From Flavobacteriales bacterium (GTDB lineage: Bacteria; Bacteroidota; Bacteroidia; Flavobacteriales; BACL11), in NCBI GenBank assembly GCA_018652335.1, contig JABICI010000115.1, forward strand, positions 1 through 34,478: a stretch of 34,478 bases of DNA, given 5' to 3'. The notes under the pieces are model-generated. The model saw only the letters and a program-made list of their open reading frames with translations. It searched no databases and was not told where the DNA came from. Below are positions 1 to 34,478 of this stretch, piece after piece. How positions within the stretch are numbered: position 1 is the stretch's first letter; every line of letters starts with the position of its first letter. Made by a program: the position numbers and the translations under genes.

Positions 1-398
1 CAATAGTGTATGATGATTTAAACTTTTATCATACCTACTTAGATACTGGCTCTTATGATATAAAATACTATGTCACAAACCAATATGGATGTATTGACTC
101 TGTATTTAATACAATAAATATCAATCCTATTTATTCAGTCTTTATACCTGACGCATTTACTCCAAATAATGATGGTGATAATGATTTATTCATGCCATCT
201 ATATTAGGAAGTAGCTCATATAATATTAAAATATTTGACAGATGGGGTGGTATGATTTATAATGAAGACAATAAAATTTGGGGAGGAAAAATAAACGGTA
301 ATCTAGTCAATAATGGCACTTACCCCTACTCTATCACTGTAACTGATTACAATAGTCGAATTTTTGTATACACTGGAACTGTTACAGTAGTTAAGTAA
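1..398 (+). CDS. C-terminal end of a T9SS type B sorting-domain surface protein (5' truncated by window edge)
   Basis: The reading frame is open to the left edge, so this is only the last ~130 residues of a larger secreted protein. The first ~40 residues (TYLDTGSYDIKYYVTN) look like the end of a PKD-type beta-sandwich repeat. From about residue 45 comes the gliding-motility-associated C-terminal domain (CHU_C, type B T9SS signal): FIPDAFTPNNDGDNDLF, then IKIFDRWGGMIYN, a WGG..NG turn, and a terminal GTVTVVK strand. In this family the domain directs export through the type IX secretion system to the cell surface or medium; the function of the rest cannot be seen. Its stop overlaps the start of the next gene by one base (TAATG). 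Confidence 0.9.
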   Translation, partial: IVYDDLNFYHTYLDTGSYDIKYYVTNQYGCIDSVFNTININPIYSVFIPDAFTPNNDGDNDLFMPSILGSSSYNIKIFDRWGGMIYNEDNKIWGGKINGNLVNNGTYPYSITVTDYNSRIFVYTGTVTVVK

Positions 399-898
399 TG
401 AAGAAGATAATTTTATTATCTGATACTCATAATTCATTAGACAAGAGATTTACTAAACATTTTCAAAATGCAGATGAGATATGGCACGCTGGTGATATAG
501 GTGATATTAAAATTATTGATCAATTACGTTTGTATGCAAAAGTAAGAGCAGTATGGGGAAATATTGACAATCATATAATTAGATCTGAATTTAAAGAGAA
601 CTTATACTTCAAATGTGAAGGTATGAAAGTCATGATGTCACATATAGGTGGATATCCTGGAAGATACTCAAAAAAAATATTTCCAATAATAGAACAAGCA
701 AATCCAGACATTTTTATAAGTGGACACTCACATATCTTAAAAGTTATCTATGATAAAAAAAATAATTTATTGCATATGAATCCAGGTGCTATAGGAGATT
801 ATGGTATGCATAAAGTAAAAACAATTCTAAGCTTTATCATTGAAGATGAAAAAGTTAAAAATCTAAATATTATTGAATTTCCTAGAACAAGAAATTAA
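398..898 (+). CDS. YfcE/MJ0936-type metallophosphoesterase
   Basis: A 166-aa cytosolic calcineurin-like phosphoesterase, the usual length for the YfcE/MJ0936 group. The metal-binding motifs appear in order: SDTHN (D9, H11), HAGDIGD (D33), GNIDNH (N55), SHIGG (H82) and GHSH (109-112), followed by NPGAIGDYG, where the family normally has NPGS plus a conserved arginine. Related proteins hydrolyse phosphodiesters with Mn2+ or similar metals in vitro, but the physiological substrate is unknown. The ATG overlaps the upstream stop codon by one base, suggesting translational coupling with the T9SS protein gene, although the functions look unrelated. The 3' end overlaps the converging DUF4293 gene by four bases. 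Confidence 0.9.
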   Translation: MKKIILLSDTHNSLDKRFTKHFQNADEIWHAGDIGDIKIIDQLRLYAKVRAVWGNIDNHIIRSEFKENLYFKCEGMKVMMSHIGGYPGRYSKKIFPIIEQANPDIFISGHSHILKVIYDKKNNLLHMNPGAIGDYGMHKVKTILSFIIEDEKVKNLNIIEFPRTRN

Positions 899-1287
899 CG
901 AATCCTATCAGCTGACTTTACCAGCTCTTCATCTTTTTTGATAAAAAAATTAGCAACGATTAAAGTAATAAAAGGAATAATAAGTAATATCATACCAATT
1001 CCGATATGATTTTCACCTTTATGAAAGAAAATAAGAATAAAAAAACTAATGGTAATCATTAGACGTGCAAAAGAAGCAATTAGTTGCTGTCTCTTTCTAT
1101 TCCTAAACTGAAAAACAGCAAATAGTGAAAGTAAAGCAGATAAAAAAATGCATAATCTAGAATATGAAAAATGATCTTTTAATAAGAAACTAGATGTTTC
1201 ATTCTGCAAAACAGGAAAGTTATATATAATAGCTATTGAACATATGCATGAAAAGATAAAAAAAAGGGATTGAACTCTTTGAATCAT
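895..1287 (-). CDS. DUF4293 family membrane protein
   Basis: A small integral membrane protein of about 130 aa with four hydrophobic helices: near residues 5-20 and then three more spread to about 120, ending in a charged tail. The N-terminus MIQRVQSLFF is typical of DUF4293, a Bacteroidetes-restricted family without known function. A longer frame could begin at a TTG at 1308, but the family normally starts at MIQR, so the ATG at 1287 is preferred. It lies divergent to rho, a neighbourhood I recall as common in Flavobacteriia, and its stop codon interlocks with that of the upstream phosphoesterase. The call is by sequence resemblance; no function can be inferred. Confidence 0.8.
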   Translation of the reverse strand: MIQRVQSLFFIFSCICSIAIIYNFPVLQNETSSFLLKDHFSYSRLCIFLSALLSLFAVFQFRNRKRQQLIASFARLMITISFFILIFFHKGENHIGIGMILLIIPFITLIVANFFIKKDEELVKSADRIR

Positions 1288-1367
1288 AGTTTTAAATATT
1301 TTTAGCAAATTTAATTAAAATTGTACAATTTGTCTAGCAATTAAAAAAAATGTATTATTGCAAAACT

Positions 1368-1379
1368 TATCTTAAGATA
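1368..1379. promoter_or_regulatory. Perfect 12-bp palindrome in the DUF4293/rho intergenic region
   Basis: TATCTTAAGATA is a perfect palindrome lying 64 bases before the rho start, in the 156-base gap shared by two divergent genes. An outer pair, ATGTAT at 1350-1355 and ATACAT at 1377-1382, partly overlaps it. It could be an operator or an RNA structure in the rho leader. In AT-rich DNA such a palindrome can also occur by chance, so the assignment is weak. No clear TAnnTTTG promoter element is visible for rho; a TAAATTTG on the - strand at 1306-1313 could serve DUF4293. Confidence 0.25.
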
Positions 1380-1443
1380 CATTTCAAATTAATTTTTCCA
1401 TTTCATTCTTAACGACCAAATTAATATCACTATATAAATATAT

Positions 1444-3000
1444 ATGTACAAATTAGAACAATTAAACACAAAAAAAGTTTCTGAATTACAAGAGATTGCA
1501 AAAGATTTAAATATCAAAAAAACTGAAAAGCTAAATAAAAAAGAACTAGCTTATGCAATTCTAGATTATCAAGCTGAAAATTTAAAAACTTCTGAAAAAC
1601 CTGTAAAGAGACAAAGAGCAAGAACTAAAACTACAACAACTAAATCTGAACCTCTAATTAAGGTAGAGAAAATAAGTGTTGACAAAGCCCAAAATAAAGA
1701 TAAGCCAAAAATTGAAGATTCAATTTCGGTTAATAAAGTTAAAACAGAAAAAGAAGTAATTAAAAAAGAATCTAAAAAACCTGTTCACAATCATCCTAAG
1801 AAAGGAACAGAGGAAAAATCATCACATCCAAAGCCAAAGCATAATAATAATAATAATAGTAACTCAAAATATGATTATAACTTTGATGGTATTATTAATA
1901 CTGAAGGTGTTATTGAGATTATGCCAGATGGATATGGCTTTATGCGCTCAAGTGATTATCACTATTTAACATCTCCTGATGATGTATATGTATCACATTC
2001 TCAGATTAAATTATTTGGGCTAAAAACTGGTGATACAATTAATGGCAAAGTTAGGCCCCCAAAAACTGGTGAAAAGTATTATCCACTTATACAAGTAGAT
2101 AATATAAATGGACGTGATCCAGGAATTGTAAGAGATAGAATACCTTTTCATCATCTCACTCCACTTTTTCCGTTCGAAAAGTTTAATCTTTTAGGCAATG
2201 GGCATAACAATGTCTCAACTAGAATGCTAGATATTTTCACTCCACTTGGAAAAGGTCAAAGAGGATTAATTGTGGCACAACCTAAAACTGGTAAAACTGT
2301 ATTACTAAAGGATATCGCAAATGCAATTGCAGATAATCATCCTGAAGTGTATATGATAATTCTTTTAATTGATGAAAGACCAGAAGAAGTTACAGATATG
2401 GAAAGGAGTGTAAATGCAGAAGTAATTGCATCAACATTTGATGAGCCTGCAAGCAGACATGTCAAAGTTGCCGACATGGTACTTGAGAAAGCAAAAAGAA
2501 TGGTAGAATGTGGACATGATGTAGTTGTTCTTTTAGACTCAATAACAAGGTTAGCCAGAGCATACAATACTGTGCAACCTGCATCAGGAAAGATTCTCAG
2601 TGGTGGAGTTGATGCAAATGCACTTCATAAACCCAAAAGATTTTTTGGAGCGGCAAGAAAGATTGAAAACGGTGGTTCTCTAACAATCCTTGCAACAGCA
2701 TTAACTGATACTGGAAGTAAAATGGATGAAGTTATTTTCGAAGAATTCAAAGGTACTGGGAATATGGAATTACAACTTGACAGAAAAATTGCTAACAGAA
2801 GAATATACCCTGCTGTTGACCTAGTAGCATCATCTACAAGAAGAGAAGATTTATTATTAGATAAGGAATATATTCAAAGAATTTGGGTTTTAAGAAATTA
2901 TCTTGCAGATATGAATCCAATCGAAGCAATTGAATTTATGAAGGATAGATTACAGAAGACTAAAGATAATACAGAGTTTTTAGTTACAATGAATGGTTAA
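1444..3000 (+). CDS. rho: Transcription termination factor Rho
   Basis: A 518-aa homohexameric RNA helicase that ends transcription on untranslated RNA. The N-terminal helical domain is at 1-42 ([19 protein letters not shown]). A basic low-complexity insert rich in Lys, Ser and Asn covers about 45-147. The RNA-binding cold-shock-like domain is at 152-225 ([16 protein letters not shown]). The ATPase core follows, with P-loop QPKTGKT (279-285), [10 protein letters not shown] (307-316), Walker B VVVLLDS (360-366), RLARAYN, and the central-channel R-loop region GTGNMEL. It is longer than the 419-aa E. coli protein because of the insert, which is common in Bacteroidetes. The ATG at 1444 matches the family N-terminus; no Shine-Dalgarno sequence precedes it. 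It is convergent with ispE. Confidence 0.98.
1841..1858 (+). repeat. (ATA)6 / AAT trinucleotide run inside rho
   Basis: Six tandem trinucleotide units encode five consecutive asparagines (residues 134-138) in the low-complexity insert of Rho. Changes in repeat number would alter only the length of a disordered linker and would keep the reading frame. Confidence 0.85.
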
Positions 3001-3020
3001 GAGCTTTATATATAGATTTT

Positions 3021-3773
3021 TTAATCTTTATCAAATATTGCATAAATTACACTACCACTACCAGTCATACTAGAGTATAATGCGCCTTCATTATAAAATC
3101 TTTCTTTCACCTTTTTCAAATCTGGATATTTATTAAACACAGAAATCTCAAAGTCATTTTTAAGAATATTCTTCCAATTCCTTATTGGCTGTTTAATTAT
3201 CTCTTTTATAGAATTTTCTGTCGATTTAAAGTTCAAGTTACTGTAAGCCTCTGCAGTACTAATATGTAAATCTGGAAAAAAAAATTTAAATTTAAAAGAT
3301 GATAAATTAATATTAATTTTTGACATTTTCTCTCCAATACCATGATTGAATGTGGGGATATTTTCGATAAAAAAAGGGGAGTCGGCACCTAACTCTAATG
3401 CATATTTCCTTAATTGATTATCAGATAAACTTAAATTGAAAATTTTATTAAGAGAAAGAAGAGTAAAAGCTCCATCAGAAGAACCTCCACCAAGCCCTGC
3501 TCCAATAGGAATCTGTTTATGCAAATGTATCTTAACATTTGAAATATTATAATCTCTTCTAATTAGTTCAAATGCAGTAATACAAATGTTTTTTCCATCA
3601 GGGATTGCTATTCCACTACTTGAAAAGGAAAACATTTTTGAAGGAAGAATTTCCAAAATATCAAATATAGTTTTTATTGGATAAAAAATAGAATTAATAT
3701 CGTGATAACCATCAGATCTCTTACTGATAATGTTTAATCCTAAATTAATCTTAGCATTTGGATAAGTAATCAT
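3021..3773 (-). CDS. ispE: 4-diphosphocytidyl-2-C-methyl-D-erythritol kinase IspE
   Basis: A GHMP-family kinase that phosphorylates CDP-methylerythritol in the non-mevalonate (MEP) isoprenoid pathway. Counting from the ATG at 3773 the protein has 250 aa: ITYPNAKINLGLNI at the start with the catalytic Lys8, the glycine-rich ATP loop PIGAGLGGGSSDGA (89-102), catalytic Asp131 in ELGADSPFF, and the C-terminal GHMP motif SSMTGSGS (234-241). An upstream in-frame ATG at 3815 would add 14 hydrophobic residues unlike the family, so the internal start is chosen. The protein is slightly shorter than E. coli IspE (283 aa) but has all motifs. It is a single gene, convergent with rho and divergent from accA. 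Confidence 0.93.
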   Translation of the reverse strand: MITYPNAKINLGLNIISKRSDGYHDINSIFYPIKTIFDILEILPSKMFSFSSSGIAIPDGKNICITAFELIRRDYNISNVKIHLHKQIPIGAGLGGGSSDGAFTLLSLNKIFNLSLSDNQLRKYALELGADSPFFIENIPTFNHGIGEKMSKININLSSFKFKFFFPDLHISTAEAYSNLNFKSTENSIKEIIKQPIRNWKNILKNDFEISVFNKYPDLKKVKERFYNEGALYSSMTGSGSVIYAIFDKD

Positions 3774-3802
3774 TATAAAATCATAAGATAAGTTTTCAAC
3801 AA

Positions 3803-3810
3803 CAAAAATA
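3803..3810 (-). promoter_or_regulatory. Candidate -7 element (TATTTTTG) for ispE
   Basis: On the - strand TATTTTTG fits the Bacteroidetes -7 consensus TAnnTTTG, 29 bases before the preferred ispE start. No TTG-type -33 element is found at the expected distance, so this rests on a single short match in AT-rich DNA. Confidence 0.25.
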
Positions 3811-3850
3811 ATCAACTTAAAATATATAGCTAATCATTCATCATTTTATT

Positions 3851-3858
3851 TAACTTTG
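3851..3858 (+). promoter_or_regulatory. Candidate -7 element (TAACTTTG) for the accA-dnaB unit
   Basis: TAACTTTG is an exact match to the Bacteroidetes -7 consensus TAnnTTTG and lies 23 bases before the accA ATG, which would give a short leader. No clear -33 TTG is seen 17-23 bases upstream. The location in the 108-base divergent ispE/accA gap is plausible. Confidence 0.4.
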
Positions 3859-3881
3859 TTAAATATCATAAATGAAAATAC

Positions 3882-4835
3882 ATGCAATATTTAGCATTTG
3901 AAAAACCAATAGAAGAGCTAACAAAGAAATTAGAAAAAGCTAAAGAGTTAGGATTAGATAAGGCCGTTGATGTTAGTAAAACAGTTTCTGATATAGAAAA
4001 ACAAATTAGTATAAGCAGAAAAGAAATTTACAACAACCTATCGTCATGGGAAAAAGTACAATTATCTCGCCATCCACAAAGACCATACTCATTAGATTAC
4101 TTTAATGCTTTATCAAATGGTGATTTTATTGAATTACACGGAGACAGAGGCGTGAAAGATGATAAAGCTATGATTGGTGGATGGGGAACAATTAACGAAC
4201 AATCTGTGATGTTTATTGGTCAACAAAAAGGAAGAACAACCAAAGAAAGACAATATAGAAATTTCGGAATGGCGAATCCAGAAGGTTACAGAAAAGCTCT
4301 GAGACTTATGAAGATGGCTGAAAAATTTGACAAACCAATTATATGCTTTATTGATACTCCAGGAGCCTTTCCTGGGCTAGAAGCAGAAGAGAGGGGACAG
4401 GGGCAAGCAATTGCCAATAATATTCTAGAAATGACACAGCTAACTGTTCCGATAATAATTATTATAATTGGAGAAGGCGCATCTGGGGGAGCTTTAGGAA
4501 TTGGAGTTGGAGACAAAATATTAATGCTAAATAATTCTTGGTACTCTGTAATTTCACCTGAAAATTGCTCTACAATTTTGTGGGGAAATTGGGAACATAA
4601 AGAAACAGCTGCTGATGCACTTAAATTGACAGCAAAAGATATGAAGAAGATTGGTCTAGTTGATGAAATTATTAAAGAACCATTAGGTGGAGCTCATACT
4701 TTTCCAGAAGAAACATTTAAGATAGTAAAAAAGAAAATTGTAAGTGTTATAAACGAGTTAAAGGTAATCGATAAAGACACACTTGTTAATAATCGAATGG
4801 AAAAATTCTCTAATATGGGAGAAATAAAAGAATAA
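3882..4835 (+). CDS. accA: Acetyl-CoA carboxylase carboxyltransferase subunit alpha
   Basis: Alpha subunit (317 aa, standard length) of the carboxyltransferase that moves CO2 from biotin to acetyl-CoA, the first committed step of fatty acid synthesis. The N-terminal helical region carries [16 protein letters not shown]. The crotonase-fold core has FIELHGDRG (82-90), IGQQKGR (112-118), [10 protein letters not shown] (156-165), and the oxyanion-hole segment [12 protein letters not shown] (197-208), preceded by a run of six isoleucines. Subunits AccB, AccC and AccD are not in this window. It is separated from dnaB by a single base, so the two are very probably co-transcribed. Confidence 0.97.
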
Positions 4836-4836
4836 A

Positions 4837-6321
4837 ATGGCGAAAAGAGTAGGAGAAAGAAAATTAAAAGCAACACCAACAAATCAAATAGAAGGGAAAC
4901 TTCAACCCCAAGCAATTGAGCTTGAACAAGCAGTACTTGGTGCATTATTGATTGATAATGAATCTTTATCTGATGCTATCGATTCATTACAAGCTGAATA
5001 TTTCTATGTTCCTAAACATCAAAAAATATTTGAAGCAATAGTAAATTTATTTAACAATACTAAGCCAGTTGATATTCTTACAGTTTCAGAGGAACTTAAA
5101 AGATTAGAAAATTTTGATAACATTGGTGGTTTGGCTTATATATCTGAACTTACAAATAATGTAGCCTCATCATCAAATACTGAATTTCATGCGCGTATTA
5201 TTGCTGAAAAGTTTATTAAAAGATCTTTAATAAATATATCGAGAAGAATAAGTACAGATGCATTTGATGATGCAGTTGATATTTTTGATTTACTAAATAA
5301 TGCTGAAGCTGAACTATTTACTGTTACAGAAGGAACATTAAGAAAAAGTTACGACAAAATGAGCACCTTAATTAAAGGAGCATTGGAAAATATAGAAACT
5401 CTAAGAAACAAGGAAGATGGTTTAAGTGGAATACCATCAGGATTTACTAACTTAGATAGAGTAACATCAGGTTGGCAACAATCAGATTTAGTGATTTGTG
5501 CTGCCAGACCAGGAATGGGTAAAACTGCTTTTGCTCTAACCATGGCCAGAAATATAGCTGTAGAACACAACACACCAATTGGATTCTTTTCTTTAGAAAT
5601 GTCATCTGAACAATTAGTAAATAGATTAATTGCTAGTGAAGCTGAATTAGGAGCTTCAAAACTTAGAAAAGGTGATCTTGCTGATCACGAAATGGTTCAA
5701 CTACATGAAAAAATCAAACATCTTTCTGAAGCGCCTATATTTATTGACGATACTCCTGCCCTAACTATTTTTGAACTAAGAGCAAAAGCTAGAAGACTTG
5801 TTAAGAATCATGCAGTAAAAATAATTATGATAGATTATCTTCAACTAATGCAAGCGGGTGGCAATTCAGGAAATAGAGAGCAAGAGATTTCAACAATATC
5901 AAGATCTTTAAAGGGAATTGCTAAAGAATTAAAAATCCCAGTAATCGCCCTATCCCAAGTTAATAGAGGTGTTGAGAGCAGAACAGGTGTAGGAAGTAAA
6001 AGACCAATGCTTTCTGATTTAAGAGAATCAGGAGCAATTGAACAAGATGCTGATATAGTTACATTTATTTATCGTCCTGAGTATTATAAAATATACGAAT
6101 GGGACAACGGAGATGATTCAAGAGGGCAAGGAGAATTAATTATTGCAAAACACAGAAATGGTTCGTTAAAAAATGTTAGATTAAAATTCATCGGAGAATT
6201 CGCTAAATTTTCAGATCTAGATTACTTTGAGGAAGGTGACTTTGATGATAATGACAATAATTCGTCTATGATATCAATGTCTTCAAGCATGAACCAAGAA
6301 ACAAAGAATGATCCTTTCTAG
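4837..6321 (+). CDS. dnaB: Replicative DNA helicase DnaB
   Basis: A hexameric 5'-3' helicase (494 aa) that unwinds DNA at the replication fork and works with DnaG primase. The N-terminal domain begins at about 22 (LQPQAIELEQAVLGALL). The RecA-like domain has Walker A ARPGMGKTA (223-231), Walker B IIMIDYLQLM (329-338), SDLRESGAIEQDAD (393-406), and the arginine-finger region KHRNG (438-442). No intein interrupts it, although DnaB is a frequent intein host. An acidic, Asn/Ser-rich tail covers about 465-494. The start lies one base after the accA stop (TAAAATG), and the 3' end overlaps the next gene by 14 bases. Confidence 0.97.
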   Translation: MAKRVGERKLKATPTNQIEGKLQPQAIELEQAVLGALLIDNESLSDAIDSLQAEYFYVPKHQKIFEAIVNLFNNTKPVDILTVSEELKRLENFDNIGGLAYISELTNNVASSSNTEFHARIIAEKFIKRSLINISRRISTDAFDDAVDIFDLLNNAEAELFTVTEGTLRKSYDKMSTLIKGALENIETLRNKEDGLSGIPSGFTNLDRVTSGWQQSDLVICAARPGMGKTAFALTMARNIAVEHNTPIGFFSLEMSSEQLVNRLIASEAELGASKLRKGDLADHEMVQLHEKIKHLSEAPIFIDDTPALTIFELRAKARRLVKNHAVKIIMIDYLQLMQAGGNSGNREQEISTISRSLKGIAKELKIPVIALSQVNRGVESRTGVGSKRPMLSDLRESGAIEQDADIVTFIYRPEYYKIYEWDNGDDSRGQGELIIAKHRNGSLKNVRLKFIGEFAKFSDLDYFEEGDFDDNDNNSSMISMSSSMNQETKNDPF

Positions 6322-7582
6322 AAAAGCAAAGAAAATACTTACTTTAATTATAGTATTTAGCTTATCGATTTCAGTAAATGCTTCATATATTTTTATACCT
6401 ATGGATGAAAATCAGCAAAATCATTTAAAAGCATATGGAATTGCCTATTATGCTATTGAACGTGACATTAAAGTAGATTGGCTGTTAAATTATCAAGGAG
6501 GTAGTTTTTTAATAAAACAAAACCTAGATATAGAAAAAGAATGTAAGTTGAGAAATGTATCTTATAACATTATTGCAGACATTCAATCTACCATTATCCT
6601 ACAATCAATTTCGAGCCCAGAAGTAAATCAAGATGTAGTCAGACTTGAAAAGGCACCCAAAATTGCTATTTATTCACCTAAAAATAAACAACCATGGGAT
6701 GATGCAGTTACAATGGCTTTAAGTTACGCAGAAATTCCTTATGAAGTTATTTATGACACAGAAGTCCTTAACAATTTACTACCAATTTATGACTGGCTTC
6801 ATCTTCATCATGAAGATTTTACTGGTCAATATGGGAAATTTTATTCATCATTTAAAAATGCCACATGGTATAAAGAAAATAAAAAAGAATCAGAAAAGCT
6901 AGCAAAAGAATTAGGATATAATAAAGTCTCTAAATCAAAACTTGCGGTTGCAAAGAAAATAAAAGAATTTGTATACTCAGGTGGATTCTTATTTGCAATG
7001 TGTTCAGCAACTGATAGTTATGATATTGCTTTAGCTTCTGAGAATATTGATATATGTGGACCTATGTTTGATGGTGATAAGCTAGATGATAATATTCAAG
7101 AAAATTTAGATTTTTCAAAAACATTTGCATTCAAAGATTTTACACTAGAAAAAAATCCAAATAAATATGAGTTTTCATCTATTGATGCGACACAAACACG
7201 AAAGTTAAATCCAAAAATTGACTTTTTCACATTATTTGATTTTTCAGCTAAATGGGATCCGGTTCCAACAATGCTATGCCAGAATCATTCTCAAGTGATT
7301 GCAGGTTTTATGGGACAAACTACAGCATTTAAGAATGAATATATAAAATCAGATGTATTGATAATGGGAGAAACCAAATCAAAGAATGAAGCAAGATACA
7401 TACATGGAAAAATAGGTAATGGAACATGGACTTTTTATGGGGGACATGATCCAGAAGACTATCAACATAAAGTTGGTGACCCTAAAACAGATTTATCTCT
7501 TCACCCAAATTCTCCAGGTTATCGACTAATTTTAAACAACATTTTGTTTCCTGCAGCTAAAAAAAAGAAACTAAAAACTTAG
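6308..7582 (+). CDS. Exported Bacteroidetes protein usually named 'asparagine synthetase B'; function unknown
   Basis: A 424-aa protein with a signal peptide (basic MILSRKAKK, hydrophobic core 10-23, likely cleavage after VNA at 25), so probably periplasmic. Conserved-looking blocks are IPMDENQQNHLKAYGIAYY (30-48), DWLLNYQGGSF, PKIAIYSPKNKQPWDDAV, YDWLHLHHEDFTGQYGKF (161-178), SGGFLFAMCSATDS (224-237) and WTFYGGHDPEDYQHKVGDP (374-392). I recall close Flavobacteriia relatives called asparagine synthetase B, but neither the Cys2 glutaminase domain nor the ATP-pyrophosphatase synthetase domain is present. The IAIYSP strand and the cysteine in GGFLFAMCSA suggest a class I amidotransferase-like fold (inference only). 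It begins inside the dnaB 3' end by 14 bases, so translation is probably coupled to dnaB. Confidence 0.75.
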   Translation: MILSRKAKKILTLIIVFSLSISVNASYIFIPMDENQQNHLKAYGIAYYAIERDIKVDWLLNYQGGSFLIKQNLDIEKECKLRNVSYNIIADIQSTIILQSISSPEVNQDVVRLEKAPKIAIYSPKNKQPWDDAVTMALSYAEIPYEVIYDTEVLNNLLPIYDWLHLHHEDFTGQYGKFYSSFKNATWYKENKKESEKLAKELGYNKVSKSKLAVAKKIKEFVYSGGFLFAMCSATDSYDIALASENIDICGPMFDGDKLDDNIQENLDFSKTFAFKDFTLEKNPNKYEFSSIDATQTRKLNPKIDFFTLFDFSAKWDPVPTMLCQNHSQVIAGFMGQTTAFKNEYIKSDVLIMGETKSKNEARYIHGKIGNGTWTFYGGHDPEDYQHKVGDPKTDLSLHPNSPGYRLILNNILFPAAKKKKLKT

Positions 7583-9210
7583 TCAAAACATATTCTTTTT
7601 CCATCATACCAAGCTAAGTACTTATGCTTATAAATACTTTCAATTTCGTTTCGTTTAATTTTCATTGTTGGTGTAAGAAGTTTGTTTTCTACTGTCCATT
7701 CATCACTAACAACAATAAAATTATGTATTTTTTCATGTTTATCTAGTTTAGGATTAACTATATCTAAAGTTAAGTTTAAAGAAGACATTAAGTCCTCCTT
7801 ACTCTTTGCTTTACCTAAATGAGTTAAAACAATGATTGCAATTGGTTGAGGAAGTGCAGTACCAACAACACAAGTCTGTTCTATGTCATTATTTACCGAA
7901 AGCATCATTTCAATTGGAGATGGAGCGACATATTTCCCTTTACTAGTTTTAAATAAATCTTTTACTCTTCCAGTAATAGTTAAGAAATTACTCTTATCGA
8001 TAGAACCTTGATCACCAGTATATAGCCATCCGTCAATAATGGTGTTATTTGTTTCTTTTTTATCTTTATAATAACCAGTCATTAATGCATCGTGCTTAAT
8101 TAAAATTTCATTTTTTTCTGATAGTTTTACTTGACAAAGAGGCAATGGCTGACCTACAGAACCTACTTTAATTTTATTACTCAAGCTAACATGAGAATAG
8201 CAAGTATTTTCAGTCATAGCATAAGCCTCTTGAATTTTAATATCTAATCGAGAAAACCACTTAATTAAAGCTGATGGAGTTGGTGCTGCACCTGTAAAGA
8301 TATTAGTTGCATTTGATAAACCAAGACCTTTCTTTATCTTTTTCTTAATTAATGATGAAACGAATGGAATATTAAGTAAAAGAGTAAGTTTCCATTGTGG
8401 TAATTTTTTTAAAATTCCTTGTTGGAACTTAGACCAGATTCTTGGGACACCTAAAAAAACTGTGGGAGATGCCTCCTGAAGATTAAAAGTGAAAGTATCG
8501 AGACTCTCAGCAAAGTAAACTCTCCCTCCACTATATAAACTACCCATATTAACTAATAACCTTTCAGCAATATGACACAAAGGTAAATAAGAAAAGAAAA
8601 TACTTCCTCCTAAGTTTAAAGTATTTACAGCATTAGTAGTTGAGAATGAAAAATTATAAAATGTATGCATAACTCCTTTTGGAGCTCCTGTAGTTCCTGA
8701 AGTATAAATGATAGTAGCAAGATCTGAAGAATCTCTGATGAGATTATCTGTAATAGGTTCAACATCTTTAATTAACTCATCCCATCTTGGAAAATTCTCA
8801 GAATAAAAAGGAAAAGTTATACAATCAATATTAGAAGGAACACCTTTCTTCATCGACGAGAAATTATCAAGCTTTCCAACAAATAACAATTTAGACTCAG
8901 AATGAGTTAAAATTTTTTCTAATGTTTCAGAATTTAAATTAGGGTATATTGGTACAGATATATGACCACTCATCATAATTGCCATATCAGCCATTAGCCA
9001 ATGAGCACAATTTTTAGACAATAAGGCAATTTTACTATTTTGAGGTAAATTTAATGACTGTAGATAAGACGCCATTTTTCTAACTTCTAAGCCATAATCC
9101 TTCCAAGTCCAATTATGCCAAACATTATCAATTGGTTGAGACAAATAAATTTCATTGGGATTTTGAGATTCCCATTTGTAAAACATTTCTAGTGGAGATA
9201 GATAATTCAT
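7579..9210 (-). CDS. AMP-dependent long-chain fatty acid--CoA ligase
   Basis: An acyl-adenylate-forming enzyme (543 aa) that activates fatty acids with ATP and CoA. The family motifs are present: IIYTSGTTGAPKG (167-179), the acyl-pocket region YLPLCHIAER (208-217), FTGAAPTP (305-312), EAYAMTE (328-334), GWLYTGD (394-400), the hinge and A8 motif GRVKDLFKTSKGKYVAP (414-430), and the A10-type lysine in PTMKIKR (514-520). GKYVAP is typical of the long-chain group. It is shorter than many ~600-aa relatives, but no motif is missing. Divergent to a MarR gene, it is a likely target of that regulator. Its stop overlaps the 3' end of the converging exported-protein gene. Confidence 0.92.
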   Translation of the reverse strand: MNYLSPLEMFYKWESQNPNEIYLSQPIDNVWHNWTWKDYGLEVRKMASYLQSLNLPQNSKIALLSKNCAHWLMADMAIMMSGHISVPIYPNLNSETLEKILTHSESKLLFVGKLDNFSSMKKGVPSNIDCITFPFYSENFPRWDELIKDVEPITDNLIRDSSDLATIIYTSGTTGAPKGVMHTFYNFSFSTTNAVNTLNLGGSIFFSYLPLCHIAERLLVNMGSLYSGGRVYFAESLDTFTFNLQEASPTVFLGVPRIWSKFQQGILKKLPQWKLTLLLNIPFVSSLIKKKIKKGLGLSNATNIFTGAAPTPSALIKWFSRLDIKIQEAYAMTENTCYSHVSLSNKIKVGSVGQPLPLCQVKLSEKNEILIKHDALMTGYYKDKKETNNTIIDGWLYTGDQGSIDKSNFLTITGRVKDLFKTSKGKYVAPSPIEMMLSVNNDIEQTCVVGTALPQPIAIIVLTHLGKAKSKEDLMSSLNLTLDIVNPKLDKHEKIHNFIVVSDEWTVENKLLTPTMKIKRNEIESIYKHKYLAWYDGKRICFD

Positions 9211-9217
9211 ATAGTTA

Positions 9218-9259
9218 TTTTATAATGTCATAAAAATATAAATTTTAATCATATAAAAT
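9218..9259. promoter_or_regulatory. Paired inverted repeats between ligase and marR (candidate operator)
   Basis: Two inverted repeats with a common TTTTA/TAAAA half-site sit in the 104-base divergent gap: TTTTAT-N6-ATAAAA at 9218-9235, and ATTTTA-N6-TAAAAT at 9242-9259. Their centres are 24 bases apart. MarR-family dimers bind such 16-20 bp palindromes, often between the regulator and a divergent target. The AT-rich composition makes chance occurrence quite possible. Confidence 0.35.
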
Positions 9260-9314
9260 ATGAAAAAAAATAGATTTAGTTGGATGTGAAATTTTTGTTA
9301 TTTTAGTAAAAAAA

Positions 9315-9743
9315 ATGGAACAAGAAGATACAATTGATTATAACATTAGGAAAACTTGGTATAATATTTCAAAATTATATAATCGAACTGCAAGTGAGTA
9401 CATGGCAAGTATGGCTCTTGGTATGGTTTTATTAAATATTGATATATACGAAGGTACACCATCAACACAATTGGGTCCAAATATGGGAATGGAAGCAACA
9501 TCTTTGTCTAGATATTTAATTAAATTAGAAGAACATAAGGTAATTGAAAGAAGATCAGATCCAAATGATAAAAGAAAATCAGTTATTCATCTAACTCCAT
9601 TGGGAATAAACAGAAGAGAAATAGCAAAAAAGGTTGTAATTGATTTTAACGAGAATGTTAAATCACATTTTGAAAAAGAAGAAATGGATACTTTCTTCGC
9701 CATTCTAAAAAAAATTAACAAAATCATTGATAGCACAAAATAA
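9315..9743 (+). CDS. MarR family transcriptional regulator
   Basis: A 142-aa winged helix-turn-helix regulator, the usual MarR length. N-terminal dimerisation helix: about 8-32. DNA-recognition helix: about 59-73 (MEATSLSRYLIKLEE). Wing: 78-92, with the typical R.DPNDKRKSVIHLT motif. C-terminal dimerisation helices: about 97-140. Related Bacteroidetes genes commonly sit beside beta-oxidation and acyl-CoA ligase genes; here the divergent neighbour is a long-chain acyl-CoA ligase, so control of fatty acid use with an acyl-CoA or fatty acid effector is a reasonable inference. No beta-oxidation genes follow it in this window; the next gene is a DEAD-box helicase. The ATG at 9315 follows an A-run and has no Shine-Dalgarno sequence. 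Confidence 0.9.
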   Translation: MEQEDTIDYNIRKTWYNISKLYNRTASEYMASMALGMVLLNIDIYEGTPSTQLGPNMGMEATSLSRYLIKLEEHKVIERRSDPNDKRKSVIHLTPLGINRREIAKKVVIDFNENVKSHFEKEEMDTFFAILKKINKIIDSTK

Positions 9744-9765
9744 TCAGTTTAATACTAACTGATTA
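9741..9765 (+). terminator. Hairpin at the marR 3' end
   Basis: The stop codon of marR opens a perfect 9-bp stem, TAATCAGTT / AACTGATTA, with a 7-base loop. It is followed by AAACACTTTCCTTTTAG, a weak U-rich tail. An alternative 7-bp stem (GTTTAAT 9747-9753 with ATTAAAC 9762-9768) excludes the first. It may separate marR from the helicase gene; the poor U-tract keeps confidence low. Confidence 0.4.
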
Positions 9766-9793
9766 AACACTTTCCTTTTAGTATGTTTACATA

Positions 9794-10996
9794 ATGAATT
9801 TTACACAATTTAAATTTGGTAAAGAATTAAGAGAAGGTCTTGATATGATGGGATTTATTAAAGCAACTCCAATTCAAAAAAAAGCAATACCAATAATACA
9901 ACAAGGAGATGATTTAATTGCTTGCGCACAGACAGGAACAGGAAAAACAGCCGCATTTGTATTACCAATTTTAGATAATCTAACCAAAATAGATATTTGT
10001 AATAAAGTGAAAGCTATTATAATTGCACCAACTAGAGAGCTAGCAAAACAGATCGACATGCAAATCGAAGGATTTTCATATTTTACTAATTCTTCATCAT
10101 ACCCAGTATATGGAGGAGGTACAGGAGTTGAATTTGACAATCAAAAGCAAGCCTTAAAAAAAGGTGCCGATATAATTATTTGTACTCCAGGAAGATTACT
10201 CGCTCATTTGGATTTTGATTACTTTGACACTTCTCATGTAGATTATCTTATTTTGGATGAAGCTGACAGAATGTTAGATATGGGGTTTTATGATGACATA
10301 ATGTTAATTGCTAAACAATTACCAAAAAATAGACAAAACCTACTTTTTTCTGCAACAATGCCTCCAAAAATCAGAAAACTAGCAAATACATTATTAAAAG
10401 ATCCAAAGAGTATAAGCTTAGCAATTTCAAAACCTGCTGAAGGACTTACACAAAATGCGTATATGGTAAACGATAACCAAAAAGTAAAATTAGTAAGAGA
10501 AATATTAAAGTTAAGAGGTAAGGATCTAAGTCATGTTCTAATATTTGCTTCAAGCATTAAAAATGTAAAGGAAATTAAACAAACATTAAACAAATCTGGA
10601 ATGAGAGCAAGTGAAATGCATTCAGGATTAGATCAAATGCAAAGAGAGCAAACTATTCGAGATTTTAAAAATAAGAAAATTAGAATTTTAGTTGCTACTG
10701 ATATTTTATCAAGAGGGATTGATATTAAAGGGATTGAAATAGTAATTAACTATGAAGTTCCACATGACGCTGAGGACTATGTACACAGAATAGGAAGAAC
10801 AGCAAGAGCAGATAGAACTGGAGAAGCAATAACCCTTATAAATTCCAAACAGGTTAAAAATTTTATGGATATAGAAAGTTTAATTGGTAAAGAAGTAAAC
10901 AAATTAGTATTACCTAAAGGATTTGAAAATGCTCCTCTTTATAAAATCTTAAAAAATGGTAAAACTAAAAAGAAGTGGAGAAAATTTAAGAAATAA
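9794..10996 (+). CDS. DEAD-box ATP-dependent RNA helicase, RhlE type
   Basis: A 400-aa RNA-unwinding ATPase acting in ribosome assembly or RNA decay. Motifs in order: Q motif with TPIQ (25-28), Walker A AQTGTGKT (45-52), PTRELAKQ (79-86), TPGR (131-134), DEAD (155-158), SAT (186-188), then in the second RecA domain HSGLDQ (276-281), ATDILSRGID (301-310) and HRIGRTAR (331-338). After the core there is only a short basic tail (KTKKKWRKFKK), typical of RhlE-like proteins and suited to nonspecific RNA binding. It is likely a separate unit from marR given the hairpin between them. It is convergent with ubiD; the 59 bases between show no convincing terminator. Confidence 0.93.
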   Translation: MNFTQFKFGKELREGLDMMGFIKATPIQKKAIPIIQQGDDLIACAQTGTGKTAAFVLPILDNLTKIDICNKVKAIIIAPTRELAKQIDMQIEGFSYFTNSSSYPVYGGGTGVEFDNQKQALKKGADIIICTPGRLLAHLDFDYFDTSHVDYLILDEADRMLDMGFYDDIMLIAKQLPKNRQNLLFSATMPPKIRKLANTLLKDPKSISLAISKPAEGLTQNAYMVNDNQKVKLVREILKLRGKDLSHVLIFASSIKNVKEIKQTLNKSGMRASEMHSGLDQMQREQTIRDFKNKKIRILVATDILSRGIDIKGIEIVINYEVPHDAEDYVHRIGRTARADRTGEAITLINSKQVKNFMDIESLIGKEVNKLVLPKGFENAPLYKILKNGKTKKKWRKFKK

Positions 10997-11055
10997 AGTT
11001 AATTACTCTAGATTTTTTTGAAAAAGCAGACAGTAAAAGAAATTGTGTAGTTATG

Positions 11056-12777
11056 CTATCTTTTTAACACAGGTGCGTGATGCGGTTTAATTCTAGCATC
11101 AATAACAGGAATTGTGCATGAAAAATGTTTATTAACAATTTGAGAATTTAATCCATGCATATCATTTGCAGGATTTGATCTAGTAAAAGTAACCCACAAC
11201 CAATTTGAGAAATCTTCTGCAGTAAAAATCGCATCATCTACAATTGTAATTAGGGCAATTCCATCTAAGCTATGTGATTCTAATGAAATTACTAAATCTT
11301 CAATACTTCCATTTCCCTCAACAACTAAATTACCTGCACTAACTAATCGAGCATTAAGTATATTTTTTGAAAGAGTTAAATATGAAATATCCTTAATTAA
11401 TTTTCTTTTTACATCTCCAGCTGCTGCTAAAACTAATTTCGATCCTTTATTTAAATCATCTCCACTATAATCTAATGTATCAATAGTTGTTTTAGTTTGA
11501 AAATGCAAATCTCTTTTCCAATCAACTCTTTCAAGAAAATGTGTAAAATAGGCTTTCTCATCATTGACGTCAACTAAAGTCTCATCATCACATATAAATA
11601 AATACTTTGCTAAACTCATTTGGCCAGTACCTAAAATATGATTTGCAATAGTTAAAATTTCTTGTGGCTGCTTAACAGGATTATAAGGAGTATATCTTTC
11701 TGAACCAACAGCCAATAATAACGGATGTACTCCAGATTCATCAACTGCATTTACTGCCTTTAAACCTGGAATTTCTTTTTCAATTACATTATCAGTAATA
11801 TCATGAATAAGAGATCCAAATTGAGAATCTTCTTGTGGTGGCCTTCCAACAACAGTAAAAGGCCATATTCCATTTTTCTTAGCATATACTTTATGAACTC
11901 GCAATAAAGGAAAATCATGCTTCAAACTATAATATCCTAGATGATCACCAAAAGGCCCTTCAGGCTTTAATTCATTTGGATGCAACTCGCCACAGATTAC
12001 AAAATCAGCATCTGCTGATATTGTATAACCATCTTTTTTAGAATATCTAAATCTTTTTTTTCCTAAAACACCAGCAAAAGAAATTTCACTCATTCCTTCT
12101 GGTAGTGGCATGACAGCAGCAAAAGTATGTGCTGGAGGACCACCAATAAAAATAGATACTTTTAAAGGCCTTCCTTTTATATTGGCTTTCTTTTGATGCA
12201 CTCCAATACCTCTATGCAATTGATAATGCATACCAATTTCTTTATTTAATATATAATCATTACCAGTCAATTGGATTCTATACATACCTAGATTTGAATT
12301 TAGAATACCAGGATTATTTATATCTTCTGAATAAACTTGTGGTAAGGTAATAAATGAACCGCCATCATTTTTCCAGCATTTAATCTGAGGCAAATCATTA
12401 ATAGTAATTTCTTCAAATCCTTGAAATCTAACTTTTTTTGGTAATGCATAAATACCATTTAAGACAGCAAAAATAGTACGAGGTAAATTTTTAAAAGCAC
12501 CTATTGGGTTTGTTTTTATAGCAATTAAATCTTTCACAATCCGCAAACTATCACGAAATATATACCTACTTCTTGATAACGTACCAAAAATATTAGAAAC
12601 TGCTCTATAATTACAATTTTTAATATTCTCAAAAAGAATTGCTTTTCCTCCATTAGCAAACTCTTCAAGATGAATTGAGGCCATCTCTAATTCTGGATTT
12701 ATTTCTTCTTTAATCTTTTTAAGTTCGTTAACAGAATTTAAATCAGAAATACATGCTTTTAAAGATTTATAACCCAC
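11056..12777 (-). CDS. UbiD family (de)carboxylase
   Basis: A 573-aa member of the prenylated-FMN-dependent UbiD family. Supporting segments are SNLGMYRIQLTG (161-172) and HYQLHRGIG, which form the cofactor/substrate pocket region, IFIGGPPAHTFAA (209-221), and the catalytic-loop motif EGPFGDHLGYYS (273-284), the equivalent of EGPFGEFTGYYS in UbiD. Family members remove carboxyl groups from aromatic or alpha,beta-unsaturated acids and need UbiX for their cofactor; UbiX is not in this window. In Bacteroidetes a role in quinone synthesis is usually assumed, but menaquinone made by the classical route does not need such a step, so the substrate is uncertain. It starts 10 bases after gltA and is the last gene of that unit. 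Confidence 0.88.
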   Translation of the reverse strand: MGYKSLKACISDLNSVNELKKIKEEINPELEMASIHLEEFANGGKAILFENIKNCNYRAVSNIFGTLSRSRYIFRDSLRIVKDLIAIKTNPIGAFKNLPRTIFAVLNGIYALPKKVRFQGFEEITINDLPQIKCWKNDGGSFITLPQVYSEDINNPGILNSNLGMYRIQLTGNDYILNKEIGMHYQLHRGIGVHQKKANIKGRPLKVSIFIGGPPAHTFAAVMPLPEGMSEISFAGVLGKKRFRYSKKDGYTISADADFVICGELHPNELKPEGPFGDHLGYYSLKHDFPLLRVHKVYAKKNGIWPFTVVGRPPQEDSQFGSLIHDITDNVIEKEIPGLKAVNAVDESGVHPLLLAVGSERYTPYNPVKQPQEILTIANHILGTGQMSLAKYLFICDDETLVDVNDEKAYFTHFLERVDWKRDLHFQTKTTIDTLDYSGDDLNKGSKLVLAAAGDVKRKLIKDISYLTLSKNILNARLVSAGNLVVEGNGSIEDLVISLESHSLDGIALITIVDDAIFTAEDFSNWLWVTFTRSNPANDMHGLNSQIVNKHFSCTIPVIDARIKPHHAPVLKR

Positions 12778-12787
12778 TATTAAATAT

Positions 12788-14074
12788 TTATCTGTTTTCT
12801 AAATCAACATAAGGTCTAGCATTTTCTCCAGTATAAACTTGTCTAGGTCTACCAATTGGTTCATGATTCTCTCTCATTTCTTTCCACTGCGCAATCCAAC
12901 CTGGAAGCCTACCTAAGGCAAACATTACTGTAAACATATCTGTTGGGATTCCTAAAGCTCTGTATATTATTCCTGAATAAAAATCGACATTTGGATAAAG
13001 ATTTCTTGATTTAAAATAATCATCCTCTAAAGCTACTCTTTCTAACTTCTTTGCTATTTCAAGAACAGGATCAACTACATTTAGTTCTGTTAAAACATCA
13101 TCTGCAGCTTTTTTAATAATTGTAGCACGAGGATCAAAACTTTTATAAACTCGATGCCCAAAACCCATCAAACGAAAAGAATCGTTTTTATCTTTTGCCT
13201 TAGCTACAAATTTGTCAACATCACCACCATCTAACTTAATTTCTTCAAGCATTTCAATTACTGCTTGATTAGCACCTCCATGAAGAGGTCCCCATAGGGC
13301 TGCAATACCTGCAGAAACTGAAGCATACAAGCTTGCATGAGAGGATCCAACTACTCTTACAGTTGAAGTTGAGCAATTCTGCTCATGATCAGCATGCAAT
13401 ATTAATAGTTTATCAATAGCTTTTGCAATTACGGGACTCACTACGTAATCAGTTGTCGGTAAAGAAAACATCATCTGCATAAAATTTGCAGAATAGCTTA
13501 AATGATTTTTAGGATATACGATTGGTTGTCGCACGCGATTTTTATAACTCCAAGCTGCAAGAGTAGGTAATTTTGCTAAAGCTCTGATAATTGTTCCTTC
13601 AACTTGTTCAGAAGATCGATTAGGATCTAAAGATCTTGGATAAAAAGCAGTTAATGACGACACAAGAGAAGACAATACTCCCATAGGATGGGCCTTTGAG
13701 GGATAACCATCTAATATTGCTCTGACATCTTCATGAACTAAAGAATGTTCTGTTATATCTTTAGTAAAAGTGTCAAGTTCACTTTGGGTTGGCAATTCGC
13801 CATAAATTAATAAAAAAGAAACTTCTAAGAAAGTAGATTTTTCAGCTAATTCCTCAATTGAATATCCTCTGTATTTAAGTACTCCTTCCTCACCATTTAA
13901 AAAAGTTATAGCACTTTCACATGAACCAGTATTCTTAAATCCACGATCTAATGTTATTAGACCTGATTCTCCACGCAACTTACTAATATCTAATGCATTT
14001 TCATTTTCTGATCCAGTTACAATTGGAAGTTTGTAAATTTTACCATTATAATGTAATTCTGCTGTTTTACTCAT
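12788..14074 (-). CDS. gltA: Citrate synthase
   Basis: A type II-like citrate synthase (428 aa) condensing oxaloacetate with acetyl-CoA at the entry to the TCA cycle. The N-terminal domain found in hexameric NADH-sensitive enzymes is present (1-50), followed by YRGYSIEELAE (68-78). Catalytic residues are visible: His265 in GPLHGGANQ, His307 in GFGHRVYKSFDPRA and Asp364 in NVDFYSG. LHADHEQNCSTSTVR (226-240) is the conserved helix before the active site. It lies 27 bases after eno and 10 before ubiD, all in one direction, so it is probably part of a carA-eno-gltA-ubiD transcript. Confidence 0.97.
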   Translation of the reverse strand: MSKTAELHYNGKIYKLPIVTGSENENALDISKLRGESGLITLDRGFKNTGSCESAITFLNGEEGVLKYRGYSIEELAEKSTFLEVSFLLIYGELPTQSELDTFTKDITEHSLVHEDVRAILDGYPSKAHPMGVLSSLVSSLTAFYPRSLDPNRSSEQVEGTIIRALAKLPTLAAWSYKNRVRQPIVYPKNHLSYSANFMQMMFSLPTTDYVVSPVIAKAIDKLLILHADHEQNCSTSTVRVVGSSHASLYASVSAGIAALWGPLHGGANQAVIEMLEEIKLDGGDVDKFVAKAKDKNDSFRLMGFGHRVYKSFDPRATIIKKAADDVLTELNVVDPVLEIAKKLERVALEDDYFKSRNLYPNVDFYSGIIYRALGIPTDMFTVMFALGRLPGWIAQWKEMRENHEPIGRPRQVYTGENARPYVDLENR

Positions 14075-14101
14075 TTTAAATTTTTTAAATTATTCATGTA
14101 T

Positions 14102-15394
14102 TTATTTTTTTAGAAATTTGAAATCCTTTCCTGTGTAAATCGCCTTTTCACCAAGTTCTTCTTCAATTCTTAAAAGCTGATTATATTTAGCTATTCTATC
14201 AGATCTTGAAGCAGATCCAGTTTTGATTTGCCCACAATTAAAAGCAACTGCAAGATCAGCAATAATTGTATCTTCAGTCTCTCCAGATCTGTGACTCATA
14301 ATAGTAGTATAGCTATTATCCTTTGCAAGATTTATAGCATCAACAGTTTCACTTAAAGTACCAATCTGATTAACTTTAATCAAAATTGAATTTGCAATTT
14401 TGTTTTCTATTCCCGTTGTAAGTCGATTTACATTAGTTACAAATAAATCATCACCAACAAGCTGTACTTTATCTCCTATCTTTATTGTCAAAGCTTTCCA
14501 AGCATCCCAATCATCTTCATCTAATCCATCCTCAATTGATAAAATTGGATATTTCTTAGTCCAATCTTTCCAGTAATCAACCATTTGAAGTGGTGTAAGT
14601 TTTTCACCACTTGATTGATGAAAGTGATATAATTTCTCTTTTGAATCGTAGAATTCAGAAGCTGCTGCATCTATTGCGATATACATATCTTCACCAGGAC
14701 GATATCCAGCAGATTCAATAGATTTTAAAACTATTTCTATAGCTTGCTCATTAGATGATAAATTTGGAGCAAAACCACCTTCGTCTCCAACATTAGTAGA
14801 ATATCCATGCTTTTTAAGTTCAGCCTTTAAATGATGAAATACTTCTGTCCCCATTTGTAATGCTTGTGAGAAACAATTTGCACCAACTGGCATAACCATA
14901 AACTCTTGAAAATCAATACTATTATCAGCATGAGACCCACCATTTAATATGTTCATCATTGGAATAGGTAATTCCGTTGCTAGTTCTCCACCAATATGTT
15001 TATAAAGTGAAGTTCTTGATACTAATGAGGAAGCTTTCGAACATGCTAAAGATACAGCAAGCATTGAATTAGCACCTAATATTTTCTTTTCGCTAGTACC
15101 ATCTAAATTAATCATTTTGGTATCGATTAATCTTTGATTAGTTACATCGATTCCACATAATGCTTCATTAATTATAGTATTTACATTTTTCACAGCCTTT
15201 AAAACTCCTTTACCTAAATAAACCTTATTATCATTATCTCTTAACTCTACAGCTTCATAACGACCAGTTGAAGCTCCTGAGGGGACAGCTGCTCTTGATA
15301 TAATACCATCTGATGTATAAACCTCAGCTTCAATTGTAGGATTACCACGAGAATCTAATATTTGCCTTGAATGAATTTTAGTGATTTTACTCAT
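14102..15394 (-). CDS. eno: Enolase (phosphopyruvate hydratase)
   Basis: A 430-aa glycolytic enzyme converting 2-phosphoglycerate to phosphoenolpyruvate, with Mg2+ in the active site. Landmarks: [11 protein letters not shown] (15-25), [16 protein letters not shown] (38-53) with the mobile loop, GDEGGFAP (203-210) with the catalytic Glu205, metal ligands Asp242, Glu288 and Asp315, catalytic Lys340 in [10 protein letters not shown], and SHRSGETED (367-375). Full length with no odd residues. The first bases of eno overlap the 3' end of carA by 8, so its translation is likely coupled to carA. Confidence 0.98.
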
Positions 15395-16496
15395 TTATTT
15401 TTTTAATATTATTAATAAAATTATCAAATAAATATCTTGAGTCATGTGGTCCTGGAGAGGATTCTGGATGATATTGAACAGAGAAACAATTATTATTTAT
15501 CAATCTAATACCTTCAACAGTATCATCATTTAAATTAATATGTGTAATCTTAATATTAGAATTTTCAAATATATCTTCTTTTGATATTCCAAATCCATGG
15601 TTTTGTGATGTAACTTCTGCTTTACCAGTCTCTAAATTCTTTACAGGATGATTAATTCCTCTGTGACCGTTATGCATTTTATAAGTTGAAATTCCTTCAG
15701 AAATTGCTATAGCTTGATGACCTAAGCAAATACCAAAGACAGCTCTTCCATCTTTTATTATTTTCTTAACTTCTGTAATCACATTTGGCATAGCAGATGG
15801 ATCACCTGGACCATTTGATAAAAAGAAACCATTTGGTTGCCACATTTTCATTTCATCATATTTGGTATTCATAGGAAAAACCTTAAGCAAACAACCTCTT
15901 TCAGTTAAACATTTTAATATGTTTTTTTTAACTCCAAGATCTAAAACAGCAATTTTAATATCTGAATTCTTATCTCCTAAAGTATATGATTTATTTGTTG
16001 AAACAGAAGATGAAAGCTCTAATCCATTCATTGAAGGAACTTTACTAAGAATATTAGAAAGCTCATTTAAATCTAATATAGATGTTGAAATTACAGCATT
16101 CATAGCTCCCTTATCTCTAATATGATGTACAACTGCTCTAGTATCAATATCAGAAATTACAATTTTGTTCTGGTTAACAAAAAATGTTTGTAAATCAGTA
16201 TCTCCTCCTTCTCTAGAAAAACCATTATTAAAATTCTTGCAGATTAATCCTGATATTTTTAAATCTAATGACTCAGATTCCTCTTTCTTTACACCATAAT
16301 TACCTATATGAGCATTGGTAGTTATCATTAATTGCCCAAAATAAGAAGGATCAGTAAATACTTCCTGATAACCAGTCATACCAGTATTAAAACACAACTC
16401 ACCAGTAGCTATTCCATCAATACCGTTAGCTTTTCCATGAAAGACAGTGCCATCTTCTAATAATAAAACTGCATTCTTTTTCTTGTTATATTTCAT
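15387..16496 (-). CDS. carA: Carbamoyl-phosphate synthase small (glutaminase) subunit
   Basis: A 369-aa glutamine amidotransferase subunit that supplies ammonia to CarB for carbamoyl phosphate, the precursor of pyrimidines and arginine. N-terminal CPSase_sm domain: about 8-140 ([24 protein letters not shown]). Class I glutaminase domain: 180-365, with nucleophile Cys257 in FGICLGHQ, the conserved QNHGF (298-302), and catalytic His343 and Glu345 in QYHPE. CarB is not in the window. It is first in a carA-eno-gltA-ubiD run following rplQ, an order I recall from other Flavobacteriia. The start is only 8 bases past the U-tract of a terminator-like hairpin, with no promoter element visible in the 69-base gap. 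Confidence 0.97.
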
Positions 16497-16504
16497 TTTA
16501 TTTT

Positions 16505-16533
16505 AAAAAAAAAGGTAAAGCCAAAGCCTTACC
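16505..16533 (-). terminator. Intrinsic terminator / possible attenuator between rplQ and carA
   Basis: Read on the - strand, GGTAAGGC - TTTG - GCTTTACC (16533 to 16514) forms an 8-bp stem with one G-U pair and a 4-base loop, followed directly by nine Ts (16513-16505). This is a textbook Rho-independent terminator, 32 bases after the rplQ stop and ending 8 bases before the carA ATG. It probably ends the ribosomal transcript. Because carA has little room for its own promoter, partial read-through or conditional termination is also possible. Confidence 0.8.
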
Positions 16534-16565
16534 CTTAATTAAATATTAAAAAAGAAGATTAAATA

Positions 16566-17186
16566 CTACTCTCCTTTTTCCTCTTTATTTTCAGCGTCAG
16601 TAACTTCTTTTTCTGTTTTTATATTACTTTCATCTTTTACATCAGATGATTTTTTTTCAACAATATTCTCTTCTACCTTCTCACTAGTAGCAACGTCTAT
16701 AATTTCTGAAGAAGTTACATCCTCTATAATATTATCTTTATTAGATTCAGTTATTGTAGATTGATCTAAATTCTTTTTCCTTGTTCTTCTTGATTTTGAT
16801 TTCTTAGGCTTATTTGTTGTATATTCCTCATTATAATCAACTAACTCAATAATAGCCATCTGAGCATTATCACCAAGCCTATTACTAAGTTTAAGAATTC
16901 TTGTGTAGCCTCCTTGTCTATCTGAAACCTTTGTTGCAATATCACTGAATAATTCTGTAATTGCTTCTTTTTGTTTTAAATAAGAAAAAGCAATTCTTCT
17001 TGAGTGAGTTGTATCATTCTTAGATTTAGTAATTAAAGGTTCTATATATACCCTAAGAGCTTTTGCTTTTGCCAATGTAGTTTTAATACGCTTATGCTCA
17101 ATTAATGAACATGCCATATTTGAAAGCATTGCTTTCCTATGTGCAGATTTTCTACTTAAGTGATTAAATTTTTTTCCGTGTCTCAT
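16566..17186 (-). CDS. rplQ: 50S ribosomal protein L17 with long C-terminal tail
   Basis: Large-subunit protein lining the outside of the exit-tunnel region. The L17 core occupies 1-119 ([20 protein letters not shown] at the start, the conserved [19 protein letters not shown] near the end). It is followed by a strongly basic linker (126-139, [13 protein letters not shown]) and a 65-residue acidic, low-complexity tail rich in Glu, Lys, Asp, Ser and Val. E. coli L17 has 127 aa, so the tail adds about 80 residues; tails of variable length occur in Bacteroidetes L17. It is the last gene of the ribosomal cluster, 21 bases after rpoA, followed by a terminator hairpin. Confidence 0.96.
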
Positions 17187-17207
17187 TTTATTCTAATCTT
17201 TTATTCT

Positions 17208-18179
17208 TTAATTATACTTTTCAACATCAAAACCAAATGTTAATCCTTTCTCGGAAACTAAATCTTCTAACTCAGTAAGTGATTTTTTACCAAAGTTTCT
17301 AAACTTTAACATATCTGATTTTTTAAATGAAACCAACTCACCTAAAGTAAACACCTCAGCAGTTTTCAAACAATTTAGTGCTCTAACTGACAAACCAAAT
17401 TCAGTTAATTCAGTTTTTAAAAGTTGTCGCATGTGTAGTGTATCTTCATCAAAATCATCAACTATTTCCTCCTCTAAATTAATTTTTTCATCAGAAAAAA
17501 GCATGAAATGCTGAATAAGAATCTTAGAAGCTTCAGTTAACGCATTTTTTGGTTCAATTGAACCATCAGTTGTAATATTGAAATTTAACTTCTCGAAATC
17601 GGTCTTCTGACCTACTCTATAATTTTCTATATTATAATTAACATTTTTAATTGGAGTAAAAATTGAATCAATCGCAATTGTACCAATTGAAGCATCTTCA
17701 TCTATATTTTCATCTGCAGGAACATATCCTCTTCCCTTTGAAATAGTAAATTCCATCTCAAAAGTAACAGATTTATTCATTTCACATATTACTTGGTCAG
17801 TATTAAGAACTTGAAAATTAGATAAACTACTTGCAATATCAGCTGCAGTTACATTATCACTCTTTGTAACTTTAAGAGTAGCAACTTCAGATTCAACAGA
17901 ATCAATTTGTTGCTTGAACCTAACTTGCTTGATATTTAAAATAATTTCTGCTATATCCTGAACAACACCTTCAATAGTAGAAAATTCATGATCAACACCA
18001 GTTATCTTAATTGATGTAATAGCAAATCCTTCTAAAGATGATAACAAAACTCTTCTTAAAGCATTACCAACAGTTAAACCATATCCAGGTTCAAGAGGAC
18101 GAAACTCGAAATTTCCTTGATTAGCTTCCTCATTTATCATTATAACCTCATCAGGCTTTTGAAAATTTAAAATTGACAT
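17208..18179 (-). CDS. rpoA: DNA-directed RNA polymerase subunit alpha
   Basis: A 323-aa alpha subunit whose dimer nucleates RNA polymerase assembly. N-terminal domain: about 1-235, with the dimer helix [20 protein letters not shown] (32-51). Flexible acidic linker: 232-248. C-terminal DNA- and activator-binding domain: about 253-313, with the UP-element-binding residues kept (Arg266, Asn269 and Lys272 in [14 protein letters not shown] 297-301). It is complete and of normal size. It sits between rpsD and rplQ, as in the alpha operon of most bacteria, with gaps of about 20 bases. Confidence 0.98.
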
Positions 18180-18198
18180 ATTTAATTTTTTAATTATT

Positions 18199-18804
18199 TT
18201 ATTTGGAGTATAACTCTACTATTACTTGTTCTTTAATATTCTCTGGAATCTGAATTCTTTCAGGTGCAGCTATTACCTTACCAACTTTTGTTTCTGAATT
18301 AAATTCAAGCCATTCCATTTGAATTTTATTAGAAGCAATTGCATTGTCAATTACTTCTAAAGATTTTGATCTTTCTCTAACAGATACTAGATCACCAACT
18401 CTCAAGGCAAAAGAAGGTATATTAATATTATCACCATTAACAGTGATATGATTATGCGTCACCAATTGTCTTGCTGCTCTTCTTGTAGGAGCAAGTCCTA
18501 ATCTAAATACAACATTATCTAAACGCATCTCACACATTTGAAGTAAAACTTCACCTGTAACTCCTTTTCTTCTGAGCGCCTCTTTAAACAAATTAGAAAA
18601 TTGCTTCTCTAAGATACCATAAGTAAATTTAGCTTTTTGCTTTTCCATTAACTGCACACCATAAGCAGATTCTTTTCCTCTTCTACGTTGATTACCATGC
18701 TGTCCGGGACCATAAGCTTTTTTTGCTAAAGCTTTATCTGGACCAAAAATTGGTTCTCCGAATCTTCTTGCTATTCTTGATGTTGGGCCTGTATATCTTG
18801 CCAT
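18199..18804 (-). CDS. rpsD: 30S ribosomal protein S4
   Basis: A 201-aa primary 16S rRNA-binding protein that starts assembly of the 30S body and helps secure decoding accuracy. The N-terminal region has [19 protein letters not shown]. The S4 RNA-binding domain begins at [11 protein letters not shown] (93-103) and includes [18 protein letters not shown] (107-124). There is no N-terminal zinc-binding cysteine cluster, so this is the zinc-free form. Slightly shorter than the E. coli protein (206 aa). It lies between rpsK and rpoA in the alpha part of the cluster. Confidence 0.98.
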
Positions 18805-18822
18805 TTTTTTTAATATAATTAA

Positions 18823-19203
18823 TTAAACTCTTCTTTTCTTAGGTGGTCTACATCCATTATGTGGTAATGGAGTAATATCAATAATTTCTGTTACGATAAT
18901 TCCTGAATTATGAATCGATCTAATTGCAGATTCTCTACCTTGACCAGGTCCCTTAACATAAACCTTTACTCTTTTTAGACCTTTCTCAAGAGCAACTTTT
19001 GAACAATCTTCCGCTGCCATCTGAGCAGCATAAGGAGTGTTCTTCTTTGATCCTCTAAATCCCATTTTACCCGCAGATGACCAAGAAATTACTTGTCCAC
19101 TGTTATTTGTTAGTGAAATGATAATATTATTGAAGCTCGCATGAATATGCGCTTGTCCCTCTGCTTCAACTCTTACTGTATTTTTTTTTGTTGTTTTAGC
19201 CAT
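18823..19203 (-). CDS. rpsK: 30S ribosomal protein S11
   Basis: A 126-aa protein of the 30S platform near the E site and the 3' end of 16S rRNA. Recognisable segments are [16 protein letters not shown] (18-33), [32 protein letters not shown] and the C-terminal [18 protein letters not shown]. The N-terminus [16 protein letters not shown] is short and basic as in Bacteroidetes relatives. It starts 8 bases after rpsM and is followed 18 bases later by rpsD. Confidence 0.98.
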
Positions 19204-19211
19204 ACTATGTT

Positions 19212-19589
19212 TTATTTAGTTGCAATCTTTTTGTTAGCAACTGTTTTCCTTTTTCCTTTTCTAGTTCTAGAGTTGTTTTTAGTTTTCTGTCCTCTCAGAG
19301 GTAAGCCAGTTCTGTGACGTATACCTCTATAACAACCAATATCCATTAGTCGCTTAATACTCATCTTAGTCTCAGCTCTTAATTCTCCTTCTACTGTGTA
19401 GTTATCAGCTATAATAGCTCTGATAGCACTTGCTTGTTCATCTGTCCAATCTTGAACCTTAATATCATGAGAAATTTTTGCTTCATCTAAAATTGCTTTT
19501 GCAAAAGATGAACCAATTCCATATACATAAGTTAATCCAATAACTCCTCTTTTATTTTTTGGTAAATCAATACCTTGTATTCTTGCCAT
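19212..19589 (-). CDS. rpsM: 30S ribosomal protein S13
   Basis: A 125-aa head protein of the small subunit that contacts the P-site tRNA and forms bridges to the large subunit. It begins [20 protein letters not shown], has the helix-two-turn-helix segment [16 protein letters not shown], then [17 protein letters not shown] (about 92-108), and ends in the basic tail that reaches the tRNA ([18 protein letters not shown]). Length is normal. It starts 2 bases after rpmJ, so the two are closely coupled. Confidence 0.98.
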
Positions 19590-19591
19590 TT

Positions 19592-19708
19592 TTAACCTTG
19601 TCTTTGTTTATATCTAGGGTTTTTTTTATTGATTACATAAACGCGACCTTTTCTTTTCACGATGATGCAATCTTCACTTCTTTTTTTTACTGATGCTCGT
19701 ACTTTCAT
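19592..19708 (-). CDS. rpmJ: 50S ribosomal protein L36 (zinc-free type)
   Basis: Translating the - strand from the ATG at 19708 gives an intact 38-aa protein beginning [20 protein letters not shown] and ending [12 protein letters not shown]. It lies exactly between infA and rpsM, the usual place. Compared with the zinc-binding form (Cys11, Cys14, Cys27, His33), only Cys14 remains; the others are Ser11, Asn27 and Tyr33. It is therefore the C-minus type, which cannot hold a zinc ion in the usual way and is common in Bacteroidetes. L36 binds 23S rRNA near the base of the L7/L12 stalk. Confidence 0.95.
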
Positions 19709-19722
19709 TTTCTTTTTTTTAA

Positions 19723-19938
19723 TTAGTACCTGTAAGTTATTCTTCCTTTTGTTAAATCGTAAGGAGACATCTCAAGTTTTATTTTATCGCCAGTTAATAG
19801 TTTTATATAGAATTTTCTCATTTTACCAGAAATATGTGCAACAACTTCATGTCCATTTTCAAGTTCAACTCTAAACATTGCATTTGATAATGCTTGCACT
19901 ATTACGCCATCTAATTCTATATTTCCTTGTTTAGCCAT
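19723..19938 (-). CDS. infA: Translation initiation factor IF-1
   Basis: A 71-aa single OB-fold protein that covers the A site of the 30S subunit during initiation. The sequence is typical: [41 protein letters not shown], then [22 protein letters not shown]. The length equals the family standard. Its start overlaps the end of map by 8 bases, and rpmJ follows 14 bases later, so it is embedded in the ribosomal transcript between map and rpmJ. Confidence 0.98.
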
Positions 19939-20704
19939 TTATTTTTTTTTCTATATCTACAAAACTTGATAATATTTCCGCCTTTCCTTTTCGAACAACA
20001 ATAGTGTGTTCAAAATGTGCAGATGGTTTATTATCAATAGTTGTTATTGTCCATCCATCGTTATGTTGCTTTATACCTCTTTTACCCATATTAATCATTG
20101 GTTCAATTGCAATTACTAAACCTTCTTTAAGAATAATTCCATTTCCAGATTTACCATAATTAGGTACTTCAGGAGATTCGTGTAATTTTTTTCCCAAACC
20201 ATGACCTACTAACTCTCTTACAACTGAATAACCAAAAGATTCAGCATAATTTTGAATAGCTGAACTGATATCACCAATTCTATTTCCAACACAAGCCATT
20301 TCAATTCCTTTTAAAAGTGATTCTTTTGTAACTTCAAGTAACTTTTTAGTACTATCATTAACAATACCAACTTCATAAGTATAAGCGGAGTCCCCATAGT
20401 AATCATTCATTAACACGCCACAATCAACTGATAGAATATCTCCATTTTTTAATACATTACTATTTGGAATACCGTGTACTACTTGATGATTTGGTGACAT
20501 ACAAAGGGTATTAGGAAAACCATTATATCCCTTAAAAGCAGGTTCACCACCATTATCTCTAATAAATTCTTCAGCAATTTTATCTAATGCTAAAGTTGTT
20601 ATCCCAGGTTTAATAAGCCCTGCAATTTCTGCATGGGTATTAGCAACAAGTAAAGAACTTTTTCTAACTAAATCTATCTCTTCTTCTGATTTATAATTTA
20701 TCAT
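19931..20704 (-). CDS. map: Methionine aminopeptidase, type I
   Basis: A 257-aa dimetal enzyme that removes the initiator methionine from new proteins with small second residues. The pita-bread fold ligands are all present: Asp94 (LSVDCGV), Asp105 (YYGDSAYT), His168 ([11 protein letters not shown]), Glu201 (AIEPMINMG) and Glu232 ([10 protein letters not shown]), plus the substrate-site His77 (QVVHGIPN). No N-terminal SH3-binding or zinc extension. It is placed between secY (9 bases before) and infA (8-base overlap), linking nascent chain maturation with secretion and initiation genes. Confidence 0.97.
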
Positions 20705-20713
20705 ATAAAATGA

Positions 20714-22051
20714 TTACATCATATTTCCAGAAGATTTTCCCTTTATCCTCCCTGAATCCATTAACCCGTCATAATGACGCATTAGTAGATGACTTTCAAT
20801 TTGTTGAAGTGTATCTAAAATCACACCAACTAAAATTAATAATGAAGTACCTCCATAAAACTGAGCGAACTGCATGTTTACACCAGCAGCCATAGCAAAA
20901 GCAGGAAGTATTGCAACAAAACCTAAAAATAGTGATCCCGGAAATGTAATACGTGACATTACTGCATCAAGATAATCAGATGTTGCTCTTCCTGGTTTTA
21001 TACCTGGTATAAATCCACCATTTTTTTTCATATCATCAGCCATTTGGTTAGGATTAACAGTAATAGCAGTATAAAAATATGTAAACAGAACAATCATTAT
21101 AAAAAACATGAAATTATACCAAAATCCACCAAAATCTGTTAAAACTGATGCTATTCCCTGTAAACTTTCACTGTCAGAGAATCCAACTAATGTAATTGGG
21201 ACAAACATTATTGCTTGAGCAAATATTATTGGCATAACTCCGGCAGCATTAACTTTTAAAGGAATAAACTGTCGTACACCACCATATTGTTTATTACCAA
21301 CAACTCGTTTAGCATATTGAACAGGTATACGTCTTGTTCCTTGAACTAATAAAATGGATATCATTATAACAATAAGCAATGCAAGCATTTCAACCATAAA
21401 AATTACTAAACCACCACCGGTTGAACCTAAAGCAGCTACAAACTCTTGCATTAAAGATTGTGGTAAACCAGCAATTATCCCAATCATAATTAACAAGGAA
21501 ATTCCATTACCAATTCCTCTGTCTGTTATCTTTTCTCCTAACCACATAACAAACATAGTACCAGTAACTAAAATAATAATTGAAGATGCCCAAAAACCTC
21601 CAGCAGGTAATAAAAATGCTGATTCAGGTAACGTTGCCTTAAGGTTAGCAATATATCCTGGTGCTTGTCCTCCAGTAATAAGTATTGTTAAATATCTTGT
21701 GATATTATTAATCTTTCTTCTACCACTTTCGCCTTCTTTTTGTAATTTTTGGAAATAAGGAATCGCCATACCTAGTAATTGTACAACAATAGATGCAGAA
21801 ATATAAGGCATTATTCCCAATGCAAAAATGGAGGCTTGAGAAAATGCACCACCAGTAAACATATTTAATAATCCTAATAGTCCATCGGAAGTTTGGTCTT
21901 GTAAAGCTGAAAGCTGTGAAGGATCAACACCAGGAATAACAACAAAAGATCCAAGTCTATAGATGGCTAAAATACCTAAAGTAACTAAGATTCTATTTCT
22001 TAGTTCTTCAATTTTCCAAATATTTTTAATAGTTTCTAAAAATTTTTTCAT
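20714..22051 (-). CDS. secY: Preprotein translocase subunit SecY
   Basis: A 445-aa channel subunit of the Sec translocon in the inner membrane, with ten predicted membrane segments. It starts with a cytoplasmic amphipathic stretch, then TM1 (RILVTLGILAIYRLGSFVVI), and the plug-region motif ALGIMPYISASIVVQLLG (76-93). The ribosome-binding cytoplasmic loop carries RRIPVQYAKRVVG, and PGRATSDYLD lies in a later loop. It is complete and of normal length. It starts one base after rplO (TAAAATG pattern), and map follows 9 bases later. SecE and SecG are elsewhere. Confidence 0.98.
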   Translation of the reverse strand: MKKFLETIKNIWKIEELRNRILVTLGILAIYRLGSFVVIPGVDPSQLSALQDQTSDGLLGLLNMFTGGAFSQASIFALGIMPYISASIVVQLLGMAIPYFQKLQKEGESGRRKINNITRYLTILITGGQAPGYIANLKATLPESAFLLPAGGFWASSIIILVTGTMFVMWLGEKITDRGIGNGISLLIMIGIIAGLPQSLMQEFVAALGSTGGGLVIFMVEMLALLIVIMISILLVQGTRRIPVQYAKRVVGNKQYGGVRQFIPLKVNAAGVMPIIFAQAIMFVPITLVGFSDSESLQGIASVLTDFGGFWYNFMFFIMIVLFTYFYTAITVNPNQMADDMKKNGGFIPGIKPGRATSDYLDAVMSRITFPGSLFLGFVAILPAFAMAAGVNMQFAQFYGGTSLLILVGVILDTLQQIESHLLMRHYDGLMDSGRIKGKSSGNMM

Positions 22052-22052
22052 T

Positions 22053-22511
22053 TTACTTTTCTATGATAGTTGCGGTACCACCTGCCTTTTCAATAGAGAG
22101 TTTAGCTGATGCTGAAAAAGCATCTGCCTCAATATTAATTTTAACAGAAAGGGTTCCTCTTCCTAAAATCTTAACTAAATCATTTTTTTGAACAAGTCCA
22201 TTATTCATTAAATCTTTTTTTACAATACTTGATTTTAGTTTTTTAGAGTTAACTAAAGATTCTATAGTATCAATATTAACACCATTATATTCAACACGAT
22301 TTGGTGAAGTAAATCCAAATTTAGGTACTCTTCTTTGAAGTGGTTGCTGACCACCTTCAAATCCAATTTTTCTTGAATATCCAGAACGTGATTTTGCACC
22401 CTTATGTCCTCGTGTTGAAGTACCACCTTTTTTAGACCCTTCTCCTCTTCCTACGGCCCTCTTTTTATTTTTTATAGAACCTTCAACAGGTTTTAAATTT
22501 TGTAATTCCAT
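22053..22511 (-). CDS. rplO: 50S ribosomal protein L15
   Basis: A 152-aa large-subunit assembly protein. The N-terminal half is a glycine/lysine-rich extended arm that penetrates 23S rRNA (AVGRGEGSKKGGTSTRGHKG, SRSGYSRKIGFEGGQQPLQRR). The globular C-terminal half has VKILGRGTLSVKINIEADAF and ends KAGGTATIIEK. A few residues longer than E. coli L15 (144). It is in the standard place between rpmD (7 bases before) and secY (1 base after). Confidence 0.98.
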   Translation of the reverse strand: MELQNLKPVEGSIKNKKRAVGRGEGSKKGGTSTRGHKGAKSRSGYSRKIGFEGGQQPLQRRVPKFGFTSPNRVEYNGVNIDTIESLVNSKKLKSSIVKKDLMNNGLVQKNDLVKILGRGTLSVKINIEADAFSASAKLSIEKAGGTATIIEK

Positions 22512-22518
22512 ATGAATA

Positions 22519-22695
22519 TTATTTTACTACATTTATTAAATGAGAAACTTTGTTTACCATTCCTAATATTTGTGGAGTTGCATTATGTTCAACAACTGCA
22601 TTCATTTTTCTAAGTCCCAAAGCATCTAAAGTTCTTCTCTGATCTTTAGGCCTTCCAATTCTACTCCTAACTTGTTTTATTTTAATCTTGTCCAT
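22519..22695 (-). CDS. rpmD: 50S ribosomal protein L30
   Basis: Translation of the - strand from the ATG at 22693-22695 gives an intact 58-aa protein: [56 protein letters not shown] and a final lysine. This is the full bacterial L30 with the conserved QVRSRIGRP and LGLRKM segments. It fills the gap between rpsE and rplO with 7 bases on each side. L30 is dispensable and absent in some bacteria, but it is kept here. Confidence 0.96.
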
Positions 22696-22702
22696 AATAT
22701 AA

Positions 22703-23227
22703 TTATCCGTTAAATACCTTATCCATTGTTACACCTCTTTGCATAGCTACAGTTCTTGGGTCTCTTAATTCAAGTAGTGCCTTTAGAGTAGCTTTTACTA
22801 GATTATGAGAATTTGCAGAACCTTTAGATTTTGCAAGAATATCTTTTACACCAGCACTTTCTAATACAGCACGCATAGCACCACCAGCTTTAACACCAGT
22901 ACCATTTGAAGCAGGTTTAATCAATACAGAAGCACCTTTAAATTTAGCTACCTGTTCATGCGGAATGGTACCCTTGTATATAGGAATCCTTACTAAATTT
23001 TTCTTAGCAGATTCAATACCTTTCTGTATAGCTGTAGCTACATCCTTAGATTTACCTAATCCAATACCAACAACACTTTTTTCATCACCAACAACGACAA
23101 TAGCTGAGAACCTAAAAGCTCTACCACCTTTAGTTACTTTAACAACTCTTTGGACTCCAACAAGTCTATCTTTTAACTCAATGTCTCCAGAAATATTTAC
23201 TCTTTTATTTTGTGCTAATTTTAACAT
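22703..23227 (-). CDS. rpsE: 30S ribosomal protein S5
   Basis: A 174-aa body protein at the mRNA entry tunnel, involved in decoding accuracy and helicase activity of the ribosome. The N-terminal double-stranded-RNA-binding-like domain has [29 protein letters not shown]; its loop VTKGGR is the site of known spectinomycin-resistance changes and looks ordinary. The C-terminal domain has [21 protein letters not shown] (109-129) and [12 protein letters not shown]. It follows rplR by 11 bases and precedes rpmD by 7. Confidence 0.98.
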
Positions 23228-23238
23228 ATATTAATTTC

Positions 23239-23577
23239 TTAAAATTTTAAACCTCCTTCACGAGCTGATTCAGCAAGTGCTTTAACTCTACCGTGGTATA
23301 AAAAACCACCTCTATCAAATACTACTGAACTAAATCCTGCTTTTAAAGCATTATCAGCTATTAATTTTCCTACTGCAGATGCTTGTTCAGTTTTTGTTCC
23401 TTTAGAAGAAGCAGAAGATGCTGACGTTAATGTAACGTTTGAAACATCATCTATTAACTGAGCATAAATCTCTTTATTTGATCTAAAAACAGCAAGTCTA
23501 GGTCTTTCAGATGTTCCTGAAACCTTCTTTCTAATAGAGTATCTTACTCTCTTTCTAGCGTCTTTTTTTGATTGCAT
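23239..23577 (-). CDS. rplR: 50S ribosomal protein L18
   Basis: A 112-aa protein of the central protuberance that binds 5S rRNA with L5. The basic N-terminus is [20 protein letters not shown], followed by the conserved [32 protein letters not shown] and the C-terminal [28 protein letters not shown] region. Length is normal. It lies between rplF (12 bases) and rpsE (11 bases), as in the spc operon of most bacteria. Confidence 0.98.
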
Positions 23578-23589
23578 TATAATATTCTT

Positions 23590-24141
23590 TTATTTAGCAG
23601 CAGTTTTACCTGCTTTTTTCCTTACATATTCATCAACATACCTAATACCCTTACCTTTATATGGTTCAGGTTTTCTTTCAGCTCTAATTCTTGCCGCTAT
23701 AGCTCCTACCAATTGTTTATCATGACCAGAAATAGTTACAATTGGCGCTTTTCCTTTTTCTGTTTCAGCAGTTACTTTTACCTCATCAGGAATATCAAAT
23801 ATGATATTGTGAGAATAACCAACAGAAATATCTAATTTCTTACCTTGAGTTGAAGCTCTGTAACCAACACCTCTTAACTCAAGTTTTTTGGTATGACCAT
23901 TAATTACTCCTTCAATCATATTTGAAATTAAAGCTCTATACAATCCATGCTTAGATCTCACATCTTTATTATCAGATTCTCTTGTTAAAGAGATTATATT
24001 TTCATTAACTGAAACGCTTATTGAGGAATCAATAGTTTGAGAAAGTTCTCCTAATTTACCTTTAACAATTATTTCAGAACCTTCTAAAGAAACATTAACT
24101 GTTTCAGGAACTGTAATTGGGTTATTTCCGATTCTTGACAT
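23590..24141 (-). CDS. rplF: 50S ribosomal protein L6
   Basis: A 183-aa large-subunit protein near the sarcin-ricin loop and factor-binding site. It has the two tandem L6 folds: the first about 11-81 (VTVPETVNVSLEGSEIIVKGKLGEL) and the second about 89-165, ending with the signature KPEPYKGKGIRYVDE (152-167) and a basic tail YVRKKAGKTAAK. It is complete; the gaps are 19 bases to rpsH and 12 to rplR. Confidence 0.98.
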   Translation of the reverse strand: MSRIGNNPITVPETVNVSLEGSEIIVKGKLGELSQTIDSSISVSVNENIISLTRESDNKDVRSKHGLYRALISNMIEGVINGHTKKLELRGVGYRASTQGKKLDISVGYSHNIIFDIPDEVKVTAETEKGKAPIVTISGHDKQLVGAIAARIRAERKPEPYKGKGIRYVDEYVRKKAGKTAAK

Positions 24142-24160
24142 TATTACTATTATTTATCAA

Positions 24161-24562
24161 TTAATATACGTGACATATTACTTCACCACCAACATTTAGA
24201 TTTCTAGCCTCTTTGTCAGTAATTAAACCTTTAGATGTTGAAATTATAGCAATACCTAAACCGTTAATTACACGCGGTAAGTTAGTAGCATCAGCATACT
24301 TTCTTAATCCAGGTTTCGAAATTCTAATTAACTTCTTAATCGCAGGTAATTTAGATTGAACACTGTACTTTAGTGCAATCTTAATATTACCTTGATTATT
24401 TTTTGTCTCTTCAAACTTAAAATTTAAAATGTAACCTTTATCGTGCAAAATTTCAGTTATAGATTTTTTCATATTTGATGCAGGTATATCAACAACTTTG
24501 TGGCCTGCCATTTGTGCATTTCTAACTCTCGTCAAATAATCTGCTATTGGATCTGTAAACAT
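24161..24562 (-). CDS. rpsH: 30S ribosomal protein S8
   Basis: A 133-aa primary binder of the central domain of 16S rRNA. N-terminal segment: [21 protein letters not shown]-terminal signature: [33 protein letters not shown], with the conserved STSKG and GGE.IC residues. In E. coli S8 represses the spc operon by binding its mRNA; the sequence here does not reveal whether such control exists. It is 19 bases after rpsN and 19 before rplF. Confidence 0.98.
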
Positions 24563-24581
24563 CTTTATTATTATTTATTTG

Positions 24582-24851
24582 TTACCAACTTGCTTTTTTA
24601 ACTCCAGGTATTAAACCGAAGTTAGCCATTTCTCTAAATTTAACTCTAGATATACCAAATTGTCTGATATACCCTTTTGGTCTACCTGTCAGCTTACACC
24701 TATTATGCATTCTAATTGGAGATGCATCTTTAGGTAATTTTTGTAAACCTTCATAATCACCAGCTGCTTTGAGAGCAGCTCTTTTTTCAGCATATTTTGC
24801 TACAGTTTTAGCTCTTTTGACTTCACGAGCTTTCATAGATTCTTTTGCCAT
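24582..24851 (-). CDS. rpsN: 30S ribosomal protein S14 (zinc-free type)
   Basis: An 89-aa head protein needed late in 30S assembly. It is the long form without the CxxC...CxxC zinc motif found in the 61-aa form: it begins [20 protein letters not shown], and near the C-terminus has [19 protein letters not shown] and [18 protein letters not shown]. Together with the C-minus L36 in this cluster it points to a low-zinc ribosome. It is 3 bases after rplE and 19 before rpsH. Confidence 0.98.
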
Positions 24852-24854
24852 ATA

Positions 24855-25397
24855 TTATTTTTGAAAAGGTAATCCAAGTTCCCTTAGTAAAACTAAAGAT
24901 TCTTCATTTGAATCTGTACTAGTTACAAAGGTAATATCCATACCTGTTATATTTTTAATTTTATCAATACTTATTTCTGGAAAAGCTATTTGTTCTTTTA
25001 TTCCCATTGTATAATTTCCTCTACCATCAAAACCTTTAACTGGTAAACCTGAAAAATCACGAACACGAGGTAAAGTTGAAGTAATAAATCTCTCAAGAAA
25101 TTCATACATTTGATTACCTCTTAAAGTTACCATAACACCAACAGGCATACCTTTTCTTAATTTAAAATTTGATATGTCTTTAGTTGAATTAGTCAGCATA
25201 GCCTTCTGGCCAGCAATTATAGACATTTCTTGATGAGCCGCCTCAATTTGTTTTTTATCTGACGCAGCTTTACCTATTCCTTGATTAAGACAAATCTTAA
25301 CCAATTTAGGCACTTGCATTACAGATTTATAGTTTCCTTTAAGGTTTTTTACAACCTCTTCTTGGTACTTTGTTTTGAGTCTTGGTATATATTCCAT
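24855..25397 (-). CDS. rplE: 50S ribosomal protein L5
   Basis: A 180-aa 5S-rRNA-binding protein of the central protuberance, contacting P-site tRNA and S13. Typical segments: [19 protein letters not shown] (26-44), the [20 protein letters not shown] block (80-100) and [19 protein letters not shown] (114-132), ending with [22 protein letters not shown]. Complete. The ATG shares one base with the rplX stop (TAATG), indicating translational coupling. Confidence 0.98.
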
Positions 25398-25720
25398 TAT
25401 TTAATTACTTCTCCAGTTTTTTTAGCGAATCTCACTAACTTACCTGATTTAACTTCTTTTTTTCTTCCGACTTTAGTTGCATCTCCTGACTTAGGATCTA
25501 TCAAAACAAGGTTAGAAATATGAATTTTTGCTTCTTGTTTAACAATTCCTCCTTGCGGATTTGCAGCATTTGGTTTTGTATGCTTAGAAATCAAATTAAC
25601 ACCTTCAACCATAGCCTTGTTTTCCTTTGGAAATACTTTAATAACTTTACCTTTAACTCCTTTTGAGTTTCCAGTAGTTACTACAACTATATCGTTTTTT
25701 ATTATCTTAATTTTTGCCAT
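25397..25720 (-). CDS. rplX: 50S ribosomal protein L24
   Basis: A 107-aa assembly-initiator protein that binds the 5' end of 23S rRNA and sits near the exit tunnel. The KOW domain covers about 7-40 ([23 protein letters not shown]), followed by [20 protein letters not shown] and a C-terminal [21 protein letters not shown]. It is complete, 10 bases after rplN and overlapping rplE by one base. Confidence 0.98.
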
Positions 25721-25730
25721 CTTATTTTTT

Positions 25731-26099
25731 TTATAATACTTCTGGAGCTAAAGAAACTATCTTCATAAAATCATTATCACGCAATTCACGAGCAACAGGG
25801 CCAAAAACTCTAGTACCCTTCATTTGACTATTTTCATCAATGATTACACATGCATTATCGCCAAAACGAATATATGATCCATCTGCTCTTCTTACCTCTT
25901 TTTTAGTTCTTACGACTACAGCTTTAACAACCTGTCCTTTTTTAATATTACCTGATGGCATAGCATGTTTAACTGTGCCTACGATTTTATCACCAATAGA
26001 AGCATAACGCGTTTTTGTACCACCTAATACTCTAATACAAAGTAATTCTTTTGCACCACTATTATCAGCTACTTTTATTCTTGATTCTTGTTGTATCAT
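25731..26099 (-). CDS. rplN: 50S ribosomal protein L14
   Basis: A 122-aa intersubunit bridge protein contacting 16S helix 14 and the binding site of the silencing factor RsfS. The N-terminus [20 protein letters not shown] is canonical, followed by [15 protein letters not shown], the [18 protein letters not shown] strand and the conserved [24 protein letters not shown] end. The length equals the family standard. It starts one base after rpsQ. Confidence 0.98.
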
Positions 26100-26100
26100 T

Positions 26101-26358
26101 TTATTTAACTCTTTCGATAATTTCTACTAATCTCCAATTTTTACTTTTACTTAAAGGTCTTGTCTCCATAATTTTTACAGTATCTCCTTCATTGCAAGTA
26201 TTCTCTTCATCATGAGCAACAAATCTTGATGTTTTCTTAACAAATTTACCGTACAAACCATGTTTAACTTTTCTTTCAATAGCAACAACAATTGATTTAT
26301 CCATCTTATTGCTAGCTACTATCCCTATTCTTTCTTTTCTTAAATTTCTCTCCATCAT
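26101..26358 (-). CDS. rpsQ: 30S ribosomal protein S17
   Basis: An 85-aa OB-fold primary binder of 16S rRNA in the body of the 30S subunit. Segments: [19 protein letters not shown] (4-22), [20 protein letters not shown] and the C-terminal [20 protein letters not shown]. Two adjacent ATG codons open the frame; either could be used and the difference is one residue. It is 3 bases after rpmC and one base before rplN. Confidence 0.97.
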
Positions 26359-26361
26359 TAT

Positions 26362-26556
26362 TTATTTTGAAATGTTTCTTCTTGAAAGCTCAGTCATAAT
26401 TCTTGCTACTGTTTTTCTCGCAAATTTAATTTGCATTGGATTCTCTAATGGAGAAACTGCATGACTCATTTTCATTTTAACTAACCTATCTCTTTCAGAT
26501 TGTAAAAGATCGTTTAGTTCCCCAATTGGCATATCTGTTAATATTTGTGCTTTCAT
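26362..26556 (-). CDS. rpmC: 50S ribosomal protein L29
   Basis: A 64-aa two-helix protein beside the exit tunnel that forms part of the docking area for trigger factor and SRP. It begins MKAQILTDMPIGELNDLLQS and has the conserved second helix NPMQIKFARKTVARIMTELS, with the IKFARKTVARI motif. Normal length. It is 4 bases after rplP and 3 before rpsQ. Confidence 0.98.
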   Translation of the reverse strand: MKAQILTDMPIGELNDLLQSERDRLVKMKMSHAVSPLENPMQIKFARKTVARIMTELSRRNISK

Positions 26557-26560
26557 TTAA

Positions 26561-26983
26561 TTAATTATTTCGTAAATCTCTTCTAATTACAAATTTCGTT
26601 TTAATAGGTAATTTTTGAGCAGCTAATCTTAGTGCTTCCTTCGCTGTATCTATATCAACTCCATCACATTCAAATATAATTCTTCCAGGACTGATTCTTG
26701 CTACCCAAGCCTCAACACTACCTTTACCCTTACCCATACGAACTTCTGCAGGTTTTTTAGTGATAGGTTTATCAGGGAAGACTCTAATCCAAACCTGACC
26801 TTGTCTCTTCATGTAACGTGTAACTGCAATACGAGCTGATTCAATTTGACGAGCTGTCATCCAACATTCTTCAAGAGCTTTAATACCAAAAGATCCAAAG
26901 GACAATTGATGACCTCTCTGAGCATCGCCTTTCATCTTGCCCTTTTGCATCTTTCTGAATTTAGTTTTCTTTGGCTGTAACAT
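26561..26983 (-). CDS. rplP: 50S ribosomal protein L16
   Basis: A 140-aa protein close to the A site and peptidyl-transferase region, organising 23S helices for tRNA accommodation. It begins [20 protein letters not shown] and has [20 protein letters not shown] (29-48), [24 protein letters not shown] with the conserved arginines, and [12 protein letters not shown]. Complete. The 25 bases separating it from rpsC form the largest gap inside the 33-gene cluster. Confidence 0.98.
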
Positions 26984-27008
26984 TTCTTAGTTCTTTTCTA
27001 AATTAAAA

Positions 27009-27713
27009 TTATCTTCTTCTGTTCTTATTATCATTTCTAGAGCCATCTTTCTTCTTAGACGATTTAAAGTGTAACATTAAGTCGCGCTTACCATAAACTT
27101 CACCTCTGCATATCCAAACCTTAATACCTATTAAACCATATTGAGTTAAAGCCTCTGAAAGTGCATAATCAATATCTGCTCTAAAAGTATGTAATGGAGT
27201 TCTACCTTCCTTCATCATTTCTGATCTTGCCATTTCCGCACCATTTAATCTTCCAGAAATCTGAACCTTGATACCTTCGGCTCCCATTCTAATAGATGAC
27301 GCAATAGCCATCTTTGTAGCACGTTTATACGAAACTCTTCCTTCAATTTGTCTTGCAATACTATCAGCAACTAATGTAGCTTCAAGCTCTGGTCTTTTAA
27401 CTTCAAAAATATTTATTTGAATATCTTTATCTGTAATCTTTTTAACTTCTTCTTTTAATGTTTCAACCTCTTGACCTCCTTTACCTATAATAATCCCTGG
27501 TCTAGAAGTATGAATTGTTAGTGTTACTAATCTTAATGTTCTTTCAATAGCAATTTTTGAAACACTAGCTTTTGACAATCTTGCCATAAGATACTTTCTT
27601 ATTTTAGCATCTTCAGCTAATTTATCTCCAAAATCATTACCACCGTACCAGTTTGATTCCCATCCTCTGATAATACCTAATCTATTCCCTATTGGGTTTG
27701 CCTTTTGTCCCAT
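27009..27713 (-). CDS. rpsC: 30S ribosomal protein S3
   Basis: A 234-aa head protein at the mRNA entry site. N-terminal KH type II domain: about 20-110, with the GxxG loop in [15 protein letters not shown] (72-86). C-terminal domain: about 120-210, with [17 protein letters not shown] and [17 protein letters not shown] basic, Lys/Asp/Arg-rich tail follows ([14 protein letters not shown]). Complete. It starts one base after rplV, giving a TAA-n-ATG junction. Confidence 0.98.
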
Positions 27714-27714
27714 A

Positions 27715-28128
27715 TTATTGTTTTACTTCTGATGTTATTCGACTATCAACCACTAAAGTAACATGATTTGATCTCTTTCTAATTCTGTGTGCGCGACCTT
27801 GAGGAGCTGGCTGAACTCTTTTGAGCATTCTTCCACCATCAACTTTAACCTCTGAAATATATAAATTACTCTCGTCCATTCTTTTACCCTCATTTTTAGC
27901 TTCCCAATTAGCGAGTGCAGATAATAATAACTTCTCCATTCTCGATGAAGCTTCTTTAGGATTTAACTTAAGTTCAGCTAAAGCTCTATCAGCGTTCATA
28001 CCTCTAATAAGATCAGCTATTAACCTCATCTTTCTAGGTGAAGTAGGACAATTATTCAATTTAGCAAAAGCGACATTCTTTCTCGCTTCCTTCATTGCAT
28101 CTGCTTTTATTCTTTTTCTTGCACCCAT
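27715..28128 (-). CDS. rplV: 50S ribosomal protein L22
   Basis: A 137-aa protein contacting all 23S domains, whose beta-hairpin lines the exit tunnel near the macrolide site. Core motifs: [20 protein letters not shown] (27-46), [16 protein letters not shown], and the hairpin and tip [20 protein letters not shown] (95-114). No deletion or duplication of the hairpin tip of the kind that gives macrolide resistance is obvious. A short N-terminal basic extension ([17 protein letters not shown]) is as in other Bacteroidetes. It is 4 bases after rpsS. Confidence 0.98.
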
Positions 28129-28132
28129 TTAA

Positions 28133-28402
28133 TTATTTTTTTCTGTTATTTCCATGACCTCTGAAAGTTCGTGTTGGTGAAAACTCTCCTAATTTATGAC
28201 CAACCATATTATCGGTAACAAAAACAGGAATAAACTGTTTTCCATTATGAACAGCAAATGTTTTTCCAACAAATTCTGGAGATATCATTGATGCTCTTGA
28301 CCAAGTTTTAATTAATGAATTCTTTCCTGATTCATTCATAGCATCCACTTTTCTCTGCAACTTATAGTGAATAAAAGGTCCTTTTTTTAATGATCTAGCC
28401 AT
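28133..28402 (-). CDS. rpsS: 30S ribosomal protein S19
   Basis: An 89-aa head protein that forms a complex with S13 and bridges to the large subunit. It starts [20 protein letters not shown], has the [20 protein letters not shown] segment, and ends [20 protein letters not shown], with the conserved GEF.PTR.FRGH motif. Normal length. It is 3 bases after rplB and 4 before rplV. Confidence 0.98.
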
Positions 28403-28405
28403 ATC

Positions 28406-29233
28406 TTATTTCTTTTTTCTTCTTTCAATTATATACATACTTGAAGCCTTCTTTTTGTCTCTTGTCTTGTATCCCTTAGCAGGTACACCATTTTTATTTC
28501 TTGGATGCCCTCCAGAAGATTTAGCTTCACCTCCTCCCATAGGATGATCAACTGGATTCTTAACTGTAGCTCTTACGTTAGGTCGTCTACCCATCCATCT
28601 TCTTCTTCCAGCTTTTCCATGAACCTCTAACTGATGTTGATGATTAGAAACTGATCCAATCGTCGCAAGACAAGTCATTAGTATTTTTCTGATTTCTCCA
28701 GAAGACAACTTAATTACAGCATATTTACCATCTTTTGCCATTAGCTGAGCAGATGAACCAGCACTCCTTACAAGTATAGCACCTTGTCCAGGTTTTAACT
28801 CAATATTGTGTATAACGGTTCCTAAAGGAAGACTAGACAATGGAAGGCAATTACCAACTTTGATAGGAGCATTCTTATCTGAAACAACCTCCGTACCAAC
28901 TTCTAAACCTGTAGGAGCTATCATATATCTTTTTTCACCATCAACATAATGCAGTAAAGCAATATTAGCAGTTCTGTTAGGATCATATTCTATAGTAGCA
29001 ACCTTCGCAGGTATACTAAATTTATCTCTTTTAAAATCAATAATTCTATACCTTTGCTTATGACCACCACCAATATTCTCAATAGTCATTTTACCAGTGT
29101 CATTTCTACCACCTGATTTCTTCTTTTTAAGAAGTAAACTTTTTTCTGGTTTTGATGTAGTTATATCATCAAAAGTAAGAGCAACCTTATGTCGCTGTCC
29201 TGGTGTTATTGGTCTAAACTTTTTTAATGCCAT
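28406..29233 (-). CDS. rplB: 50S ribosomal protein L2
   Basis: A 275-aa, highly conserved protein needed for subunit joining and peptidyl-transferase activity. Basic N-terminus: [22 protein letters not shown] domain: about 60-125 ([20 protein letters not shown]). SH3-like domain: about 128-200 ([20 protein letters not shown]). The C-terminal loop carries the signature [20 protein letters not shown] (226-245), including the invariant histidine reaching the catalytic centre. Complete. It lies between rplW and rpsS. Confidence 0.98.
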
Positions 29234-29243
29234 TTTCTTCTAA

Positions 29244-29534
29244 TTAAATATTACTATAAAAATCAATAGAATCTCCTTCAGCTAAAGTTACTATAGCTTT
29301 TTTATATGTTGAAGTCTTACCAACAATCATTCCAGATTTGGTACCCCGAACTCTTTTCTTACCAATACAAACCATAGTTCTTACCGAATCTACAGTAACG
29401 TCATACATATCAGCTACAGCTTTTTTGATTTCAATTTTATTTACCTTTCTATCAACAACAAAAGCATAGCGATTATATTTCTCGCTTTGATCTGTCATTT
29501 TCTCAGTAATTATCGGTTTCTTTATAATGCTCAT
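29244..29534 (-). CDS. rplW: 50S ribosomal protein L23
   Basis: A 96-aa exit-tunnel protein, the main docking site for trigger factor and SRP. It begins SIIKKPIITEKMTDQSEKYN, with the conserved RYAFVVDRKVNKIEIKKAV stretch. A loop (VCIGKKRVRGTKSGMIVGK) extends into the tunnel wall. Normal length. It is 10 bases after rplD and 10 before rplB. Confidence 0.97.
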   Translation of the reverse strand: MSIIKKPIITEKMTDQSEKYNRYAFVVDRKVNKIEIKKAVADMYDVTVDSVRTMVCIGKKRVRGTKSGMIVGKTSTYKKAIVTLAEGDSIDFYSNI

Positions 29535-29544
29535 TGGTTTAAAA

Positions 29545-30168
29545 TTAAAAATTCTTTACTATTTCGTTAATAGATGACTCCATTAACATTAATTTATTAG
29601 CATTCATAACATCATAAGTATTTAGTTCTGAAGCTAATACAACCCTAGCCCTTTTAAGATTTCGGGAAGACAAAAATATATTTTTATTTGACTCAGCAAG
29701 CACTAATACAGTTTTATTATCAAGTAAATCAAAATTTGATAGAAAATCAACATACTGACTTGTACTAACTTGCTTAAAATTAAAGTCTTCCAAAACAATG
29801 ATGTTCTTAGTTTTAGCTTTGTGAGTTAGTGCAGATTTTCTAGCAATCCTCTTTACTTTCTTATTAACCTTAAAGGCATAATTTCTAGGTTCTGGACCAA
29901 AAACTCTACCACCACCTCTAAATAATGGGTTTTTAATATCACCAACTCTTGCCGCACCGCTTCCTTTTTGTTTTCTAAGTTTTCTTCTACTTCCTTTTAC
30001 TTCAGATCTTCCTTTAGTTTTATGTGTACCAGATCTCTGAGCTGCTAGATATTGTTTGACATCTAAGTATATAGCATGATCATTTGGCTCAACACCAAAA
30101 ACATCTTTCGATAAATCTACTTTTTTTGTAGTTTCTTTTCCTTTAATATTATGTATTGCTAATTTCAT
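29545..30168 (-). CDS. rplD: 50S ribosomal protein L4
   Basis: A 207-aa protein with a globular domain on the surface and a long loop that lines the exit tunnel opposite L22. The loop is conserved: GSRRKLRKQKGSGAARVGD then NPLFRGGGRVFGPEPRNYAF. The globular C-terminal half has IIVLEDFNFKQVST and KTVLVLAESN. In E. coli L4 represses the S10 operon through a leader; here no leader space exists before rpsJ. The ATG shares one base with the rplC stop (TAATG). Confidence 0.97.
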   Translation of the reverse strand: MKLAIHNIKGKETTKKVDLSKDVFGVEPNDHAIYLDVKQYLAAQRSGTHKTKGRSEVKGSRRKLRKQKGSGAARVGDIKNPLFRGGGRVFGPEPRNYAFKVNKKVKRIARKSALTHKAKTKNIIVLEDFNFKQVSTSQYVDFLSNFDLLDNKTVLVLAESNKNIFLSSRNLKRARVVLASELNTYDVMNANKLMLMESSINEIVKNF

Positions 30169-30785
30169 TATTTTTCAATTGTTATATATGAATTTTTAGC
30201 TCCAGGAACAGCTCCCTTAACTACTACCATATTTTTTTCAACTAATACCTTTACGACTTGTAGGTTATCAACCTTAACCCTTGCATTTCCAGTTTGCCCT
30301 GCCATTCGCATTCCTTTAAATACTCTTGCAGGATATGAAGCCGCACCAATAGAACCAGGCGCTCTCAATCTGTTGTGCTGCCCGTGAGTAGCATCTCCCA
30401 CTCCTCTAAAATTATGACGCTTTACTACCCCCTGAAAACCTTTACCTTTTGAAGTTCCAGAGATTGAAACAAAGTCACCTTCCTGAAATAAATCAGCATT
30501 ATAAGTTACACCCAATAAAGCTTCATCAAAATCAGAACCAAATTCTACAAGTTTTTTTAAAGGTGAAGATTTAGCATTCTTAAAATGACCTAACGCTGCC
30601 TTACCAACTCTACTTTCTTTCTTATCATCATAACCAAGCTGTACAGCATTGTAGCCATCAATTTCTTCAGTTTTGATTTGAGTTACCATACAAGGACCAA
30701 CTTCTAAAATTGTACATGGAATATTTTTCCCCTCTTCTGAGAAGATAGAGGTCATTCCTATTTTTTTACCAATTAAACCGGGCAT
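30168..30785 (-). CDS. rplC: 50S ribosomal protein L3
   Basis: A 205-aa early-assembly protein with a loop reaching the peptidyl-transferase centre. It starts [20 protein letters not shown], has [20 protein letters not shown] (109-128) and the central extension [20 protein letters not shown], and ends [17 protein letters not shown], all standard for L3. It is 12 bases after rpsJ and overlaps rplD by one base. Confidence 0.98.
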
Positions 30786-30797
30786 TTTTATTTTTTT

Positions 30798-31106
30798 TTA
30801 AATTACTTTAATTTCTACATGAACTCCACTCGGCAATTCTAACTTCATCAATGCATCAATAGTCTTTGATGACGAGCTAAAAATATCCATCAATCTTTTA
30901 TGATTAGTTAGCTGAAATTGCTCTCTAGCTTTTTTATTAACGTGAGGAGATCTTAACACAGTAAATATTCTTTTGTGAGTAGGTAATGGGATTGGCCCAC
31001 TAATAATTGCTCCAGAATTTTTTACAGTCTTAACTATTTTCTCTGCAGATTGATCTACTAATGTATGATCAAATGATTTTAATTTTATTCTAACTCTTTG
31101 TGCCAT
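30798..31106 (-). CDS. rpsJ: 30S ribosomal protein S10
   Basis: A 102-aa head protein that also acts with NusB in transcription antitermination in bacteria. It begins [20 protein letters not shown] and has the signature [20 protein letters not shown] (34-53) followed by [12 protein letters not shown]; the C-terminal strand is [12 protein letters not shown]. It follows fusA by only 14 bases, joining the str and S10 gene groups without a separate leader. Confidence 0.98.
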
Positions 31107-31120
31107 TTTAACTGTATTAA

Positions 31121-33220
31121 TTATTCTCCTTTAACTTTTTTAATTACTTCATCAGATACATTCCTTGGAGCCTCAACAAAATCAAAAAATTCCATTGTAG
31201 AAGTCGCTCTTCCTGATGTAATTGTTCTTAAGTCAGTGATATATCCAAACATTTCTGATAATGGTACTTTTCCATTTACAACTTTTGCCCCCCCTTTATC
31301 ATCCATACCTTCAACCTGACCTCTTCTTCTATTTAAATCACCAATAACATCACCCATATTTTCTTCAGGGGTAATAACTGTTAACTTCATTATTGGTTCT
31401 AATATTTTAGGCGATGCTTGTTTAGCTGCTGTTTTAAAAGCAATTTGAGCACATATTTCAAAAGACAAGGCATCTGAATCAACATCATGATAAGAACCAT
31501 CATACAATCTAACTTTCAAAGTGTTGATTGGAAAGCCTGCCAAAACCCCATTAGACATGGCCATAGTGAATCCTTTTTCAACAGAAGGAATAAATTCTTT
31601 AGGAATATTACCTCCTTTTATTTCGTTAACAAATTGCAAACCATCTCCTTCAAAATCAGCATCAACTGGTGACAATTCAAATCTAATATCAGCAAATTTA
31701 CCTCTACCACCAGATTGTTTTTTGTAAACCTCCTTGTGATCAACAGCAGTTGTAATTGATTCTTTGTAAGCTACCTGTGGAGCACCTTGATTAACATCAA
31801 CATCAAACTCTCTTCTTAATCTATCGACGATAATATCAAGATGAAGTTCTCCCATTCCAGAAATAATTGTCTGTCCAGAATCTTCATCAGTCTTAACTGT
31901 AAATGTTGGGTCTTCTTCAGCAAGTTTACCTAAAGCCACACCTAGCTTATCAAGATCTTTTTGTGTCTTTGGCTCAACTGCAATGCCAATTACAGGCTCT
32001 GGAAAATCCATTGATTCAAGCACAATAGGTGATTTTAAATCACAAAGCGTATCACCAGTTCTAATATCTTTAAAACCTACCAACGCAGCGATATCTCCAG
32101 CGCCAAGCGCATCAATCTGATTTTGCTTATTAGAATGCATCTGGTATATTCTAGAAATTCTCTCTTTTTTACCTGTTCTTGAATTGTAAACAAACGTTCC
32201 TTGATCAAGAGTTCCAGAATAAGCTCTAGTGAAACACAATCTACCAACATAAGGGTCTGTTGCAATTTTGAAAGCCAATGCAGAAAAGGGAGCATCGAAA
32301 GAAGGCTTTCTACTTTCTTCTTCTTCAGTATCTGGATTCTTACCAATTATTGCTTCAACATCTAAAGGAGAAGGTAAAATTTCCATTACCATATCAAGCA
32401 TAGCCTGAACACCTTTGTTTTTAAAAGCTGATCCACACATCATCGGTACAACTTTTCCAGAAATTGTTGCTGCTCTTAGCGCGTCTAGTATCTCTCTTTC
32501 AGTTAAGGAGTTTTCATCCTCAAAATACTTTTCCATTAAAGTATCGTCAAATTCTGCAACAGCTTCTAAAAGCTGACCCCTATAATCTCTTGCTTCATCA
32601 ATAATATCAACAGGAATTTCTACTTCTTCAAAAGTCATTCCTTGGTCTTCCTCATTCCAAACAATTCCCTTAAAGTTTATTAGATCAACTACACCTTTAA
32701 ATTCATCTTCTGCTCCAATAGGAATTTGTAAAGGAAGTGCATGACTTCCAAGCATCTCTTTAACTTGGGCAGATACTTTTAGAAAATTTGCTCCCTGACG
32801 GTCCATTTTATTAACAAAACCAATTCTTGGAACATTATAATTATTAGCTAACCTCCAATTTGTCTCTGATTGAGGTTCAACACCATCAACAGCACTAAAC
32901 AAAAATACTAATCCATCTAAAACTCTAAGAGATCTATTTACCTCTACAGTAAAGTCAACGTGACCAGGTGTGTCAATTATATTAACATGGTAATTTTTAC
33001 CTCTGTAATCCCATCCTAATGTAGTTGCAGCTGAAGTAATGGTAATACCTCTCTCCTGCTCTTGCTCCATCCAGTCCATTGTTGCTGCTCCATCATGAAC
33101 TTCACCAATCTTATGGTTAACACCTCCATAATATAATATTCTCTCTGTAGTAGTAGTCTTTCCAGCGTCAATATGAGCTGCAATACCAATGTTTCTTGTA
33201 AATTTTAAATCTCTAGCCAT
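31121..33220 (-). CDS. fusA: Elongation factor G
   Basis: A 699-aa translocase GTPase that moves tRNA and mRNA through the ribosome and helps recycling. G domain motifs: AHIDAGKT (15-22), switch [18 protein letters not shown] (83-87), NKMD (137-140). Domain II includes [15 protein letters not shown], domain III follows [19 protein letters not shown], domain IV has GGRGKFADI, and the C-terminal domain V has [15 protein letters not shown]. It is the canonical single-domain-order EF-G placed between rpsG (9 bases) and rpsJ (14 bases). Unlike many str operons, no tuf gene follows. Confidence 0.98.
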
Positions 33221-33229
33221 TTTATTAAA

Positions 33230-33700
33230 TTAAAATCTGAAATGTGAAAAAGCCTTATTTGCTTCAGCCATCCTATGAGTATCTTGTTTTTTCTTGTAAG
33301 CAGCACCCTCTTCTTTATATGCAGCTAAAAGCTCTGCAGTTAGCTTTGCATCCATAGTTTTTTCATTTCTATTTCTTGCTGCTGCAATCATCCATTTCAT
33401 TCCCAAAGAGACTCTTCTATCCTCTCTAACTGGATGGGGTATTTGAAAAGTTGCACCTCCAATTCTTTTGGATCTGACCTCGACATGTGGCATTACGTTT
33501 TCTAATGCTTTCTCAAAAACAACTAAAGCCTCTTCTTCTTCAACCTTAGAAGAAATATTTTCTAATGCTGTATAAAAGACTTTAAATGCAGTTGATTTCT
33601 TACCATCAAACATTAAATTATTTACAAATCTTGTTATAGTTGTATTTCCAAATCTTGGATCTGGCAATAAAATTCTTTTTTTAGCGCTTTTTTTTCTCAT
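33230..33700 (-). CDS. rpsG: 30S ribosomal protein S7
   Basis: A 156-aa primary binder of the 3' major domain of 16S rRNA, at the E-site side of the head. It begins MRKKSAKKRILLPDPRFGNT, followed by NLMFDGKKSTAFKVFYTALE, the conserved VRSKRIGGATFQIPHPVRED (76-95) and MAEANKAFSHFRF at the end. The length is standard. It is 11 bases after rpsL and 9 before fusA. Confidence 0.98.
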   Translation of the reverse strand: MRKKSAKKRILLPDPRFGNTTITRFVNNLMFDGKKSTAFKVFYTALENISSKVEEEEALVVFEKALENVMPHVEVRSKRIGGATFQIPHPVREDRRVSLGMKWMIAAARNRNEKTMDAKLTAELLAAYKEEGAAYKKKQDTHRMAEANKAFSHFRF

Positions 33701-33711
33701 TTCTTATATAA

Positions 33712-34089
33712 TTACTTCTTCTTAGGTCTTTTAACCCCATATTTAGATCTTCTTTGAGTTCTATCACTAACACCAGAAGTATCTAAAGCACCTCTAACAA
33801 TATGATAACGAACTCCCGGTAAATCTTTTACTCTTCCACCTCTAACTAATACAACAGAATATTCTTGTAAATTATGTCCTTCTCCTCCAATATATGCATT
33901 TACTTCGTTCCCATTAGTTAATCTCACTCTGGCAACTTTTCTTAAAGCAGAATTTGGTTTTTTAGGAGTAGTTGTATAAACTCTTGTGCATACCCCTCTT
34001 CTTTGAGGACAGCTTTTTAAAGCTAAGGATTTACTCTTTTTTACTATAGATGTTCTTCCTTTTCTTACTAGTTGTTGTATTGTTGGCAT
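33712..34089 (-). CDS. rpsL: 30S ribosomal protein S12
   Basis: A 125-aa decoding-centre protein, first gene of the str-S10-spc-alpha cluster. It begins [20 protein letters not shown]. The conserved loops [19 protein letters not shown] and [13 protein letters not shown] are unchanged. Both lysines whose replacement gives streptomycin resistance (Lys43 and Lys88, counting Met1) and the adjacent aspartate modified by RimO in E. coli are present, so the sequence predicts the sensitive wild type. The ATG at 34089 is preceded by GAAGAAATAAT, with no Shine-Dalgarno core. Confidence 0.98.
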
Positions 34090-34114
34090 ATTATTTCTTC
34101 ACTTAAATGGGCGG

Positions 34115-34122
34115 CAAATTTA
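34115..34122 (-). promoter_or_regulatory. rpsL: Candidate -7 promoter element TAAATTTG for the ribosomal cluster
   Basis: On the - strand TAAATTTG, followed by CCGCCC, fits the Bacteroidetes -7 consensus TAnnTTTG. It lies 25 bases before the rpsL ATG, giving a very short leader. A second match, TATATTTG, lies at 34168-34175 and would give a leader of about 70 bases. Neither has a clear TTG -33 element at 17-23 bases. The promoter must lie in the 147 bases between rpsL and the terminator at 34237. Confidence 0.5.
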
Positions 34123-34167
34123 GTAATTTATTCTACAAAATAAAAAAATGATGGCGTTTTTTTTATG

Positions 34168-34175
34168 CAAATATA
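34168..34175 (-). promoter_or_regulatory. rpsL: Alternative -7 element TATATTTG for the ribosomal cluster
   Basis: A second exact TAnnTTTG match on the - strand, 78 bases before the rpsL start. It could be a tandem promoter with the element nearer the gene, or a chance match in AT-rich DNA. Confidence 0.35.
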
Positions 34176-34236
34176 TTCTTAAGTGTAGAATTCTCTTGTT
34201 TCTATATAAACTAATGATTTTCAAATGAAAATATAA

Positions 34237-34265
34237 AATGGGTGCTAAATATTTTAGCACCCATT
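34237..34265 (-). terminator. Strong intrinsic terminator after the T9SS type A gene
   Basis: A perfect 13-bp stem, AATGGGTGCTAAA with TTTAGCACCCATT, and a 3-base loop (TAT), much richer in G+C than its surroundings. On the - strand it is followed by TTTTATATTTTC, a U-rich tail, 31 bases after the stop codon of the gene entering from the right. It insulates the ribosomal promoter region from upstream transcription. Confidence 0.85.
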
Positions 34266-34295
34266 AATAATTTTTTAAATACTATTTAAAGTATA

Positions 34296-34478
34296 TTACT
34301 TAATAATTATTTTAGTATTCGTTTTTGTGCTTCCTATTTCAACTTCTAAAAAGTAAACACCGCTAGCCTTTGTAGCTCGCTTAATAATATATCTATCTGT
34401 ATCGTTAATCTCGTATTTTTCAATCCCCTTTCCGTAAATATCAACAACTGTAATTTTCGCATCTTCTACAACTCTACC
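34296..34478 (-). CDS. C-terminal end of a T9SS type A sorting-domain protein (5' truncated by window edge)
   Basis: On the - strand the frame is open from the right edge and ends at a TAA at 34296-34298, giving the last 60 residues of a larger protein. The sequence fits the type A (Por) secretion C-terminal domain: KITVVDIYGKGIEKYEI, a short IIKRATKASGVYFLEVEIG segment with the conserved G-V-Y-F/L pattern, and a final TKIIIK strand. Such domains are cleaved after export through T9SS to the cell surface. The catalytic or binding part of the protein lies outside the window. A strong terminator follows. Confidence 0.85.
   Translation of the reverse strand, partial: GRVVEDAKITVVDIYGKGIEKYEINDTDRYIIKRATKASGVYFLEVEIGSTKTNTKIIIK

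Follow-up and report, generated by a model that had tools for sequence, protein, structure and literature searches.

By its sequence, the element that closes the ribosomal-protein cluster behind rplQ in the window (the whole stretch of 34,478 nucleotides analyzed here) is an intrinsic, Rho-independent terminator of the ordinary kind. In the reading that we favor, this terminator is probably partial, and read-through past it feeds carA-eno-gltA-ubiD. It would halt many polymerases, not all, and through the leak carA-eno-gltA-ubiD would be transcribed less than the ribosomal genes. If this is true, enolase, citrate synthase and carbamoyl-phosphate synthase would track the transcription of ribosomal-protein genes at a constant proportion throughout the whole family, and one conserved hairpin would set the enzyme-to-ribosomal-protein ratio.

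The rplQ–carA junction

The DNA is contig C76 of an assembly (hereafter the own genome) of 1.57 Mb in 143 contigs, and the genes concerned lie on the minus strand. The last gene of the ribosomal-protein cluster is rplQ (16566..17186), which encodes L17 with a long C-terminal extension (TIGR00059, 141.9 bits over residues 7–117 of 206). It is followed by carA, for the small subunit of carbamoyl-phosphate synthase (15387..16496; TIGR01368, 430.9 bits), which overlaps by 8 nt with the enolase gene eno (14102..15394; TIGR01060, 669.5 bits), and then by gltA for citrate synthase (12788..14074; NF004126, 636.9 bits) and a gene for a UbiD-family decarboxylase (11056..12777). The last is assigned by TIGR00148 (251.4 bits, cut-off 244.85); its best E-value is to TIGR03701, yet the score is under the TIGR03701 cut-off. 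The gene order around rplQ-carA is widely conserved among relatives. The extension of the 206-residue L17 past the conserved 117 residues aligns poorly in relatives, and the score of the protein (16566-17186) against the NCBIfam 'sunset domain variant' is half of what the cut-off demands. No carB is found in the own genome (G000) by Pfam PF02787, versus 14 positive among 14 control genomes; as the assembly is 87.6% complete, carB may simply be missing from it.

Between the rplQ stop codon (16568-16566) and carA lies a gap of 69 nt (16497..16565, minus strand) that holds a hairpin at 16511..16536 with the sequence AAGGGTAAGGC-TTTG-GCTTTACCTTT, defined by folding and by comparison with relatives. 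Its 8-bp core pairs 16533-16526 with 16521-16514 across the loop UUUG and includes one G-U pair; three more pairs lengthen the core to 16536/16511 and give 11 pairs, 4 of them G-C. An uninterrupted tract of nine U (16505..16513, minus strand) follows, the first three of which may also form the lowest base pairs of the stem. Together the hairpin and the U9 tract span 16536-16505, after which 8 nt remain to the carA ATG (16496-16494). The description in the first-pass annotation, an 8-bp stem with nine T ending 8 nt before the carA ATG, is thus borne out at 16533-16505.

The features that define an intrinsic terminator are a stable hairpin, a U tract of 7–9 directly 3' of the stem, and compensatory change among relatives. 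The stem-loop alone, with 11 bp and a loop of 4, folds at -12.3 kcal/mol, and the U9 tract at 16513-16505 adjoins it. For the complete element of 41 nt the folding energy is -13.8 kcal/mol (z -3.78), a stability matched by 2 of 200 dinucleotide shuffles. A loose terminator scan by itself has no significance, finding 2 in 9 kb versus 2.4 expected. Under a stricter rule, 6 of the 78 co-directional gaps of the own genome have a terminator, versus a summed expectation that rounds to 0.0 when these gaps are base-shuffled. Terminators favor the sense strand, with 24 sense versus 10 antisense in 168 co-directional gaps of genome G010 and 6 versus 3 in the 78 gaps of the own genome. The energy of the rplQ hairpin is unremarkable among the terminators scored, and therefore no claim is made that this terminator is weak.

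Compensatory change is found as well. An alignment of 62 of the 85 distinct hairpins gives a 12-bp helix in which 96.1% of 744 cells are paired, a share that is inflated by the choice of hairpins with a stem finder. Nevertheless, 9 of the 12 pairs are altered on both sides within the 62 hairpins. The double-changed cells number 83, versus 17.0 in shuffles (none of 500 reaching 83) and no more than 29 after a shift of the helix by 1–3 columns. Because the finder succeeded in nearly every locus, such picking cannot explain double changes at the same aligned positions.

Conservation and attachment to rplQ

A search for carA gave matches in 91 of 100 genomes, and some of these matches are other amidotransferases. 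The loci retained, one per genome, number 70 and comprise the own locus and relatives, 30 from the first carA search and 40 from further searches, with the remaining rows of the first search left out. The comparison of the rplQ–carA gap in related genomes that had been called for in the first-pass annotation finds the stem and T run conserved ahead of carA in 66 of these 70 loci, including 42 of 42 in the family of the window; since the stem is present in close relatives, the contrary outcome named there, its absence from them, does not hold. The finder required a T run, so it is the near-universal presence of the element that speaks for a terminator and not the T run in those found. In one locus without the hairpin (L061) the carA start chosen, which reduces the gap to 11 nt, is probably wrong, in another (L067) carA is not adjacent to rplQ, and L070 and L072 are short loci at contig ends in which no rplQ was found.

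A second collection, drawn from species genomes and overlapping the first in part, comprises the best 80 of 550 relatives and has rplQ upstream of carA on the same strand in 64 loci. A hairpin lies at most 160 nt past the rplQ stop in 60 of the 64, and none within this distance in L108, L115, L120 and L130. A core of the form GGRTA/TAYC is kept in 45 of the 64 and is present in Winogradskyella, Aquimarina, Kordia, Polaribacter and Lutibacter. When the core was used as a search pattern, matches were obtained in 40 of 100 genomes, and the only two places away from the rplQ–carA site are in G068 and G095. In the same search the control with the pattern reversed has two matches in all. Word searches of the open-access literature found neither the gene order nor the terminator in titles, PMC7247131 aside.

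Throughout the 60 loci the hairpin starts 27.7 ± 4.3 nt past the rplQ stop, whereas the distance from its end to carA ranges from 13 to 187 nt in the same loci and up to about 1 kb across loci. Even where rplQ and carA are separated by more than 600 nt (15 loci), the hairpin lies at most 160 nt past the rplQ stop in 12 and is absent in 3; the common core is found in 7 of these 12 hairpins, including those of L102, L104, L119, L122 and L124 with 0.8–1.1 kb between the genes. A set of 26 genomes, in which carA is absent, elsewhere or cut off or the gap had not been examined, was searched for rplQ and 21 were positive. At least 149 nt are available behind rplQ in 17 of these, with a hairpin in 12 and none in 5 (one genome of family f11 and four of f16). 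For 10 of the 12 hairpins no carA was found downstream in the locus. The hairpin letters differ in 8 of the 10 (f4, f6, f12 and one f8 genome), and the core is kept without carA in G071 (f8) and G060 (f10). The near-constant distance to rplQ and the variable distance to carA indicate that the terminator belongs to rplQ.

Other terminators of the family provide a scale for this conservation. Behind genes that we take, from recognizing their sequences, to be rpsT, a zinc-ribbon-like gene and trxA, a terminator is found in 23 of 27, 25 of 30 and 10 of 20 loci, respectively, in the family of the window, versus the 42 of 42 behind rplQ. Among genomes shared with the controls, the rplQ hairpin has an identity of 0.78 between genera, versus 0.69 for the zinc-ribbon-like terminator, and of 0.62 between families, versus 0.54 for the trxA terminator. 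Within the family of the window, however, the trxA terminator, at 0.86, is above the rplQ hairpin at 0.76. The notion of an exceptional letter conservation of the hairpin was therefore dropped, the values being modestly above controls and trxA higher within the family. atpD was also dropped as a control, since none of its 30 loci has a terminator in the first 130 nt downstream.

The near contact of the hairpin with the carA start is likewise an ordinary feature. Among the 24 gaps with a sense terminator in 400 kb of G010, 9 have a stem whose end is separated from the next ATG by no more than 22 nt, and in 177 kb of the own genome 2 of the 6 terminators among 78 gaps lie within 14 nt of an ATG; genes in both were called by a simple ORF rule, so that single cases may be wrong. 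The trxA and zinc-ribbon-like terminators also reach the next ATG in several genera. Terminators near the next ATG are thus common in the family of the window, and the contact at carA is not special: it is the shortness of the gap in these compact genomes that places the T run beside the carA ATG, rather than any role as a carA-specific device. Even if read-through should prove false, the lesson remains that a terminator near a start codon is common here and is alone no sign of regulation.

Promoter boxes and the supply of carA

The promoter box TAnnTTTG is strongly enriched upstream of genes, with 77 versus 12.3 expected in G010 and 33 versus 6.6 expected in the own genome. In the part of the Flavobacterium johnsoniae study consulted, the box is refined to TAHHTTTG and placed 4–5 nt before the transcription start (PMC6847099). 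The statement in the first-pass annotation that the 69-base gap lacks TAnnTTTG is correct, and the window has none in the 500 nt upstream of carA either; the same 500 nt are without the box in a genus-mate. Across the family of the window, the 500 nt upstream of carA contain a box in 8 of 36 loci, which is the chance level (a mean of ∼0.29 is expected per region), whereas divergent genes of G010 have one within 150 nt in 34 of 46 (Fisher p 5e-6, for sequences that are not independent). This contrast favors read-through among the three options considered in the first-pass annotation, the other two being a promoter within rplQ and a regulated attenuator. As 12 of the 46 divergent genes have no strict box, a missing box is no proof of a missing promoter.

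Further loci bear on the same question. In three 0.6-Mb genomes of f16 (L360, L361 and L362) eno sits directly on the rplQ stop, and carA, the hairpin and any space for a promoter between rplQ and eno are all missing. In these genomes eno therefore depends either on ribosomal transcripts or on a promoter within rplQ. Against a partial terminator it counts that U9 and -12.3 kcal/mol would suit efficient termination, and against read-through that 5 of the 6 terminator gaps of the own genome do hold a box between terminator and ATG, carA being the exception. In G010 10 of 24 terminator gaps hold such a box, and the missing box of carA is therefore not unique.

A promoter for the whole unit may lie ahead of the cluster. 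A TAAATTTG box at 34115..34122 (minus strand, box scan) is the candidate; it precedes by 25 nt the ATG (34089) of the opening gene of the cluster, inferred from gene order to be rpsL. The same scan finds a second box, TATATTTG, upstream of the cluster at 34168..34175 (minus strand). A 13-bp hairpin with a T-rich flank (34237-34265) lies between the preceding gene and these two boxes. On the strength of gene order, ribosome synthesis and the pyrimidine, glycolytic and TCA genes may plausibly be linked, as proposed in the first-pass annotation. A stronger version, which we regard as doubtful, would make the ribosomal terminator the sole valve for carA-eno-gltA-ubiD throughout this family of compact Flavobacteriales, with the carA promoter gone, the leak fixing the ratio of enzyme to ribosomal protein, and the U tract doubling as the carA translation start region.

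Alternatively, the terminator may be complete and carA transcribed from its own promoter, located toward the 3' end of rplQ or over the hairpin and T run and of a form other than TAnnTTTG; we consider this possible though somewhat unlikely. carA can have its own promoter, since 9 of 11 loci of f2, f3, f8 and f13 have a box in the interval from terminator to ATG, versus 7 of 42 in the family of the window (Fisher p 1e-4, kinship not corrected for), and the box-bearing terminator gaps of the own genome provide examples of terminator-promoter pairs. The gap at carA also contains a one-mismatch box, TACCTTTT, 13 nt upstream of the ATG. Nevertheless, the strict box is at chance upstream of carA in the family of the window, and one-mismatch boxes in the 500 nt before carA in the own genome show no excess, with four versus 5.3 ± 2.1 expected. 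The promoter inside rplQ proposed in the first-pass annotation finds no support, but a non-consensus promoter is possible. That a carA promoter might be general outside the family of the window was weakened by the lack of a strict box behind the terminator in 13 of 13 loci of f5, f7, f9, f14 and f15, and in many Flavobacteriaceae among the best 80 of 550. Promoter-like sites from a sigma-70 scan are at shuffle level and were set aside.

Within genus g10, TAAATTTG occurs 3 nt before the carA ATG in 6 of 13 loci and is lost in close relatives; this box is possibly a leaderless promoter and counts against read-through. As a separate observation, the TAnnTTTG boxes of G010 peak exactly 4 nt before the ATG (15 of 77, L203-L222; none at 3, 5 or 6 nt), and in the own genome 7 of 33 lie 3–5 nt before it (L185-L200). 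A box ∼4 nt before the ATG, with the transcription start 4–5 nt behind the box according to the part of the F. johnsoniae study consulted (PMC6847099), would place these genes in a leaderless class, which suggests a sizeable class of leaderless mRNAs in the family of the window.

A regulated attenuator, in which a competing structure, a protein or a nucleotide level would make carA answer to pyrimidines, arginine or ribosome assembly, is improbable. The position ahead of a pyrimidine/arginine gene and the conserved stem are consistent with it, and an L17 downstream element follows L17 genes in Firmicutes, as described in the parts of PMC2864571 and PMC7247131 consulted. However, the conserved structure is a single stem, the stretch from rplQ to the hairpin is unlike between most genera (by eye, 17 loci), and the hairpin is found behind rplQ both with and without carA. 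The rplQ stop, ∼30 nt from the hairpin, would also be too far away for a terminating ribosome to block it. Leader and riboswitch families of Rfam have no match at cut-off in the window and none close around the gap in a permissive scan, and no second element common to genera is visible by eye upstream of the hairpin in these 17 loci, so that the attenuator of the first-pass annotation is left without support. A Termite-leu match near the gap (28.5 of the 51 bits required) was rejected as a generic shape of hairpin, T run and ATG. The S4-Flavobacteria leader (RF03141) was also rejected: its letters AAGGATAA are common to some of the hairpins and are paired differently, and the leader itself is found only elsewhere in relatives (L062:2193-2225 and L113:630-662), with none at cut-off in the window.

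Finally, that the hairpin is not mainly a terminator and serves instead to stabilize the 3' end of the ribosomal mRNA or to bind a protein there is very improbable: the core that is nearly confined to the rplQ–carA site and the greater constancy of the hairpin relative to the three control genes speak for it, but the identities exceed those of the controls modestly, with trxA higher within the family, and a hairpin with a T run is present in nearly every locus.

Relation to known systems

The L17 downstream element RF01708 resembles the present case in being a structured RNA directly behind rplQ. Its covariance model has no match in the window at the gathering score, nor in permissive scans (six loci; 16400-20000), and the part of PMC7247131 consulted describes it as restricted to Firmicutes. 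In Flavobacterium psychrophilum, transcribed regions are assigned to partial termination as a 3'-PT class according to the portion of PMC9723704 available to us, which is a precedent, in a flavobacterium, for polymerases running beyond a predicted intrinsic terminator; the difference is that the portion consulted has no mention of this locus, and carA is not named in the main text.

With the intrinsic terminators of ribosomal operons the element shares a G+C-containing stem, a short loop, an immediate U tract and a short, nearly fixed distance past the last ribosomal gene. It differs from them in that the 69-nt gap leads to a gene in the same orientation, carA, for which no promoter is recognizable. 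Read-through past a partial terminator would bring it close to the ioTTS of the archaeon Methanococcus maripaludis, where, in the part of PMC10450193 consulted, expression is set by an internal terminator that separates ribosomal from RNA polymerase genes. The M. maripaludis case was established by 3'-end mapping and mutation, whereas ours is read from sequence; in both, a terminator between ribosomal-protein genes and other genes lowers, or here would lower, the expression of those behind it without abolishing it.
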